DNA of 62,674 bases from Halorhabdus amylolytica. Its GTDB lineage: Archaea; Halobacteriota; Halobacteria; Halobacteriales; Haloarculaceae. Under the pieces are notes generated by a model. The model ran no database searches and had not been told where the DNA came from. It was given only the letters and a program-made list of their open reading frames with translations. Made by a program: the position numbers and the translations under genes. Location: NCBI RefSeq assembly GCF_004944975.1, contig NZ_SPQG01000017.1, positions 1 through 62,674 on the forward strand. The letters are read 5' to 3'. Each line of letters opens with the position of its first letter. Position 1 is the stretch's first letter. Positions 1-62,674 of this stretch are shown in pieces.

Positions 1-30
1 TCGAACGCGCGATCGAGGGGGCAGACCGCT
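1..30 (+). CDS. 3' tail of an upstream gene cut by the window edge
   Basis: Reading from base 1 in the third frame gives ERAIEGADR followed by TGA at 28-30, an acidic tail typical of haloarchaeal proteins. Only nine residues are present, so the product cannot be named. The other frames give no better ending. This is an inference from composition alone. Confidence 0.35.
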
Positions 31-275
31 GAACGCTGGCGTCTAAACAAGGCCGATAAGTTGTATCTGGACCGGACCGACTGTTGAGACTCAGATCTCG
101 TCGGCTCCTTCATCAGATAGAATTTGTCTTCGCTTTGGTATCCGGTTCAATCTCCTGGGAAAATGGGAGCGTATGCATTGAGAAGAGTCGTCTCATCTTC
201 TGGCCAGCCGACAATCTCCTCCCGGCTAGACCACGGGAGGCGGGGACCTAAACCGATGGCCCACGAACGGGTAGT

Positions 276-2435
276 GTGGACCGGCGAACATTCATCGCGT
301 CCGTCGGGACGTCGAGCGTCGTCGCGACCGCCGGATGCACGTCCCACGGTGAAGCGAGGCCGCGGTTCAGAATCGGCGAGAACGGGTTCGAGCGGTTACG
401 AAACGGAGTCTATCGACCGTTTTCCGTTCGGGGCCTCAACCTCGGAATGGCAAAGCCCGGACGGTTCCCCGGCGAGGCGGCGATCACACGCGCGGAGTAC
501 GACCGCTGGCTCGCGGCTATTGGGGACGTCGCGAACGTCGTCCGGACCTACACCATCCATCCCCCGGCTTTCTATCGAGCGCTCGCGGCCTACAACGAGG
601 GGACGTCCGATCCGCTGTTGTTGCTCCAGGGGACGTGGGTCCCGACCGGGGACCTTCTGGAAGCTGGCGACGCGACAGAACTGTCGGAAACAGTCGACGC
701 CGAACTGGAGCGGACCGTCGACGTGGTTCACGGACAGACGACGCTTCCGGAACGCCCCGGTCACGCAGCCGGACGCTACGACGCCGACGTGAGCGAGGCC
801 TCACTCGGCTATCTTTTCGGGATCGAGTGGCCGCCGGAAGTCGTCACGGAGACCAACGAACGCGGTGACGAGGGGGACTACGAGGGCACGTACCTGCAGA
901 CGCGGGATGGCTCGCCGTTCGAGCGCTGGCTGGCGGGTCGTCTGGAGCGGATCGTCGCTCGAGAGTCCGAAGCGTACGACACCCAGCGACCAGTCTCGTT
1001 CGTCAACTGGGTGACGACGGACCCGCTCGAACACCCCTACGAACCGTTCCGGGACGAGGACAGCGCGAGCATCGATCCGGACGCCATCCGATCGACGGAC
1101 GCCTTCGATGCCGGGACTCTTGGTTCGTATCACGTCTACCCGTACTATCCGGATCTGCTGAACGAGACGCCGGCGTACGTCGAGTACGTCGATCACCGCG
1201 GAGACCGGAACAACTACGCCGGATACCTGAACCATCTCGTCGAGGTGACCGATCACCCGGTGCTGGTGGCGGAGTTCGGTGTCCCGAGTTCCCGCGGGAT
1301 CGCCCATCGGAACGTTCACGGTCGCCACCAGGGCCGTCACACGGAACGAGAACAGGGCGAGATCATCGCTGCGATGTTCGAAGATGTTGTCCAGGCCGGG
1401 ACTGCTGGTGGGATCGTCTTCTCCTGGCAGAACGAGTGGTTCAAGCGCACGTGGAACCTCGACGCCCGCTCGGTCCCCGGTCGACGCCCGTTCTGGTCGA
1501 ACGTCGAGACGCCGGAACAGCGCTTCGGTCTGCTGGCTTTCGATCCAGTCGATGGCGTCAGACTCGATGGCTCGCTGAACGGCTGGGAAGACGCGACGAG
1601 GATCGAACCGGCCCGGAAAGGGAACGCACGGTCCGAGCGGACGCTCACGAGCCTGCAGGTTACACACGATCTGGAGGGGCTGAACTATCGACTCGAGTTC
1701 GAGGATCTTCCGGAACCGATCGACTGGACGAGCATGAACGCACTGGTGACTATCGGACTGACTGGCCGAACGATGACCTTGCCCCTGGGCACGGATGCGG
1801 ACGTAACGGCGGATTTTGTCGTTCACCTGGCCGGACCCGGGGACTCGCGGCTACTCGTCGATTCGCGATACGACGCTTTCGCCCGGGAGTTCGGGACCGA
1901 GGCTGGACTCCCACTCGAGGCATACCGCGATGGGTCCGCCGGATTCGTTCCCGTCCGGGAGCCGATCAACCTGGGGTACACGGTCCCGGCGACTGGCAAA
2001 GAGGTCCCTTTCGAGGCCGTCGAGACCGGTCAGTTACGGTATGGCAACGGCAACCCCGACGCGGCGTCTTACGACTCGTTGACGGACGTCCACGTTGATG
2101 CGGCGGGCAACGTCGTCGAAGGGCGACTGCCGTGGATCCTGTTGAACGTCGCCGATCCGTCCAGCAAACAGCGGATCGCTACCGACTGGGACGAGGGACT
2201 CGACAACGTCGGATTCGACGGGGTGACGATCGGCGCCGCGACGTTCGCCCCGCGATCTGACGGGGATGGACGGGCTGCCGTCACGGACGGGCCGACGAAC
2301 GTCGTCGATGCAGTTCCGGGCCGGGACGGATCAGTTGTCCGGACGGCTGAATACACGTGGGATCCCTGGGAGAAACCGGCCTACCAAGAGCGACTGAAGG
2401 AGTCATACGATATCCTTCGAGAGGAGCTAAGCTGA
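276..2435 (+). CDS. Tat-exported lipoprotein with glycoside hydrolase-like TIM barrel
   Basis: A 719-residue secreted protein starting at a GTG. The N-terminus carries a twin-arginine motif (DRRTFIA) and a lipobox ending in Cys21 (ATAGC), so it is probably Tat-exported and lipid-anchored outside the cell. The region to about residue 390 looks like a clan GH-A (beta/alpha)8 barrel: VAEFG (Glu333) fits a nucleophile strand and GGIVFSWQNEW fits the last barrel strand. The C-terminal 300 residues look beta-rich and may be an accessory carbohydrate-binding part. The polysaccharide substrate cannot be told. It stands alone, with no sugar transporter beside it. Fold class is likely; enzyme activity is inferred. 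Confidence 0.6.
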   Translation: MDRRTFIASVGTSSVVATAGCTSHGEARPRFRIGENGFERLRNGVYRPFSVRGLNLGMAKPGRFPGEAAITRAEYDRWLAAIGDVANVVRTYTIHPPAFYRALAAYNEGTSDPLLLLQGTWVPTGDLLEAGDATELSETVDAELERTVDVVHGQTTLPERPGHAAGRYDADVSEASLGYLFGIEWPPEVVTETNERGDEGDYEGTYLQTRDGSPFERWLAGRLERIVARESEAYDTQRPVSFVNWVTTDPLEHPYEPFRDEDSASIDPDAIRSTDAFDAGTLGSYHVYPYYPDLLNETPAYVEYVDHRGDRNNYAGYLNHLVEVTDHPVLVAEFGVPSSRGIAHRNVHGRHQGRHTEREQGEIIAAMFEDVVQAGTAGGIVFSWQNEWFKRTWNLDARSVPGRRPFWSNVETPEQRFGLLAFDPVDGVRLDGSLNGWEDATRIEPARKGNARSERTLTSLQVTHDLEGLNYRLEFEDLPEPIDWTSMNALVTIGLTGRTMTLPLGTDADVTADFVVHLAGPGDSRLLVDSRYDAFAREFGTEAGLPLEAYRDGSAGFVPVREPINLGYTVPATGKEVPFEAVETGQLRYGNGNPDAASYDSLTDVHVDAAGNVVEGRLPWILLNVADPSSKQRIATDWDEGLDNVGFDGVTIGAATFAPRSDGDGRAAVTDGPTNVVDAVPGRDGSVVRTAEYTWDPWEKPAYQERLKESYDILREELS

Positions 2436-2510
2436 ACGGAGTGCGACGCATTTCTGAGCCGAGATACTGTCAGATATGTGGGTAGAACCACTGTCAGTCA
2501 CGTCCTGTTC

Positions 2511-2894
2511 TCAGGCGAATCCCAGCAGGTTCGCCAGCGCGAACCCCAACACAGTTGCGAACGCGAAGTGCAACAGTGTCAGCCCAGCCGTTGCCCGCCT
2601 GGAGATACCGTACACCTTCGCGATCGCCATCGCGTCGGCGAGCAGCGTCGTCACGAGGACGACTACCACACCGAGTTCCTGCGAGAGGATCCCCACGCTC
2701 TCCATGCCGTATCGACCGAGGAGGATCGAGACGGCCGCGGGGACGGGACCGACGTAGGCGGCCCGCTGGCTAGGCACCTCCCCGAGGAAGAACGTCGCAG
2801 CGAGGTGCAACGTGACAGCGTAGAACAGCGAGACAGCCAGGAACACGCCGACGAGGGCAGCGAGTCCCCCGCCGATCGGACCAGTCTGTAGCAT
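2511..2894 (-). CDS. small haloarchaeal integral membrane protein
   Basis: A 127-residue protein with about four hydrophobic segments (GGLAALVGVFLAVSLFYAVT, AAYVGPVPAAVSILL, GVVVVLVTTLLADAMAI, TLLHFAFATVLGFALANLL). The frame stays open upstream to 3128, but that extension is low-complexity Arg/Ser sequence, so the ATG at 2894 (MLQTGPIGGG) is preferred. I recognise it only as a haloarchaeal membrane protein of unknown function; no catalytic motif is visible. It lies downstream of the TATA-binding protein gene on the same strand, 127 bp away, and may be read through from it. Confidence 0.6.
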   Translation of the reverse strand: MLQTGPIGGGLAALVGVFLAVSLFYAVTLHLAATFFLGEVPSQRAAYVGPVPAAVSILLGRYGMESVGILSQELGVVVVLVTTLLADAMAIAKVYGISRRATAGLTLLHFAFATVLGFALANLLGFA

Positions 2895-3021
2895 CGTCTC
2901 GTCCCCGGCCGACCCAATCTGTGACGCAATCGCTCCGAGAGGAATGTTCGGGAGCGACAGGAGACGAAAAGACGCGAGTGAGAGCATATCCGCCCTTCGA
3001 CGGGGAGCGGTTTGTCGGTTG

Positions 3022-3582
3022 TTATTCCAGCAGTCCGAGTTCCTCGAGTCGGGAGACGATCTTGTCGACGGCTTCGCGGGCGTCGTCGGGTTCCTTGCCA
3101 CCGGTGATGACGAGCTTGCCCGAGCCAAAGAGCAGGGCGACCACGTCGGGTTCTTCCAGACGATAGACCAGTCCGGGGAACTGCTCGGGTTCGTACTCGA
3201 TGTTCTCCAGGCCGAGCCCGATCGCGATGGCGTTGAGGTTGAGATTGCGACCCAGGTCCGCCGACGTGACGATGTTCTGGACGACGATCTCGGGATCCTC
3301 GTCCACTTGGATCTCCAGGTCCCGCAGTTTGTCGAAGACGATCCGCAAGCTCTGATGGACGTCGTCGGTGCTCTTCGCGCCGGTACAGACGATCTTCCCC
3401 GACCGGAAGATCAGCGCCGCCGACTTGGGATCCTGCGTGCGATAGACGAGGCCGGGGAACTGCTCGGGATCGTAGTCCGCGCCCTCCAGATCCATCGCGA
3501 CGCTCTGCAGATCGAGCTCCTGACCGATCCCGGTCGAAGCAACCACGTTTTCGATGTTGATCGTTTCCTTGGGGTCAGCCAT
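3022..3582 (-). CDS. tbp: TATA-box-binding protein (TBP)
   Basis: A 186-residue general transcription factor that binds the TATA box and, with TFB, recruits RNA polymerase. The protein is the expected direct repeat of two TBP half-saddles (about residues 7-95 and 98-186). Each carries the motif EQFPGLVYR and a strand ending in FRSGKIVCTG or FGSGKLVITG. Haloarchaea usually have several TBP genes; this one has the full length and a normal acidic C-terminus, so it may be the housekeeping copy. It is transcribed away from the tRNA methylase gene. The promoter contains a duplicated TATA module, described separately. Confidence 0.95.
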   Translation of the reverse strand: MADPKETINIENVVASTGIGQELDLQSVAMDLEGADYDPEQFPGLVYRTQDPKSAALIFRSGKIVCTGAKSTDDVHQSLRIVFDKLRDLEIQVDEDPEIVVQNIVTSADLGRNLNLNAIAIGLGLENIEYEPEQFPGLVYRLEEPDVVALLFGSGKLVITGGKEPDDAREAVDKIVSRLEELGLLE

Positions 3583-3599
3583 GATTCGAATAGGAGATC

Positions 3600-3639
3600 G
3601 TATTTAAGTCTTATAAAGGTTGGTATTTAAGATTTATAA
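3600..3639 (-). promoter_or_regulatory. duplicated TATA modules upstream of tbp
   Basis: Two near-identical 17-bp modules at 3600-3616 and 3623-3639 each hold, on the minus strand, TTATAA followed by CTTAAATAC. They differ at two positions and are 23 bp apart. The proximal TATA lies about 29-34 bp before the TBP start codon at 3582, which would give a very short 5' leader. The distal one would give a leader of roughly 25 nt. TBP binding to its own tandem TATA boxes would be a simple autoregulatory arrangement (inference). Confidence 0.6.
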
Positions 3640-3708
3640 GCACCCCAGTATTCGGGGTACAGGCCATTGCAAGGGCGAACGGGCACGAATCGTCTGTCGA
3701 ACTCCCTC

Positions 3709-3790
3709 ATACGGATTATTGTCGTGATGTACCGGTATCCGTCGACTCCCGGGTCGGTGTCATCCGGAAATAATCTACAATAATCTGTAT
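3709..3790 (+). repeat. 82-bp palindromic dispersed element, copy A
   Basis: Starts with ATACGGATTATTGTCG and ends with the near-perfect inverse of that arm. The middle contains a GC-rich palindrome around TCCCGGG. It is about 95% identical to the copies at 8214-8295, 17675-17756 and 33532-33613, and all are exactly 82 bp. It lies between the divergent tbp and tRNA methylase genes. No coding capacity. Confidence 0.85.
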
Positions 3791-3887
3791 CAGTCCCTTC
3801 GGAGCAACACGTTCAGTTCCCTCGGACACGTCTCTTGCGTGGCGGGCAACCGCCAGAGACAAGCGCCGACGGACACTCGCTACGGGC

Positions 3888-4910
3888 GTGTACCTGCTGG
3901 AACTGGCGGGCACCGACGATGCCTTCGCCGCCTACGAGGCGGGGAGCGCCGTCAGCGACGTCTCCGTCGTCGGTGGTGGCCTGGCGACTGCGGGTGCGAT
4001 CACCGACCGCGTCTCTCGACTCGCGTTGACCCATCGTGTCAGCGAGCTTGTCGGGATGACTGCACCGACGATCGAGAGCGCCCGTGAACTCCTCGCGGAG
4101 ACATCGCTCGATCGTACCGGGTCAGTCGCGGTACGGGCACGGGACGTCCGCGGTGCGACGGGTATCAGTACCCAGGCCGTCGAGCGTGAACTCGGCTCGG
4201 TGCTCGTCGACGGGGGTTTCAGGGTGGACCTGGAGGATCCGGACCACGAACTCCGGGCTGTCTTCGCCGGGTCGCCGTCCGCCCAACCGGAGGATGCAGT
4301 CGAACTCATGTCCCACGGGAAGGAACGCGTCTGTGCGTTGGGATGGCTCCTCGACGAGCCCGACCGGCAATTCACCGAGCGCGCACCGACCGATCGTCCG
4401 TTCTTCCAGCCCGGGAGCATGGATCCCACGCTCGCACGCGCGCTGGTTAACGTCGCCGGTGCCCGTCCCGGCGCGACGATCCTCGATCCGATGTGTGGAA
4501 CGGGCGGGCTATTGATCGAGGCGGGATTGGTCGGGGCCGACGTCCTGGGCGCCGATGCCCTGCCGAAGATGGTGCGGGGGACCCGGGAAAACCTGATCGC
4601 GCTCGTCGGAGACAGCTTCGACGTCTGCCGGGGGGACGCGGGACGGCTCCCGTTCCGGGACGAGGCCGTCGACGCGGTCGTCTTCGACGCGCCCTACGGC
4701 CGACAGACGAAGATCACCGGGGACGATCTCGCGTCGTTGCTCGCTGACGCGCTCAGGGAGGCACAGCGACTCGCCCCCCGGGCGGTCGTCGTCGGCGATC
4801 GCCCGTGGGATAGCGTGGCGACCGATGCCGGCTGGACGGTAGACGCGCACTTCGAACGGCGCGTCCATCGGTCGCTGGACCGGCACGTCCTCGTGCTCGA
4901 ACGGGAGTGA
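3888..4910 (+). CDS. trmG10: tRNA (guanine(10)-N2)-dimethyltransferase
   Basis: A 340-residue methyltransferase that makes N2-methyl- or N2,N2-dimethylguanosine at position 10 of tRNAs, as the archaeal Trm-G10/Trm11 family does. The N-terminal 150 residues fit a THUMP RNA-binding domain. The C-terminal Rossmann part has the SAM motif LDPMCGTGGLLIEAG and the catalytic DAPYG motif at residues 267-271, the D/N-PPY signature of amino-group methylases. The start is GTG at 3888, in line with the family start MYLLELAG. The intergenic space before it holds repeat copy A. Confidence 0.9.
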   Translation: MYLLELAGTDDAFAAYEAGSAVSDVSVVGGGLATAGAITDRVSRLALTHRVSELVGMTAPTIESARELLAETSLDRTGSVAVRARDVRGATGISTQAVERELGSVLVDGGFRVDLEDPDHELRAVFAGSPSAQPEDAVELMSHGKERVCALGWLLDEPDRQFTERAPTDRPFFQPGSMDPTLARALVNVAGARPGATILDPMCGTGGLLIEAGLVGADVLGADALPKMVRGTRENLIALVGDSFDVCRGDAGRLPFRDEAVDAVVFDAPYGRQTKITGDDLASLLADALREAQRLAPRAVVVGDRPWDSVATDAGWTVDAHFERRVHRSLDRHVLVLERE

Positions 4911-4941
4911 CTGGTCTCCCGTTCTGGCCGGTACTGACGGC

Positions 4942-6078
4942 TCACCGACCTTCGATGGTTACGTGGTGTTCTGTGACGGCCGTGACTTCCCCGTCGATGG
5001 AGGCGTGGTGGGCGTTGCTGATCGCGTCCTCGGCAGGTCGGGCGATCCGATCACCCACCGTCACGTCGTCGCCGGGGGAGACCGTCGGGTTCGCGTAGTC
5101 GGCGACGCCCTCGTAGTCGGGGTTGCTCAACAGCGGGATCCGGACTCGATCCGGCTCCAGGCCGGTCGGTTCGTCCTCGAGAGTCCGTCCCTTCCAGGCC
5201 TGGGGGCCGAGAATGTTGATGCGGCCGTTGCCGATCCGGTTGTCCTCGGCCAGTGTCTCGTCGATGATCAACAGGCAGTTCGTCCGCTTGGTGACGCCGA
5301 ACATGTCGGGATCCCGTTCAATCTCGAAACTCCAGCCTGGCCCCCCGTCGGCGAGAATCTCGTGGGAGCCGGGCCCGCCGGGTCGGCCCGCGGCCGCGAG
5401 GAGCTCCGTCGCCGGTGTGCCGACAGGTACCCTGAGGAATCGGTGGCGGGGGGTGTCGCCGTCGACGTGGATTAGCTTGTGTGTCACTGGTTTTCCGTCG
5501 CCCAGCGCCAGAGCGATATTGTAGAACGTCTCGGTGTTCTGGACGATCCAGCCGTGATCCATCGGCAGGTCACGGCCGATGACGGTGTCCGCCACCGTCC
5601 GCAACAGGACGCTCTCCATCCCGTACTCGTAGCGGTCCCCGGTGCAGGCAACAATAATGCCTGTTTCTCCGTCGTCGATCGGTAACTCCTCGGGTTCGTA
5701 GACCGTCGCGTCAGTCGCTTCCTCCAGGGCACCGAGCCAGACGCCCCGGTAGTGCTCTTTGGTCCCGATCACGACGCGATCCAGAACCGTCTCCAGGAAT
5801 GCGTCACAGAACGCAGCTAGCGTTTCGGCGTGTTCCCGTCCGATCCAGCGGTCTTTGACGAAGTCCGGTTCGCTCTCCTGGTGATTGAGCAATAGCCCGT
5901 CGACCTCGTCGATGCGCTTCCACTTGGCGTAGGCGGGGAACCCGGCACCGCCGGCCCCGGCTATTCCTGCACGCCTGATGCGATCCACGAGCGGCTGTTC
6001 CCCGAGCCCGAACGACGCTCCGTCCACCGGAGCCTGTTGAGTATCTCCACTCATGGGTGTCCCATCGAGGAGTGACAT
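4942..6078 (-). CDS. RnfC/NuoF-like FMN-binding oxidoreductase subunit, stand-alone
   Basis: A 378-residue protein related to the 51-kDa subunit of NADH dehydrogenase and to RnfC/PduS. The glycine-rich IRRAGIAGAGGAGFPAYAKW near residue 35 is the NADH/FMN-site signature. The family's Rossmann-like core follows, and a short barrel-sandwich hybrid domain (NPTVSPGDDVTVGDRIA) closes the protein. I see no cluster of Cys for an Fe-S centre at the C-terminus and no neighbouring Rnf or Nuo genes, so its electron partner is unknown. An alternative start is ATG at 6054 (MSGDTQQ). Family assignment is firm; physiological role is not known. Confidence 0.75.
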   Translation of the reverse strand: MSLLDGTPMSGDTQQAPVDGASFGLGEQPLVDRIRRAGIAGAGGAGFPAYAKWKRIDEVDGLLLNHQESEPDFVKDRWIGREHAETLAAFCDAFLETVLDRVVIGTKEHYRGVWLGALEEATDATVYEPEELPIDDGETGIIVACTGDRYEYGMESVLLRTVADTVIGRDLPMDHGWIVQNTETFYNIALALGDGKPVTHKLIHVDGDTPRHRFLRVPVGTPATELLAAAGRPGGPGSHEILADGGPGWSFEIERDPDMFGVTKRTNCLLIIDETLAEDNRIGNGRINILGPQAWKGRTLEDEPTGLEPDRVRIPLLSNPDYEGVADYANPTVSPGDDVTVGDRIARPAEDAISNAHHASIDGEVTAVTEHHVTIEGR

Positions 6079-6132
6079 CGACCTGACTGTCCTGATCTGA
6101 ATTGACTTGTGGCGACCATGGAGACGAGTGAG

Positions 6133-6306
6133 TCAGTCAAAGGCGGTCGCCCGGGTCTGGATCGATCTGTGGGTCTGGAACGGTTTGCCACACATTGCGC
6201 ACTCTCCCGGATGTGTCTCGGCCGTAACGATCGCACCGCATTCCGGACACACGTACGTAGCGCGTGTCCTGGCCGTATCGCCCATCGCGTCGTGCGTGTG
6301 AGCCAT
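6133..6306 (-). CDS. rubrerythrin-like zinc-ribbon miniprotein
   Basis: A 57-residue protein reading MAHTHDAMGDTARTR, then a zinc or iron knuckle pair. The two CxxC motifs are YVCPEC (Cys20, Cys23) and CAMC (Cys36, Cys39). This spacing matches the rubredoxin-like C-terminal knuckle of rubrerythrin, and haloarchaea carry many such stand-alone miniproteins. It lies upstream of the RnfC-like gene on the same strand, 54 bp away, so a redox role next to an electron-transfer protein is possible (inference). No other function can be stated. Confidence 0.65.
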   Translation of the reverse strand: MAHTHDAMGDTARTRATYVCPECGAIVTAETHPGECAMCGKPFQTHRSIQTRATAFD

Positions 6307-6450
6307 CGTCTACCATATTACGCCCTGCTCGTAAGTATCGATCGTAAACGGAAAAATATGTTATTTATTGATGCGGATCGACCATCCCCACACTGATGGG
6401 GCAGGCGGGCTGTGGTCGGTTCGGCGCCGCGATCTGATACCACGGAATAG

Positions 6451-6464
6451 CAATTTTTATATAG
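6451..6464 (+). promoter_or_regulatory. TATA box of the thermosome gene
   Basis: CAATTTTTATATAG lies 35-48 bp upstream of the thermosome ATG at 6499. This places the transcription start about 10-20 nt before the start codon, as for typical short-leader haloarchaeal promoters. I did not find a clear heat-shock palindrome nearby. Confidence 0.55.
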
Positions 6465-6498
6465 AACCGCAATCGACCATTCATACGAGGATCCAATT

Positions 6499-8073
6499 AT
6501 GTCACAGTCTGGACAGCAGCGCATGGGCGGTCAGCCGATGTTTATTCTCAGCGAAGATTCCCAGCGGACACAGGGGAAAGACGCACAGAGTTCGAACATC
6601 TCGGCCGGGAAAGCAGTCAGCGAGGCGGTACGAACGACGCTCGGTCCCCGCGGGATGGACAAGATGCTCGTCTCAGACGACGGCGACGTCGTCATCACGA
6701 ACGACGGTGCGACCATCTTAGACGAGATGGATATCGAGCATCCCGCGGCGAACATGATCGTCGAGGTCGCCGAGACCCAGGAGGAGGAGGTCGGCGACGG
6801 GACGACCACTGCCTCGATCCTCACGGGCGAACTGCTCGCAAAGGCCGAGGACTTACTCGACGACGATGTCCACGCGACGACGATCGTCGAGGGGTATCAC
6901 GAGGCCGCGCGTCTCGCCCGCGAGGCTATCGATGATCTCGTCGTCGACGGTGATCTGGACGACGAGTCGCTGGTCGAGGTTGCCGAGTCCAGCATGACCG
7001 GCAAGGGGACCGGCGACGTTGCCGCCGAGGCGCTGGCCGAGACGGTCGTCGAGGCGATCAGGCACGTCCGTGACGGCCGCGTCGAACGCGAAAACATCAC
7101 GATCCATACGCAGGTTGGATCTTCCTCGAGCGCGACCGAACTCGTCGAGGGTGTCATCGTGGACGAGGAGCCCGTCCACGACAACATGCCCCGGACAGTC
7201 GAGGACGCGTCGATCGCCGTCATCGACGGCGACATCGATCTCAAGGAAAGTAACATCGACGCCGAGTACAACGTCAACAGCGTCGACCAGCTCAACGCCG
7301 CTATTGAGGCCGAAGAGAATGAACTGCGCGGGTACGCCGACGCACTCGCCGATCTCGGTGTCGACGTCGCGTTCGTCTCCGGCGACGTCGAGGACCGCGT
7401 CGCCGCCTACCTCGCGAAGGAAGGCGTACTGGCCTTAGACGGCGTCGACGACCTCGAGGCGATCGCCGGCGCGACCGGCGCGAGCCGGGTCGCCTCTGTC
7501 GAGGATCTCGAAACCGACGAATTCGGTGAGGCAGAATCGATAAGCGTTCGCGCCTACGGTGAGGAGGACCTCACCTTCGTCGAGGGCGGCGCGGCCGCCG
7601 AGGCCGTGACGGTCTTCGCCCGCGGCGGAACCGAGCACGTCGTCGACGAACTCGAACGCGCCATTATGGACGCACTGGACGTCGTCACCGCCGCCCTCGA
7701 GCGTGGCGGTGTCGTCCCCGGTGCGGGCGCCACCGAGGTCGCCGTCGCCGACTACGTCCGTTCGCACGCTGCGACTATCGAAGGCCGCAAGCAACTGGCC
7801 GTCGAGGCCTTCGCCGACGCTGTCGACGTGGTCCCGCGGACGCTCGCGACGAACACGGGCATGGATCCGATCGACGCGTTGGTCGACCTCCGGTCGGCCT
7901 ACGAGGACGACGACCTCTCGGGCGTCATCAGTGAGGGCCAGACCGGCGTCATTGCCGATCCCCTCGAACACGGCGTGATCGACCCCGCTGCCGTCAAACA
8001 CGAGGCCGTCGAGTCCGCCACCGAGGCCGCGACGATGATCGTCCGCATCGACGACGTCATCGCCGCGAGCTAA
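6499..8073 (+). CDS. thermosome subunit (group II chaperonin)
   Basis: A 524-residue subunit of the archaeal CCT-like chaperonin that folds proteins inside a double-ring cage using ATP. The N-terminal equatorial domain has GPRGMDKML and [11 protein letters not shown]. The ATP motif GDGTTT is at residues 99-104, and the C-terminal equatorial part has [18 protein letters not shown]. Length fits the family, although it lacks the Gly/Met-rich tail seen in some haloarchaeal paralogues. Haloarchaea have two or three paralogous subunits and I cannot say which this is. A strong TATA box precedes it. The gene is monocistronic. Confidence 0.95.
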
Positions 8074-8145
8074 GTCGACGCAGGCTCCCGTTCTAACGGA
8101 CGGCCGCGTTTGCTTTCGAAATCTTTCGGAGAGTGCTCCCTCTTG

Positions 8146-8310
8146 ATACGGATTGCTCTCAGCCATTCCACATCGACCGCCCCCCAGTCAGGCGGTCGTA
8201 GTGAAAAACAGTGATACGGATTATTGTCGATTATTTCCGGATGACGCCGACCCGGGGGTCGACGGATACCGGTACATCACGACAATAATCCGTATGAGAG
8301 CAATCCGTAT
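8146..8310 (+). repeat. 82-bp palindromic element interrupted by another copy
   Basis: The outer arms ATACGGATTGCTCTCA (8146-8161) and TGAGAGCAATCCGTAT (8295-8310) are perfect inverse complements. Removing the inner element at 8214-8295 leaves 83 bp that align along their whole length with the element at 46289-46370. They share CAGGCGGTCGTA versus CGGGCGGTCGTA and AAACAGT in the same places. The one extra base is a G present on both sides of the inner copy. Confidence 0.75.
8214..8295 (-). repeat. 82-bp palindromic dispersed element, copy B (nested)
   Basis: Ends in perfect inverse arms ATACGGATTATTGTCG and CGACAATAATCCGTAT. It is in the opposite orientation to copies A and C, as judged by its asymmetric middle (ACCGGTACATCA on the right side). 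It lies inside a second, diverged 82-bp element of the same general design. Confidence 0.85.
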
Positions 8311-8331
8311 GAGGGGTCTCCCGGTCGACTC

Positions 8332-8829
8332 ATGATCCTGGCTTCGTTACGCGCGAACGTGCCATCCAGTCGTCCGTTCGCCCTCGCTACGGTCGCAGGA
8401 GGCTTCGTCGCACTCGTCCACGCGAGTCTCACGTGGCCCCTCGCGGCGACGCTTGCCATCTTCGGCGGCGGAGCCGTCGCCGCGTTCGTCGCGGAAGCAA
8501 TCGTCATCGCCCGCGACCACCTCGAACACTACATCGGTCCGACACTGCTGGGTGTGCCTGTCTACGTCCTCTTTGGCTGGACTGGCGTCGTCTACGTCGC
8601 GTTCCGTCTCGCGCTGCTTGTCGTCGACGGCCTCCCGGCCGTCGCCGTCGCCGCCGCACTGGCGACCACCTACGACCTGCTCACCGATCACAGGGGAGTT
8701 GCGGCGGGGTACTGGACCTACACTGATGACCTGCCGGGACCGCGATTCCATGGCGTTCCGTGGTGGAATTACGTCGGCTGGATGGTGATCAGCTCGATCA
8801 CGGCGGCCCTAGCGTCACCGTTTCTCTGA
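8332..8829 (+). CDS. short CruF/DUF422-like membrane protein
   Basis: A 165-residue membrane protein with about four hydrophobic helices. The C-terminal part resembles the carotenoid hydratase family (CruF, DUF422): YDLLTDHRGVAAGYWTY, followed by GPRFHGVPWWNYVGW, keeps the polar and aromatic residues of that family's last helices. Full-length bacterioruberin hydratase is about 280-300 residues, so this is a shortened member or a paralogue with another substrate. No other carotenoid gene is near. It follows the nested repeat by 21 bp, so the element may have replaced its promoter region. Confidence 0.5.
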   Translation: MILASLRANVPSSRPFALATVAGGFVALVHASLTWPLAATLAIFGGGAVAAFVAEAIVIARDHLEHYIGPTLLGVPVYVLFGWTGVVYVAFRLALLVVDGLPAVAVAAALATTYDLLTDHRGVAAGYWTYTDDLPGPRFHGVPWWNYVGWMVISSITAALASPFL

Positions 8830-9254
8830 AGTTGCGAGGAGCGGATCCAGGGAGGGACACGGCCTCGCCGCTCGGTTCGACTTGCCCCCAGGGATGACGC
8901 TCACGGACTTCGATATCGAGCTGTCGCGTCGACGACGGTTTCACCCGAGAGTCTTCCGACGACCAGCTCATTTGCTGACCGTGGTGCAACGACTGACAGC
9001 GAGCCCGCATCTGATCGGTTGCCCCTTCCGTCTGTGAGCCGCGACGAACGTGTCGTCGTCCTCTCTCCAGGCCCGGTCCACGCGATGTTTCCCAGCACAG
9101 ATTGTCGCCTTCGCCACTACTTTGGTAGAGGATCTCTCTCATACTAATGGGAGTGAGTTAAAACGTCCAAATATGGCAATGGACTGTTTGTTAATGTGCA
9201 CGTGTAATCGAATTATTTCTGAATAAATTGAACTCAGGGGAGGGGTGAACGAGT
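8830..9254. other. gene-free stretch before the RAD55-like gene
   Basis: No convincing gene. A minus-strand reading frame of 114 codons (8798-9142) is Arg/Ser/Gln-rich with no domain, and it overlaps the preceding gene. The last 120 bp are AT-rich and hold the promoter region of the next gene. A Shine-Dalgarno-like GGAGG lies at about 9239-9245, 10 nt before the ATG at 9255. Confidence 0.4.
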
Positions 9255-9956
9255 ATGACCGAGAACGTTTCGACGGGGATCACCGGACTGGACCGACGGC
9301 TCGACGGCGGACTCCAGCCCGGTAGCCTCCTGGCAGTCGTGGCGCCGCCGGATAGCCAGAGTGAGCGGCTGTTGCACGTCCTCATGGGGGAACGGCCGTC
9401 GCTGTATCTCTCGACGTTACGTCCCGCAGCAGCGATCGAGGATCACCTCGATCGTGCCAACGGAGGAATCGACGCCGTGGACGTCAGGTACGTCGGAAAC
9501 CACGCGAGCATGGACAACGAATTCGTCGCGGAGATGACCGGTGATCGATCGTATGCGATGTCACTCGACGACTCCCGGGCACCGTTCGATGCCGTTTACG
9601 AGGAGATACGGACGGTCGACAGTCAATCGAACGTGATCGTGGATCCGGCGACGCCACTGGAAGAGAGCGACCGGAGCGGGACGTACCAGACCGTGCTGAA
9701 CCAGCTCAAGGAACGAGCCCTGGCTACCGACAGCGTGGGGGTGCTCCACTGTATTGAACACGATCGTACCCCGCCACTCCGGGAGATGACGCTTAACGTA
9801 GCAGACGCCGTCTGGCGGTTCGACCTCGTCTCGGGGTCGGATGGGATCGAGTACCGTTTGCGGATCCCCAAGAACCGTAGCGGAGCAGTCATCGACGAAG
9901 AGATAAAGATCCTGTTCGGGCACGAGGTCTCCATCGACGACAGCCGGACCATCTGA
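9255..9956 (+). CDS. RAD55/RecA-superfamily protein with degenerate P-loop
   Basis: A 233-residue protein of the RecA-like RAD55 family. It has the N-terminal GITGLDRRLDGGLQPGSLLAVV of KaiC/RAD55 proteins. The position of Walker A reads APPDSQSERLL with no GKT/S, so ATP binding is doubtful. In haloarchaea such proteins are thought to act as regulators or partners of signal transduction rather than as recombinases. A Shine-Dalgarno-like GGAGG before the start is unusual for this genome. It ends 12 bp before the convergent SAM hydrolase gene. Function unknown; the loss of the P-loop is directly visible. Confidence 0.6.
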   Translation: MTENVSTGITGLDRRLDGGLQPGSLLAVVAPPDSQSERLLHVLMGERPSLYLSTLRPAAAIEDHLDRANGGIDAVDVRYVGNHASMDNEFVAEMTGDRSYAMSLDDSRAPFDAVYEEIRTVDSQSNVIVDPATPLEESDRSGTYQTVLNQLKERALATDSVGVLHCIEHDRTPPLREMTLNVADAVWRFDLVSGSDGIEYRLRIPKNRSGAVIDEEIKILFGHEVSIDDSRTI

Positions 9957-9967
9957 CGGGGTCGTCC

Positions 9968-10744
9968 TCACGTCCAGCGCAGCCGAACCCGCGAGCCCGT
10001 CGAGACGCTGAACCGTTCGTCACCTCGGTCCTGATTGACCGCGAGTTCGACGTTGCCGTGACTACCGACCGTGACGAGTCGGTTGTCGGTGTCCACCCCG
10101 GCGTAGGTCCGCTGGGCGGGCGCCCAGACGCCGTTGACCGTCACCGCCTCGCCGAAGTGATCGGCCAGTATCTCTCCCGGTACGTTCGTGATCGCGTTGC
10201 CGAAATCGTCGACGACCAACACCTCGCCGTCGACGCCACCCTCGCGGATCGTCGGGTCGGGAAACGTCACGTCCTCGTATTCCTCGACTGGAGTGAATCG
10301 CTCTTCCGCCTCGACGGTCTCCCGGCCGGTCTCCTGGACGGTCGCCGCGGCCGGCGCGAACACGTCACGGCCGTGGAAGGTAACACTCTCCGGGTCGTCG
10401 TAGGCGTACTCGAAGACTTCGATCTCACCGTGTTCGTCCGCGTCGTCGGCAAGTGTCCGCGCGGCGGGGAACAGGACGCCGTTGTCGGGGCCCACGAGGA
10501 CGTGTCCGCCGGCACGGACGGCGAGCGCCGCCCGTTCGGTCCCCACGCCGGGGTCGACCACGACGAGGTGGACGGCGGGCGGGAAGTACGGCAGGACTTC
10601 CCGGAGCCAGAAGGCGGCCGCCCGGATGTCCTGGCGGGGGAACTCGTGGGAGACGTCGATCAGTCGTGCGTCGGTCCGGCTGGCGAGGACGCCCTTCATC
10701 GCCGCCGGGTACGGCGACCCGAAGTCGGAACTGAGCGTGATCAT
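9968..10744 (-). CDS. S-adenosylmethionine hydrolase (SAM hydroxide adenosyltransferase, DUF62)
   Basis: A 258-residue enzyme of the fluorinase/chlorinase-like DUF62 family, which in archaea splits SAM with hydroxide into adenosine and methionine. The start MITLSSDFGS with Asp7 is the family hallmark. HLVVVDPGVGTER, GPDNGVLFPAA and FHGRDVFAPAAA follow in the usual order, and the C-terminal VDDFGNAITN motif is present. The ATG at 10744 is preferred over a longer frame to 10792. It lies 69 bp downstream of nadM on the same strand, and nucleotide salvage or NAD metabolism would connect the two (inference). Confidence 0.85.
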   Translation of the reverse strand: MITLSSDFGSPYPAAMKGVLASRTDARLIDVSHEFPRQDIRAAAFWLREVLPYFPPAVHLVVVDPGVGTERAALAVRAGGHVLVGPDNGVLFPAARTLADDADEHGEIEVFEYAYDDPESVTFHGRDVFAPAAATVQETGRETVEAEERFTPVEEYEDVTFPDPTIREGGVDGEVLVVDDFGNAITNVPGEILADHFGEAVTVNGVWAPAQRTYAGVDTDNRLVTVGSHGNVELAVNQDRGDERFSVSTGSRVRLRWT

Positions 10745-10813
10745 CGCTGCGCTGTAGGCGGGCGACGGCAAAAGGCTCGGGGTCGGGGCCACACGGGTCT
10801 CTCGATACCGGCG

Positions 10814-11371
10814 TCAAGCACTTGGGCTTCCGTCGTTGTCGGCTTCCCAGCGTTCGACCACGTCCGACTGGGAGATGGTCCGAAGGCGTTCGACGCCGCT
10901 GCACTCCTCGATTACTTCGACGACGGCGTCGGGAACGCGGTCGCGCCACTGGTCACCCTCGATGATGCGTTCGCGGATCTCACTGCCCTCCAGTCGTTCG
11001 CGATCGAACATCCGCGACTGCCGTACCTCGATGCCGGCCTCCTCGAACAGCTGGATCACCAGGGGGTTGTTCGAGTACGCCAGATCGAAGTTCGGACACA
11101 TGCTCTGGACGTGACTCACCCACACAGAGTGCCGTTCGAGATCCTCGATGGGGACGACGTAAGCCGGGAGATCGAACTCGGCGACGGCCTTGTTGACCAT
11201 CATGATGCGCTCGCCGGCGGTGAAGGGATCGTGGACGGTGTGGGAGTCGCCCGCGCTCCCGATGCCGAGGACGAGTTCGTCGATTTCCCCGTCGGTCGCG
11301 ATGCGTTCGACCATCGTGTGGTGGCCGTTGTGATAGGGCTGGAAGCGACCGATGTAGAACCCGCGGGTCAT
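10814..11371 (-). CDS. nadM: nicotinamide-nucleotide adenylyltransferase
   Basis: A 185-residue enzyme that joins NMN and ATP to NAD+, the last step of NAD synthesis. It is the archaeal NadM type: the start MTRGFYIGRFQPYHNGHH contains the nucleotidyl-transfer HxGH motif (His14, His17), and RTISQSDVVERW near the C-terminus fits the ISxSxxR-like ATP motif in modified form. The frame is open far upstream, but the ATG at 11371 matches the family start. The promoter region lies between this gene and the divergent lonB gene. Confidence 0.92.
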   Translation of the reverse strand: MTRGFYIGRFQPYHNGHHTMVERIATDGEIDELVLGIGSAGDSHTVHDPFTAGERIMMVNKAVAEFDLPAYVVPIEDLERHSVWVSHVQSMCPNFDLAYSNNPLVIQLFEEAGIEVRQSRMFDRERLEGSEIRERIIEGDQWRDRVPDAVVEVIEECSGVERLRTISQSDVVERWEADNDGSPSA

Positions 11372-11487
11372 ACCCGAGTACAGGCGACGGTTTTTCATAA
11401 ACCCGGCGGGTCGAGCCGTGGCGGATTGACACAGCCTGTACCGTCGCTGTCCGTCGGTTTTAGCCGTCAGGCAAACCGCGTCGTGAG

Positions 11488-11500
11488 GAGAAAGTATATG
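11488..11500 (+). promoter_or_regulatory. TATA-like promoter of lonB
   Basis: GAGAAAGTATATG lies 23-35 bp before the lonB ATG at 11523, which would place transcription start at or next to the start codon (leaderless mRNA). A 10-codon reading frame beginning at 11498 overlaps the lonB start but is probably incidental if the mRNA is leaderless. Confidence 0.4.
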
Positions 11501-11522
11501 AATCGACAGCACTTGGCTTTCG

Positions 11523-13622
11523 ATGACTAACCCGTTCAAAATGAGCGAGAACATCGATACCGACGAACCGCCGCCCGACGACGAGGACCCGTCCTCGGAG
11601 CCTCCGGCGTCCGGGACTGAAGGATCGCCGCAGGCAGATGTCGACTCGGCGACCGAGTCTCCGACCGAGGGGGACGAGGAGGTCGACGAACTCGGCAGCG
11701 ACGTCACGCTCGACGACGAGGAGGTGATCGTCGCCGACGACGAGGAGGACATGCTCGGCGGGCTGGACGTCGAGACCACCGAGGACATCGAGGTGCCCGA
11801 CCGGCTGGTCGATCAGGTCATCGGCCAGGACCACGCCCGGGATATCGTCAAGAAGGCGGCCAAACAGCGTCGGCACGTCATGATGATCGGCTCGCCCGGC
11901 ACGGGCAAGTCGATGCTCGCGAAGGCGATGAGCCAGTTACTTCCGCGGGAGGACCTCCAGGACGTTCTTGTCTACCACAATCCGGACGACGGCAACGAAC
12001 CGAAAGTCCGGACCGTCCCGGCGGGAAAGGGTGAACAGATCGTCGACGCCCACAAGGAAGAGGCCCGCAAGCGCAACCAGATGCGATCGTTCCTGATGTG
12101 GATCATCATCGCGGTCGTCATCGGTTATTCGCTGTTCCTGGCCGGACAGGTCCTGCTTGGCATCCTCGCTGCGGGGGTCATCTACCTGGCCTTCCGCTAC
12201 GGTGCCCGCGGGAGCGATTCGATGATCCCGAACCTCCTGATCAACAACGCCGAGAAACAGACAGCGCCCTTCGAGGAGGCGACGGGTGCCCACGCCGGCG
12301 CGCTGCTGGGCGACGTTCGCCACGACCCGTTCCAGTCCGGCGGCATGGAGACGCCCAGCCACGACCGCGTCGAGGCCGGCGCGATCCACAAGGCTAACAA
12401 GGGCGTGCTGTTCGTCGACGAGATCAACACGCTGGACATCCGCTCCCAGCAGAAGCTGATGACGGCCATCCAGGAGGGCGAGTTCTCCATCACTGGACAG
12501 AGCGAACGCTCTTCCGGCGCGATGGTCCAGACCGAACCCGTCCCGACGGACTTCATCATGGTCGCTGCGGGTAATCTCGACGCGATGGAGAACATGCACC
12601 CCGCACTCCGTGACCGCATCCGTGGCTACGGGTACGAGGTGTACATGGACGACACCATCGACGACGAGCCGGAGATGCGCCGGAAGTACGCTCGTTTCGT
12701 CGCCCAGGAGGTCGAGAAGGACGGCCGCCTGCCACACTTCACCGAGGAGGCGGTCGAGGAGGTCATCCTCGAGGCGCGACGGCGCGCCGGCCGAAAGGAA
12801 CACCTCACGCTGAAGCTGCGGAACCTCGGTGGACTCGTCCGCGTGGCGGGCGACATCGCCCGCGCCGCCGACAAGGAGTACACCGAACGGGAGGATGTCC
12901 TCCAGGCCAAGGAGCGTTCCCGCTCGATCGAGCAGCAACTCGCGGACAACTACATCGAGCGCCGCAAGGACTACGAACTCACCGTCAACGAGGGCGACGC
13001 AGTCGGTCGCGTCAACGGCCTCGCCGTGATGGGCGAGGATTCGGGGATCGTCATGCCCGTCATGGCCGAGGTCGCCCCTTCTCAGGGTCCGGGTGAGGTC
13101 ATCGCGACCGGGAAACTCCAGGAGATCGCCCAGGAGGCCGTCCAGAACGTCTCTGCGATCATCAAGAAGTTCTCCGACGAGGACATAAGCGAGAAGGACA
13201 TCCACATCCAGTTCGTCCAGTCCTACGAGGGCGTCGAGGGAGACTCCGCCTCGGTGACGGTCGCGACAGCCGTCATCTCCGCGTTGGAGAACATCCCGGT
13301 CGAGCAGAACCTCGCGATGACCGGCTCGCTGTCGGTCCGTGGTGACGTCCTCCCGGTCGGCGGCGTCACCCACAAGATCGAGGCCGCAGCCAAGACTGGC
13401 CTTGACAAGGTGATCATTCCGAAGGCCAACGAGCAGGACGTGATGATCGAGGACGAGTACAAAGACCAGATCGAGATTATCCCCGTGAGTCACCTCTCGG
13501 AAGTGCTGGAGGTCGCTCTCGCCGGCGAGCCCGAGAAAGACAGTCTGGTCGATCGCTTGAAATCGATCACGGGCAGCGCCCTGGAGACGAAAGTCGGGCG
13601 CGGCTCCCCGAGCCCGCAGTAA
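11523..13622 (+). CDS. lonB: membrane-anchored ATP-dependent protease LonB
   Basis: A 699-residue archaeal Lon protease that degrades misfolded and regulatory proteins at the cell membrane; in haloarchaea LonB also affects carotenoid levels and membrane lipids. Layout: a very acidic N-terminus (about 75 residues), AAA+ domain with Walker A GSPGTGKS near residue 123, two transmembrane helices inserted after it (about residues 187-228), Walker B LFVDEINTL, then the protease domain with the Ser575-Lys618 dyad (GDSAS, THKIEAAAKTG). A second in-frame ATG lies at 11541 (MSENIDTD). It is followed after 2 bp by a CPBP protease gene, so the two are likely cotranscribed. Confidence 0.95.
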   Translation: MTNPFKMSENIDTDEPPPDDEDPSSEPPASGTEGSPQADVDSATESPTEGDEEVDELGSDVTLDDEEVIVADDEEDMLGGLDVETTEDIEVPDRLVDQVIGQDHARDIVKKAAKQRRHVMMIGSPGTGKSMLAKAMSQLLPREDLQDVLVYHNPDDGNEPKVRTVPAGKGEQIVDAHKEEARKRNQMRSFLMWIIIAVVIGYSLFLAGQVLLGILAAGVIYLAFRYGARGSDSMIPNLLINNAEKQTAPFEEATGAHAGALLGDVRHDPFQSGGMETPSHDRVEAGAIHKANKGVLFVDEINTLDIRSQQKLMTAIQEGEFSITGQSERSSGAMVQTEPVPTDFIMVAAGNLDAMENMHPALRDRIRGYGYEVYMDDTIDDEPEMRRKYARFVAQEVEKDGRLPHFTEEAVEEVILEARRRAGRKEHLTLKLRNLGGLVRVAGDIARAADKEYTEREDVLQAKERSRSIEQQLADNYIERRKDYELTVNEGDAVGRVNGLAVMGEDSGIVMPVMAEVAPSQGPGEVIATGKLQEIAQEAVQNVSAIIKKFSDEDISEKDIHIQFVQSYEGVEGDSASVTVATAVISALENIPVEQNLAMTGSLSVRGDVLPVGGVTHKIEAAAKTGLDKVIIPKANEQDVMIEDEYKDQIEIIPVSHLSEVLEVALAGEPEKDSLVDRLKSITGSALETKVGRGSPSPQ

Positions 13623-13624
13623 CC

Positions 13625-14581
13625 GTGACCCGGTGGGCCGGCTTCGTCGGCCTGACCGCGCTGTTGATCTCCGTTTTGCTGTTGCTGACGCGCGCCACCG
13701 AGCGGATGGTCGAGTCCGATTCGCGGATTCAGACGGAAAACAGGACGTCGAGGACTACCGAATCGATAGAGCAGATACCATCCGTCGACTCGTCCGGTCG
13801 GTCGTCGCCCGTGGATTCGACACTATCGACGTCCGGCGACTCGGGTCGTCCACCATCGTCCTCCGATTCGACCGCAGCGTCTGTATCCGTCGAGGGGATC
13901 GACAGCCCGTCCGTCGACGGGTCGTCGTTCGATCCCGAGACGTCTCTGACTGCGAGTCCGGAGTCCACTGCTTCGTCCGGAGAGGGGTCCCTCTCGACGG
14001 GGGCGCTCGTGGTCAACATCGCGCTCACCCAGGGGCTGGTCGCGATCGTCGTGTTAGTCGGCGCGTGGTACTTCGACGTCCCGCTCCGGGCGCTCGGTAT
14101 CGCCGGCGACTCCCCGATCGTGGCGGTCGCGACGGGACTCGCTCTTGGCCTCGTCCTCTGGCTGGCTAGCGAGGTCACGACGGCGTTGAGCGAGGCGGCC
14201 GGGTTCGGCGCCGACGAGGGGCTCCGGAGACTGTTGGCTCCCGGGACGACCGGCGGCTGGATCGCCCTGTTGGGGTTCGCCCTGCCGATCGTCGCCGTGA
14301 GCGAGGAGTTACTCTTCCGGGCAGCGGCGATCGGCGTTCCTGCGACCGGGTCGGGGACCTCTCCGTGGGCGCTTTCGATCGTCTCCTCGGTCGCGTTCGG
14401 GTTCTGTCACGGGATTCAGGGGCGAGCCGGTGTGCTCGTCACAGGCGTTCTCGGGTTCGTGCTGGCCGCAGCGTACGTCTACACCGGTAGTCTGCTGGTC
14501 GTGATCGTCGCTCACTACGTCCTCAATGCGACGGAGTTTCTCGTCCACGAAGGGCTGGGTGTCGATCCGATCGGAACCTAA
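13625..14581 (+). CDS. CPBP-family intramembrane metalloprotease
   Basis: A 318-residue membrane protein starting at GTG, 2 bp after lonB. An N-terminal transmembrane helix is followed by about 110 residues of Ser/Thr/Asp-rich, low-complexity sequence, presumably outside the cell and possibly glycosylated. A multi-helix C-terminal domain follows with CPBP (Abi/CaaX protease) motifs: EELLFR (Glu227, Glu228, Arg232), then FCHGIQG and VAHYVLN with the later metal or catalytic His residues. The family includes Rce1-like prenyl-protein proteases and bacteriocin immunity proteins; the substrate here is unknown. The pairing with LonB suggests joint membrane protein quality control (inference). Confidence 0.8.
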   Translation: MTRWAGFVGLTALLISVLLLLTRATERMVESDSRIQTENRTSRTTESIEQIPSVDSSGRSSPVDSTLSTSGDSGRPPSSSDSTAASVSVEGIDSPSVDGSSFDPETSLTASPESTASSGEGSLSTGALVVNIALTQGLVAIVVLVGAWYFDVPLRALGIAGDSPIVAVATGLALGLVLWLASEVTTALSEAAGFGADEGLRRLLAPGTTGGWIALLGFALPIVAVSEELLFRAAAIGVPATGSGTSPWALSIVSSVAFGFCHGIQGRAGVLVTGVLGFVLAAAYVYTGSLLVVIVAHYVLNATEFLVHEGLGVDPIGT

Positions 14582-15042
14582 CCCAGCCCCTCGATCGAGC
14601 GTAACTGCTGTTCGACGGCTGGGGGCGCACCGCTTGGACCGTCCCTGACGCGATGGTCGGGGACGAACAACGGGACCGGGTTCTCCGCCAGGGCCGTCCG
14701 AACGAGTGAAACGTCCTCCTCGCGTTCGGGGTCGAGTCCGGGCGTCATCCGCGTGAGTTGTTCGACGTTGATCTCCTCCCCGTAGGGGACTGATCGGAGC
14801 GTCTCCAGAACCTCACGGCGGTCGGTCGCCATCGTCAGTCCCACTTCGACGGACGCGAAGTCGATCTCCGCACCCTCGAAGTACGCCGTGATTTCCTCGA
14901 ACAACGGAGATTCGTCGTCGGCATCCTCCGGCGTCGAGTCGGGAAAGGAGACGTCGATCACGCGGCCGCTCGCAATCCCGAGTTGGACGGCCCGATTCAG
15001 AAACGCCACCTCGAGAGCGACGATGCCGGACGTCTCGTCCAT
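14578..15042 (-). CDS. MGMT/ATL-like protein lacking the active-site Cys
   Basis: A 154-residue protein related to O6-alkylguanine-DNA alkyltransferases (MGMT/Ogt) and alkyltransferase-like proteins. The DNA-binding and active-site region reads LRSVPYGEEINVEQLTRMT, then NPVPLFVPDHRVRDGPSG. In true MGMT the last segment is PCHRV, so the alkyl-accepting Cys is Asp here, and direct repair activity is not expected. It may act as a lesion-binding ATL-type protein or have a new role. It overlaps the convergent CPBP gene by 4 bp. Family call is moderately firm; function is open. Confidence 0.6.
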   Translation of the reverse strand: MDETSGIVALEVAFLNRAVQLGIASGRVIDVSFPDSTPEDADDESPLFEEITAYFEGAEIDFASVEVGLTMATDRREVLETLRSVPYGEEINVEQLTRMTPGLDPEREEDVSLVRTALAENPVPLFVPDHRVRDGPSGAPPAVEQQLRSIEGLG

Positions 15043-15081
15043 ACGGGTGTCGACGGGCGACGTGGTCTTGAATATTCGTCC

Positions 15082-17274
15082 TCACGACTGGCGATCGGGG
15101 ACGCTGTCGGCGTCGATCGCCGGGTGTACGCCGGTCGATCGGGCCAGTTCGTCCAGACGCGGCGCGTCCACCAGCGTGAGTCCACGAAGCATCGCCACCT
15201 CGAAGGCTGACGGGTCGACTGGATCGGTGGTCACCAGTACCGGCGTGGGGTCGTCCTCGTACTCTTTCGCTACGCCTTCGAGTCGATGAACGCCCCTGGC
15301 CCCGAGGGGCACTTCCTGAGAGCGAACGGACAGGATCATCGGACGCGCTTCGTCCGGCCGTCTGGCGATAATGTCGGCCTCACTGTCCTCGATCCGATCA
15401 GTCGACCATCCGAGGACCCTCCAGACCTCGACGACTGTGTCGAGTACCTGTTCGCCGTCGAGGGTTCGCAAGTAGTCCACGTACCGATCGGGACCTGCCC
15501 CGCGTTCGGATGTCGTGACCGGTGGATCCCTCCCGTCGATCCCGGACCGGTCCGTCGCCTCGGATATACCGTGAGCCTCACGAAGTGCCACGTTCTCGGC
15601 GGTTCCACCCCCGTTCTCGGACCTGGGGGTGGGTTCGTCCTTTTCGGCGGTACTGTTATCGCCGCCCCTGCCAGCGGTGCCAGCGCTTTTCGGATCATCG
15701 TCCGTGTCTCCGTTACCTTCATTGGCTTTGTCGTCGGATCGCTCGATATCCGTCCCCCTCCCACTGTCGTCGTCGGTTCTCTCTTCGTCGCCGGTCTGTT
15801 CTTCACTATCCTCGTCGTCGGTTCTCTCTTCCCCGTCAGTCTCCTTTTCACTGTCTCTGTCGTCGGTTCTCTCTTCGTCGCCGGTCTGTTCTTCACTATC
15901 CTCGTCGTCGACCTTCACGTCCTCGTCAGTCTCCGCTCTGGCGCCACTGTTCTCGACATTCGCGTCTTCGGGATCGTGTTGTCCTCCGTCCGAGAGAGAG
16001 TCCATCCGGGACTCGACATCCCCGAGTCGATTCCGGATATCCTCGAGTTCCGCCGGTGCGAGTTTCTGCGCCGTCGAGATCGCCGCTTCGAGATGATCGA
16101 CGGCGTCGCCGTAAGCGGCCCGAGCCTCTTCGATCTGATTCTCGCCGGCGAGCCGGTGCGCGTCCCGAAACCGCCGATCGGCCGCCTGTCGGCGTGCGCC
16201 CAACAATCCCGCGACGGCGGCTTCGAGGCGTTCCCGGATCGTATCGCTCTCGCCGTCGAACCGGGACTGCTTGCGTCCCCAGTCCAGTTCGAGTACCGTC
16301 CGGAATCCCTCGTAGGCGTCCCACCAGCGATCGATCGCCGTTTCCGGATCGTCGGCCCGTTCGGCGGCCCGTTCGAGTGCGAGTGCTCGACGGAGCGGTG
16401 CTTCGCCGAGCCGTTCGCAGTTCCGATCGATCGCGGCGAGGTCCTCGCATACGGGCCTTGCCGTCCGTCCGGGACAATCCCGTTCTAAGAACGATTCGAG
16501 CCGTTCGCGCGCACGTTCATATTCGTCGGCCGCCCGTTCGTAGGCCCCCTGGCGCCAGTGTTGCTCGGCCCGCTCGACGCGTGACCGGGCGCGGTCGCGA
16601 ACCAATTCCCGTCGCTCTCCGAGACATTCCTCGCGGATCGATTCGAGCCGTCGTTCCATCGCTGGGACCGTGTCGTCGAACTCCCTTTGGACGGTCCGGG
16701 CATCAGAGAGCGCCGATTCGGCCCGCTCACAGGCCGCCTCGGCGGCCGCGAAGTCCCCGTCGACCCGGGCGGTCCCGGCGGAATCGAGCGTCTTCCTGGC
16801 AGTGGAGAGATGGGTTTCGAACCGGTTCCAGGCGTCGGCCGCCGTCTCCAGATACTCTTGCACTTTCTCGGCGTCGATTCTCGCAGGATAGAGATGCCAG
16901 CCGTCCCCGCTTTCTGTCCGGAGCGTTACTCGCGATCGACGGAATCCCGTGGTTACACTGACCTCCCTGAGCGCGTCGAACGGGATCTCGAACGACCGGT
17001 CGCCGTCGTCGTCCCCGACGACGATCACCGCTCGTCGACCTGTGAGCGCAACGAGTACTCGGTAGCCCGATCCGGGGGCGTGGACCGTCTCCTCGCTACC
17101 CACGTCGTGGACGACACCTTGATGGCCGCTAGCAAAGACTATTCGTGGTCGTTCGGCGCTTTCGAGATACGTTTTCAGCGGTCGATCGGCGAGGTAGCCG
17201 TCCCGAAGCACTCCGCCACTTCCGGTCTCCGTCAGGAGCGCTTCGTCGACGAGCCCCTGGCCGTCGAATGTCAT
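15082..17274 (-). CDS. large multidomain protein with PH-like N-terminus, coiled coil, acidic repeats and nuclease-like C-terminus
   Basis: A 730-residue protein. The first 140 residues look beta-rich, like a bacterial PH domain (RVLVALTGRRAVIVVGDDDG and FEIPFDALREVSVTTGFRRSRVTLRT). Residues about 145-430 are Arg/Glu/Ala-rich helical coiled coil. Residues about 440-560 are extremely acidic, with three tandem 15-residue units (DDEDSEEQTGDEERT type). The last 120 residues (VVEVWRVLGWSTDRIEDSEADIIARR, then PMILSVRS) resemble a restriction-endonuclase-like Mrr/HJR fold, with Asp and a Q/S-x-E-like pair but no certain catalytic triad. It may be a DNA- or vesicle-associated factor; no function is known to me. 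Confidence 0.55.
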   Translation of the reverse strand: MTFDGQGLVDEALLTETGSGGVLRDGYLADRPLKTYLESAERPRIVFASGHQGVVHDVGSEETVHAPGSGYRVLVALTGRRAVIVVGDDDGDRSFEIPFDALREVSVTTGFRRSRVTLRTESGDGWHLYPARIDAEKVQEYLETAADAWNRFETHLSTARKTLDSAGTARVDGDFAAAEAACERAESALSDARTVQREFDDTVPAMERRLESIREECLGERRELVRDRARSRVERAEQHWRQGAYERAADEYERARERLESFLERDCPGRTARPVCEDLAAIDRNCERLGEAPLRRALALERAAERADDPETAIDRWWDAYEGFRTVLELDWGRKQSRFDGESDTIRERLEAAVAGLLGARRQAADRRFRDAHRLAGENQIEEARAAYGDAVDHLEAAISTAQKLAPAELEDIRNRLGDVESRMDSLSDGGQHDPEDANVENSGARAETDEDVKVDDEDSEEQTGDEERTDDRDSEKETDGEERTDDEDSEEQTGDEERTDDDSGRGTDIERSDDKANEGNGDTDDDPKSAGTAGRGGDNSTAEKDEPTPRSENGGGTAENVALREAHGISEATDRSGIDGRDPPVTTSERGAGPDRYVDYLRTLDGEQVLDTVVEVWRVLGWSTDRIEDSEADIIARRPDEARPMILSVRSQEVPLGARGVHRLEGVAKEYEDDPTPVLVTTDPVDPSAFEVAMLRGLTLVDAPRLDELARSTGVHPAIDADSVPDRQS
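15767..15913 (-). repeat. 45-bp in-frame tandem repeats in an acidic linker
   Basis: Within the 730-residue protein, three successive 15-residue units of the type DDEDSEEQTGDEERT are encoded by 45-bp direct repeats. The first and third units are nearly identical at the DNA level, which indicates recent duplication. Unit number is therefore likely to vary between strains. Confidence 0.6.
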
Positions 17275-17674
17275 GAGTTGTCATTGCCTGTGGAGTATAA
17301 AGGTTCTACCGGGGCGGTTTCGCTCGCTGAAGACGTCGGTCACGCGGTATCGATATCGGGTTGTCGGCCGACCGACAGACGCCTGTCTGACAGGTATTTA
17401 CGTGGTCCTTGCCGGAATACGTGAGTGATGCCCCGGCTGGTACTGTCGCTTCCGACGGAACTCGGTCCCGGACGGACGCCACGGTCGCAACGAGCTTTCC
17501 GGACCGATTCGAGGACGGACTACCGCTCGCACCATCAGCCCGGTCTCGAGGAGATGTCCGACGATCGGCCGCTGATCGAGCGGTGGCTTTCCTGCTGGGT
17601 CGACGGGACGGAACGACGGTAGAAGGGCCAGTCAACGGCGGCGAACGGGTGACGTTTTCGACCGACGGTGGCTC
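17275..17674. other. gene-poor spacer
   Basis: About 400 bp with no convincing gene. A 93-codon plus-strand frame from a TTG at 17409, ending inside the repeat at 17690, has no recognisable domain. A TATA-like ATTTACG lies just before it at about 17396, so it cannot be fully excluded. The 17275-17300 end holds the promoter of the large minus-strand gene (TATAAAGG, 17297-17304). Confidence 0.35.
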
Positions 17675-17756
17675 ATACGGATTATTATAGTGATGTACCG
17701 GTATCCGTCGACCCCCGGGTCGGCGTCATCCGGAAATAATCGACAATAATCCGTAT
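17675..17756 (+). repeat. 82-bp palindromic dispersed element, copy C
   Basis: Same orientation as copy A. The left arm is slightly decayed (ATTATTATAG instead of ATTATTGTCG); the right arm ends CGACAATAATCCGTAT. Its last base is also the last base of the actin-like gene's stop codon (minus-strand TGA at 17758-17756), so the element sits exactly at the 3' end of that gene and could form a hairpin terminator in its mRNA. Confidence 0.85.
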
Positions 17757-18913
17757 CAGTTCTCGGTCAGACGCGCGGCGATTCGCTGGGCACCGATCGT
17801 CGCCGCCAGGTCCGGTTCGTCGGGTGCGATCGCCTCGACGTCACGGTTGAGTGCTTCGCTCGCTCGCTCGGCGAATTCGTCGACAATGCCCGGGATGCAG
17901 GCCATCCCGCCGGTGAGCACGATAGGCTGGTCGAGGGCGAGCTGATAGACCTTCATGTGGTCGTTGGCGAGTTCGGGCAGGAACGTGTTGGCGAACTCCT
18001 CGACGACCTCGTCGAGGTACTCGTCGACGGCATCCATGACCGAACGCTCGATCGTGAACTCGTGGGCGCCGCCGCCGGGCTGTTGTATCACGTCCGTGAA
18101 CGGCTCGAAGTTCTGGAAGTCGGCGTGTTGTTCCTTGTACTCGCGGGCGGTCTGGGTATCGACGTTGACCCGGCCCTGGGTCTCGGCCTCGACGTAGTTG
18201 GCGATCCGACGGTCGACCTCGTTGCCCGTGACGGCACCGGTCGTGAAGGGGGCGAGTTGTTCGCCGCGTCGGTAGGCCGAGGCTTCGAGGTTCGTCGACC
18301 CCATGTTCACCGCCAGAAAGATCTCGTTGATCGCCTCGAGACCGTCGCCGAACGCGGGGATGGCGCCACATAGCGACTCGGGATAGCTCTGGATGAAGTG
18401 TTCGCCGATCCCGCTGTCCTCGACGACCGACTGGAGGTTAGCCAACCCACGTTCGTTCTCGATCGTCGGGATGGCGTAGACGACGCCGCTGTTTTCGGGG
18501 ACGTCGTTGGCCTCGATGACCGACTGGAAAAATCGCCGCGTGAGATCCGCGCCCTTCTCGTCTTCGGGGAGACCCGAGCGTAGCGTGAACTGGACGCGGT
18601 CGGGATACTGTTCGGCGGCCTCCTCGCCGAAGATGACCTGCTCCTGGCCGGTGATGGCGTCCTCATAGGTCGCCAGACAGGTCAGCGTCCGGACAGTCTC
18701 TAGATCGTCGCCGTCGCCCGGCATCGCGATGACTGTCCTGGTGGAGCCGAGTTTCACGCCGACTGGAACCGGATCTCCGGACGCTTCCGTGTCCCCCCCG
18801 TTATCCGTCTCGGCGCCGGTCGACTCTTCGGCGGGTTCCTCGGTCGTGGCGGCCTCCTCCTCGTCGGGCGCTGGTTCGCTCTCGTCGTCTGTTTCAGCGT
18901 CGTCGACACTCAT
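17756..18913 (-). CDS. actin-family ATPase, salactin-like
   Basis: A 385-residue actin/MreB/Hsp70-superfamily protein. The first 50 residues are Glu/Asp/Thr-rich and disordered. The fold then starts with VPVGVKLGSTRTVIAMPG (phosphate 1 loop in modified form), continues with FLAVNMGSTNLEASAYRRG (phosphate 2, usually DxGxxT) and ends with IVLTGGMACIPGIVDEFAERAS, the adenosine motif. Salactin, a dynamically unstable actin homologue described from Halobacterium, belongs to this haloarchaeal group and is implicated in chromosome distribution. It lies 121 bp downstream of an ArlD/E-domain gene on the same strand. Assignment to the actin superfamily is firm; orthology to salactin is likely but not proved here. 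Confidence 0.75.
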   Translation of the reverse strand: MSVDDAETDDESEPAPDEEEAATTEEPAEESTGAETDNGGDTEASGDPVPVGVKLGSTRTVIAMPGDGDDLETVRTLTCLATYEDAITGQEQVIFGEEAAEQYPDRVQFTLRSGLPEDEKGADLTRRFFQSVIEANDVPENSGVVYAIPTIENERGLANLQSVVEDSGIGEHFIQSYPESLCGAIPAFGDGLEAINEIFLAVNMGSTNLEASAYRRGEQLAPFTTGAVTGNEVDRRIANYVEAETQGRVNVDTQTAREYKEQHADFQNFEPFTDVIQQPGGGAHEFTIERSVMDAVDEYLDEVVEEFANTFLPELANDHMKVYQLALDQPIVLTGGMACIPGIVDEFAERASEALNRDVEAIAPDEPDLAATIGAQRIAARLTEN

Positions 18914-19034
18914 ACGGTGGCGGCTTGTCTCCCCGGCAGTATATAACTACGTGTCGAAAATTCAGTCCTGATATCGACGGACTTCGACGGGATGGACGAC
19001 CACAATCCGGCCGGGACAGCACGGCCCCACACGC

Positions 19035-19535
19035 TCACTGCATCGAGGTGAGTTTCGCGATGTGGACCAGGCTCAACAGGTGGTCGTCGATCGAGAGATC
19101 CCCGCCGTCGCCTGCCTTTTCGTCCAGGCCGAGCAGGTAGTCCTCCAGGTCGTCGTTGACGTCCTCTGTGATCCAGCCGACGTCGGCGTAATAGTCGATG
19201 GCCTCGTTGGCGCCGCGGAACCCGGCCGTTTCCAGCAGGAACGAGAGCCACTCGAAGACGACGAGTTCACCCGCGTAGCTTTCGGGCAGCCCTCGCAGAT
19301 ACGGTTTCTCCAGCTCCCCTCCGACCATGCTTTCCATGGGGAGCAACTGCCGGTAGAGCTGGGATCGATAGGCGTCGTCGCCGAGGACGTCACCGCCGAG
19401 ACTCCCAGCGTCCAGCCCGGACGTCGGCGTCTCCGACTCGACATCCTCGTCGCCAACCGGGATCGTGGCGCCGCCGCGCTCGCGGGCCATCTTCCGGAGT
19501 TCGTCGAGGTCGTAATCCTTCGGATTGATCGTCAT
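19035..19535 (-). CDS. ArlD/ArlE (FlaD/E)-domain protein
   Basis: A 166-residue soluble protein. The C-terminal 100 residues match the archaellum accessory domain of ArlD/ArlE: KPYLRGLPESYAGELVVFEW, a second helical segment (GFRGANEAIDYYADVGWIT), and DHLLSLVHIAKLTSM at the end. The N-terminal 60 residues are charged and probably flexible (DYDLDELRKMARERGG). In haloarchaea, ArlCE and ArlD link the archaellum motor to chemotaxis through CheF and CheY. No archaellin or motor gene is nearby, so this is an orphan member placed upstream of an actin homologue and divergent from ParA-CheW. That context points to polar organisation (inference). Confidence 0.8.
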   Translation of the reverse strand: MTINPKDYDLDELRKMARERGGATIPVGDEDVESETPTSGLDAGSLGGDVLGDDAYRSQLYRQLLPMESMVGGELEKPYLRGLPESYAGELVVFEWLSFLLETAGFRGANEAIDYYADVGWITEDVNDDLEDYLLGLDEKAGDGGDLSIDDHLLSLVHIAKLTSMQ

Positions 19536-19691
19536 GGTCGTCCTTACCGGAACATTCAGGCTACTCTATGTTAAATGTTGCAGTGCGGTCGGACGGGCGT
19601 CTGACGGTTCGAACTGTTCGAATCCGGCCGATGTCTGGTTTTCCCCTCCCCGGAGCGATGTCGTCCGATTTCAGCATTTGATACCCGCGAG

Positions 19692-19704
19692 CGTATTTTT
19701 ATTA
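19692..19704 (+). promoter_or_regulatory. TATA box of the parA-cheW operon
   Basis: CGTATTTTTATTA at 19692-19704 is 32-44 bp before the parA-like ATG at 19736, giving a transcription start about 10 nt upstream of the start codon. The 200-bp gap to the divergent ArlD/E gene (19536-19735) holds both promoters. An AT-rich patch at about 19558-19575 would serve the minus strand. Confidence 0.5.
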
Positions 19705-19735
19705 GCTGTCGAACCCGACGTTCCCCCAATCGAGA

Positions 19736-20647
19736 ATGAGTAGCGAGATAGCGACCCGGCCGCCCACAGTCTGCGTGACAAACGCGAAGGGTGGAACGGG
19801 CAAGACGACGATCGCGATCAACGTCGCAGGGGCACTCAACGAACGGGGTCACGACGTCCTGTTCGTGGACGTGGATCCGCAGGGCAACGCAACGGAGGGA
19901 CTCGGCCTCCTTTCGGCCTACGACGCCGAGCCACCGACGCTGTTCGACGTCCTGACCGACCGGGCAGTTCGAGCGAACGTGGGTGAACTGATCGTCGAAC
20001 ACGAGGAGATGGACGTCCTGCCGAGTTCGATCGATCTCCTGCAGGCCGAACACGAACTGACGATCGCCGACCTGCTGGCGTGGGCGAAGACCGACGACTC
20101 GGTGGCCGTCGATCCCGACGCGCTGGCCGACCTCGCGATCAACGTCACGCCGGAGACGGTTACCGGTGACCATGCCCTGGACTCCCTTGCGCTGGCACTC
20201 GCCGAACTCGACCACGAGTACGACTTCGTGGTCATCGACTCGCCACCGTTCTACGGGAAACTGACCGACACGGCGATCTACGCCGCGGGGAACGTCCTCG
20301 TGCCGGCGCTGACGGAAGCGACCTCCGAGCGGGCGATCGAGTTGCTGATCGACCAGGTCGCGGCCCTGGAGGGACAAGTCGACATTACCGTCGACACCAT
20401 GGGTGTGGTGGCAAACCGGGTCGAACAGACCAACGAGGACGCCACGATGCTGGCGTGGCTTGAGGAAGTGTTCGCCGACTATCCCGTCTGGGAGGTGCGA
20501 AAGCGCGTCGCCCTCCAGCGGGCCTTTTCGGCCGGCAAGTCTATCTTCGCCTACGAGCAACGCGTGGACATGGAAGACGTCTTTCTCTCCATCGCCGAGC
20601 GCTTCGAGACGCATTTCGAAACGACTACACCCGAGGTGACAGCATGA
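19736..20647 (+). CDS. ParA/MinD-family ATPase, paired with CheW
   Basis: A 303-residue ATPase of the ParA group, which positions DNA or protein complexes by ATP-driven binding to the nucleoid or membrane. The deviant Walker A motif KGGTGKTT is at residues 18-25, Walker A' is FVDVDPQGN, and Walker B is FVVIDSPP. No amphipathic MinD-type membrane helix is evident at the C-terminus (ERFETHFETTTPEVTA), so it looks ParA- rather than MinD-like. It overlaps the following CheW gene by 4 bp (ATGA), so translation is coupled. No parB-like gene or parS repeats are seen, which argues for a protein cargo rather than DNA segregation (inference). Confidence 0.85.
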   Translation: MSSEIATRPPTVCVTNAKGGTGKTTIAINVAGALNERGHDVLFVDVDPQGNATEGLGLLSAYDAEPPTLFDVLTDRAVRANVGELIVEHEEMDVLPSSIDLLQAEHELTIADLLAWAKTDDSVAVDPDALADLAINVTPETVTGDHALDSLALALAELDHEYDFVVIDSPPFYGKLTDTAIYAAGNVLVPALTEATSERAIELLIDQVAALEGQVDITVDTMGVVANRVEQTNEDATMLAWLEEVFADYPVWEVRKRVALQRAFSAGKSIFAYEQRVDMEDVFLSIAERFETHFETTTPEVTA

Positions 20648-21831
20648 GCGAGGACGACGACGAACGGATGGACCGGGCGCGCCGGATCCGCGAATTGCGA
20701 GAGGGCAACCGGGGTCGCGGAAACGGTGACGAAGACGATGCCCCTGACGGTAGCGACGCCGGCGAGGACGGAACTGCCCCCGAGGACGCGACGCCAGCCG
20801 ACGGGACCGACCCGGATTCGGCGGGCGACGGCGACGACGGGATCGACCCCGATTCGGCGGGCGACGGCGACGACGGGACCGACTCGACGGCCAACGACCA
20901 GGAGACGTCATCCGGGAACGAAGGCAGCGGGGCAACCGATGACGGCGCGGACCTCCCAGCCGACGACGGGGAGTCGGTTACGGACGACGGGAGTTCGACC
21001 GCCGAAAGCGAAGCGACCGCCCCCGACTCCAACGACGAGATGGCGAGCGATGAGGACGTCCGGACCGGAAACGGCGGTGACGAGTCGGTCCCGAGTGACG
21101 ATCCAGGGGAGCCGGTAGACGCGAACGGGGACGACGATGTGGTAGACCCGGTCGATGCAAACGAGAGCAAGAGTGCGGCGGGATCGATGGACGCGAACGG
21201 GGACGATCTGACGGAGGACGACGCCCTCTCCGCGGCTCAGGCGGCGGCCGCGGCCGCGAGCGAGTTCGAGGGGGAGGGTGGAGTCACGATGGGTTCAGAC
21301 GACACGGACGGGTCCGCGACCGAGACGGCGTCTGACGACGGTGCCGCGTCCGGGGAGGTCGCGCCGGCCGGGGCGACAGTCGCGGACGCGGACGTCGAGC
21401 AGTCGACCGAACAGGAGACCCGGGTCCTGGAGTTCCGACTCGGCGAGGAACTCTACTGTCTAAACATCGAGTACGTCGAGGAGATCGTCCGTGAAGAGAC
21501 CGTTACCCGGGTACCCAACACCCCGGAATACGTCAGCGGCGTCGTCGACCTGCGCGGACAGATCACTACTATCCTGGATCCCAAGACCTCGATCGGGATG
21601 GACGGGGGCGACAACGGACTCATCATCGTCTTCGACGCCGAAATCTTCGACGATCACGGGGCGATCGGCTGGCTGGTCGATGAGGTAAATCAGGTGACAC
21701 CAATCGTCGAGAGCGACGTCAAGGAGTCGCCGATCCAGGAACCGTACATCAACGGGGTCATCGAACGCGACGACGAGTTCGTCATCTGGACGACGCCGGA
21801 ACTCGCGCTCGAAGTCGACGAAGACGAGTAG
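20644..21831 (+). CDS. CheW-domain protein with long acidic N-terminus
   Basis: A 395-residue protein. Residues 1-20 are charged (DDDERMDRARRIRELREGNR). Residues about 25-255 are a low-complexity Asp/Gly/Ser/Ala chain with short internal duplications (DPDSAGDGDDG twice). Residues about 258-390 form a complete CheW domain: TRVLEFRLGEELYCLNIEYV, then PEYVSGVVDLRGQITTILD and INGVIERDDEFVIWTTPEL. CheW links chemoreceptors to CheA. The combination of a ParA partner and a long disordered tether recalls the bacterial ParC/ParP pair that localises chemosensory arrays. It is translated from an ATG overlapping the parA stop. No cheA or receptor gene lies in the window. Confidence 0.85.
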   Translation: MSEDDDERMDRARRIRELREGNRGRGNGDEDDAPDGSDAGEDGTAPEDATPADGTDPDSAGDGDDGIDPDSAGDGDDGTDSTANDQETSSGNEGSGATDDGADLPADDGESVTDDGSSTAESEATAPDSNDEMASDEDVRTGNGGDESVPSDDPGEPVDANGDDDVVDPVDANESKSAAGSMDANGDDLTEDDALSAAQAAAAAASEFEGEGGVTMGSDDTDGSATETASDDGAASGEVAPAGATVADADVEQSTEQETRVLEFRLGEELYCLNIEYVEEIVREETVTRVPNTPEYVSGVVDLRGQITTILDPKTSIGMDGGDNGLIIVFDAEIFDDHGAIGWLVDEVNQVTPIVESDVKESPIQEPYINGVIERDDEFVIWTTPELALEVDEDE

Positions 21832-21844
21832 CGTCGCTTACCGC

Positions 21845-22987
21845 TCACTCTTCTGCGATCGCGTCACCGACGTGTTTGAGGGCCTCGCGGGCGGCACCGA
21901 TACGCGAGAGATACTCGGCACCGACGAGCGTCTTTACCCCGGCCGCCGCCGCGCCTGTCAGGACTTTCGGACCCACTTTGGCGACGGCCTCGTCGCCGAC
22001 GCTGATCGTCCACCCGGCGTCGTCGTGGCGGTAGCGATCGAGTCGCGGTTCGAAGTCGCCACCACCCGAACGTCGGTGTTCGAGAAGCGTCGACAGGTTC
22101 GCCGCTGCAACGGATGCCTGGCCGGTCGCCGCCTGTGCGGTCGCCGGCACGACGCGTCCGTCGGCATCGATCACCCGTACTGCGTCCCCCAGCGCGAACG
22201 TCCGATCTCCCAGCCGCAGGGTCGCCCGCACGTCGGGTCGTTCGTCTCCGAGCGCACTCGCTCCAGCGATCCCACCTGTCCAGACGAGACAATCGTACTC
22301 GACCGGATCGCCCCCCGCAACCTGGATCCGATCAGCACTCGCGCCAGTGATCGTGACGCCCGTCTCGACGGTGACGCCCGTCCCCGCGAGCGCGTCTTGT
22401 ACGGCGCTCTGCAGGCGATCGTCGTACCCCGGCGGGACCGCATCTGCCTGTTCGAGGAGCCGAAGGTCGAGCCGATCCGCCCCGCCGCGTTCCGCGGCCA
22501 GCGCGGCGAGTTCACCCGCCACCTGGACGCCGGTGAGACCGCCGCCCCCGATCACGGTCCGTCCGCCGTCCGCGAGCGCATCCAGAAACGACGTTCGCAC
22601 TGCCTGTGGGTCCCCCGGCCGATGGAGCGTGATCGCGTGTTCGGCGACGCCGTCGAGTCCGTAGAACGCTGGCTCGGAGCCGATACACACGGCCCCGACA
22701 TCGTACTCGATCGTTTCGCCGTCGGCGAGCGTAGCCACCCCGGTCTCGGCATCGAGATCGGTGACCCGCGCCTCTCGGACTGTCGCCCGATCGAACAGGT
22801 CGTCCAGTGTCAGCGTGAGATCCCCGAGACCCTCTGGACGGCGGATCGCCCGATGGAGCAGGTGCCGGACGACGTGGGTCCCCGACTCGTCGACGACGAG
22901 CAATTCGTCGTCGGATGACAGCGATCGTTCCAGACGACGGGCGACGTTGACGCCGGCGTATCCCCCGCCGAAGATGGCGACGCGCAT
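21845..22987 (-). CDS. FAD-dependent NAD(P)H dehydrogenase, NDH-2-like
   Basis: A 380-residue flavoprotein of the type II NADH:quinone oxidoreductase group. The N-terminus MRVAIFGGGYAGVNVARRLE is the FAD-binding Rossmann motif. RTVIGGGGLTGVQVAGELA in the middle is the NAD(P)H-binding motif, and TFALGDAVRV is the second FAD motif. The C-terminus (GPKVLTGAAAAGVKTLVG) may be an amphipathic membrane-association region. It would feed electrons from NADH to menaquinone without pumping protons. It lies convergent to cheW (13 bp) and 56 bp downstream of the decarboxylase gene on the same strand. Confidence 0.75.
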   Translation of the reverse strand: MRVAIFGGGYAGVNVARRLERSLSSDDELLVVDESGTHVVRHLLHRAIRRPEGLGDLTLTLDDLFDRATVREARVTDLDAETGVATLADGETIEYDVGAVCIGSEPAFYGLDGVAEHAITLHRPGDPQAVRTSFLDALADGGRTVIGGGGLTGVQVAGELAALAAERGGADRLDLRLLEQADAVPPGYDDRLQSAVQDALAGTGVTVETGVTITGASADRIQVAGGDPVEYDCLVWTGGIAGASALGDERPDVRATLRLGDRTFALGDAVRVIDADGRVVPATAQAATGQASVAAANLSTLLEHRRSGGGDFEPRLDRYRHDDAGWTISVGDEAVAKVGPKVLTGAAAAGVKTLVGAEYLSRIGAAREALKHVGDAIAEE

Positions 22988-23043
22988 GCGTTTGATTGGC
23001 GTGCCAGCGGCCTAAAAGCACGGACCGCTTCGGAGGAACTTCT

Positions 23044-24015
23044 TCAGAACAACGCCGCGTCGGCATCGCGGACCTGTGCGGGTCCACCAACCTGCCAGAC
23101 GCGTGTTTCGATCCCGAGATCGGCGATCGCCGATTCCACTTGATCGACGTACTCGGCGGTGGTGTTGACGTAGATGCTCGCACCGGTGTCTCCCGAGAAG
23201 TAGACCGGGACGCCTTCCGAGCGCAGGTCCCGGACGGTCTCGAAGACGGTGAGGGTCTCGGGCTGCCAGTAGACCCACCCGCTCGGGCCGGTCATCGTCG
23301 TCGCCGCCAGCGAGAGCGTGTCGTGTTCTGCGATCTCGAAGGTCCGCTCGAAGTCGCCGCGACCGAGCGCGTCGCGCATGTCGGCCAGTTGCCCGTGGAC
23401 GTGCGCGAGTCGCCCCTCGAACATGTGGCTGTCTTCGGCCTCCGCGTGGGCCGCTTCGGTCTCCTTGTAGGCGGGGATCACGGCCCCGACGATCCGGACG
23501 TCGTCTTCGAAGTCGACCTCGAGCCGTCGGGAACGACAGTCGGTGTCATTGTTGCCCGCCCGAAGGTCCGAGAAGCCGCCCGTGACTGCCCGCGCCGCCG
23601 AGGTCGATCCTCGGCGGGCGATCGTGGATATCTCGGGACGGGAAAGGGAGAGTCCAGCGGCCTCGACGAGGGCCGTCGCCAGCGCCGCGAAGCCCGACGA
23701 CGACGATCCAAAGCCCACGTTCGTCGGGAAGTTGTTTTCGCTCTCGACGCGAACCCGGTTGTCGATCCCGACCCGCTCGCGGACGTGGTCGACGACGGTC
23801 CGGATCCGTTCGGCTCCGCGCCCGGCGACGCGTTCGCCGTCGATGACGTACTCGTCCTCGGCACGGTCGGACTCGAAGGCGACTGTCGTCGTGGAATTGC
23901 TCGGGGCCGTACAGAGACTGATCGAGTCGTGATAGGGTGTGCGCAACTCCTGGTCGCGTATCCCGTGGTACTTCACCAACCCCTGGATCGGGTGGGCCGT
24001 CGCTGTCGCTTTCAT
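23044..24015 (-). CDS. mvaD: phosphomevalonate decarboxylase (mevalonate pathway)
   Basis: A 323-residue GHMP-kinase-fold enzyme. It is homologous to diphosphomevalonate decarboxylase, but the haloarchaeal form has been shown in Haloferax to act on mevalonate 5-phosphate, giving isopentenyl phosphate. Visible motifs are the start KATATAHPIQGLVKYHG, the ATP loop VGFGSSSSGFAAL, and GGFSDLRAGNNDTD near the catalytic Asp. The ATG at 24015 matches the family start. It supplies isoprenoid precursors for ether lipids and carotenoids, as does the prenyl synthase gene 1.6 kb away. The 56-bp gap to the NDH-2-like gene suggests an operon. Confidence 0.85.
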   Translation of the reverse strand: MKATATAHPIQGLVKYHGIRDQELRTPYHDSISLCTAPSNSTTTVAFESDRAEDEYVIDGERVAGRGAERIRTVVDHVRERVGIDNRVRVESENNFPTNVGFGSSSSGFAALATALVEAAGLSLSRPEISTIARRGSTSAARAVTGGFSDLRAGNNDTDCRSRRLEVDFEDDVRIVGAVIPAYKETEAAHAEAEDSHMFEGRLAHVHGQLADMRDALGRGDFERTFEIAEHDTLSLAATTMTGPSGWVYWQPETLTVFETVRDLRSEGVPVYFSGDTGASIYVNTTAEYVDQVESAIADLGIETRVWQVGGPAQVRDADAALF

Positions 24016-24118
24016 ACCGTTTCCAGTCCCCGCCAGCACTTAGATACCGTGTAATCGGAAAACGTCCGGCCCTTCGAAAGATCCGAACTGCAGCTATCTC
24101 GAATAGTCGCACTGGGCT

Positions 24119-24185
24119 TGTGGGATCCACGCCCGCCCTGAAGGACGGGATTCCCCCGCTGAATCAAGATAGTCGCGGCGTGGCA
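24119..24185 (+). mobile_element. solitary right-end relic of an IS1341-type (tnpB) element
   Basis: Contains GAAGGACGGGATTCCCCC, preceded by CGCCCGCC so that a hairpin forms, and followed by GCTGAATCAAGAT. This is the sequence typical of the 3' end of haloarchaeal IS1341/IS200-605 elements, the region that encodes the guide RNA of TnpB. No tnpB frame precedes it here. A similar sequence in the opposite orientation lies at 61944-61977. Recognition rests on memory of the family and on the match between the two sites. Confidence 0.5.
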
Positions 24186-24288
24186 ATCCAGCGTCGATCT
24201 GAATGATGATATTACAAAAACCATTCCAAGATTACAACTCTTGTGGATGGAAAGGGTTTTTCATCCAGCCCGCGGACGTTTCGATGAC

Positions 24289-25518
24289 ATGTCCCCGCTG
24301 TCGCGCGTCGCCGTCCTAGCGCTTTGCGCTGCCCTCCTCGTCTTCTCCGGCGCCGGGCTCGTGGCCGGTGGGTCCTCCGCCCAGCAGGTCACGGGAGAGG
24401 CACTGCCGACCAACACTCAGCAGGTTTCAGGGGTGGAACTGCCGCCCGACGCTCAGCAGGTTTCAGGAGTGGAACTGACGACCAACACTCAGCAAGTCAC
24501 ACCAGAGACACTGACGACCAACACGACGATAACCATCGGACTGAACAGTACCGGCGACGCCCGGTGGACGGTTTCGATGACTGTCCCGCTCGACGACGAG
24601 ACGGACGTCGAGGCGTTCCGGTCGATAGGTGACGCTTTCGAAGCCGGCGAGAGCGACGTACTCTCGATCGAGACGTTCCGACGGTTCGCCGACCTCGCCA
24701 GTCGGGCCACCGGACGCGAGATGAGCCTGCGTGAAGTCACGCATAACGCGACCGTCAGCAACGAAACGGGCCGACTCAAACTCGGGTTCACCTGGCAGAA
24801 CTTCGCCTCCCGGGACGGCTCCTCGCTGGAGGTCGGCGACGTGTTTGCCTCGCCCAGTGGGACGTGGCTGGACGGATTGACGGCGACCCAGCGTCTGGTG
24901 ATCGAGTCTCCCCCTTCCTCCGAGATCACGAGCGCACCCAAGGAGTTCTCGAACCGGACGATCCACTGGACCGGGCCGACGTCGCTGGATCCGTCGTCGC
25001 TCTCTATCACGTACCGGATCGAAACGACGCCGTCGGGACCTGGCGGTGGGTTCGACCTGCAAGCGATGGCTCTCGTGGTGTTGATCACCGGGGCCGTCTT
25101 CGGGCTCTACATGTTCCGACAACGGTCACCGATCGACGTTGTCGACCTGTTGGGAGGCTCCGTCCCGGGATCGGCCCATCGGACCGACGATAGCGAACCC
25201 GAGCCGGAACCCCCGACGGATGGAGACGAACCGGACGGAGCGGAAATCGACTCCTCAGAGGAGGAGACGGCCGAAGACGAGGACGAGAACCTGCCCGTGG
25301 ACCGTGAGCTGTTGAGCGACGAGGAATACGTCGAGGCGTTGATCGAACACAACGGGGGACGTATGAAACAGGCCGCCATCGTCGAGGAGACCGACTGGTC
25401 GAACGCGAAAGTTTCACAGCTGCTCTCGGCGATGGCCGAGGACGGACACATAGAGAAACTTCGGATCGGTCGGGAAAACTTGATCTCCTTCCCGGAAGAC
25501 GAACACGACGAACCCTGA
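24289..25518 (+). CDS. membrane-anchored protein with C-terminal winged-helix domain
   Basis: A 409-residue protein. A signal-like hydrophobic N-terminus (VAVLALCAALLVFSGAGLV) is followed by four tandem 12-residue repeats (QQVSGVELPPDA type). Then come an extracellular beta-rich domain of about 200 residues and one transmembrane helix (ALVVLITGAVFGLYMF). An acidic linker and a cytoplasmic winged-helix domain (YVEALIEHNGGRMKQAAIVE, then VSQLLSAMAEDGHIEKLRIG) end it. The layout suggests a one-component transmembrane regulator that senses something at the cell surface. The start is taken as ATG at 24289; the frame opens further upstream to 24241. Target genes are unknown. Confidence 0.7.
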   Translation: MSPLSRVAVLALCAALLVFSGAGLVAGGSSAQQVTGEALPTNTQQVSGVELPPDAQQVSGVELTTNTQQVTPETLTTNTTITIGLNSTGDARWTVSMTVPLDDETDVEAFRSIGDAFEAGESDVLSIETFRRFADLASRATGREMSLREVTHNATVSNETGRLKLGFTWQNFASRDGSSLEVGDVFASPSGTWLDGLTATQRLVIESPPSSEITSAPKEFSNRTIHWTGPTSLDPSSLSITYRIETTPSGPGGGFDLQAMALVVLITGAVFGLYMFRQRSPIDVVDLLGGSVPGSAHRTDDSEPEPEPPTDGDEPDGAEIDSSEEETAEDEDENLPVDRELLSDEEYVEALIEHNGGRMKQAAIVEETDWSNAKVSQLLSAMAEDGHIEKLRIGRENLISFPEDEHDEP

Positions 25519-25612
25519 GCGGGAGGGACTTCCCGACGAACTTCGAACGGGAATCCACGTCCCGGTGAACGCTTCGTCACGTACTTGTCAGTCCGGCCCC
25601 CTAGAACCCACG

Positions 25613-26455
25613 ATGGATTACCTGGAGCGACGGCGGGACCTCGTCGAGGAGCGACTCGAGGACCTCCTCTCGTCGGTCGAACCCGGGGAGCTCGAACGCG
25701 AGCTAGAGGATGTCGTCCTGGCCGGGGGCAAGCGAGTGCGACCGACGGTGACGCTGCTGGTCTGTGAAGCGGCCGGTGGCGATCCGGAGGACGCCGTCGA
25801 CTTCGCTGTCGGGGTCGAGCTCGTACACAACGCCTCGCTGGTCGTCGACGACATCATCGACGAGTCGGAACTCCGTCGCGGGTCGCCCAGTGCGTGGTCG
25901 GCGTTCGGTCACGGACCGGCGATCGTCGCCAGCGACGGGCTGCTCGGGGAGGCCTTCGCCCTGTTTTCGAGTGACGAACGGGCGATGCGGGCTGTCTCGG
26001 AAGCGATGGTCGATCTCGGTGAGGGTGAGGCGACGGAACTGGTCGCCAGTCCCGAGGGCGAAGCGGAGTACCGCGGGCTTGCCCGTCGCAAGACTGGTGC
26101 GCTGTTCCGGGCGGCGGCGGAACTCGGCGCGATCGCGGCCGACGCCGACGCTCACATCATCGAAGCCTACGGGGAGTACGCCGAACGCGTCGGAATCGCC
26201 TTCCAGATGCGCGACGACGTCCTCGATGCCACGAGTGACGCCGAACAACTCGGCAAACCCGCGGGGCACGACCGTCAGATGGACCGCCCCTCTATCGTAC
26301 AGGTCACCGACCTCTCGCCGGCGGAGGCCGACGAGCGAGCTCACGAGGAGTCCGAGCGGGCACTCGATCGACTCGACGCCCTTTCGGCCGAGAACGACCG
26401 GGCACAGGGATACCTTCGGGACCTTGGGAAGTTCGTCGTCGCTCGCGAGCGCTGA
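25613..26455 (+). CDS. idsA: polyprenyl (geranyl/farnesyl/geranylgeranyl-type) diphosphate synthase
   Basis: A 280-residue trans-prenyltransferase that elongates allylic diphosphates with IPP for archaeal ether lipids or quinones. The first Asp-rich motif is DDIID (Asp79, Asp80, Asp83) and the second is RDDVLD (Asp201, Asp202). GGKRVRP near residue 37 binds diphosphate. It is shorter than the usual 340-350 residues, with a short region between the motifs, so it may be a second, specialised paralogue. Chain length cannot be told. The start MDYLERRRD at 25613 fits the family better than an upstream GTG at 25565. Confidence 0.85.
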   Translation: MDYLERRRDLVEERLEDLLSSVEPGELERELEDVVLAGGKRVRPTVTLLVCEAAGGDPEDAVDFAVGVELVHNASLVVDDIIDESELRRGSPSAWSAFGHGPAIVASDGLLGEAFALFSSDERAMRAVSEAMVDLGEGEATELVASPEGEAEYRGLARRKTGALFRAAAELGAIAADADAHIIEAYGEYAERVGIAFQMRDDVLDATSDAEQLGKPAGHDRQMDRPSIVQVTDLSPAEADERAHEESERALDRLDALSAENDRAQGYLRDLGKFVVARER

Positions 26456-26533
26456 CCCGCTTCCCTCGGCGGTGTCGGGATCGCATCGCCAGGTGACTGT
26501 CGGCCTCTTTGGGATGTCGGTCCCCTTGACCAG

Positions 26534-27883
26534 TCACGACAACTTGCTACCGAGTACTTTCGCCGCCGTGAGCACGGGGTCCCACGTCGGCCCGAACGGC
26601 GGGGCGTACGAGAGATCCAGGTACTCGAGGTCAGTGACGCTCATCTTCCCCTGGATGGCAGCCGCGACTGTGTCGATCCGCTTGGCGACGCCTTCCTCGC
26701 CGACCATGCTCGCGCCGAGGACGGCCCCCGAGTCGGCGTCCCCGACGAGTGTGATCTCGATCTCCGACCCGCCCGGGTAGTAGTGGGCCCGCGAGGCCGC
26801 GGTGATCGACACCGAGACGGGATCGAACCCGGCCTCGCGCAGTTGTTCGTTTTCGAGCAGGCCGGTCCGAGCGACTTCGAGGTCAAAGGCCTTCAGGACG
26901 GCCGTGCCGGCGATCTCGCCGACCGGTGTGGGATCGCCGCCGACCGTGGCACCGACGGCGCGACCGGCACGGTTGGCCGTCAACGCGAGCGGAACGTGGG
27001 CCGGCTGGCCGGTGACGGCGTGGGTCATCTCCGCGCAGTCGCCCGCGGCGTAGACGCTCTCGACGTTCGTTTGCCCGTACTCGTCGGTGGCGATCGCTCC
27101 CGTCGGGCCGAGGTCGATCCCGGCCGACTCGGCGAGTTCGACACGCGGTTGTACGCCGGCCGCCACGAGGACGGCATCGACCGCATGCTCGCCGTCCGGC
27201 GTGATTACGGCCGTGACGTGATCTTCGCCGGCGACGCGTTCGACCCGAGTGTCAGTGTGGACGGCGACGCCGTTATCCCGGAGTTCATCCGCGACCGTCT
27301 CGCCGACCTCCGATCCGAACGGCTCCAGGACGTGCGAGCGCATCTCGAACAGTTCCACGTCGAGGTCCCGGCCCCGGAAGGCCTCTGCCAGTTCGATCCC
27401 GACGTAACCGCCGCCGATGATCCCGACAGTATCCCCCGCTGGGGCATCGACGTACTCTTTCAGCTCCCGGCCTGCCTCCATCGTCTGGAGGGTAAACACA
27501 CCGTCGCGGTCGAGACCATCGATCGGCGGTGCGACGGCGCGTGCACCCGTGGCGAGCAACAGTTCGTCGTAGGACTGGGTGTCGGTCCTCTCGTCCGTCT
27601 CGACGGTCACCGTCCGGGTATCCGGGTCGATCGCGGTCGCCTCGTGGCCGGTCCGGAGGTCGATGTCACGCTCCTCCCGGAAGCGCTCGGCCGGGATCGC
27701 GACGAGATCGTCCAGGTCGTCGATCTCGCTCTTGACGTAATAGGGGAGTCCACAGGCCCCGTAGGAGACCCACTCGCCGCGTTCCAGCACGACGACCTCC
27801 CGATCGGGGTCGTCCCGTTTGGCCTTGCTCGCCGCGCTCATCCCGGCGGCGTCGCCACCGACGACCAGAAACGTCTCTGCCAT
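26534..27883 (-). CDS. FAD-dependent pyridine nucleotide-disulphide oxidoreductase, CoA-disulphide reductase-like
   Basis: A 449-residue flavoprotein. The FAD motif VVGGDAAGMSAASKAK is at the N-terminus. The single redox Cys sits in SYGACGLPYYV (Cys44), the arrangement of CoA-disulphide reductase and NADH oxidase/peroxidase. The NAD motif VGIIGGGYVGIELAEAF and the second FAD motif VYAAGDCAE follow, and the C-terminal dimer domain ends with DLEYLDLSYAPPFGPTWDP. It probably reduces CoA disulphide or related low-molecular disulphides and protects against oxidation; the NADH oxidase alternative cannot be excluded. Gene is monocistronic. Confidence 0.85.
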   Translation of the reverse strand: MAETFLVVGGDAAGMSAASKAKRDDPDREVVVLERGEWVSYGACGLPYYVKSEIDDLDDLVAIPAERFREERDIDLRTGHEATAIDPDTRTVTVETDERTDTQSYDELLLATGARAVAPPIDGLDRDGVFTLQTMEAGRELKEYVDAPAGDTVGIIGGGYVGIELAEAFRGRDLDVELFEMRSHVLEPFGSEVGETVADELRDNGVAVHTDTRVERVAGEDHVTAVITPDGEHAVDAVLVAAGVQPRVELAESAGIDLGPTGAIATDEYGQTNVESVYAAGDCAEMTHAVTGQPAHVPLALTANRAGRAVGATVGGDPTPVGEIAGTAVLKAFDLEVARTGLLENEQLREAGFDPVSVSITAASRAHYYPGGSEIEITLVGDADSGAVLGASMVGEEGVAKRIDTVAAAIQGKMSVTDLEYLDLSYAPPFGPTWDPVLTAAKVLGSKLS

Positions 27884-28062
27884 GGGTGGGACTTCGTCCC
27901 TGCTTCGCTAAAGTATTGTGGGAAAAATACAATCCCGATGGACGGAATCTTTCACTGACCTCGAAGCGGCACCGATCACCCGGGACTGGCGGGCCAGTAT
28001 TCGATAGACTGTCGATGTTCCCCTACCGAACGGCGCAAAACCCCGTCGAAAAACCGGACGGC

Positions 28063-28230
28063 CTACAGTGAAATTGCGTCGACCGGGCACTGCTGTTCGG
28101 CCTGTTCGGCCTCCGGCGTCACTTCGTCGCTGATGGCTTTGGCGAACCCGCCGTCCATCTCGAACGTTTCCGGCGCGACGTTCGCGCAGATCTCACAGCC
28201 CGTACAGAGGTTCTGGTCTACTTCTACCAT
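28063..28230 (-). CDS. single-cluster ferredoxin
   Basis: A 55-residue protein, MVEVDQNLCTGCEICANVAP at the start and QQCPVDAISL at the end. The three Cys of the CxxCxxC group (Cys9, Cys12, Cys15) plus the later Cys48-Pro fit a single [4Fe-4S] cluster, as in one-cluster ferredoxins. It is a small soluble electron carrier, separate from the plant-type [2Fe-2S] ferredoxins of haloarchaea. It stands between the CoA-disulphide reductase-like gene and the glutamate-synthase-like gene, both possible redox partners (inference). Confidence 0.85.
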   Translation of the reverse strand: MVEVDQNLCTGCEICANVAPETFEMDGGFAKAISDEVTPEAEQAEQQCPVDAISL

Positions 28231-28481
28231 CGTATCACTCCGTTCGTACGTTATTCACCCGCCAGTTTAGTTCGAGCGGGTGTTCCCACGCGCTGGAAAC
28301 GGGAGTGAACATCCGGGAAGGATCATATTGACGCCCGCCTACCGAACATTCATCGAGAGATCAGAGACGAAAACGCCGAGGTCTGCTCGTCTTTGCGGAT
28401 ATGAGTTACTACCCCACGTTAATAACTAACACTGTGTTCGAACGTCCAATTTCACAGCTATATCTCCGGGAAAGGGGAAGC

Positions 28482-28501
28482 AAGAACCGGTTCTTTTAAG
28501 A
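28482..28501 (+). promoter_or_regulatory. promoter with 14-bp palindrome upstream of the glutamate synthase-like gene
   Basis: AAGAACCGGTTCTT (28482-28495) is a perfect palindrome that overlaps the TATA-like TTCTTTTAAG (28491-28500), about 26-35 bp before the ATG at 28526. A half-site TAACCGG recurs at 28513-28519. A regulator binding here would block TBP/TFB, so it is a candidate operator. Confidence 0.45.
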
Positions 28502-28525
28502 AGGAAGGTTAATAACCGGCAATAT

Positions 28526-30175
28526 ATGCAGGAATACGAGTCACGCGACGACGTCCTGGATACGACCAACCGCGGCGACCCCGCCGAGTCTGGTCTGTGT
28601 ACGTTGTGCACGTCGGATTGCGTCGGCAAGTGCGAGACCTGGCTGTCCTCACTCCGCGGGCGGGAGATGTTGTATCCTCGACGGTACGGCGATATCACTG
28701 CAGGGGCTCGCAACAAGACCGCCGAGGGTGTTAGCTACGAGTCGATGCGAATTCAGGGGTATGCCCATGGTGCCGAAGGACTCCCCGAGGACGTTTCGGC
28801 CGATCCCGACGACGCGCTCTATACGAACGTCGACCTCGAAACGGAGTTCGGCGCTGACACCACCACGAAGTGCAAGCTCCCGCTGATGACGGGCGCGCTC
28901 GGATCGACGTTCATCGCCGAGAAGTACTGGGAGTCCTTCGCCGTGGGGGCCGCACTCCGCGGATTCCCGATCGTGATCGGCGAGAACGTCGTTGCCGTCG
29001 ATCAGGAGTCGACGATGGAAGGTGGTCGGGTCGTCGACGCGCCGGAACTCGACCGACGGATCGAGACCTACCAGGCGTACGCCGACGACGAGTACGGCGC
29101 GATCATCGTCCAGATGAACGTCGAGGACCAGCGCAACGGCGTCGCCGAGTACGTCGCCGAAGAGCACGGCAACGACGTCATCATCGAACTCAAGTGGGGC
29201 CAGGGCGCGAAAGACATCGGTGGGGAGATTCAGGTCGATTCCATCGAATACGCGAAGTTCCTCGCCGATCGCGGCTACGTCGTCGACCCCGACCCCCACG
29301 ACGAGGCCGTCCAGGACGCCTACGAGACCGGGACTATCGACAGCTTTGCCCGACACAGCCGACTGGGCGCAACCGACGCGCCCGAACCCGAGGACGTCGA
29401 GGAGAGCTTTCTGGAGACTGTACAGTACCTTCGGGAACTCGGCTTCGAGCGTATCACGCTCAAGACCGGCGCCTACTCCAACCAGGACCTCGCGCTGGCG
29501 ATGCGATGTGCCTCGAAAGCCGGCCTGGACCTGCTCACCATCGACGGCGCGGGCGGGGGGACCGGCATGTCGCCCTGGAACATGATGCAGGAGTGGGGGA
29601 CGCCGTCGGTCCACATTCACTCGAAAGCGCTCGAATATGCCGAGTTGATGGACGAACAGGGCATGACCGTCCCCGACCTGGCCTTCGCGGGCGGGATCGC
29701 CACCGAGGATCAGATCTTCAAGACGCTCGCGCTGGGCTCGCCATACGTCAAACTCGTCTGCATGGGCCGGGCGCTGATGATCCCCGGGTTCGTCGGGACG
29801 AACGTCGAGGGGGCCCTCGAACCCGAGCGCCGCGAGGAGATCAACGGCAACTGGGAGGAACTCCCGCCGACGGTCACCGAGTACGGCGACACGCCCGAGG
29901 AGATCTTCGCGGGATGGCAGGCAGTCCAGGAAACGCTCGAGGAGCGTGACGTCGAGGACATCCCCTACGGTGCGGTCGCGCTGTGGAACCTCACCGACAA
30001 GCTCGGCGCCGGCCTCAAACAGCTCATGGCCGGCGCCCGCAAGTTCAACATCGACGCCATCGAGCGCTCGGATCTGATGGCCGAGAACGAGGAGACCGCT
30101 CGCGTGACCGGGCTACCGCTGTTGACCGAGGCCTACGACGAGGAAGCCAGGGCGCTGCTCGAAGACGCGAACTGA
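28526..30175 (+). CDS. FMN-binding glutamate synthase-family protein (GltB2/GltS-like)
   Basis: A 549-residue protein of the archaeal glutamate synthase-like group, which carries the FMN/synthase domain without the glutamine amidotransferase domain. The N-terminus has a Cys group (LCTLCTSDCVGKCETW) that may bind an Fe-S cluster. The barrel contains MTGALGSTFIAEKYW, ELKWGQGAKDIGGEI, LLTIDGAGGGTGMSPW and AFAGGIATEDQIFKTLALG, typical of the FMN site. It is likely to transfer electrons and ammonia to 2-oxoglutarate or a related acceptor, but the true substrate of the stand-alone forms is uncertain. A palindrome in its promoter suggests regulation. Confidence 0.8.
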   Translation: MQEYESRDDVLDTTNRGDPAESGLCTLCTSDCVGKCETWLSSLRGREMLYPRRYGDITAGARNKTAEGVSYESMRIQGYAHGAEGLPEDVSADPDDALYTNVDLETEFGADTTTKCKLPLMTGALGSTFIAEKYWESFAVGAALRGFPIVIGENVVAVDQESTMEGGRVVDAPELDRRIETYQAYADDEYGAIIVQMNVEDQRNGVAEYVAEEHGNDVIIELKWGQGAKDIGGEIQVDSIEYAKFLADRGYVVDPDPHDEAVQDAYETGTIDSFARHSRLGATDAPEPEDVEESFLETVQYLRELGFERITLKTGAYSNQDLALAMRCASKAGLDLLTIDGAGGGTGMSPWNMMQEWGTPSVHIHSKALEYAELMDEQGMTVPDLAFAGGIATEDQIFKTLALGSPYVKLVCMGRALMIPGFVGTNVEGALEPERREEINGNWEELPPTVTEYGDTPEEIFAGWQAVQETLEERDVEDIPYGAVALWNLTDKLGAGLKQLMAGARKFNIDAIERSDLMAENEETARVTGLPLLTEAYDEEARALLEDAN

Positions 30176-30322
30176 CCCTGGCGGTCGACGACTGGGGATC
30201 CCCGCTGTGGCCGATCGATTATCGTTCTGTGGTGTCGTCGGACTCGTTTTCGGGACTCGATGTGTCTGACTCGTTTTGTCCCGACCGACACACCAAAGTG
30301 GACTGATGTGCTACCGCTCCGC

Positions 30323-31330
30323 ATGGACGCTATTGTCCTCGCCGGTGGCTTTGCGACGCGCCTGTGGCCGATCACGCGCAATCGACCGAAGATGTTCCTG
30401 CCGATCGGCGATACGACGGTGATCGACCGGATATTTCGCGAACTCGAAGACGACGACCGGATCGATGATGTCTACGTCTCGACCAACCGGGAGTTCGCCG
30501 GGGAGTTCCGTGATCACCTCGCGGATTCGCCTTTCGAGAAGCCGACGGTCTCGGTCGAGGAGGCTCGCGACGAGGACGAGAAGTTCGGCGTCGTCGGGGC
30601 GCTGGGTGAACTCGTCGAGCGGGAGGGGATCGACAGTGACACGCTGGTGATCGCCGGGGACAACCTGATCAGTTTCGACCTCTCGTCGTTCATCGACGCC
30701 TTCGAGTCCAACGACGGATCGACGATCGCCGCCTACGACGTCGGCGATCTGGAGAGTGCAACCCAGTACGGCGTGATCGACATCGAGGACGACCGGGTCG
30801 TCGAGTTCCAGGAGAAGCCCGCCGATCCCGCAAGCACGCTCGTTTCGATCGCGTGTTATGCGTTCCCTGCGGAGACGATCGGGCTTTTCGATACGTACCT
30901 CTCGGGGGAGAACAACCCGGACGAGCCCGGCTGGTTCATCCAGTGGCTCATCGACCGCGAGCCAGTGTATGCCTTCCCCTTCGAAGGTGCCTGGTTCGAC
31001 ATCGGCACGCCGGATGGCTATCTCGACGCCGTGTCGTGGTACCTCGATGGCGGGACGCTCATCCATCCCGAGTCGACGGTCGAGGATTCGGACCTGGGGG
31101 AGAACGTCCACGTCATGGCGGGCGCGACAGTTGTCGATTCGAAGGTCGAACGGTCGGTCGTCTTCCCGGACGCGACGCTCGATCGCTGTCGGATCTTCTC
31201 ATCACTCATCGACCAGGAGACTGAACTCGAGGACGTCAGTCTCTCGAACGCACAGATCGGCGCTCATACTTCGCTCACCCAGACGCCGCCGGATCCCTGG
31301 GTGTGGGACCAGTACCGCGACTCCGAATGA
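30323..31330 (+). CDS. sugar-1-phosphate nucleotidyltransferase
   Basis: A 335-residue enzyme that activates a sugar phosphate with an NTP to an NDP-sugar. The N-terminal Rossmann domain opens with MDAIVLAGGFATRLWPITRN, the pyrophosphorylase motif. VIAGDNL is the metal/nucleotide site and AWFDIGTPDGYL is the substrate motif. From about residue 245 a left-handed beta-helix follows (hexapeptide-like VEDSDLGENVHVMAGATVVD), as in glucose-1-phosphate thymidylyl- and uridylyltransferases. The start ATG at 30323 fits the family. A glycosyltransferase gene follows 76 bp downstream on the same strand and may use its product. Confidence 0.85.
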   Translation: MDAIVLAGGFATRLWPITRNRPKMFLPIGDTTVIDRIFRELEDDDRIDDVYVSTNREFAGEFRDHLADSPFEKPTVSVEEARDEDEKFGVVGALGELVEREGIDSDTLVIAGDNLISFDLSSFIDAFESNDGSTIAAYDVGDLESATQYGVIDIEDDRVVEFQEKPADPASTLVSIACYAFPAETIGLFDTYLSGENNPDEPGWFIQWLIDREPVYAFPFEGAWFDIGTPDGYLDAVSWYLDGGTLIHPESTVEDSDLGENVHVMAGATVVDSKVERSVVFPDATLDRCRIFSSLIDQETELEDVSLSNAQIGAHTSLTQTPPDPWVWDQYRDSE

Positions 31331-31406
31331 TCCAGCCGGAGTTGGGATGGTGTCGTCCCGTCGGAGCGAACAGTGAAGTACGACCCACTGCAATCACAGA
31401 CAACGA

Positions 31407-32456
31407 ATGGTACCGAAGGTGCTGATGCTCGGGTGGGGGTTCCCGCCAAACGTGAGCGGCGGGCTCGACACGGCTGTCGGGGAGTTGTTCGAACAGTTCG
31501 ATTCTCGTAAGGACATCGAGATCGAGCTGGTTTTGCCGGCCGAGTATGCGCCGGATCGCGAGGGAATCCACGGCGTCCCGACGGGAGAGGGAACGGTCGC
31601 TGAACGGATCGATCGTCTGTCAGAGGAGTTCGTCGAGTTCGCTGCCGACGCCGACGTCGTCCACACTCACGACTGGTTCGGCTACGGCCCCGGGTCGCAG
31701 GCACAAGACACCCACGACGTCGAATGGGTGACGACATTCCACTCGCTGACGACCGATCGCAACCGTCTCCCGCCGGATCGCGAGATACAGACCGAACAGC
31801 GGGTCGTCGATCGGGCCGACCACCTGATCGCGGTGAGTGAGGTCACCCGTCGGGCCGTCCGCGAGCACTACGGCGGCGACGCGCGAGTGATCTACAACGG
31901 CTTCTCATCGGTCGAGACGACCGGCCGTGACGTCGCCGGGGAGCTGGGAATCGAGGGGGACATGCTGTTTTTCGTCGGTCGGCACACCCACCAGAAGGGG
32001 ATCGAACACCTCGTCTACGCCATGGATCGACTCGATCCCGACGAAGTCACACTCGTGGTCGGCGGAACCGGTCACTTGACCGAGCGCCTGAAGCGATTCG
32101 TCGACATACTGGGGGTCGAGGACATGGTCGAGTTCGTCGGGTACGTCCCGGAGTCGGAACTAGGCGATTATTATGCCAGTGCCGACGTGTTCGTCTCGCC
32201 GTCGCTGTCGGAGCCGTTCGGCATCACGATTGTCGAGGCACTGTCTACCGGCACGCGAGTCGTCGCCTGTGAGTCCGGGGCGGCCGAGATCCTGCCCGCA
32301 GGCTGTATCGTCGAGGTCGAACCTGACTCGCGGTCGATCGCGAAGGGCATCAGGCGCTCGCTCGATGCCGGCCCGCTCCCCGAATACGAGGCACGATCCT
32401 GGAAAACTGTTGCCGACGAACACGTCGAATTCTATCGGGCGATCCTCGACGCCTGA
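31407..32456 (+). CDS. family GT4 glycosyltransferase
   Basis: A 349-residue GT-B enzyme. The N-terminal domain begins VLMLGWGFPPNVSGGLDTAV with the glycine-rich acceptor-side loop. The C-terminal domain has FFVGRHTHQKGIEHLVYAMD and the EX7E-type nucleotide-sugar motif in SLSEPFGITIVEALSTG. It is a retaining transferase that uses an activated sugar, probably the product of the preceding nucleotidyltransferase. It could make a compatible solute, glycogen-like polymer or glycolipid; the sequence does not decide. The pair forms a likely two-gene operon. Confidence 0.8.
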   Translation: MVPKVLMLGWGFPPNVSGGLDTAVGELFEQFDSRKDIEIELVLPAEYAPDREGIHGVPTGEGTVAERIDRLSEEFVEFAADADVVHTHDWFGYGPGSQAQDTHDVEWVTTFHSLTTDRNRLPPDREIQTEQRVVDRADHLIAVSEVTRRAVREHYGGDARVIYNGFSSVETTGRDVAGELGIEGDMLFFVGRHTHQKGIEHLVYAMDRLDPDEVTLVVGGTGHLTERLKRFVDILGVEDMVEFVGYVPESELGDYYASADVFVSPSLSEPFGITIVEALSTGTRVVACESGAAEILPAGCIVEVEPDSRSIAKGIRRSLDAGPLPEYEARSWKTVADEHVEFYRAILDA

Positions 32457-32512
32457 GACGGTTCTTTCCGGCGTACTGCCGAACGATCCCCCAGAAATCA
32501 CGACGCCAGAGG

Positions 32513-33013
32513 TCAACGCAGGAAACGGACGTCACTCGCAGGTTCGGGATGGACGACGCGGAATCCGTTTTCGATCGGAACGACGCCGGAGGAAGTCTCC
32601 GGCGTGGGGCCAGACTCGTAGGGGCTGTCGTCCCGGATCCCCTCGTATGGGCTGTCGTCTTGGATCCCCTCGTAAGGGCTGTCGTCTTGGATCCCCTTGT
32701 AAGGGCTGTCGTTGGGAACCCCTTCGTAAGGGCTGTCGTTGGGAATCCCCTCGTAAGGGCTGTCGTCCTGGATCCCTTCGTATGGGCTGTCGTTGGGTAT
32801 CCCTTCGTATGGGCTGTCGTCGTGTTCGGTCGATCGCAGGTCGATGTCGCTTCTCGCCGCTTCGGGCGGCAGATAGACGCGTTCGCCGGATGCGGACTCG
32901 ACGACGACGGCCGCGTCCTGGGTGCCGTCGACGACGACGACCGTTCGCCCGTCTTCGATTTCGACAGTGACACTGACGGTGTCGTCGTTCTCCCCGGCCA
33001 GGGGCGAAGTCAT
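32513..33013 (-). CDS. protein with eight tandem DSPYEG nonapeptide repeats
   Basis: A 166-residue acidic protein of unknown function. Residues 12-50 form a predicted beta-strand segment (VSVTVEIEDGRTVVVVDGTQ). Residues 66-133 are seven full 9-residue units of the type DSPYEGI(P/Q/R)(N/D) plus a final partial unit. Position 7 is Ile or Val, and one unit has Lys for Glu. A 33-residue tail ends in SDVRFLR. No signal peptide or membrane helix is seen. It lies convergent to the glycosyltransferase gene. Each repeat carries one Tyr and one Ser-Pro, so it could be a multivalent docking or phosphorylation scaffold (inference only). Confidence 0.6.
   Translation of the reverse strand: MTSPLAGENDDTVSVTVEIEDGRTVVVVDGTQDAAVVVESASGERVYLPPEAARSDIDLRSTEHDDSPYEGIPNDSPYEGIQDDSPYEGIPNDSPYEGVPNDSPYKGIQDDSPYEGIQDDSPYEGIRDDSPYESGPTPETSSGVVPIENGFRVVHPEPASDVRFLR
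32615..32818 (-). repeat. 27-bp coding tandem repeat (8 units)
   Basis: In-frame 27-bp units encoding DSPYEGIxx. DNA identity between neighbours is high with mostly third-base and codon 8-9 changes, so copy number probably varies by slippage or recombination. It is coding and head-to-tail without spacers, so it is not a CRISPR array. Confidence 0.8.
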
Positions 33014-33132
33014 GTATCCTTTTCCGTCGAGTCCGAACTTAAGCGTTCTGACGAGGGTCCCCTCGTCGGGGTAGCGTCAGTCGGCCCGGTCCGTCCAGTT
33101 CTCTTTACGAAGACGCTTGCCAGGATGAGCCG

Positions 33133-33477
33133 TTAGTCCCGGCTCCAGGGTGGTTCGACACCTCGATGTCCGTCGTCGAATCCCGTCTCGTCACTGCGTT
33201 TTGTCTTCTCGTCGCCGGGATCCCGTACCCCGTCCGGGTCGGCACCTGGTTCTGGCTCGTCGTTCGGGACGAGCTCGCCGTCCCGGATGTCTTCGAGCAA
33301 CGACACCATACTCACGTGATAGTAAACCGTCCATACGAACCCGAGGCCGACCGCGACCGGGAGCATGGGTAGCATGTCCTCGATGCCGATCGTGATCGCC
33401 AGGTACCCCCCGGACATCACGGCCGCCGTATTGTAGACGAACATTGCGATGTCGGCACGGTCGATGTCCATGCCCAC
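33133..33477 (-). CDS. two-helix membrane protein of unknown function
   Basis: A 114-residue protein with two hydrophobic segments (IAMFVYNTAAVMSGGYLAIT and LPMLPVAVGLGFVWTVYYHV), a short amphipathic stretch (SMVSLLEDIRDGEL) and a charged, proline-rich cytoplasmic tail. I do not recognise a family. An alternative start is MDIDRAD at 33471. The gene starts 119 bp upstream of the repeat protein gene on the same strand, so both may share a transcript. Repeat copy D lies 54 bp upstream of its start. Confidence 0.5.
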   Translation of the reverse strand: MGMDIDRADIAMFVYNTAAVMSGGYLAITIGIEDMLPMLPVAVGLGFVWTVYYHVSMVSLLEDIRDGELVPNDEPEPGADPDGVRDPGDEKTKRSDETGFDDGHRGVEPPWSRD

Positions 33478-33531
33478 AGTGGGGATCCCCCACTCAAAAT
33501 GTCCATGCCCTGTAGTGGCACACTCACACTC

Positions 33532-33613
33532 GTACGGATTACTGTCGATTATTTCCGGCTGACGCCGACCCGGGGGTCGACGGATACCGGTACATCACGA
33601 CAATAATCCGTAT
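33532..33613 (-). repeat. 82-bp palindromic dispersed element, copy D
   Basis: Same orientation as copy B, from which it differs at three positions (first base G for A, ATTACT for ATTATT, CCGGCTGACG for CCGGATGACG). Ends CGACAATAATCCGTAT. Lies between two minus-strand genes, 54 bp upstream of one start and 55 bp past the stop of the other. Confidence 0.85.
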
Positions 33614-33668
33614 CAAAGGGCTTCTCGGCGCCCGAACGGCCCGAATGCGAACGTCCGGGTGTGCCCGA

Positions 33669-34229
33669 TCAGTGTTCGTGTCCGATCGGTTCCCCGGGAT
33701 ACTCCTTCTCACCGGCCTCGACCCGCACGTCCAGCCAGTTCTCCATCGGGATCAATGGGCACTCGTAGGCCTCGTTGTACGCACACGTCGGATTGTACGC
33801 CAGGTTGAAATCCAGAATCCACGTGCCGTCCGCAGTCCTGTGATGATCGGGTTCGAGGTCGATGTATCGACCGGCTCCGTATGTCTTCTCGCCGTTGGTT
33901 TCGTCGCGGAAAGGGACCCACAGGCGATCCTCGCCCGACGCCGGCTCGTACGCCTGCAGGGTCACGCTCTCGCCGTCAATCTCGAAATCGAACTCGCCCC
34001 GGCGGACGTACTCCTGAGATCCGTCCGCGGTCGTCTCGACCGTTATCTGCTCCTTCTCGTCGTGCTCGGACAGCGAGCGTTCGTACCGGTAATCGGGATC
34101 GATCTCGAAGTACTCCAGTCCTGCGAAGTCCGCGTGTTGGGGAAACGGTGAACGCGGATGCTCGGCGAAGTACGTCTTCTTCTCCTCGCGTTGCTGTCGG
34201 ATCCGCTCGACGTATTCCTCGTCGGTCAT
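33669..34229 (-). CDS. DUF1684 family protein
   Basis: A 186-residue soluble protein of the DUF1684 family. The family signature is in the C-terminal half: VPFRDETNGEKTYGAGRYID, then WILDFNLAYNPTCAYNEAYE followed by CPLIPMENWLDVRVEAGEK. Two conserved Cys occur in NPTCAYN and ECPLIP. Biochemical function of the family is unknown to me; these proteins are widespread in bacteria and haloarchaea. The start is taken as MTDEEYVERI at 34229, not the upstream start at 34280. It lies downstream of the ABC-2 exporter genes on the same strand. Confidence 0.8.
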   Translation of the reverse strand: MTDEEYVERIRQQREEKKTYFAEHPRSPFPQHADFAGLEYFEIDPDYRYERSLSEHDEKEQITVETTADGSQEYVRRGEFDFEIDGESVTLQAYEPASGEDRLWVPFRDETNGEKTYGAGRYIDLEPDHHRTADGTWILDFNLAYNPTCAYNEAYECPLIPMENWLDVRVEAGEKEYPGEPIGHEH

Positions 34230-34319
34230 CGTCGGACGTAGGGAGCGCGGATACATAACGGTATTGCGTAGAATAGTCAAAACCGGTCGGAACGATCGTG
34301 GACCGACGTAGTCGGTCGA

Positions 34320-35564
34320 TCAGCTCTGTAGGCGGCTCAATAGCCGACCCAGCTGGCCGGAACTGCCCGTGACGAGCCGGTCGGAATTGAACACGCGGAT
34401 TGCCAGCCAGATCATGGCCGCGGCGAAGATCGCCTGGTAGACAATCCCGCCGAACACCATCATCGTGTCGTTCAACAGTAGTCGCTTGGGTGCGATCGCG
34501 GGGTGGGTGAAAGGGATTGCAAGCAGGACAGCCCGGATCGGCAGCGACAGCCGTGCGACGTCCGTAAACATCGTCGCGAACATGGGCACGATCGCCAGAA
34601 TGGAGATCGGGAACAGCAGCATCTGCGCACCCTGGCGGTCGTCGGCGAAAACGCCCAACACCAGCGCGAAGGCCAGGACGCCGACCAGTGAGAGGAACAG
34701 CGAGACGCCCACGATCGCGTAGTCCCAAATGCCAAGCGACAGGGCCGCACTCGCCCCGCCGTCAGTGAACGAAGATTGGTAGTAGTAGATCGAGATGGTG
34801 TATAGCGCCGCGCCGAGCAACCCGATCGAGGCGCTGCCGATCAGCTTCGCGGCGACGATTGTCGAGCGCTTGACCGGCATCGTCAACAGGGTTTCGAGAG
34901 TCTTGTTCTCCTTTTCGGCGCCCATCGAGTTGATCACCATCTGGCCGGAGAAGATGATCACGAACATGATCACCACGGGGATGAAGATGAACTGCGTGGC
35001 GAACGATCCCGAGAGTGCGCCGGGGGAGGTCTCGACGGTTCGTTCCTCGATGTAGGTCGTGTACGCCGGCCGGATGGGGTCGAGCATCGCCGGCGTCGTC
35101 CCGGTGACGTTCAGTGTCAGGACGGTGCCAGCCCGCTGGATCTGTCCGTCGATCTGCGCCGAGGAGGTGATCCCCGAGAGGGACAGCGAGCGCACGACCG
35201 AGTGGACGCCGACGCTACCGGCCGTCCGATCGCGGATGCGTTCGGTGAAGCCCTCGGGGATGACGAGTAGTGCGTCGCCTCCTCGCTCGGAAACCGTCTC
35301 GATGGCGCTCGCGGGGTCCCCGGACTCGGCGTAGTAGACGACCGAAGCGTTCCGCGAGAGGGTGTCGTTGACGAGTTCGCCGTACTCGCCGCCGTCCTCG
35401 TTGATGATACCGATCGTCGGCTGGCCGCTGGCTGCGTCGTCGATGCCGCCCATCCCCTGACCCAGCGCGAGGAAGATGATCGGGATCATCAGGATCGGTA
35501 GGAGGTAGCGGGGCCGGAGCAACTCCCGGGTCTCCTTCCAGAGAAGACGCCAGAAGTGATTCAT
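34320..35564 (-). CDS. ABC-2 type exporter permease (NatB-like)
   Basis: A 414-residue membrane protein with one N-terminal helix (RYLLPILMIPIIFLALG), a large extracellular loop of about 170 residues and a C-terminal block of five or six helices. The loop-to-helix segment IFIPVVIMFVIIFSGQMVIN and the following KENKTLETLLTMPVKRSTIV are hallmarks of NatB/ABC-2 permeases. Substrate (Na+, drug or lipid) cannot be told. It overlaps the ATPase gene upstream by 4 bp, so the two form a coupled unit. Confidence 0.85.
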   Translation of the reverse strand: MNHFWRLLWKETRELLRPRYLLPILMIPIIFLALGQGMGGIDDAASGQPTIGIINEDGGEYGELVNDTLSRNASVVYYAESGDPASAIETVSERGGDALLVIPEGFTERIRDRTAGSVGVHSVVRSLSLSGITSSAQIDGQIQRAGTVLTLNVTGTTPAMLDPIRPAYTTYIEERTVETSPGALSGSFATQFIFIPVVIMFVIIFSGQMVINSMGAEKENKTLETLLTMPVKRSTIVAAKLIGSASIGLLGAALYTISIYYYQSSFTDGGASAALSLGIWDYAIVGVSLFLSLVGVLAFALVLGVFADDRQGAQMLLFPISILAIVPMFATMFTDVARLSLPIRAVLLAIPFTHPAIAPKRLLLNDTMMVFGGIVYQAIFAAAMIWLAIRVFNSDRLVTGSSGQLGRLLSRLQS

Positions 35565-36277
35565 ACGACCGCCTCCAAGAAGACCTCCTCTAAGTTCTCG
35601 ACGCCGTACTCGGCAATCAGGTCCGCCGGCGCCCCCTCGGCGACGATTTCTCCCTCGTTGAGCAACCCGATCCGGTCACAGAGGAACTCGACTTCGAGCA
35701 TGTTGTGGGAAGACAGCAGGACACTCCGGTTCGTGCCGGGGAACTCCTTGACGATGTCCCGGATCGTCCGGGCGTTCTCGACGTCCAGCCCCGAGGTCGG
35801 TTCATCCAAGATTGCGAGATCGGGCTCGGTCATGATCGTACTCGCAAGCAGGAGCTTGCGGGTCATCCCCTTGGAGTACTCGCTGGTCTTGCTGTCGATC
35901 CGCTCGCCCAGGTCGGCGATCTCGATCCCGCGTTCGACGAGTGCGTCGGGGTCGTCGCCATAGAAGTCCGCGATGAACTCCAGATACTGCCGGCCGGTGA
36001 GGTTGTCGTAGGCACCGGCGTCCTCCGGCAGGTATCGGATTCGCTTGCGAACCTCGTTCGGCTGGCTCCTGACGTCGGCGCCGAAGACGTCGACGTCGCC
36101 GTCGCCGACGGTCAACAGAGTCGAGAGCGTCCGGAGGGTCGTCGTCTTGCCCGCGCCGTTCGGGCCGACGAGTCCGTAGATCTCGCCGGGTTCGACGTCG
36201 AAGGAGACGCCGCGGAGGGCCTGTACGTCACCGTATCGCTTTCGCAGGTCAGCGACCTGCACCGCCCGTACACCCAT
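35561..36277 (-). CDS. ABC-2 type exporter ATP-binding protein (NatA-like)
   Basis: A 238-residue ABC ATPase that drives the NatB-like permease encoded next. Walker A is GPNGAGKTT, the signature is YSKGMTRKLLLA (YSKGM replaces LSGGQ, as often in the NatA/CcmA group), and Walker B is LAILDEPTSGLD; the switch His is in LLSSHNMLEVE. The transporter is probably an exporter, since no binding protein is linked. The divergent neighbour is far off. A TATA-like promoter is not obvious in the 178-bp gap upstream. Confidence 0.88.
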   Translation of the reverse strand: MGVRAVQVADLRKRYGDVQALRGVSFDVEPGEIYGLVGPNGAGKTTTLRTLSTLLTVGDGDVDVFGADVRSQPNEVRKRIRYLPEDAGAYDNLTGRQYLEFIADFYGDDPDALVERGIEIADLGERIDSKTSEYSKGMTRKLLLASTIMTEPDLAILDEPTSGLDVENARTIRDIVKEFPGTNRSVLLSSHNMLEVEFLCDRIGLLNEGEIVAEGAPADLIAEYGVENLEEVFLEAVV

Positions 36278-36404
36278 AGTTGTACTGTCGGTCGTCTTCG
36301 GGCTATCAATTGATGGTTACGATCTCCGCGGAAATCACCGCCGTCGCGGACGCCCTTCCGGGAACCCCGATAGCCTGTCGGGCCGATCCCCCTTGGTCAG
36401 TCAT

Positions 36405-36470
36405 GCACGGATCAGACGGCGTCCGGAATCGATCGTCGTGTCAGCCACGCACGGATCAGACGGCGTCCGG
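36405..36470. repeat. 22-bp direct duplication at the end of a gene
   Basis: The 22-bp segment at 36405-36426 is repeated at 36449-36470. The second copy covers the last four codons and stop of the 91-residue minus-strand gene (...RPDAV, TGA). The first is an extra copy 44 bp further downstream in non-coding sequence. It looks like a small tandem duplication of a gene tail. Confidence 0.6.
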
Positions 36471-36731
36471 TCGGACACAAAACCGATCGTAGCCGCCGTG
36501 AGAGAGCTCCAGTGCCCCCATCCACCAGTTCCAGCGCCCGGCGAGGTCGGTTCCGTCGGGCGCGTCCGCGAGGTTCGCGATGACGACCTCGACGGTCAGC
36601 GACGCGTCGACATCCGTCGGATAGCTCCCCGAGTCGACGAGGTCGCCGGCTGCTCTGGCGACGACGTGGGCGACGGCGGGGTCAGCGTCGAAGCGCTCGA
36701 CCAGCCGCGTTTCGAGTCGAGAGCGGTCCAC
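36456..36731 (-). CDS. small haloarchaeal protein of unknown function
   Basis: A 91-residue acidic soluble protein (DRSRLETRLVERFDADPAVA, then SLTVEVVIANLADAPDGTDL and WNWWMGALELSHGGYDRFCV). The codon pattern and acidic composition are those of a true haloarchaeal gene, and the aromatic WNWWMG motif is distinctive. I recognise no functional domain. It is followed after 71 bp upstream by the aldo/keto reductase gene on the same strand, which may be part of the same transcript. Confidence 0.6.
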   Translation of the reverse strand: MDRSRLETRLVERFDADPAVAHVVARAAGDLVDSGSYPTDVDASLTVEVVIANLADAPDGTDLAGRWNWWMGALELSHGGYDRFCVRPDAV

Positions 36732-36802
36732 GCGAGAACTAGATCGGACCGCCCCTTCAACGCTCCGGGCCGGCGGCGGTCGTCAGTGAGTGCCGACCGT
36801 CA

Positions 36803-37777
36803 TCACTCGTGACCGACGATCGGCTGGGGTTCGTAGGGTTCTTCGAGGTACTCGACGTCCGATTCCGAGAGATCGATCTCCATCGCCTCGACGGCTTCCT
36901 CCAGGTGTTCGACGCTCGTCGTGCCGACGATCGGCGCGGTGACGTACTCGTTTTGATACTGCCAGGCGAGTGCGATCTGGGCCATCGTCACGCCGTAATC
37001 CGCTGCCAGTTCCTGGACGCGTTCGTTGATCTCCCGGCCGCCGCCGCGGGTGTACTCGTCGGTGGGGTTGTGGAAGTTCTCGGGGTCGCCTCGTTCGGTC
37101 GCTTCGAGTTCGTCGATGGGGCGGGTCAGGAAACCCTGGCCCAGCGCTCCCCACGGGATCACACCCATGTTCTCCTTTTCGGTCAGCGGGAGCATCTCCC
37201 GTTCTTCCTCGCGGTAAGCCAGGTGGTAGTGATTCTGCATCGTCTCGTAACTGACGAGGTCCTCGCGTTCGCTCACACGGAGGCGCTCGGCCAGCTGGTG
37301 GGCCCACATCGAGGAGGTCCCGACGTGGCGGACCTTCCCCTGCCGGACCGCGTCTTCGAGCGCACGAAGCGTCGTCTCCGGCGGCGTGTTCGGATCCACC
37401 CGGTGGGTCTGGTAGAGGTCGATCGTCTCCATGCCCAGCCGTTCCAGTGAATCGTCGAGTTCCTGCTGGATGGTCTTCCGGGAGAGCCCGGATGCGTTGG
37501 GTGTGTCCTCGCCGGCGGGGAAACGGACTTTCGTCGCGACGACCTGCTCGTCGCGGTCGTACTCCGACAGCACGTCGCCTAAGATCTCCTCGCTCTCGCC
37601 GTCGGAGTAGGCGTTGGCCGTATCGAAGAAGTTCACGCCCAGCTCGATCGCCCGCTCGACGATCTCGCGGGACTCCTCTTTGTCGAGCATCCAGGGCTCC
37701 TCGCTGCCGAAGCTCATGGCCCCGAGACAGAGCTGACTGACCTCCATCCCGGTCGAACCGAGTGTCGTGTACTCCAT
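36803..37777 (-). CDS. aldo/keto reductase
   Basis: A 324-residue NADPH-dependent oxidoreductase of the AKR superfamily (Tas/YajO-like). The start MEYTTLGSTGMEVSQLCLG is typical. The catalytic Asp-Tyr-Lys-His set is represented by FFDTANAYSDG, VVATKV and YQTHRVDPNTP. VIPWGALGQGFLTRP and the C-terminal APIVGTTSVEHLEEA bind cofactor. It reduces aldehydes, ketones or sugars; the physiological substrate is unknown. The start ATG at 37777 is preferred over an upstream GTG at 37783. Confidence 0.88.
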   Translation of the reverse strand: MEYTTLGSTGMEVSQLCLGAMSFGSEEPWMLDKEESREIVERAIELGVNFFDTANAYSDGESEEILGDVLSEYDRDEQVVATKVRFPAGEDTPNASGLSRKTIQQELDDSLERLGMETIDLYQTHRVDPNTPPETTLRALEDAVRQGKVRHVGTSSMWAHQLAERLRVSEREDLVSYETMQNHYHLAYREEEREMLPLTEKENMGVIPWGALGQGFLTRPIDELEATERGDPENFHNPTDEYTRGGGREINERVQELAADYGVTMAQIALAWQYQNEYVTAPIVGTTSVEHLEEAVEAMEIDLSESDVEYLEEPYEPQPIVGHE

Positions 37778-37872
37778 ACACACCCGGTTCGTAAGCCAGT
37801 CCCTAAATCATTATGTGTGTGCGAATATATCTTCAAATTTTCTCGCCGTTGTCCCCCGTCCGGCGGGAGCGT

Positions 37873-38418
37873 TCAGCGGTCGTCGGCGTAGAACCGTTCC
37901 GGGTCGGGGAAGAACTGCTCGGCGTCGTCGTGTTCGATAGTTCCCAGCAGCGTCCCGTCGAGTTTCTTGAGGTGGGTGTACATCTTCTCGCGTTCGACGG
38001 CAGCCTCGACCAGCGCCGAGGCGTTTTGCATGCTGTATGTTCCCGCCACGAACAGGGCGAGGTTTCGCTCCGTGTCGAGACACTCGGTGACGACGAACAC
38101 GTGGCCGGCACTACTCGCCTGGTAGACGATCGTGTCGTCGAACTCGGCACGGTCGGACACCGTCAGAAACTCCTGGGCCTGGTTGCTCGCCACGATATAT
38201 ACGAGCCCCCACTCGTCCGTTTCGCCGGTTTCCGGTGGTTTCGGCGTGGTGTTGTCGGACGTGAGTATCACCGTCTCGAACCCGGAGTCGGCGCGGTCTC
38301 TCGCCATCGCCTCTACGTCCGTCAGGGTCTGTTCCCACCCACTGTGAGCCGTTTCGCTGGTCGCGAGCAACCGCTCGCCATCGTCGAGAGTCACGTCATC
38401 CGGGCCAAGTCTGACCAT
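37873..38418 (-). CDS. haloarchaeal hypothetical protein, acidic soluble
   Basis: A 181-residue protein with alternating strand and helix segments: ETVILTSDNTTP, WGLVYIVASNQAQEFLTV and HVFVVTECLDTERNLALFVA, then KMYTHLKKLDGTLLGTIEHD and a short acidic tail. I know this only as a conserved haloarchaeal protein without known function. It has no signal peptide or metal motif. The start is taken as MVRLGPDD at 38418. The upstream neighbour on the same strand is a membrane protein gene 53 bp away. Confidence 0.55.
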   Translation of the reverse strand: MVRLGPDDVTLDDGERLLATSETAHSGWEQTLTDVEAMARDRADSGFETVILTSDNTTPKPPETGETDEWGLVYIVASNQAQEFLTVSDRAEFDDTIVYQASSAGHVFVVTECLDTERNLALFVAGTYSMQNASALVEAAVEREKMYTHLKKLDGTLLGTIEHDDAEQFFPDPERFYADDR

Positions 38419-38471
38419 GATCGGTGATGTGGACCCACGCAATTAAGCAGTGCCCATCGGAGAAGGCGCAC

Positions 38472-38909
38472 TCACCCGACAGCGACGTCGAATCCGACTT
38501 CGAGAACGAACGACACCCCCAACAGGACCAGGCTGGCGACGAACACCTTCACGTCGCGGCTCACGCGATCCGCGACCGGGAGCGACTCGCCGTCGAGCGG
38601 GGGGACCTGCTGGATGCGGCGTTCGAAGCCGAACTGGGACGTTCCGTCGACACTCAACGAGAACAGCCGTGAGAGCGGCCCACGACCCCGCGGCGACGGT
38701 TGGATCGCGAAGCTCCCGACGCCAAAGAGGAGAAACCCGACAACGAACAGTGCGTACTTCAGCGATAGGAGTCCGTCGCCGACGGCAAAGGCGGGAACCG
38801 CGAGCGCGAGAACGATCCCGCCCGAGGCGGTCAGGACCCAGTAGACGAACTCGACGAACCGGAGCGCGTTACGTGTCACGAGTTCGTCGGGTGATGACGG
38901 GATCGACAT
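38472..38909 (-). CDS. haloarchaeal membrane protein, four helices
   Basis: A 145-residue membrane protein. Hydrophobic segments are FVEFVYWVLTASGGIVLALA, YALFVVGFLLFGVGSFAI and VFVASLVLLGVSFVLEVGF, separated by a charged loop containing GPLSRLFSLSVDG. Function unknown. It overlaps the last 41 bp of the preceding peptide ABC ATPase gene on the same strand, so it is probably translated as the last gene of the importer operon. Later GTG starts exist at 38879, which still overlaps. Confidence 0.55.
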   Translation of the reverse strand: MSIPSSPDELVTRNALRFVEFVYWVLTASGGIVLALAVPAFAVGDGLLSLKYALFVVGFLLFGVGSFAIQPSPRGRGPLSRLFSLSVDGTSQFGFERRIQQVPPLDGESLPVADRVSRDVKVFVASLVLLGVSFVLEVGFDVAVG

Positions 38910-40206
38910 CCTCGTACTCGTCGGTGTGCCGGTGGCAGTAACTCAGGTGGCCCCCGTTGGCGACCTGGTGGAGTTCCGGACGTTGCATGTCACAGACGCC
39001 GTTGAACTCATCGATGAGGTGACTGCGCGCGTCCTCCGGCCGGCCGTCCTTGACCAGTTCCGCGGCAGTCTCGACGTGTTCGCGGATGTCTGCGGGGACG
39101 TCGAGATCGTCGAAGAGGTCCGCCACGGTCTCGTCGATGTCGTCGTACGCCGAGAAGCGACCGACACTCCGTTTGAGGCGGTCGAAGGTCCCGAGACTCA
39201 TCCGTGACCGCTCGCGGACGACCTCCCGATAGCGTTCGATCGCGTCCCAGACCTCGTGCTCGACGTGGGCGTACTCCTCGGGCCGGATTTTGGCCGGACA
39301 GCGCGTCGAGAACTGACAGCCTGTCGGCGGATCCCGCGGGCTCGGGGGGGTTCCCGGCAGGGTGATCCGGTGGGACGACGACGACGGATCGGGATGGGGG
39401 ATCGCCGACAGCAGCGACCGCGTGTAGGGATTGTGTGCGTTCTCGTACAGCTCTTCGGTCTCACCGATCTCCATGATCTTCCCGAGGTACATGACTGCGA
39501 CGCGATCGCATATATGTCTGACAACAGAGAGATCGTGGGCGATAAAGAGATACGTGAGGTCGAACTCCTCCTGTAAGTCCTCCAGTAGCGTGATGATCTT
39601 CGCCTGGACGCTGACGTCCAGCGCGGAGACCGGTTCGTCGAGGACAATGAACTCCGGTTCGAGGGCAAGCGCCCGGGCGATCCCGACCCGCTGGCGCTGG
39701 CCCCCGGAGAACTGGTGGGGGTACCGGTAGTAGTGCTCCTCCCGGAGACCCACAGCGGTCAACAGATCCAGTGCCCGTTCTTGACGGTCCTGTTTGTCCT
39801 TCCAGTCGTGGGCGTCCAGCGGTTCGCGGATGATCTCCCCGATCGTCATCCGGTCGTTGAGGCTGGATTCCGGGTCCTGGAAGACCATCTGGGCGTTCCG
39901 ACGCCAGTCTTTCAGTTCGTCGCCGGTAAGCGTCGTGACGTCCGTCCCGTCGAAGGATATCGTTCCCTCGGTCGCCTCCTCGAGCCGTATCAGTGTCCGA
40001 CCCAGCGTACTCTTCCCGCAGCCCGATTCGCCGACGAGTCCGAGCGTCTCACCGCGTTTGATCGAGAAATTCACGCCGTCGACCGCCTTGACTGACGGCT
40101 GGGCGAACACTCCGCCGCCGCCGTAATGCTTCTTGAGGTTCTCGACCTTGATCATCGTCTCGCCGGCCTGTGCCACGCGTTCCGTCCGCCCGGATACCTT
40201 GCTCAT
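38869..40206 (-). CDS. peptide-type ABC importer ATPase (OppF/DppF) with C-terminal insertion
   Basis: A 445-residue ATPase of the oligopeptide/dipeptide ABC importer. Walker [10 protein letters not shown], signature [15 protein letters not shown], Walker [13 protein letters not shown], and the oligopeptide C-terminal domain with GCQFSTRCP. Between that Cys and the last conserved ones ([12 protein letters not shown]...SYCHRH), about 85-90 extra helical residues are inserted ([20 protein letters not shown] and onward), unlike typical 320-330-residue OppF. The insert splits the Cys region that in homologues may hold an Fe-S cluster. It overlaps the OppD-like gene by 4 bp. Confidence 0.88.
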
Positions 40207-41300
40207 TTGGTATCACGCTCCGTCTCGGATTCGCCGGTCGTCCCACGCGCCCGATGGTGCTCGACGCGATCGGCTTCGGTCATCGCTTCAGGGTAGAGCA
40301 GACAGGCAGCCGTGTGTTCGATCGTCTCGCCGACATCGACGTGGACCGGCGCCACCTCCGAACAGGCCCCGAACGCTTCGGGACAGCGCGGGGCGAACCG
40401 GCAATGATCGGCCGGTTCGTGCGGGGTCGGCACCTCTCCGTCGATGGTGTTGAGCCCTTCCTTCCGGGAGTGTTCGCCCGGAATCGATTCGATGAGGGCG
40501 CGCGTATAGGGGTGTTCCGGGCGCTCGAAGATGTTCTCGACGGAGGCCTTCTCGACGATCTGGCCCGCGTACATCACGTTCACTCGATCGGAGATGTCGG
40601 CGATGACGCCCATATCGTGGGTGATAAACAGGATCGCCAGGTCACGTTCCTCCTGGATGTCCTTCAACAGGTCGAGGATCTGGGCCTGAATGGTCACGTC
40701 CAGGGCCGTCGTCGGTTCGTCCGCGATGAGCAGGTCGGGCTCGCAGGCGAGCATCATCGCGATGACGGCCCGCTGGCGCATCCCGCCCGAGAACTCGTGA
40801 GGATATTCGTCGAGGCGACGCTTCGCGTCCGGGATACCGACCGATTCCAGGAGGTCAGTCGCCTCCTCGACGGCTTCCTGGCCGGTGATGTCGCGATTGA
40901 TCCGTAACGCCTCTCGGATCTGGTTGCCGACCGTGTAGACCGGGTTGAGCGACTGTTGGGGATCCTGGAACACCATCCCGATACCGCTGCCTCGGATCTC
41001 CCGGTACTGGGCGTCGGAGTAGTCGGTCAGTTCCTGGCCCTTGAACCGGATCGACGATCCCTCGAGGACGCGTCCCGGGGATTCGATCAGTCCCATGATC
41101 GACCGGGCAGTGACACTCTTGCCCGAACCGGATTCGCCGACGATACCGACCGTTTCGCCACGGTAGATGTCGAAACTCACGTCGTCGACTGCCCGGATTG
41201 TTTCCCGGTCAGTGAAGAAGGCCGTCTGCAGGTTCCTGACCGACAGCAACGGCTCCTCCTCGCGGCGCGAGAAGTCGGGTTCGAACTGCTCGCCCGACAT
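40203..41300 (-). CDS. peptide-type ABC importer ATPase (OppD/DppD)
   Basis: A 365-residue ATPase, partner of the OppF-like protein. Walker A GESGSGKS, signature [15 protein letters not shown], Walker [13 protein letters not shown], and the C-terminal oligopeptide/dipeptide motif [14 protein letters not shown]. It is of usual length. ATP hydrolysis by the D/F heterodimer drives uptake through the two permeases. The stop codon overlaps the OppF start, and its own start at 41300 overlaps the OppC-like stop, so the operon is tightly coupled. Confidence 0.92.
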
Positions 41301-42844
41301 CAGGCACCGCCTCCTGCGGCGGCTTCCTCGCCTTCGGTCCCTTCGGTCTCGGGATCGATCGCGTCACGGATCCCGTCACCGAACGCGTTCAGACCGGTCA
41401 CCAGCAGGACGATCATCAGTCCGGAGATCAGCGAGATGTGCCAGGACGCCGTCGAGACGTAGTCCTGTCCCAGCGAGACGGCCCGTCCCCAGGCCGGGGT
41501 CGGCGGATTGATCCCCAGCCCGTTGCCCAGGAACGACAGCGCCGAGAGTCCGATGATGATCCCACCCGTCGACATCGACGCATAGACCAGTAGATACCCG
41601 ACGATATACGGGAGCATGTGTTTATGCATGATCGTTCGGGGTCGCTGGCCGAAACTCCGGGCGGCGTCGACCCACTCCTCCTGGGCGACCTGTAACGCGG
41701 GTCCGCGGACCGCCCGCCACAGGAACGGCCACGTGGTGAACGCGAATACCATCGCCAGGATGAACCCGCCGTCGATGATGCCCCCGAGCCAGTGGTTCGC
41801 GAAGACGGCGCTCACCATGATCAAAAGGAGCAATCTCGGCACTGAGACGACCCCGTCCGCGACGGTGAGAACCGTGAGATCGATGGTCCCCGCGTAATAC
41901 GCCGAGATCATCGACAGAACGGCCGCGATCAGCGTGGCGAGTCCGATGGCCATGCCGGAGACGATCAAGGTGATCCGTGCCCCTCCCATGAGGAACGTGA
42001 ACAGATCACGGCCGTTGTTGAGCGTCCCGAACGGATGGAACCGCCCGTAATTGTCGTATGACATCGGCCCGACGTTCTCGCCACCCCCCTTGGACTTCGA
42101 GTTGAAATTGGCGTCGCCGACGGGGATCGACTCGACTTCACCCGTTTCGCCGTTGTAGTATTCGATCTCGTAACTGTAGGAACTCTGAATGTTCTGTTCG
42201 ACGGTCGTGGGTCCGAGTGCCGGTCCGAACACAGCCATCGTCAGGTACAGCACGAGAACGAGAATACCGAATTGTCCCCAACGATGGCCCCGGAGTCGCC
42301 CGACCATGTCGTCGGTCGGCGTCCAGTCGGCCTGCCGGTAGTGCTCGCGGTAGACCTGCCAGCCGCGGAACACCCAGTAACTGAGAAATAGGGCGTACAC
42401 GACGAGGAGGGTGAAGCGGAGTCCCCACGCTACGGCGGGTTCAAGCCCCATGAATGTCCCCTGCCAGGGACCGTTCGGGCCGAGTTTGTGTCCCTGGTTC
42501 GGGATCACCTCCCTGCTCAACAGCGTCGGGAGGGCGGCGGCCGCGTCGGCGACGCCGACGAGGAACTTCGAAACGCCCTGCTGGAGATCGACGACCGCCT
42601 CGGCCGCCCCCTCGGAGATAAATCCTAACAGGATATCGAAAAGCGCCGTCACGCCGACGAAAGCCCGTTCGACCGTCGCGATCGTCAGCGACGCGTACGT
42701 GCCGAACTCCACAGCGATCAGGACGATCAGTACGGTGGCCCACTCGAGGAACGGTCGGGGGGCCTCGGCGATCCGCGTCCGCACCGGGATGTTCTCGTAG
42801 CCGGTCAATTCATCGCGCGTCGTGGTCGTGTCGGTATCCGACAT
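41300..42844 (-). CDS. peptide-type ABC importer permease (OppC/DppC) with extended N-terminus
   Basis: A 514-residue membrane protein. The C-terminal part (about residue 270 on) is a normal binding-protein-dependent permease domain, with the EAA motif region EEWVDAARSFGQRPRTIMHKHMLP. Ahead of it lie about 200 extra residues with two hydrophobic segments (FLEWATVLIVLIAVEFGTYA and WGLRFTLLVVYALFLSYWVF), plus the usual first helix at about residue 195. Typical OppC is about 300 residues. The ATG at 42844 is preferred; a GTG at 42853 would overlap the oppB stop by 4 bp. Confidence 0.85.
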   Translation of the reverse strand: MSDTDTTTTRDELTGYENIPVRTRIAEAPRPFLEWATVLIVLIAVEFGTYASLTIATVERAFVGVTALFDILLGFISEGAAEAVVDLQQGVSKFLVGVADAAAALPTLLSREVIPNQGHKLGPNGPWQGTFMGLEPAVAWGLRFTLLVVYALFLSYWVFRGWQVYREHYRQADWTPTDDMVGRLRGHRWGQFGILVLVLYLTMAVFGPALGPTTVEQNIQSSYSYEIEYYNGETGEVESIPVGDANFNSKSKGGGENVGPMSYDNYGRFHPFGTLNNGRDLFTFLMGGARITLIVSGMAIGLATLIAAVLSMISAYYAGTIDLTVLTVADGVVSVPRLLLLIMVSAVFANHWLGGIIDGGFILAMVFAFTTWPFLWRAVRGPALQVAQEEWVDAARSFGQRPRTIMHKHMLPYIVGYLLVYASMSTGGIIIGLSALSFLGNGLGINPPTPAWGRAVSLGQDYVSTASWHISLISGLMIVLLVTGLNAFGDGIRDAIDPETEGTEGEEAAAGGGA

Positions 42845-42849
42845 CGATG

Positions 42850-43941
42850 TCACCTCTCAGTGTCCTCCAACGTGATCCGCGGGTCGATGAACGTATACAG
42901 GATGTCCTGGGAGATGTTGAGCGTGATATTGACGACAATGAAGAGGAATACCAGCGCCATCACGAGCGGGATATCCGGACCCAGCATCCCCCGAAAGAAC
43001 ATGTTCCCGAGCCCCCTGATCGAGAACACCTTCTCGACGAGAACCGAACCGCCGATCAGCAGGTAGAACTCGCCCATGATCACCGGCAACAGGGGAATGA
43101 GGGCGTTCCGACCGACGTGTTTCGTGACGATCCGCCGTCCCGAGACTCCCTTTGCCTTGGCTGTCTGGACGTACTTCGAGTTGATGCTCTCGAGGACGGC
43201 TGTCCGACCGATGCGGATCTCGTTACCCATCGACGCCGAGCCGAGTACCAGCGCCGCCGGGAAGATCCACTTGACCGCGATCGCCAGGTTCTCCAAGTTC
43301 GGGATCGGTATCCAGAGCGCCTCGAGGAGCGGCACGCCGGCGAAGACGTGAGCGCTACCGAACATGTTCCCGAGGGCGTCCGGTGTCCCGATGACGTCCG
43401 TCTGAATGAGAAGATCCTGATAAAACGAGAGGGCCCCGCCGGCCGAGAGCACGCCGACGAACATCACGGCGAGCCAGAAGTTGGGCATCGCCCGCCAGAT
43501 GATACCGCCGCCCGAGGTGATGTAATCACGCCAGGTGTTCGCCCGGAGGCCGGCGTACAGGCCCCCAGGGATGCCGAACGCGAGGGCGATGACGACCGAC
43601 CAGAAGCCGAGCCACAGCGTCGCAGGCATCCGGTTGAGAATGAGATCAGTCACCGCGGTGCCACGCTGGATGATCCACGACTGGCCGAAGTCCAACGTCA
43701 CCAGGTCGGTGACGACCTTGAAGTACTGTGACCACAGTGGCACCGGCGTCCCGTCGGGGTAAATGATACCGAGAGCGATCTTGAGCTGACGGACGTCCGC
43801 CGGCGTCGCGTCCTGGCCGAGGATGTTCAAGACCGGGTCGATCGGCCCCCGGTACATGATGAGGAAGCTCATCGTAATGCCGAACAGGAATACCGGGACC
43901 GCGAGCAGGAGCCGCTTTCCGAGATAGAGCAATCGGTTCAT
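42850..43941 (-). CDS. peptide-type ABC importer permease (OppB/DppB)
   Basis: A 363-residue permease with six or seven hydrophobic helices. The first spans RLLLAVPVFLFGITMSFLIM. The EAA-like cytoplasmic loop is in KYVQTAKAKGVSGRRIVTKH, and the last part reads GDVLxx-like ALVFLFIVVNITLNISQDIL followed by YTFIDPRI. It is the first gene of the permease-ATPase group and is transcribed from the 265-bp gap behind the binding-protein gene. It forms the translocation pore with the OppC-like protein. Confidence 0.9.
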   Translation of the reverse strand: MNRLLYLGKRLLLAVPVFLFGITMSFLIMYRGPIDPVLNILGQDATPADVRQLKIALGIIYPDGTPVPLWSQYFKVVTDLVTLDFGQSWIIQRGTAVTDLILNRMPATLWLGFWSVVIALAFGIPGGLYAGLRANTWRDYITSGGGIIWRAMPNFWLAVMFVGVLSAGGALSFYQDLLIQTDVIGTPDALGNMFGSAHVFAGVPLLEALWIPIPNLENLAIAVKWIFPAALVLGSASMGNEIRIGRTAVLESINSKYVQTAKAKGVSGRRIVTKHVGRNALIPLLPVIMGEFYLLIGGSVLVEKVFSIRGLGNMFFRGMLGPDIPLVMALVFLFIVVNITLNISQDILYTFIDPRITLEDTER

Positions 43942-44206
43942 ATTTCAACTCCCTCGTTCGGCTTCGGCACGTGATCGAAGTGCTGTCCGGGCGAACATGG
44001 CTCGCTCGTCCGCTTGGTCCCGAACAGAGTCTCCCTCCAGAATCCGGCAGAGACAACGGGACGACCTCGACTATCCGGCACCAGTGTCCGTAACCTTGCG
44101 GATAATTCCATCCTCGAGGGCATACTGAACTGTCCGATCTTGGTATCGGCTATGTGGGTTTAACAATATCGGTTGTCGATCGGGAAACGACACCTGGGAC
44201 GGGTGT

Positions 44207-46084
44207 CTACTCCTGGTAGTTCGACTCGTAGCCCTCGGCGCCGCCCGGGAAGACCTGCTTGGGAGTCAGGTGGAAGGCCGCTTCACCCCGGCCCTTGAAG
44301 ACGCTCTCGACGAAGTCCTCACGGGTGATCACGTAGGCCATGGCCTGACGGACCGGCTTGGGTACCTTCTCCATGTGGAACCCGAGGTAGTACGTGTTGA
44401 TCGACGGCGTCGTCGACATGCTCACCGTCTGCTCTCCCTCCATCGGGCCGTACGTGCCCAGGACCTGGCCCCGTTCGTTGGTCGTCTCCTCGGTAGCGAG
44501 TTCGGGGTTGTACTGTGGCGTCGGGATCTCCGCCACGTCGGCGTTCTCGTTCAGGAAGTAGCTGTACCGGGTGCTGTCCTCGGTGATGATCGCTTCGTGG
44601 GTCTCCGCGAACGACGGGGTCTCGCCGTGGTAGTCCTCGAAGGCCGTGGCGCGGAACTCCCCACCGTTGCCCTCTTGCCACTCCTCGAAGACGAATGGCC
44701 CACAGCCGACGGGATTCGTCGAAAACTCGTCCCAGGCCATCTCGCCCTCGTAGCCCTCGACGTCGCCCACGATGCCCTCCGGGACGACGGAGAACGCGGA
44801 GTATGCGAGCACTTCGAGCGCGTAGCCGAACGGGCTGGAGAGCGTGACAGTGAACGTGTAATCGCCCGTCGCCTCGACGGCAGTCGAACCGGAGACGACG
44901 TTGCCCTCCTCGTCTGTCTCGTGTTCGATCTGCAGTACCGATAGCGGGAAGTACGTGTTCGTGGAGTTGTCCGACTCGATCAGCCGCCGGAACGAATAGA
45001 CGACATCGTCGGCGGTGACCTCTCCGTAGTCGCCGTGGAACTGAATCCCCTCTTTCAGCGTGAACTCGTACTCCGTGAGATCGTCGCTGACGGTGTAGTC
45101 CTCGACGAGAAGGGGTTTGACCTCCGTCGTCCCGTTGACGTAGTTCATCGGCGCGTCGAACATGTCCATGATCTTGTTGCCACTCTCGGTGTTCCCCGAG
45201 GCGATCGGATCCAGGGAACTATACGTGCCCGAGATGCCGTTGAGGGTGCCGTCACCCTCTAGCCCGTTGACGGACATGTTCACCTTCGCACGCGATGGTC
45301 CCATCCCGCCCGGCGGATCGTAGTCGACGTGGTCGTACCAGAACCGCTGGTCGACCTCGTGATAGACTGGCAGGAGTGCGGCCGAATCCCACAGCGCCCG
45401 CTCGATCTTGACGGTGGCGTCGTCGCGGACGCTTTGGGCCTCGTCGGTCAGCTCGGGGTTGTTCTGGATCCGGTCGAACTGTTTGGTGACGTACTGGCGG
45501 ATGGCCTCCTCACCCTTCGTGTCCTCGGACCAGAACAGCCTCGCACCGTTTGGCGTATACCCCTCGGCGTCGTAGATCGTGTTTTCGGGGTCGACCAGCT
45601 GGAGAAAGTTCTGGGCGGCTGGGTAGTCGGCGATCCAGCCGAGAGTAAACGCCTCGTGGTTGCCGTTCTCGGTCGTCTCCAGCAGCGACCCGAAATCTGC
45701 GTCGCTGATGTTCATGTTGATGTACGCCGAGTCCAGGCGGGCCCGGATCGTGTTCGCCATCTCCTCCCAAGCCCCGCTCTGGTACTGCAACCAGTCGAGG
45801 TTGTATCGATTGTTCGGGCCGTATCCAGCTTCCTCCATCACCCGCTGAGCCTCGCCGACCATCGTCTCGTTGATACCGTACGGGTAACTGCTCGGGGGCT
45901 GGTAGTCGCCACCCTCGTCGGTCGTCCCTTCGCCGCCGCCCGTGTCGGTCCCGCTCTCGGTCTCTTCGGGCTCCTCGGATTCGGTATCTCCTCCACCGCT
46001 ACAGCCGGCCAACCCGACGCCGACCGTCGCTGCTCCGGTGGCCTTGAGGAATCGCCGTCGATTCATACCGTTGTCGTCGGACAT
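44207..46084 (-). CDS. peptide-type ABC importer substrate-binding lipoprotein, circularly permuted
   Basis: A 625-residue extracellular binding protein of the SBP_bac_5 (DppA/OppA) family. It starts with a Tat motif (NRRRFLKATG) and a lipobox Cys28. The order of segments is unusual. Residues about 66-262 (INETMVGEAQRVMEEAGYGP, then AFTLGWIADYPAAQNFLQLV) correspond to the C-terminal part of canonical proteins. Residues about 278-625 (GTYSSLDPIASGNTESGNKI, EYEFTLKEGIQFH, TADDVVYSFRRL and finally VRQAMAYVITREDFVESVFK) correspond to the canonical N-terminal two thirds. A 30-residue acidic linker follows the lipobox. Upstream of the permease genes with a 265-bp gap. Confidence 0.85.
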   Translation of the reverse strand: MSDDNGMNRRRFLKATGAATVGVGLAGCSGGGDTESEEPEETESGTDTGGGEGTTDEGGDYQPPSSYPYGINETMVGEAQRVMEEAGYGPNNRYNLDWLQYQSGAWEEMANTIRARLDSAYINMNISDADFGSLLETTENGNHEAFTLGWIADYPAAQNFLQLVDPENTIYDAEGYTPNGARLFWSEDTKGEEAIRQYVTKQFDRIQNNPELTDEAQSVRDDATVKIERALWDSAALLPVYHEVDQRFWYDHVDYDPPGGMGPSRAKVNMSVNGLEGDGTLNGISGTYSSLDPIASGNTESGNKIMDMFDAPMNYVNGTTEVKPLLVEDYTVSDDLTEYEFTLKEGIQFHGDYGEVTADDVVYSFRRLIESDNSTNTYFPLSVLQIEHETDEEGNVVSGSTAVEATGDYTFTVTLSSPFGYALEVLAYSAFSVVPEGIVGDVEGYEGEMAWDEFSTNPVGCGPFVFEEWQEGNGGEFRATAFEDYHGETPSFAETHEAIITEDSTRYSYFLNENADVAEIPTPQYNPELATEETTNERGQVLGTYGPMEGEQTVSMSTTPSINTYYLGFHMEKVPKPVRQAMAYVITREDFVESVFKGRGEAAFHLTPKQVFPGGAEGYESNYQE

Positions 46085-46102
46085 GATGCGACCATGTAAC
46101 AA

Positions 46103-46288
46103 AGTGGTGGGTTTAAATGTACTGGTCTTGGATACATCACTTCGTGGTATTCAATTGTTCACTCGTATTAATGAATAATCGGTCACAAGAGTACTGAGAA
46201 TTGCCAAGGACTAACGCCCAACACGCCATCGCTGCATAAAAACCCGAATCGCCTCCTCGATCTGTCTGCGATCGGACGTCCACACTTC
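46103..46288. other. promoter and spacer upstream of the binding-protein gene
   Basis: AT-rich region before the minus-strand binding-protein gene. AACAAAGTGGTGGGTTTAAA at 46098-46117 carries a TTTAAA TATA-like box for the minus strand about 30 bp before the start codon. No gene is visible. Confidence 0.35.
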
Positions 46289-46370
46289 ATACAGACTGCT
46301 GTAAGTCATTTCGGTATCGACTGCCCGCACTCGGGCGGTCGTACCGGTAAACAGTTACAGCAGTCCGTAT
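46289..46370 (+). repeat. 82-bp palindromic element, copy E (diverged subfamily)
   Basis: Arms ATACAGACTGCTGTAA and TTACAGCAGTCCGTAT are near-perfect inverse complements (one mismatch), and an inner palindrome CTGCCCG...CGGGCGG lies in the middle. It has the same length as copies A-D but a different middle. It aligns along its whole length with the interrupted outer element at 8146-8310. Confidence 0.75.
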
Positions 46371-46461
46371 CACGCCGTATACACGACGCTCATGCGTGGG
46401 TACCGGCCAAAAACGAGCGGGTCCTGGCGCCCTCGTGTATGGCGAGGGAGCCCCCTCTCTC

Positions 46462-46832
46462 GGCGGATTTGAACCGCGAGTACTCGCTTCGCTCGTCCTC
46501 TGGGCTCAAACCGCCGCCTACTTTGACGGCGTTGACGACTCGCCTCGCCCGTCGTGTTGCGCCGTCAGAAGATGGGTTGGGGCGTCCTCGTGAGCGAAGC
46601 GAACGAGGGCTCGGAAGAGCGAAGCTCTTCCGGTGGATTTGAACCGCCTGAACGTCGCTCGCTATCGCTCGCTCGTTCCGTGTTTCAAATCCGTATGAAC
46701 CATCTGCCGCTCACGGATTTGTTCGCGGCAAAAGTGGGTTGGGGCGGATTTGAACCGCGAGGACTCGCTTCGCTCGTCCTCTGGGCTCAAACCGCCGAAA
46801 CCATCCGCTCCTCACGTCCGTTCGTCGCAGGA
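46462..46832. repeat. cluster of palindromes built from the tRNA-Val 3' end
   Basis: The first 24 bases of the tRNA gene region (its 3' end, 46833-46856) recur exactly at 46735-46758. Shorter pieces occur at 46462-46477, 46573-46584 and 46632-46648. A 55-bp unit at 46462-46516 is repeated at 46743-46797 with one mismatch. Each unit folds back on itself (GGATTTGAA paired with TTCAAATCC at 46635-46643 and 46683-46691; GAGGAC with GTCCTC). No integrase gene is seen in the window. Confidence 0.65.
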
Positions 46833-46907
46833 TGGGTTGGGGCGGATTTGAACCGCCGACCTCCTCCATGTCAAGGAGGTGTCATAACCAACCTAGACCA
46901 CCAACCC
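46833..46907 (-). tRNA. tRNA-Val (GAC)
   Basis: A 75-nt cloverleaf on the minus strand. The 7-bp acceptor stem GGGTTGG pairs with CCAACCC, followed by discriminator A and no encoded CCA. The anticodon stem CCTCC/GGAGG holds the loop TTGACAT with anticodon GAC (Val, codons GUC/GUU). The T arm is GGCGGTTCAAATCCGCC. No intron or encoded CCA is present. Palindromes derived from its 3' end flank it. Confidence 0.93.
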
Positions 46908-47029
46908 GATCTGGCGTACACAAGTCGGTAGATGGCAGGTACAATTGAAGGTTTCGAAACGGACCCGTTCCGGCAGCCGGTCGAGCGGACCCGACAGGAT
47001 TAATATGGGGGTAGGTCAAGCGACGCGCC

Positions 47030-47566
47030 ATGCCCGGTCCAGTGTTTCTCGAAGGTGAGACCGTGTCCCTCCGGACGATCGAGGAGAACGACCTGGAGTT
47101 CGTCCAGCGTGAACGATCGGACGAACGGGTCTGGCGCACACTGGGATGGCCCTTTCCGTCCAATCGCGAACAACTCGAAGAGTTCTACGAGGAGACGATC
47201 TCCGACGAAGAGACCATCAATCTCCTGATCACGGCCGATGCCGATCCGGTCGGCATGGCGAGTTTCCACGACCTCGCGACGGAGGACCGACGGGGCGAAC
47301 TGGGGTACTGGGTGGCGGCCGCTTACCAGGGCAACGGCTACGCTACTGACGCCGTCGGGACGATCGTCGCCTACGCCTTCCGTGACCTCGGTCTCCATCG
47401 GGTCGAAGCCAAGGTTTTCGACGGCAATGACGCCTCCCGGCGCGTCCTGGAGAAAATCGGGTTCACCCACGAGGGCGTCCACCGCGAGGCGACGTTCTCC
47501 GACGGCCAGTTCCGGGATGTCCACTGGTACGGCGTGCTGGCCGATGAATTCGAGAACGACGCGTAG
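47030..47566 (+). CDS. GNAT-family N-acetyltransferase, RimJ-like
   Basis: A 178-residue acyl-CoA acetyltransferase. The RimJ/RimL-type fold starts with VSLRTIEENDLEFVQRERSD. GELGYWVAAAYQGNGYATDA is the acetyl-CoA-binding motif A, and LGLHRVEAKVFDGNDASRRV is motif B with the Asn before the alpha helix; EKIGFTHEGVHREATFSDG follows. RimJ-type enzymes modify ribosomal protein N-termini, but many members act on small molecules, so the substrate is open. It is encoded on the plus strand just beside tRNA-Val and convergent with the ferredoxin gene. Confidence 0.85.
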   Translation: MPGPVFLEGETVSLRTIEENDLEFVQRERSDERVWRTLGWPFPSNREQLEEFYEETISDEETINLLITADADPVGMASFHDLATEDRRGELGYWVAAAYQGNGYATDAVGTIVAYAFRDLGLHRVEAKVFDGNDASRRVLEKIGFTHEGVHREATFSDGQFRDVHWYGVLADEFENDA

Positions 47567-47594
47567 TCGTCGGCTTCCGGACCGCGTTATGGCG

Positions 47595-47948
47595 TCACCA
47601 CTCGACTGAGACGGTCCCGTCGCCGTGTGGATCGGGGGCGATCTCCTCGTCGGTTCGACGATCGATCACGTGGATCACGCCGCGGTCCTTCTTGGCCGGG
47701 CAGACTTCGGCCGCCTCGACGTTCGCTTCCAGTTCCCCGTCTTCGATGAAGTATCGTTGCGGGCGGGCTATCCCTGTCTCCAGATCCAGTTCCCAGTTGT
47801 CGGCCACCTGGGCGCACTTGCCCGCACCGATACACTTGTTCGCCTCGAAAATCACCTTGTATGGTTTCTCCGCGACCGGCGGTGCGTCCCGTTCCCCCAC
47901 CGTCACCGGATCGATCGTGGCGTCGGCGTCGTCCTCGATATCGCTCAT
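47595..47948 (-). CDS. ferredoxin-like electron carrier
   Basis: A 117-residue acidic protein. The motif CIGAGKCAQVADN around residue 40 plus a later CPAKKDRGVI gives three Cys, as in [3Fe-4S]/[4Fe-4S] single-cluster ferredoxins of the actinobacterial P450-redox type. An N-terminal acidic extension of about 35 residues precedes it. The C-terminal 30 residues (VIDRRTDEEIAPDPHGDGTV) resemble the iron-sulphur ferredoxin tails found in haloarchaea. The frame is open upstream to 48017; the ATG at 47948 (MSDIEDD) is preferred. Redox partner unknown. Confidence 0.7.
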   Translation of the reverse strand: MSDIEDDADATIDPVTVGERDAPPVAEKPYKVIFEANKCIGAGKCAQVADNWELDLETGIARPQRYFIEDGELEANVEAAEVCPAKKDRGVIHVIDRRTDEEIAPDPHGDGTVSVEW

Positions 47949-48052
47949 AGCGGCATTAGGGAAGGCCGACGCTAAGCAGGTGCCGATGGATGCAAAAGCC
48001 GCCCGGATCCCGGACACGGCCAGTCGTGTGGCTTGCCCGGTCGTCGAGACGT

Positions 48053-48598
48053 CTACTCGTTGATCTCGACAGACTCCAGCCGCACGTCATCGACTGGTTC
48101 GTCACGCGGATCGGTCTCGACACTGCCGATCTCTTCGAGTACGTCCATCCCATCGACGACCTCGCCGAAGACGGCGTGATCGCCGTCGAGGTGGGGCTGG
48201 GCGTCCAGTGTGATGAAGAACTGTGAGCCGTTGGTGTTCGGACCGGAGTTGGCCATCGAGAGGACGCCCGGACCATCGTGGCCCAGATCGTCGTGGAACT
48301 CGTCGTCGAAGGTATAGCCCGGCCCGCCGCGGCCGGTCCCCGTCGGGTCGCCCATCTGGACCATGAAGCCCTCGATGACACGGTGGATCGGGCTGTCCTC
48401 GTAGAAGGCGTCGCCGCGGATCTCGCCCGTCTCGGGGTCCTCCCAGGTCGGCGTCTCCGGGCTCGGCTCGGCGTCGGCCGCAGGATCGTGTGCCGCCAGG
48501 TTGACGAAGTTCTCGACGGTCGTCGGCACTCGCTCGTCGTACAGTTCGATCTCGATGTCGCCGTGGGTCGTCTGCAGCGTGGCTGTCAGGTCTCCCAT
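48053..48598 (-). CDS. cyclophilin-type peptidyl-prolyl isomerase
   Basis: A 181-residue cyclophilin that speeds proline cis-trans isomerisation in folding proteins. The family order is intact: GDIEIELYDERVPTTVENFV, FHRVIEGFMVQMGDPTGTGR-like IHRVIEGFMVQMGDPTGTGR, ANSGPNTNGSQFFIT and HLDGDHAVFGEVVDGMDVLE. An insertion rich in Pro and Glu (about residues 39-57) lies after the first helix, as in other haloarchaeal cyclophilins. The start is the ATG at 48598 (MGDLTATL); longer frames are open to 48799. Divergent from the membrane protein gene at 48764. Confidence 0.92.
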   Translation of the reverse strand: MGDLTATLQTTHGDIEIELYDERVPTTVENFVNLAAHDPAADAEPSPETPTWEDPETGEIRGDAFYEDSPIHRVIEGFMVQMGDPTGTGRGGPGYTFDDEFHDDLGHDGPGVLSMANSGPNTNGSQFFITLDAQPHLDGDHAVFGEVVDGMDVLEEIGSVETDPRDEPVDDVRLESVEINE

Positions 48599-48763
48599 GC
48601 ACGGGGAAACGAGTGGGCCATGGATAACCGTGGTGATCCCGTGGAGTGTCGGCTCCGAGCGGGCGAGAACGCCGTGGATCGGTGCGTCAGTCGATCCGGT
48701 TTCGTCGCTCGTCGCGTCTCGGGCGACAGTTGATTTATTGTTGCCGATCCAATACGTGACTCC

Positions 48764-49300
48764 ATGGTATCGGACGGATCGAGCGGGGAACCGGAGCACG
48801 CGGGCGAGACGAAAGGAGAAATCGAGGACGCCGAAAGCGAAGTCGACTGGTCGCTGTTGAACTGGATCGTGATCGGGGTGTTCGGGCTACTGACGGCGGT
48901 CGGGATCGCACTCTCGACCGGGCTCCTCGAGTGGGTGGTGGCGGTCCCCGACGGATCCGAGACGAATCCGGTGACGGTCCCAGTGTACGTCTACCTCTAC
49001 GCCGCGCTCGGAACGTTCGGGTACGTCTTCACCCGACTGATGCACAAACTCGACCAGTACACGGAGTGGAACCGATGGGAACACCTGGTAGAGATGGCGA
49101 TGCGGATCCCGGCCGCGTGCATCCTCGCTGCCGGCGTCTACTTCTTTCTCGGGTATTTCGGTGACGTCGAGGGCGTCGAGGGAGCGCGCTTCGCCGCCGG
49201 TGTATCCTTTATCGTCGGTCTGTACGTCAACGTCGCGTTGAAGGCCCTTGGCAGTCTCGCTGACCGGATCCTCGGACGGGCACCAAAACAGCCGGAGTGA
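48764..49300 (+). CDS. membrane protein of unknown function
   Basis: A 178-residue protein with an acidic N-terminal segment (25 residues) and four hydrophobic segments: LNWIVIGVFGLLTAVGIALS, VYVYLYAALGTFGYVFTRL, RIPAACILAAGVYFFLGYFG and FAAGVSFIVGLYVNVALKAL. I recognise it only as a haloarchaeal integral membrane protein; there is no motif that gives a function. It is convergent with the zinc-dependent dehydrogenase gene (17 bp between stops). Confidence 0.6.
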   Translation: MVSDGSSGEPEHAGETKGEIEDAESEVDWSLLNWIVIGVFGLLTAVGIALSTGLLEWVVAVPDGSETNPVTVPVYVYLYAALGTFGYVFTRLMHKLDQYTEWNRWEHLVEMAMRIPAACILAAGVYFFLGYFGDVEGVEGARFAAGVSFIVGLYVNVALKALGSLADRILGRAPKQPE

Positions 49301-49317
49301 GTCGCTCTGCCGGGACG

Positions 49318-50358
49318 TCAGGGCTTTACGAGCACTTTGATCGCCTCGCGCTCGTCCATCGCGCGATAGCCTTCCGGTACCCCCTCCAGATCGACGACTT
49401 TCGTAAAGATCGGTGACGGATCCAGGTTCCCGCCGACAACGTCCGCGAGCAACTCGTCGGCGTACGCTCGAACCGGTGCGACGCCGCCTCGGAGGGCGAT
49501 GTTGTCCTCGAACAGCCCGAACATGTCCAGCCCGCCGTCCTCGATCCCGTAGGGGACGCCCACGTACCCCACGGTCCCGCCGGGACGGGCGACGCCGATC
49601 GCAGTGTCCATCGCACTGGCCGCACCGACACACTCCATGACGTGGTTCGCGCCGCCGTGCGTGACCTCCAGTGCACGCTCGAGCGCTTCTTCGCCGCGAG
49701 CGGCGATCGTCTCAGTCGCCCCGAACTGTTCGGCGAGTTCGAGGCGGTCCTCGTGGTGGCCCATCGCGACGATCCGCTCGGCGCCCAGGCGCCGTGCGGC
49801 GAGCACGCCACAGAGGCCGACTGCCCCGTCACCGACGACCACGGCGGTCGAGCCTGCTTCGACGCCCGCACTGACCGCCACGTGGTGGCCGGTTCCCATC
49901 ACGTCTGTCAGCGGGAGGATCGACCGGAGGGTGTCCTCGTCGTCGGCGTGGCGGTCGGGCACGCGGACGAGCGTCCCGTCCGCGTGGCGTGCCCGGACGT
50001 ACTCGCCCTGAGCGCCGCCGTTTTCGCCGTCCCAGGAGTCGCCGTTCACGCAGGAGGTGTACAATCCCTTTCGGCAGAACTCGCACTCGCCGCAGCTGAT
50101 GACAAACGGGGCAAACACGCGATCGCCCGGGTCGACAGAACGCACGTCTTCGCCGACTTCCTCGACGATACCCATGGGTTCGTGGCCGATCCGGGAGGGA
50201 ACGTCATGATCGGATTCCCCACGGTAGGGCCAGAGGTCCGAACCACAGATGGCGGTGTGGGTCACGCGGACGATCGCGTCCGTCGGTGACTTGATCTGGG
50301 GTTTCGGGACCTCCTCAATCGAAATCTTGCCAGGGCCGCGGTAAATGGCTGCGCGCAT
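49318..50358 (-). CDS. zinc-dependent alcohol dehydrogenase-family protein
   Basis: A 346-residue medium-chain dehydrogenase. Catalytic Zn ligands are seen in AICGSDLWPYRG and RIGHEPMGIVEEVG (GHE motif), with structural Cys in FVISCGECEFCRKGLYTSC. The NAD(P) motif is VVVGDGAVGLCGVLAARRLG. It probably oxidises an alcohol, aldehyde or sugar with NAD(P), as in glucose or threonine dehydrogenase-like groups; the true substrate is unknown. Start at 50358 (MRAAIYRGPG) matches the family. Confidence 0.85.
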   Translation of the reverse strand: MRAAIYRGPGKISIEEVPKPQIKSPTDAIVRVTHTAICGSDLWPYRGESDHDVPSRIGHEPMGIVEEVGEDVRSVDPGDRVFAPFVISCGECEFCRKGLYTSCVNGDSWDGENGGAQGEYVRARHADGTLVRVPDRHADDEDTLRSILPLTDVMGTGHHVAVSAGVEAGSTAVVVGDGAVGLCGVLAARRLGAERIVAMGHHEDRLELAEQFGATETIAARGEEALERALEVTHGGANHVMECVGAASAMDTAIGVARPGGTVGYVGVPYGIEDGGLDMFGLFEDNIALRGGVAPVRAYADELLADVVGGNLDPSPIFTKVVDLEGVPEGYRAMDEREAIKVLVKP

Positions 50359-50419
50359 GCCCGATCCTTGGAGAGGGTGGGTCTTAAATCGGTGGCCGCG
50401 ATCCCCCAACCTGTGGGGG

Positions 50420-50803
50420 TCACGCCGTGGTGATCGTGACGATGTTGACGACGACCACGATCACGGTGACCCCACCGAACCCCGCGAGTGCGGCGTGACC
50501 CCGCCGCTCGTCGACGAGATACCAGGTCACCGCGAGGACGGCCAGGGCGGCGAGCTTCAGCCCCGCGAGTCCCGGCGTACCGAGTGTTTCGACGAGTCCG
50601 CGAGCGAGTGCGTTCCCCTCCGAGAGTCCGAGCCGGAGCCCGATCGCCGTCGTCAGGATGTCGAGCGCCGACGCCGCGAACACCGTCGTCCAGAGGCCGA
50701 TCGTCAGCGTCGAGAGCGGGACGCTCTGCTCGATGCGGCTCGTCGCGTCGATACTCCACCGTGTCGGGACTGTCCGTCCCGTAGCTGTCTGCTGGTCTCC
50801 CAT
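50420..50803 (-). CDS. DUF5658-like membrane protein (copy 1)
   Basis: A 127-residue protein with a charged N-terminus and three or four helices. It shares with the next gene upstream a pattern of the type LDILTTAIGLRLGLSEGNALARGLVETLGTPGLAGLKLAALA, here with SALDILTTAI, EGNALARGL and TPGLAGLKLAAL. I place it with the DUF5658-type haloarchaeal membrane proteins from memory; function unknown. The start MGDQQTAT at 50803 is preferred, though the frame opens to 51052. Confidence 0.55.
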   Translation of the reverse strand: MGDQQTATGRTVPTRWSIDATSRIEQSVPLSTLTIGLWTTVFAASALDILTTAIGLRLGLSEGNALARGLVETLGTPGLAGLKLAALAVLAVTWYLVDERRGHAALAGFGGVTVIVVVVNIVTITTA

Positions 50804-51017
50804 CCATCCCACCGTCTGCGGACGACGAATCCCCGTTCGTCGCCCTCTGTGCTCCATGTCACCCACTGGCGTGTTTATCCTTTCGGTTCCGGACACGCCG
50901 CCGGAGCGATGTGAACCGGACTGGGTTCGCCACCCGGGGTTTCGGCCACATTGATCTGTCTTCTCCGCGAGCAGGAGGCTTTCCCGATCTCCCGGTCGAC
51001 CTGAGGAGAACTGGCGC

Positions 51018-51404
51018 TCACAGGCCGGCGAGCGTGAGCGTGTTGAGCGCACTCACCAGCAGCGTCACCAGTGCGAACCCCATGAGAACGAGTCGGGCGG
51101 ATTCGCCTTCCAGGTAGTACCAGACGACCACCAGAAAGAGCAGGGCGATGAGTTTGAGGGCGCCGATCCCCGGCGTGCCGTAGGTAGCCATGAACGCCCG
51201 CGCGACCGCGTTCCCCTCCGGGATTCCTCTACCGACCCCGACGATGGTCGTCACGACGTCGAGTGCGGATCCGACGAGCACGACCGTCCAGAGGACTGCG
51301 TCGGCCTCCGGCAACGGCCGCGGTTCGAGGAAGTCCTCGAGGGCGAACAGGCCCGCCTCGAACCAGGCGGGCACGAGTCCTTCGGGAAGGGTTCTTGGGT
51401 CCAT
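51018..51404 (-). CDS. DUF5658-like membrane protein (copy 2)
   Basis: A 128-residue membrane protein, a paralogue of the next gene downstream. VLVGSALDVVTTIVGVGRG, EGNAVARAFMATYGTPGIGA and LKLIALLFLVVVWYYLEGES line up with copy 1 at corresponding places. The N-terminal 35 residues are acidic (PAWFEAGLFALEDFLEPRPL). It lies 214 bp upstream of copy 1 on the same strand, so the pair arose by tandem duplication. The start MDPRTLPE at 51404 is chosen; a longer frame to 51497 is less likely. Confidence 0.55.
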   Translation of the reverse strand: MDPRTLPEGLVPAWFEAGLFALEDFLEPRPLPEADAVLWTVVLVGSALDVVTTIVGVGRGIPEGNAVARAFMATYGTPGIGALKLIALLFLVVVWYYLEGESARLVLMGFALVTLLVSALNTLTLAGL

Positions 51405-51433
51405 AGTCCACGTGAGAGAAGAGTTTCCGCCGA

Positions 51434-51766
51434 TCACGTCCGTCGCTCGATCCACGCCGGTGATCGGTAGTAATTGAGGTAGAACGTCCGGCCACACCCG
51501 TCCTTGCCGGGGATCGGGCCGTCCTGTCGGTCTGTTCTGAACGTGACGTCGCCCGTCTCGGGCCGGCCGGACCCTCGATCGGGCGCGTCCACGTCCCCCA
51601 GACAGACGAATTCGATCCCGTCTGCGGCCTCGAGGTCACCCGTCGTGTCGGCGTACTGCCGATCGGGATCCGGATGGGCCCGTACTGACCCGTCCCGTAA
51701 CTCCGGGGCGCGGTCGACGCTCGTGACTGCGCCACAGTACGGACAGTAGTAGGAAACTTCGACCAT
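51434..51766 (-). CDS. zinc-ribbon small protein
   Basis: A 110-residue protein. A CPYC motif near the N-terminus (VSYYCPYCGAVTSVDR) and later Cys residues (FVCLGD, KDGCGRTFYLNYY) suggest a single zinc knuckle. The middle is Asp/Arg-rich with no clear fold. It is probably a nucleic-acid or protein-binding adaptor, but this is not established. It starts 51 bp downstream of the TrpD-like gene on the same strand and 29 bp before copy 2 of the DUF5658-like pair. Confidence 0.6.
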   Translation of the reverse strand: MVEVSYYCPYCGAVTSVDRAPELRDGSVRAHPDPDRQYADTTGDLEAADGIEFVCLGDVDAPDRGSGRPETGDVTFRTDRQDGPIPGKDGCGRTFYLNYYRSPAWIERRT

Positions 51767-51817
51767 ACGGGACCAACGACCCGAAGAACTATAGGTCCGC
51801 GGACTCCGGCTGGCGAC

Positions 51818-52876
51818 TCAGAACGCCCGTAGTGCGTCCAGCTTCGCCGACGCCGTCCCGTCGCGAAGGGTCTCTCTGGCAGTCTCGATGCCCGTCTCGA
51901 TGTCGGGGACGTCCTCGCGTGCGTACATGCGCAACGCGGCGTTGAGTGCCACGGCGTCCGCGAACGCGTCCGTCCGTTCGTCAGCGAGAACTTCCTCTGT
52001 GATGGCTGCGGAGTCGGCGACGACGTCCGCCACTTCGAGGGCGATCTCTCCAGCGTCGAGACCGTACTCGGCGGTCTCGATCGTGGCGTCCGTGATCTCC
52101 TCGCCGTCCCACTCGGCGACCGTCGTCGATCCCGGCCGGACGTCGTCGTAGCCCTCCAGGCCCTGAACGAACAGGGCACGCTCGAACGGAAGTTCCCGGG
52201 AAGCTTCGAGCGTGCCGGCGAGTTTCTTCGCGAATGCGAGGTGGTAGAAACTGCCCAGATGGACGGTCGCGTTCGCGGGGTTCGCGAGCGTCTCGATCGT
52301 ATTGACGAACGTGCGAACGCCCATTTCGTCGCGACGGTCGAACAACGCTGTCGTGCCGGGATCGAAGTTCGGCTGGTAGTAGAAGCCGAAGCCGATCTCC
52401 TCGACCATGCTGGCACTCTCGGCCGGATCGAGGTCCGTCCGCACGCCGAGTTCGTCGAGGACGTGCTTGTAGGCGGGCTGTTTCTGGGTTGGGACGCGGT
52501 CGCCGCTGTGGACGACGACCGGCGTTCCGGCCGCGGCGGCGACGAGTCCGGCAGCGGCCCCCACCAGCGCGGTCGAGCCCTTGCCGTCGTAATTGGCGCC
52601 ACAGTCGACCGGGTCGACCTCGGGCGCCGCCGTCCGGACGCTCCTCTCCCGGAGTACGTCGACGAACGCGGCGAGTTCGGCGGACGTGTTGCGCTTCCAG
52701 CGGTTTGCCAGCCAGAACGCCCCGAGAGTCGTTTCGGCCGGCTCGTCGGCCAGGATCCGTTCCATGGCTTCGCGGGCCTGTCCACGCGTCATGTCGTCGG
52801 CCGACTTGTGGCCGGAACCGACTACCTCCGTCATCAATCTGTGGAGGGACCACTCTCCCGTTGAGTCCTCAGTCAT
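51818..52876 (-). CDS. TrpD/anthranilate phosphoribosyltransferase-like (glycosyltransferase family 3)
   Basis: A 352-residue protein of the family that includes anthranilate phosphoribosyltransferase and thymidine phosphorylase. The N-terminal helical domain (SADDMTRGQAREAMERILAD, TLGAFWLANRWKRN) precedes the phosphate-binding region VDCGANYDGKGSTALVGAA. The TrpD signature GNxxxSSxxGS-like loop is not seen in canonical form (VHSGDRVPTQKQPAYKHVLD instead), so this is a TrpD2-like member with unknown activity, possibly nucleic-acid binding. No other trp gene is nearby. Start at 52876 (MTEDSTG). Confidence 0.6.
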   Translation of the reverse strand: MTEDSTGEWSLHRLMTEVVGSGHKSADDMTRGQAREAMERILADEPAETTLGAFWLANRWKRNTSAELAAFVDVLRERSVRTAAPEVDPVDCGANYDGKGSTALVGAAAGLVAAAAGTPVVVHSGDRVPTQKQPAYKHVLDELGVRTDLDPAESASMVEEIGFGFYYQPNFDPGTTALFDRRDEMGVRTFVNTIETLANPANATVHLGSFYHLAFAKKLAGTLEASRELPFERALFVQGLEGYDDVRPGSTTVAEWDGEEITDATIETAEYGLDAGEIALEVADVVADSAAITEEVLADERTDAFADAVALNAALRMYAREDVPDIETGIETARETLRDGTASAKLDALRAF

Positions 52877-53064
52877 GGTCGGACGTGGCACCGAACCGTG
52901 CTTAAGACACGGGGTTGCGGCGAGGTTTCGTCGTCATCGATGACGCCCACTTCGCCATCTGATCGTCTTCGTTCCGGTCGGATGTCTGATACGGTGATCC
53001 CGTGACGCCGGTGGTGCCGCGGCAGAAACCTTATGACACCTGCCACGCCAGTATCGACCGTTAG

Positions 53065-53643
53065 ATGTCCGCAAGTGTCGCCCCGATCGTGCTGGTGGTC
53101 GACGACGAGGCTGACGTCGCCGACGCCTACGCGGCCCAACTCGAGGACCGATACACGGTTCTGACGGCCTACAGCGGTCAGGAGGCCCTCGAAACCGCCG
53201 ACGACACCGTCGACGTGCTCCTGCTGGACAGGCGGATGCCAGGTATCTCCGGCGACGAGGTTCTCGAGAAGATCCGAGAGCGCGACCTCGACTGCCGGAT
53301 CGCGATGGTGACGGCTGTCGATCCGGACTTCGACGTCATCGAGATGCCGTTCGACGATTACGTCACCAAGCCGGTCTCTCGCGACGAGCTGTTCGAGACG
53401 ATCGAGAAACTGCTCTCCTTTCGATCCTACGAGGAACAGTTCCAGCAGTTCTACCGACTGACCACGAAACTGGCAACTCTCCGGGCCAACAAGAGCGAAG
53501 CCGAACTAAAGCGCAACGACGCGTTCCAGCGACTGCTGGATCGGCGGAACGAACTCAGGGAGGGACTCGACGAGACCCTCTCCACTTTCGACGACGACGA
53601 TTTCTCTACCGTATTCAAGGACCTCGACACAGGCGGGGAGTGA
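53065..53643 (+). CDS. response regulator with HalX domain
   Basis: A 192-residue two-component regulator. The receiver domain has the acidic pair Asp13-Asp14, the phosphoryl acceptor Asp55 in LLLDRRMPG and Lys102 in YVTKPVS. The C-terminal 70 residues (FRSYEEQFQQFYRLTTKLAT, then ANKSEAELKRNDAFQRLLDR) form the HalX helical domain found in haloarchaeal regulators, whose output is not well known. No histidine kinase is adjacent. It lies 69 bp upstream of a zinc-ribbon gene and a KaiC-like ATPase gene on the same strand. Confidence 0.9.
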   Translation: MSASVAPIVLVVDDEADVADAYAAQLEDRYTVLTAYSGQEALETADDTVDVLLLDRRMPGISGDEVLEKIRERDLDCRIAMVTAVDPDFDVIEMPFDDYVTKPVSRDELFETIEKLLSFRSYEEQFQQFYRLTTKLATLRANKSEAELKRNDAFQRLLDRRNELREGLDETLSTFDDDDFSTVFKDLDTGGE

Positions 53644-53712
53644 TCGCCCGCTGGCGCGGACGGATTGTTCTGGAACCGAACACCCAAGTACTACCGGGAC
53701 ATAAGTTAACAC

Positions 53713-54003
53713 ATGGCTCCAGTCTGGGGCTGGATCGCGGCGTACCTGCTGGGGTTCCTGCTATTTCAGGCGGTGATCTACTGGTATCTCCAGGGTGACG
53801 GTACGTCTTTCGAGGAGCCGACGCCGGGGTACACTGAGGGTGACGTGGCGACTCATCCGGCGGTCGACCGCCCGGATCGGGACGGACAGGGCAGCGACGG
53901 GACAGTCCCCGACGGGTCGGTGCGCTGCCCGTACTGCGGGGCGTCCAACGAGCGCGAGCCGAATTACACCTACTGTCGGGAGTGCGTCCGGGAATTGCGC
54001 TGA
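53713..54003 (+). CDS. membrane-anchored zinc-ribbon protein
   Basis: A 96-residue protein. One N-terminal helix (WGWIAAYLLGFLLFQAVIYW) is followed by a flexible Asp/Gly-rich stretch and a C-terminal zinc ribbon, RCPYCGASNEREPNYTYCRECVREL, with two CxxC pairs. It probably sits at the inner membrane face with its ribbon in the cytoplasm. Function unknown. It lies between the HalX regulator and the KaiC-like ATPase, about 70 bp from each, in a likely common transcript. Confidence 0.65.
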   Translation: MAPVWGWIAAYLLGFLLFQAVIYWYLQGDGTSFEEPTPGYTEGDVATHPAVDRPDRDGQGSDGTVPDGSVRCPYCGASNEREPNYTYCRECVRELR

Positions 54004-54072
54004 ACCGTCCCGAGTATCACCACTGAGAACACCGAAGAAACACCTTAGTGCTGACGGTGTCATTGCTCCGGT

Positions 54073-54759
54073 ATGCGTGTGGCCAGTGGCGTGCCGGGGT
54101 TCGACGAACTCGTCGACGGTGGACTGCTGTCGGATCGCCTCTACGTCGTCAGCGGCCCGCCGGGCAGTGGGAAGACGACGTTCTCCTCGATGTTCATCAC
54201 CCAGGGCGCCAAGAAGGGGGAGAACTGCCTGTACGTGACGATGCACGAGACGAAATCCGAGCTTCGGGAGGACATGTCCGGCTTCGAGTTCGGCTTCGAC
54301 CGCGCCATCCAGTCGAACGCTGTGCAGTTTCTCAACCTCGTGACCGAGCCCGGCAAGCGCGCGATCTCGCAGTTCGGCAACGAGGGAGGGTTGACGAACC
54401 GCCTCGTGGCCTACATCGAGTCTAACGGCGTCGATCGGGTGGTCATCGACTCGACGATGCTACTCCAGCACTTCTTCAACGACGTTAGCGAGGAGATAAC
54501 AGGCTTTCTCTCGGCGCTGAAACAGACCCAGGCCACGATCATTCTCATCTCTGAGATGACCGACCCGAGCGCGTACTCCGACGAGCACTACCTGGCTCAC
54601 GGCGTCATCTTTTTCCACAACTTCCTGGAGTCCGGCGGGATGCAACGCGGCATTCAGGTAATCAAGATGCGCGGGACCGCCATCGACTGTGACATCCGGG
54701 AGATCGAGTTCACCGACGAGGGACTGTGCGTCTACACGGATCGGAAAGTCCAGGCCTGA
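54073..54759 (+). CDS. KaiC/RAD55-family ATPase
   Basis: A 228-residue single-domain RecA-like ATPase. GVPGFDELVDGGLLSDRLYV leads to an intact Walker A at residues 28-35 (GPPGSGKT); Walker B is in RVVIDSTMLL, and HETKSELREDM is the KaiC-type arginine/glutamate region after strand 2. In archaea such proteins are linked with signal transduction (phosphorelays, light response) rather than recombination. It is followed after 1 bp by a small acidic protein gene, which is likely its partner. It contrasts with the P-loop-less paralogue at 9255. Confidence 0.85.
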   Translation: MRVASGVPGFDELVDGGLLSDRLYVVSGPPGSGKTTFSSMFITQGAKKGENCLYVTMHETKSELREDMSGFEFGFDRAIQSNAVQFLNLVTEPGKRAISQFGNEGGLTNRLVAYIESNGVDRVVIDSTMLLQHFFNDVSEEITGFLSALKQTQATIILISEMTDPSAYSDEHYLAHGVIFFHNFLESGGMQRGIQVIKMRGTAIDCDIREIEFTDEGLCVYTDRKVQA

Positions 54760-54760
54760 C

Positions 54761-55165
54761 ATGTACGACCGCACCTACGGTACCGACTGGGAGACGCTGG
54801 GCAAGGACGAGGCAGCCGAACGCGCGTTCGCGCTGGGCGTCGCGGCAGTGCTTGGCGAACCCGACCCTGAGGAGTACGAACGCGTCATCGAGACGGCCGC
54901 CAACTCCTACGACCGGAGCATCGTCGAACTCGCCTACGCGGAGGGCAAGCGGAAGGCCTCGGGACGTCGGGAAGAGTTCGACGGTGACGAGGACGTCTGG
55001 GAGTCCCTGGTCGAGGACGGTCCCAAGACCACCGTCGACGAGGACGAACTCCCGACGGGCGATCGCGACGGACTCCCGGCAGCCCTGGAGTCGATGGATC
55101 TGCTTGATCGACCCGTCGAAGATCGATTCGAGGCCGAGCGCCTGCCCGAGTTCCTGCGAAAATAA
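54761..55165 (+). CDS. small acidic partner protein of the KaiC-like ATPase
   Basis: A 134-residue soluble, highly acidic protein (YDRTYGTDWETLGKDEAAER, then EYERVIETAANSYDRSIVEL) of helical character followed by a disordered tail (PKTTVDEDELPTGDRDG) and a short C-terminal LPEFLRK. I recognise no domain. It starts 1 bp after the KaiC-like gene stop, so the two are almost surely translated together and probably interact (inference). Homologues in other haloarchaea are also downstream of KaiC-like genes as far as I recall. Confidence 0.6.
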   Translation: MYDRTYGTDWETLGKDEAAERAFALGVAAVLGEPDPEEYERVIETAANSYDRSIVELAYAEGKRKASGRREEFDGDEDVWESLVEDGPKTTVDEDELPTGDRDGLPAALESMDLLDRPVEDRFEAERLPEFLRK

Positions 55166-55189
55166 CGTGGCGGACGTCAGAAACTGCGC

Positions 55190-55477
55190 CTACAGCGACC
55201 GCTGAGTCCGGAAGTCCGCCCCGGGACTGAAGGGATCGCGATCGCTGTAGAACTTCCGGCCGATCGCGTCGCTGCTGACTGCGGAGTACAGCGCGGCGGT
55301 GGCCTCCTCGTGTGTCTCGTAGGTTTCACGATCGAGTCGCCCGAAGATCTCCGCGAGGGTCTCCGAACTATTCGAGTACTCGATCTCGACGTCGCCGTGG
55401 GCGGCCAGCAGGTCGTCGGTCGTCGTCGGATAGCGATGCGTGCCGAGTCGGTCGGTCGCGTCCTGGATCGTTCGCAT
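55190..55477 (-). CDS. small haloarchaeal protein (DUF5789/DUF2795-like)
   Basis: A 95-residue soluble protein: RTIQDATDRLGTHRYPTTTD, then LLAAHGDVEIEYSNSSETLA and DAIGRKFYSDRDPF. The last motif is common to a widespread haloarchaeal group of small proteins (DUF5789/DUF2795-like), some with a putative DNA-binding fold. Function unknown. The start MRTIQDATDR at 55477 is preferred over the start at 55516. It is convergent to the preceding gene with 24 bp between stops. Confidence 0.55.
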   Translation of the reverse strand: MRTIQDATDRLGTHRYPTTTDDLLAAHGDVEIEYSNSSETLAEIFGRLDRETYETHEEATAALYSAVSSDAIGRKFYSDRDPFSPGADFRTQRSL

Positions 55478-55635
55478 ACTCACCTGAATGCCATGGTCCC
55501 TAATAAACCTTAACAATTAATAATCGTATATCGTGGTAAGGAGTCACACACGCGTCATGGGGTCGGTCGGGTCGATTCCCACATCCACGCCGGGGCCACC
55601 ACAAGGCGGAAGGGTCCCCTATGCCAACCTGGTCC

Positions 55636-56412
55636 ATGGTCGTCGCCGACTTACACGTCCATACGACGCGATCGGACGGATCGCTCGCGCCCGAGAGGGT
55701 CGCGGGCGCGGCCCGCCGGGCGGATCTCGAAGCGGTCGCCATCACGGATCACGATCGGTTGCCTCCCGGCGAGTCGTCGATGGACGAACGGGCGGGTGTC
55801 ACCGTGATCGGTGGGATAGAACTCCGGGTGACGACGGACGACCAGCGTCTCGATCTGCTGGGCTACGGGATCGAGCCGACCGACGATCTCCGGGCGGAGC
55901 TAGAGCGACTCCAGCGCGACCGGATCGAGCGCGCCCGGGCGGTCGTCTCCCGGGTCGAGGATCACATCGGCGTCGACCTCGACGTGTCGTTCGATCCGGG
56001 CGTGGGTCGGCCACACGTCGCGCATGCGATCGCCGAAAGTGACGCGCCGTACGGGTATGACGGAGCGTTCGAGAACCTCATCGGCGACGACGGGCCCTGT
56101 TACGTCGCCCGTGAGATTACACCCTACGAACGCGGTCGCGAGTTGCTGGCTGGGGCGTGTGATCTGGTAAGTCTCGCTCATCCGCTTCGCTACGACGACC
56201 CCGACGCGGCGCTGTCCCGGGCCGGCGACCTCGGGGCCGTCGAACTGGTTTATCCCTACGAGGGAACAGTCGACCTCGGCCCAGTCGAGGCCGTGATCGC
56301 GGAAAACGACCTGCTGGCGACGGGCGGGAGCGACGCCCACGACGAACGGCTCGGGGTCGCCGGCCTCGACGACCAGGCCTACGAGCGCGTCCGGGATCGG
56401 CTGTCCCCCTGA
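55636..56412 (+). CDS. PHP-domain metal-dependent phosphoesterase
   Basis: A 258-residue PHP hydrolase. Metal ligands appear in order: DLHVHTTRSDGS (His7, His9), ITDHDRLP, GIELRV (Glu), AHPLRYDD and GSDAHDERLG at the end. The protein resembles the stand-alone TrpH/YciV group, which removes phosphate from 3',5'-nucleotides or RNA 5' ends. The exact substrate is not known. A start at 55621 (MPTWSMVV) is also possible. The region before it (55517-55620) holds no gene. Confidence 0.85.
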   Translation: MVVADLHVHTTRSDGSLAPERVAGAARRADLEAVAITDHDRLPPGESSMDERAGVTVIGGIELRVTTDDQRLDLLGYGIEPTDDLRAELERLQRDRIERARAVVSRVEDHIGVDLDVSFDPGVGRPHVAHAIAESDAPYGYDGAFENLIGDDGPCYVAREITPYERGRELLAGACDLVSLAHPLRYDDPDAALSRAGDLGAVELVYPYEGTVDLGPVEAVIAENDLLATGGSDAHDERLGVAGLDDQAYERVRDRLSP

Positions 56413-56475
56413 CCCGTCTGCCGTCTGTCGGACGCGAGCGGAGGCTTCAATGTGCCCGACGCCCTACTCCCAGGT

Positions 56476-56640
56476 ATGCAGTGTCACTACTGCGACCGCG
56501 AGGCCGAGGTCGCGGTCGAGAAGGACGCCGTCAAGGTGGGCGTCTGTGAGGAGCACTTCCGTGAGCGCATGTCCGAACTGGCCGATGGCGACTGGATTGA
56601 GGGCGTCGGCGAGGATCTGGACATCGATCGCGAATCGTGA
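56476..56640 (+). CDS. DUF6757-like zinc-finger miniprotein
   Basis: A 54-residue acidic protein starting MQCHYCDREAEVAVEKDAVK. CxxC (Cys3, Cys6) and the later VCEEHFRERM (Cys24 and His27) give four metal ligands for a single zinc. I recall it as a DUF6757 member, widespread in haloarchaea and of unknown role. The start at 56476 is preferred over an upstream start at 56452. It lies 63 bp after the PHP gene, likely in one transcript. Confidence 0.65.
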   Translation: MQCHYCDREAEVAVEKDAVKVGVCEEHFRERMSELADGDWIEGVGEDLDIDRES

Positions 56641-56737
56641 GCGCCCCCTCCAGAACAGTAGAGCTCTTCGAAGCGGTTCCGGTTCGAACGTGCCGTCATG
56701 ATTGACCACGAGCCCAGCCACACGACGCTTTCCCGAT

Positions 56738-57454
56738 CTAGTCGTCCGCGAGAGTACCGACCCGCGAGTCGGTCGCCGCCCCCGTCGTGATCGCGTCTGT
56801 GAAGTTCCCGAACACCTGTTTGGCCTCACAGGCCGACCGGTAGTTCCTCTCGGTAATTCTCTCGAGGACGCGTCGTTTCCGTTCGTCCCCGAGTTCGTCC
56901 TTTCCCCGGGTGACGCTCCGTGCTGTCTCTCGATCGTATTCGGGATGGAACTGTACGCCGAAGACGGTCCCACGACGGAAGCCGTGGATCCCGTAGTCGT
57001 TCTCTGCGAGCAGCGTGGCTCCCGGGGGCAACTCGGCGACGCGATCGGAGTGGGTCGTGAACACGGTGAACGTCTCGTCGATTCCCGCGAACAGTGGCGA
57101 TTCCCGCGCCCGTCGCACTTCGCGGTAGCCGATCTCGTACTCGCCCATGGCCTCGACCTCGCCGCCGAGGACGTCCGCGAGCAACTGGTGACCGAAACAG
57201 ACACCCAGCCCGGCCAGCCCACGGTCGATCGCCTCCCCGACCCACTCCTTCAGATCCGCGATCCACGGCTCGTCCCAGTAGACCGAGGCCCGGGAGCCCG
57301 TGACCACGAATCCATCGAATCCGACGGTCTCCGGCAGATCGCGCTCGGTCGTCCGGAACTCGACGAGGTCCGCGGCCAGTTCTCGGCGAAAGTTCCGGGG
57401 CGTGTGCTCGTCGCCGTGAGCAGCGTTCAACAGCGCGATACGTGGGCGACTCAT
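56738..57454 (-). CDS. class I glutamine amidotransferase
   Basis: A 238-residue stand-alone amidotransferase of the GuaA-like class I group. The catalytic Cys is in GLGVCFGHQLLADVLGGEV, His in VQFHPEYD and Glu two residues later. FVVTGSRASVYWDEPWI lies at the oxyanion region. Stand-alone forms hydrolyse glutamine or related gamma-glutamyl compounds, such as gamma-glutamyl-peptides. No synthetase partner is adjacent. The start is MSRPRIAL at 57454; the frame opens to 57529. Confidence 0.85.
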   Translation of the reverse strand: MSRPRIALLNAAHGDEHTPRNFRRELAADLVEFRTTERDLPETVGFDGFVVTGSRASVYWDEPWIADLKEWVGEAIDRGLAGLGVCFGHQLLADVLGGEVEAMGEYEIGYREVRRARESPLFAGIDETFTVFTTHSDRVAELPPGATLLAENDYGIHGFRRGTVFGVQFHPEYDRETARSVTRGKDELGDERKRRVLERITERNYRSACEAKQVFGNFTDAITTGAATDSRVGTLADD

Positions 57455-57553
57455 TGAGTCACTCAACAGGACCCGTTCATATATGTCCCCGAATTGTGGC
57501 AGTATCTGCCACACTCTCCGACGGGACACTGACGTCCGTAGAACGCCATGGCA

Positions 57554-58330
57554 TCAGTCCGTTCGTTCGTCCAGCCAGGCCAGCAGTTCGTCTGCAACGA
57601 CCTGGCTCTCGCTGACCGGGAACAGATGTCCGCCCTCGAGGGGCAGATGCTCGCCGCGTGGGAGTTCCTCGGCCAGGCGTGCCGTCGCCGTCGGATCGAC
57701 GATCCGGTCCTCGGCCCCGCTCACCACCAGGGCTGGCGTCGTGATCTCGTAGCGATCCGGCAGGTCCGCACCCAGCCAGGCCGCCCGCTGGGCCGCCCAG
57801 CCGTCCGGATCGGCGTCGTCACGGGCGCGCCACTCGACGATACGATCGATCTCCTCGGGGTGAGCTTCGAGCACACCCGGCGCGAACGCCGCCTCGAGGG
57901 ACTCCCGAAGCGCGTCCGGGTCGTCGGCCGGCGCGGTCAGCGACGCGAGCGCGTCGGCGTCGACGGCATCGCCCTCGGCCGTCCCCAGCACCGTGAGCGA
58001 GGCCACGTGATCGTGCTCGCGGGCGTACTCGAGGGCGATCACCCCACCAAGCCCGGCACCCACGAGGTGGACACGACGTTCGTCGATCGCCGAAATCACC
58101 GCGCCCAGGTCCTCGAGAAGCGTTTCCAGCGCGTAGGGGCCCCCTGGCGTGTCGGACTCGCCGGTCCCGCGCAGGTCCCAGACGACCGTCCGATAGGGCC
58201 CGACGAGGGCCGGCTGGAGGTGGCTCCAGAGCCACGCGCCGAACCCGGCGTCGTTGACGAACACGACCGGCTCGCCCTCGCCAGCGACAGCGTACCGCAG
58301 TCGGACGCCACGGGTTTCGACAGTCGACAT
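57554..58330 (-). CDS. alpha/beta-hydrolase fold protein without the usual Ser nucleophile
   Basis: A 258-residue alpha/beta-hydrolase. The fold is clear (RYAVAGEGEPVVFVNDAGFG, YRTVVWDLRGTGESDTPGGP, TPALVVSGAEDRIVDP, GHLFPVSES with the catalytic His). The nucleophile elbow reads GAGLGG where the family has GxSxG, so the Ser is Gly. Simple esterase activity is unlikely; this may be a non-hydrolytic member or may use another residue. Start at 58330 (MSTVETRGVR). Divergent from the DICT gene, 100 bp between starts. Confidence 0.7.
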   Translation of the reverse strand: MSTVETRGVRLRYAVAGEGEPVVFVNDAGFGAWLWSHLQPALVGPYRTVVWDLRGTGESDTPGGPYALETLLEDLGAVISAIDERRVHLVGAGLGGVIALEYAREHDHVASLTVLGTAEGDAVDADALASLTAPADDPDALRESLEAAFAPGVLEAHPEEIDRIVEWRARDDADPDGWAAQRAAWLGADLPDRYEITTPALVVSGAEDRIVDPTATARLAEELPRGEHLPLEGGHLFPVSESQVVADELLAWLDERTD

Positions 58331-58430
58331 GATCGTCTCTTGGGGAGTCCCCAGCAAATGGTCGGCGGTTTCCGTCGGGTTCTTGCGCTGACCCACGAAT
58401 CTAAAGGCCCTGACGTCCAATGGGGGACTA

Positions 58431-59183
58431 ATGGGGATTACGGAGTTCATCGATGTCGTCGACGACCGAGAGAAGACGGTCACGGTACTCAACCGCGAGT
58501 CGGTCGATCCCCTCTATCGAATGCTCGAGGACATGTTCGAATCGGACCGGGTGGCCATCTCGGAAGCCGAGGATCCCGACGCCCCGGGCGACGTGGTACT
58601 CCTCAGAGACGAGACGACGGGTTCACTCGCTGTCTCGCGGATGGACGACGTCAGTGAGACGCTCCTGCTCGTCAACTCGGATCTGTACGTGACCGGGACA
58701 GTCCCGATCGAGGAGGTCGAGACGCCGGAGGTCGTCGCACACCTCGCCGACGTGACTTTCACCGTCGAGGACAAACAGAAGTTCCTGTTGATTCATATTT
58801 CTCGACATATCGAGTCGCTGGCGCTGGAGACGGACTCGGGCACCCTGCACTCGTCGTTCCAGCGTCTCTCGCGACTGCTCGACGAACGTGGGACGAGCGA
58901 GGCCTACGAGACACTCGCGAACTCGGGCGTCGACACTCACGTCTACGGGGTCGACGACTGGGAACCGCCGACGTTCGTCGATCGGCTGACGGTCCACGCC
59001 GGCGAGACCGAGGAACTGCGAACGTCCTGGTTCGTCGTCCACGACGGTGACGGCGAGGACGACCGCAAGGCTGCCCTGGTCGCAGAGGAGATCGGCCCTA
59101 ACGAGTACCGCGGGTACTGGACGTTCGAAGCGAGGCTGGTCGACGACATACTCGATCACCTGCGGAGCACGTACGGAGGCTGA
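58431..59183 (+). CDS. DICT sensory-domain protein
   Basis: A 250-residue soluble protein. The region from about residue 5 to 135 resembles the DICT domain (sensory domain of diguanylate cyclases and two-component systems), with GDVVLLRDETTGSLAVSRMD and a following hydrophobic strand. The remainder is an alpha/beta part (VHAGETEELRTSWFVVHDGD, then NEYRGYWTFEARLVDDILDH). In haloarchaea DICT proteins are often light- or metabolite-related regulators with unknown signal. It ends 57 bp before the antiporter gene, and the two may be one transcript. Confidence 0.7.
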   Translation: MGITEFIDVVDDREKTVTVLNRESVDPLYRMLEDMFESDRVAISEAEDPDAPGDVVLLRDETTGSLAVSRMDDVSETLLLVNSDLYVTGTVPIEEVETPEVVAHLADVTFTVEDKQKFLLIHISRHIESLALETDSGTLHSSFQRLSRLLDERGTSEAYETLANSGVDTHVYGVDDWEPPTFVDRLTVHAGETEELRTSWFVVHDGDGEDDRKAALVAEEIGPNEYRGYWTFEARLVDDILDHLRSTYGG

Positions 59184-59240
59184 CCGTGGTGTCGGCCGGT
59201 GGGTCGTCATCTTGATTGCGTTCGGTGCTGAAGACAAACC

Positions 59241-61097
59241 GTGAGTGGTACCGTCGAGATCATCCAGATCGTCGTGACCATCGCCAGTCTCGGGGTCCTC
59301 GCGCAGGTCATCTCGGATCGGATGCAGGTGCCCAGCGTCCTGTTCCTGCTTCTGACCGGCGTTATCGTCGGCCCGGAGGGACTGGGCGTGGTCACGCCAG
59401 CCGTCTTCGGTGGGGGTGGGGGCGCCCTCCCCGCAATCGTCGGGCTCAGCGTTGCCATCATCGTTTTCGAGGGGGCGTTCTCGCTCCGGACCGAGCGCCT
59501 TCGAGAGGCCCCCCGGACGACGTTCCGGCTCGTCACGATCGGCGCCGCGATCACCCTGCTGGGAACGACTCTCGTCGTCCACACCCTGTTGGACGCCACC
59601 TGGGGGCTCGCACTTCTGATCGGCTCGTTACTGATCGCGACGGGGCCGACGGTTATCACCCCGATCATGAACGTGGTGCCGGTCCGCGAGCGGGTCGCTT
59701 CCACGCTGGAAACGGAGGGCGTAATCAACGACGTGATAGCCGCCATCCTCGCAGTCGTGGTCTTCGAGTACGTGGTGCTGGAGACGCGCGGTGTGGGGCT
59801 GTTCTTCCGGGAATTTCTCTCCCGACTCGGTGCGGGTGTGGCCGTCGGACTCGTCGTCGCCGCCCTCGCGACGACTGTCCTCTCGCGGCTGGGTCCGACA
59901 GACAACGAACCCCAGAACGCTCGGCTGATCGTCCTCGTCGCCGCACTGATCGCCTATGGCGGGGCCGAGTCGCTCCTCTCCGAAGCGGGGATCGCCGCGG
60001 TCGCGACCGCCGGGTTCGTCCTCGGGAACGTCGACCTGCCCTATCGGGAGACGGTCGAACAGTTCAAGGGCGACGTGACGCTGCTGGTCAACTCTTTCGT
60101 GTTCATCACGCTGGCGTCGCTGCTCTCGCTTGGTGACCTCCAGTTCCTCGGACTCGCAGGTGTCCTCGTTGCGGTGCTCGTCGCCGCCGTCGTACGACCG
60201 CTCGCAGTGCTGCTCTGTACGGTCGGACGACCGTTTACACTCCCCGAACGGGCGTTCATGAGTGGCGTCGGTCCCCGTGGGATCATTCCCGCTTCCGTCG
60301 CGACACTGTTCGCGCTCGAACTCCAGTCCCAGGACCCGACAGCCGCGACGACGCTGGTCGGGACCGTCTTCCTGGTCATCTTCCTGACCGTGACGTTTGA
60401 AGGGGGCGGGGCGCGACATATCGCCCAGGCACTGAACGTGATCCCAAAACGAGTCATCATCGTCGGGGGCGGCCGGATCGGACGATCGCTGGCCGACCGT
60501 CTCGCCGACCGGGGTGAGGAGGTAGTAATCGTCGAGGTCGACGAAGCTGTCGTCGAGTCACTGCGCGCCGACGGCTACACCGTCAGACACGGTGACGCCA
60601 CCGAGCAGAGCGTGCTGGAGGCGGCTGGGATCGGAAACGCCCGGATTGTCGCTCTGGCGACTGCCGACGACGACGTCAACCTGCTGGTCGCCCAGTTGGC
60701 GAACAATACCTTCGGCGTCGAGACTGTCATCTCGCGGGTGAACGAACCGGGTAACACCGACGCCTTCGACGATCTGGACGTCCAGACGGTTTCGAGCTGG
60801 CGGGCGATCGCGTGGTCGATGGACAACCTCGTCGAGCGACCCGCGATCGCCCGCTGGATGACGGAACTCGACGAAACTGGCGACGTCCAGGAGATCGAGG
60901 TGACCGCCGAGGAACACGTCGGCGAGACGGTCGCAGAACTCTCGGCGTCCATCCCGGAGGGCGCCCACCTGGCGATGATCACGCGTGACGGCGAGAGTTA
61001 CATCCCCGACCCGGACCAGCGGATCGAACGAGGTGACCATCTCACGTTCCTGGGCCATCACGACGCGGTCCGCGCCGCCCTCAAGTACTGCGAGTGA
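59241..61097 (+). CDS. cation:proton antiporter (NhaP/CPA1) fused to a TrkA-type regulatory domain
   Basis: A 618-residue antiporter starting at GTG. Residues about 1-395 are a CPA1/NhaP-like domain with many transmembrane helices and the acidic pore motif in ETEGVINDVIAAILAV (Asn-Asp). Residues from about 400 form a TrkA-N/RCK domain (RVIIVGGGRIGRSLADRLAD, GxGxxG for NAD(H)) followed by TrkA-C (AEEHVGETVAELSASIPEGA). Binding of nucleotide to the TrkA part may gate Na+ or K+ exchange for H+, useful for osmotic and pH control. The DICT gene upstream may be a regulator. Confidence 0.88.
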   Translation: MSGTVEIIQIVVTIASLGVLAQVISDRMQVPSVLFLLLTGVIVGPEGLGVVTPAVFGGGGGALPAIVGLSVAIIVFEGAFSLRTERLREAPRTTFRLVTIGAAITLLGTTLVVHTLLDATWGLALLIGSLLIATGPTVITPIMNVVPVRERVASTLETEGVINDVIAAILAVVVFEYVVLETRGVGLFFREFLSRLGAGVAVGLVVAALATTVLSRLGPTDNEPQNARLIVLVAALIAYGGAESLLSEAGIAAVATAGFVLGNVDLPYRETVEQFKGDVTLLVNSFVFITLASLLSLGDLQFLGLAGVLVAVLVAAVVRPLAVLLCTVGRPFTLPERAFMSGVGPRGIIPASVATLFALELQSQDPTAATTLVGTVFLVIFLTVTFEGGGARHIAQALNVIPKRVIIVGGGRIGRSLADRLADRGEEVVIVEVDEAVVESLRADGYTVRHGDATEQSVLEAAGIGNARIVALATADDDVNLLVAQLANNTFGVETVISRVNEPGNTDAFDDLDVQTVSSWRAIAWSMDNLVERPAIARWMTELDETGDVQEIEVTAEEHVGETVAELSASIPEGAHLAMITRDGESYIPDPDQRIERGDHLTFLGHHDAVRAALKYCE

Positions 61098-62133
61098 ATG
61101 TGCCTGCCGTTTCAGATCACCCCCGAAGTCCCGACGCTCCCGTGCCTATGACCGCGGATCCAGCGTCGAAGATGTCCACGCCGCTCGTTCCTATCGCCTT
61201 CGGCATCGGGACGGTCCTTACGCACGTCCCGTTGCAAGCTGTCACCGCTGCCCGGACGGATGACTGACCGGAGTGTGGGGGATCACGTGCGTTGCCCGGG
61301 CGGCTTCTCGGAGGCTGTTTGCTATCCTGTGAGATGAGTATTTCAATATAAATCACATATTCAAAATGTCTGTAGATGAAACAAAACAGAAAAAGAATAT
61401 ACGTATGTATCTGGTACTTGTTCGAAAGTCTATTCCGGGACATCCATCGTGGCGCCGGTGGAACCGAGTAACGTCGGCGTTCGGGAGATCGGGACGTCGG
61501 CGACGTCGAGATGAGGATACAGGGACTACGATTCCCGCTTTGGGCCGGATTTCTCCCGGTCTTGGGACGAACGACCGGATTTGTCGATCTTGTCGTCTAA
61601 ATAATATAACTTCGCCATTGGAACATTCTTCGAGCAGATGTCCCAGCAACGTGCACCTGTTTTGTGGCTCAGCGAAGGGACATTCGTCACGAGGCCCGGC
61701 CAAAGTGCCGGATCGTCGCGGGAACTGCCGTTCCGATTGACCAGTGAGGAACGTCTCCGTCTGAAACGCTCGTCCCGAATAAATCAACTGAATTACTAAT
61801 TATCTTACCTATATGGTATATGTCTAATTCTTCTATATATAAGTTTACTAGTATTATATCTCAACTCGCTTGTCGAACATCTTCACGACCGTGTTACTGC
61901 GTCGCGGCCGTCACGGGCAATCCGGCTGTCGCCCGGGGCAACGATCTTGATACAGCGAGGGAATCCCGCCCTTCCCGTGAGTGACGAGAGTTCCGACGCC
62001 AGTCGGAACCGAGGAGCGAACAGGGCGGGAGGGAATCGCGTACGCTCCATACAGCAATCCACCGGCTACACCACAGCTGACTCCCCAGTTTTATTTCACT
62101 ATATGAGTAACTTTTATACTAACTCAAATACAT
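61098..62133. other. AT-rich gene-poor edge before the tnpB gene
   Basis: No convincing gene. A 39-codon plus-strand frame at 61148-61267 (MTADPASKMSTPLVPIAFGI) is possible but short. Longer frames at 61353-61787 on both strands are Arg/Ser-rich with no domain. AT content rises sharply at about 61780-61865 and again at 62085-62135, unlike the rest of the window. The stretch probably is the edge of a mobile region. Confidence 0.5.
61944..61977 (-). mobile_element. right-end relic of an IS1341-type element, minus orientation
   Basis: Minus-strand GGAAGGGCGGGATTCCCTC, followed by GCTGTATCAAGAT, matches the sequence at 24133-24171. Such sequences are the 3' end of tnpB elements and of their guide RNA. 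Here it points away from the tnpB gene that starts at 62134, so it belongs to another (lost) element or is a leftover. Confidence 0.45.
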
Positions 62134-62674
62134 ATGGTAACTGTGGAGCTTCGACGGACTGCCGTCGTGAAACTTGACGTAGACGACGATGCTCACCGCC
62201 TTCTCCAAGAGACGATAGACCGCTTCAAACAGGCCGCTCAGATGGTTGCAGACGACGGCTGGAACGGCACTGAAGACGACTATATCGTCACGTCGAAAAC
62301 TGAGCTACACGACCGGACATACGACGCAGTACGCGAAGCCACCGACGAACTTAACGCTGACCTCGTGTGCGCCGCTCGGAATCGGGCCGCTGACGCACTC
62401 GATTCCTGTGCCGAGAAACGCAAAGACGGGGAAAATCCCTCGAAACCAGAGTTCACGTCCGATTCAGTCGTCTACAATCTCAACGCAATCACCTACTACG
62501 ACGAGTACGCTACGCTTGCGACCGTGGACGGCCGTATCGAAGCCGAGTACGTCCTCCCTGACGAAGACGTCCCACCGACGACATACTTCTGTGAAGAGTG
62601 GGAGAAACGCGAGGCGACACTGCATCACCGTGACGGCGACTACTACCTCCACATTGCTGTTGTCACAGAGACGA
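62134..62674 (+). CDS. tnpB: IS1341-type TnpB, N-terminal part, runs off the window
   Basis: The first 180 codons of an RNA-guided nuclease gene of the TnpB family, open to the window edge. The start MVTVELRRTAVVKLDVDDDA and the following LVCAARNRAADALDSCAEKR, SVVYNLNAITYYDEYATLAT and LHHRDGDYYLHIAVVTET match the N-terminal WED/REC part of haloarchaeal IS1341-type TnpB. The RuvC catalytic residues would be beyond the edge. A TATA-like CTTTTATACT (62111-62120) precedes the start. No tnpA (Y1 transposase) is visible upstream, so the element seems to be a tnpB-only type. Confidence 0.8.
   Translation, partial: MVTVELRRTAVVKLDVDDDAHRLLQETIDRFKQAAQMVADDGWNGTEDDYIVTSKTELHDRTYDAVREATDELNADLVCAARNRAADALDSCAEKRKDGENPSKPEFTSDSVVYNLNAITYYDEYATLATVDGRIEAEYVLPDEDVPPTTYFCEEWEKREATLHHRDGDYYLHIAVVTET

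Follow-up and report, generated by a model that had tools for sequence, protein, structure and literature searches.

Among known systems, the proteins which come closest to the one described here are DppA, OppA and MppA from E. coli (SBP_bac_5, cluster C), with which it shares the homology of the folded part, the DppA residue Asp408, retained as Asp153, and the operon partners, and from which it differs in that its segments are exchanged, with termini near DppA 323/327, and in that it is a Tat lipoprotein. The nearest precedent for such an exchange is given by TpMglB-2 (Tp0684) from Treponema pallidum, a naturally permuted ABC-importer binding lipoprotein, assigned to "type Ic / cluster Bc", for which the authors raised tethering as a possible reason for the permutation (PMC4990184). 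Unlike the protein described here, TpMglB-2 is a cluster B sugar receptor, in which the strands of one lobe were moved and for which no recurrence is known to be reported. For haloarchaea, the dpp operon of H. salinarum was reported to be led by dppA and to be transcribed and conditionally regulated (PMC4299497). No description of permuted SBP_bac_5 proteins was found in a literature search carried out mostly without subscription journals, and among the Pfam and NCBIfam matches to permuted proteins there is no permuted model, only partial matches.

The window analyzed here, a stretch of 62,674 nucleotides from Halorhabdus amylolytica, encodes a circularly permuted substrate-binding lipoprotein as a complete coding sequence on the minus strand (44207..46084; ATG at 46084, stop codon at 44207-44209), comprising 625 codons and hence 625 amino acids plus stop. 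The initial annotation had placed this gene correctly, the strand being minus, and had read its product as a permuted DppA/OppA fold, a reading which is supported by the work described below. Residues 1-28 (46001..46084, minus) form a Tat signal and lipobox (RRRFLK...LAGC), with the Tat motif RRRFLK at residues 9-14 and the lipobox LAGC at residues 25-28, thus still at the true N-terminus as had been proposed; the match to Pfam TAT_signal (4.3e-4) is slightly below the family cut-off. The lipobox is connected to the folded part by an acidic low-complexity linker (residues 29-65; 45890..46000, minus). Next, profile searches assigned residues 66-270 (45275..45889, minus) to the C-terminal third of DppA/OppA, as a homologous segment that corresponds to positions 343-542 of the canonical profile and is now located in front. 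It is followed by a linker (residues 271-278; 45251..45274, minus), through which the old C-terminus is connected to the old N-terminus, and by the segment homologous to DppA 1-323 (residues 279-625; 44210..45250, minus; canonical profile 1-342), assigned on the basis of sequence and structure matches and now located at the end. The initial annotation had placed the start of the typical first SBP_bac_5 segments at about residue 278 and had recognized the normally later segment ahead of it, at residues 66-170; both assignments agree with these boundaries, residues 66-270 matching DppA/OppA from about 327 onwards. Solely the end of the chain needs correction, as it had been given as VRQAMAYVITREDFVESVFK, while the chain continues for about 28 more residues, to PGGAEGYESNYQE.

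The swapped order is documented by separate alignments of both halves, the procedure which had been suggested to examine the reading. Using phmmer against the PDB, residues 295-612 matched DppA 20-315 strongly and residues 107-161 matched DppA 362-416, the latter match being weak by itself. A profile built from residues 66-270 of 11 orthologs matched MppA 340-433 (1.8e-10), OppA 338-433 (9.6e-10) and DppA 327-417 (8e-5). Family membership is given by PF00496 (5e-57, 194 bits, cut-off 32), whereby the best of two Pfam SBP_bac_5 stretches aligns residues 321-623 to positions 1-262 of 368. When compared to a profile of 547 positions built from haloarchaeal relatives without the permutation, the window protein was found to match positions 343-542 first and then 1-342, so that positions 1-542 of 547 are covered once, with both halves present and almost no loss. 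The protein thus departs from the canonical SBP_bac_5 order, with the C segment ahead of the N segment, a departure which leaves the homology unaffected: both segments of one homolog occur once each, their order is exchanged and the old termini are joined. A full-length co-linear alignment to DppA, which would have contradicted the reading, was not found, and chance is excluded by the E-values and by the fact that about 39 loci have conserved this order. The circular permutation of the window protein is confirmed.

It may be argued that two independent proteins, or two different paralogs contributing the C-terminal third and the N-terminal two thirds, respectively, were fused in this open reading frame without any permutation, given that the two parts differ in length and that Pfam reports two separate stretches. 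However, the canonical profile is covered once and without duplication, all four sub-segments of the protein possess near-equal identity (51-53% each) to canonical relatives, and either half alone yields the same clade in phylogenetic trees (see below). Furthermore, AlphaFold2, provided with the canonical halves as separate half-length rows, predicted a single confident fold (pLDDT 95.7, pTM 0.92), with the cross-half information coming from 18 permuted rows only; an earlier model, obtained from a shallow alignment of 23 close orthologs, had reached a pLDDT of 54. The structure prediction which had been called for therefore gave one fold rather than two independent proteins, and the fusion explanation is considered very improbable. 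Sequential structure aligners superposed model residues 215-567 (or 221-566) on DppA 1-323 (Z 23.8, rmsd 2.8, 299 residues); that this match ends at the joint is expected of a permutation, as the full match lies beyond a sequential search.

Proteins of the same order, termed type A, were identified in about 39 haloarchaeal loci with 48-87% identity, a count in which some genomes appear twice owing to two search routes. They derive from many genera, among them Halorhabdus, Halorubrum, Halolamina, Halonotius, Haloquadratum, Halapricum, Halobacterium, Halosimplex and Halosegnis. The genome of the window is a draft of 26 contigs, which would leave room for an assembly or annotation artefact, but complete genomes assembled as a single contig, as well as numerous independent assemblies, show the same order across this identity range, hence the probability of an artefact is regarded as negligible. 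Unpermuted haloarchaeal relatives, proposed earlier as a means to time the event, are common (45-51% identity) and allow the event to be placed; examples are L098 (Halospeciosus) and L108 (Haloferax gibbonsii), DppA-like proteins which resemble the window protein in identity and leader type but possess the canonical order and are co-linear with bacterial OppA. In a tree of reordered cores, type A forms one clade (100/97), which includes the two type C proteins L036 and L096, and trees from either half recover this same clade with supports of 96 and 93. A single origin of type A is supported, which predates the radiation comprising Halorhabdus, Halorubrum, Haloquadratum, Halobacterium and Halosimplex.

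As had been noticed before, the lipoprotein gene is followed by a full importer operon in the order SBP-B-C-D-F, whose two permeases and two oligopeptide-type ATPases were identified by Pfam and which links the window gene to a DppBCDF-type importer. All its genes reside on the minus strand: a DppB-like permease (42850..43941; BPD_transp_1 7e-30), a DppC-like permease (41300..42853; BPD_transp_1 7e-20, OppC_N), a DppD-like ATPase (40203..41300; ABC_tran 2e-32, oligo_HPY) and a DppF-like ATPase (38869..40206; ABC_tran 1e-36, oligo_HPY). The sixth gene of the cluster (37873..38442, minus) encodes a DUF7529 protein (Pfam 1e-55) and was assigned by synteny as well, since a DUF7529 gene also follows dppF in the dpp operons of Halorhabdus salina and Halorubrum distributum; its product is possibly the counterpart of VNG2342H from the H. 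salinarum dpp operon. The SBP-B-C-D-F order is shared by 13 of the 14 loci with long flanks, the canonical G335 being among the 13 and a kinase fusion being the exception, and by further type A orthologs compared by synteny. In H. salinarum DSM 3754, L085 is of type A and possesses the same operon layout as the window; judged by this layout rather than by a locus-tag match, L085 is probably the published dppA. Just upstream of the operon a tRNA-Val gene is located (46833-46907, minus), the T-arm end of which, GGTTCAAATCCRCC, occurs three more times, at 46461, 46631 and 46742 (region 46461-46907; chance expectation 0.01), and these copies resemble attachment sites that integrating elements left behind repeatedly.

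Asp153, encoded at 45626..45628 (minus), was aligned by phmmer with DppA Asp408, which we take to contact the amino group of the ligand, and was found to be invariant across 30 type A orthologs (column D88 of alignment A1). Within the genus Halorhabdus the type A gene is under purifying selection, dN being 0.08-0.12 as compared to a dS of 0.60-0.64 in pairs (dN/dS about 0.12-0.19). The designation as a DppA equivalog (NF043070) is unwarranted on this ground, as the window protein reaches 87 bits with the curated cut-off being 1005 bits, and searches by family and by PDB sequence matched it to cluster C proteins rather than to cluster B proteins of the TpMglB-2 type. One might assume that permuted proteins are sensors or scavenging lipoproteins next to which importer genes are located by chance, as a type B protein fused to a kinase-like domain without importer genes nearby could indicate. 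This was judged to be improbable, because the window gene and other permuted genes whose flanks were examined head a complete B-C-D-F operon and because the ligand aspartate is invariant in type A. It is thus held with high confidence that the window protein functions as a DppA-type (SBP_bac_5, cluster C) ABC-importer receptor in circularly permuted type A form, its peptide specificity and lipid modification being inferred. In this form, about 8-10 linker residues connect the old N- and C-termini, new termini were opened at the loop between the equivalents of DppA 323 and 327, and the leader (Tat/lipobox) was kept in front, whereby the protein would be exported folded and become lipid-anchored. 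A peptide-like ligand would then be bound between the lobes and passed to the DppBCDF importer encoded downstream.

Four breakpoints (A, B, C and D) were found within the SBP_bac_5 family, with A, B and C occurring among close haloarchaeal relatives; this recurrence was beyond the reach of the initial annotation. The type B order comprises canonical profile positions of about 466-546 followed by 2-463 (39 loci), and the type C order positions 110-545 followed by 2-110 (4 loci). When 313 genomes of the taxonomic order were searched with a fused-joint profile, 53 spanning matches were obtained in 52 genomes (E <= 3.5e-72), whereas the other matches listed were weaker (>= 6.7e-51) and covered one side of the joint only, the forms thus being cleanly separated. 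Two type B loci came along with unusual frames. L051/L270 (G027:C1, about 2520400-2523300) encodes 975 amino acids, in which a kinase-like domain (Pkinase of Pfam with 2e-5, under the cut-off) precedes a hydrophobic stretch and a type B permuted SBP, with no importer genes in its neighbourhood, and is possibly a receptor kinase using the permuted SBP as sensor. In the operon of the type B protein L050, the frame of the DppF-like ATPase comprises 832 codons (L263, about 2578-5070).

The distribution of these types could in principle go back to a single ancient permutation or to a few of them, their descendants being scattered over the tree owing to recombination, horizontal transfer or tree error. 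Haloarchaea exchange genes freely, several branches are weakly supported and that of the type C protein L259 is long, which would favour this explanation. However, a single event cannot give four different breakpoints, and the phylogenetic data point in the same direction. L036 and L096 (type C) reside inside the type A clade (100/98), which means that an A protein was permuted a second time. L192 (type C) is sister to the canonical L098 (100/97), and L259 stands separately on its long branch, a single clade of both being rejected (p 1.6e-5), as is one of all type C proteins (p 1e-41). Type C consequently has three origins, one of them within the A clade. L050, for its part, groups with the canonical L134/L129 (100/100); a single clade was rejected for all type B proteins (p 3e-4) and also for the main type B proteins when L050 was left out (p 0.007), the latter implying an additional gain or a reversal. 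Segment-wise identity rejected the possibility that recombination with another permutant had given L050 or L192 its order, as in both proteins each of the four sub-segments is closest to canonical proteins.

A phylum-wide search found the joint to be matched also in other SBP_bac_5 subfamilies, which led to type D. Here, the breakpoint is located at about 372/373 of the canonical profile, meaning that the chain ends after the helix equivalent to profile position 372 and starts with what comes next. Like in type A, the C-part precedes the N-part behind the leader (e.g., L284 and L331), but the breakpoint differs and type D constitutes a separate, old clade. The joint profile of type D gave matches in 138 of the 209 haloarchaeal genomes sampled, with joint-spanning matches in at least 102 of the 209 by hand count from the rows listed. 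When a type D protein was compared with PDB sequences, the matches covered one half at a time. L284 and L285 are two type D SBP genes close together on the same strand, sharing about 52% identity. Type D was also identified on alphaproteobacterial plasmids, where it heads importer genes, Pfam positions 2-285 form the extreme C-terminal part of the protein and the archaeal type D profile is matched over its full length (E 3e-84 to 5e-108); the plasmid records name these proteins plainly "ABC transporter substrate-binding protein". The alphaproteobacterial genes L330 and L332 adjoin M28 and M20 peptidase genes, and L330 hydantoinase/oxoprolinase genes as well, neighbours which hint at the ligands of these receptors. 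L331 and L332 possess a signal sequence but no evident lipobox, which weakens the idea that permutation serves membrane tethering. Except for L280/L281, archaeal and bacterial type D proteins form one clade (100/99), in a tree whose midpoint root does not fix the polarity between old type D and the canonical form.

L280/L281 stem from a recent event within one archaeal genus, where they are placed beside the unpermuted L292/L293 (100/99) with about 85% identity at the protein level and 79-80% at the DNA level, the DNA consisting of two blocks in swapped order; this within-genus case also speaks against few ancient permutations, which are altogether deemed unlikely. About 10 bases are gone at the new ends there and the leader was retained, and no clear extra body fragment was found beside the L280 event. 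The recent type D gene (L280/L281, L294/L295) is divergent to its B-C-D-F operon, most canonical relatives being co-directional.

In sum, about eight origins were counted, namely A, C1 (from A), C2, C3, B1, B2, old D and recent D, with the non-monophyly of B1 adding one change more. Most likely, as we infer, the gene body was duplicated in frame and in tandem behind a single leader and then trimmed at both ends, an origin which is favoured as it would explain that the leader is retained, that no segment is lost and that the ends lie in variable stretches. A tandem in-frame double gene, i.e., the intermediate, was not found among the loci examined. Canonical SBPs with long extensions do occur in frames of 780-880 codons, located C-terminally in L052 and L055 and N-terminally in L053, L054 and L101; the longer frames L052-L055 each hold one canonical SBP plus extensions and no doubled body.

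As a rule, a natural circular permutation is a single old event, seen only once divergence has erased its steps. With about eight or more events at four loops, including three reused loops, one re-permutation, one within-genus event and an old clade spanning Archaea and Alphaproteobacteria, circular permutation is likely to be a routine evolutionary step of SBP_bac_5 receptors which partial-match profiles have hidden. Many haloarchaeal and some alphaproteobacterial receptors are hence only partially modelled by current family profiles. The family offers replicate events of differing age, reused breakpoints, unpermuted sisters within one genus and hosts amenable to culture (Halobacterium salinarum), whereby both the DNA-level origin of permutations and the effect of moving the anchored terminus on receptor function become testable, and it is thus unusually suited to examine by what steps, and for what reason, proteins are re-cut.
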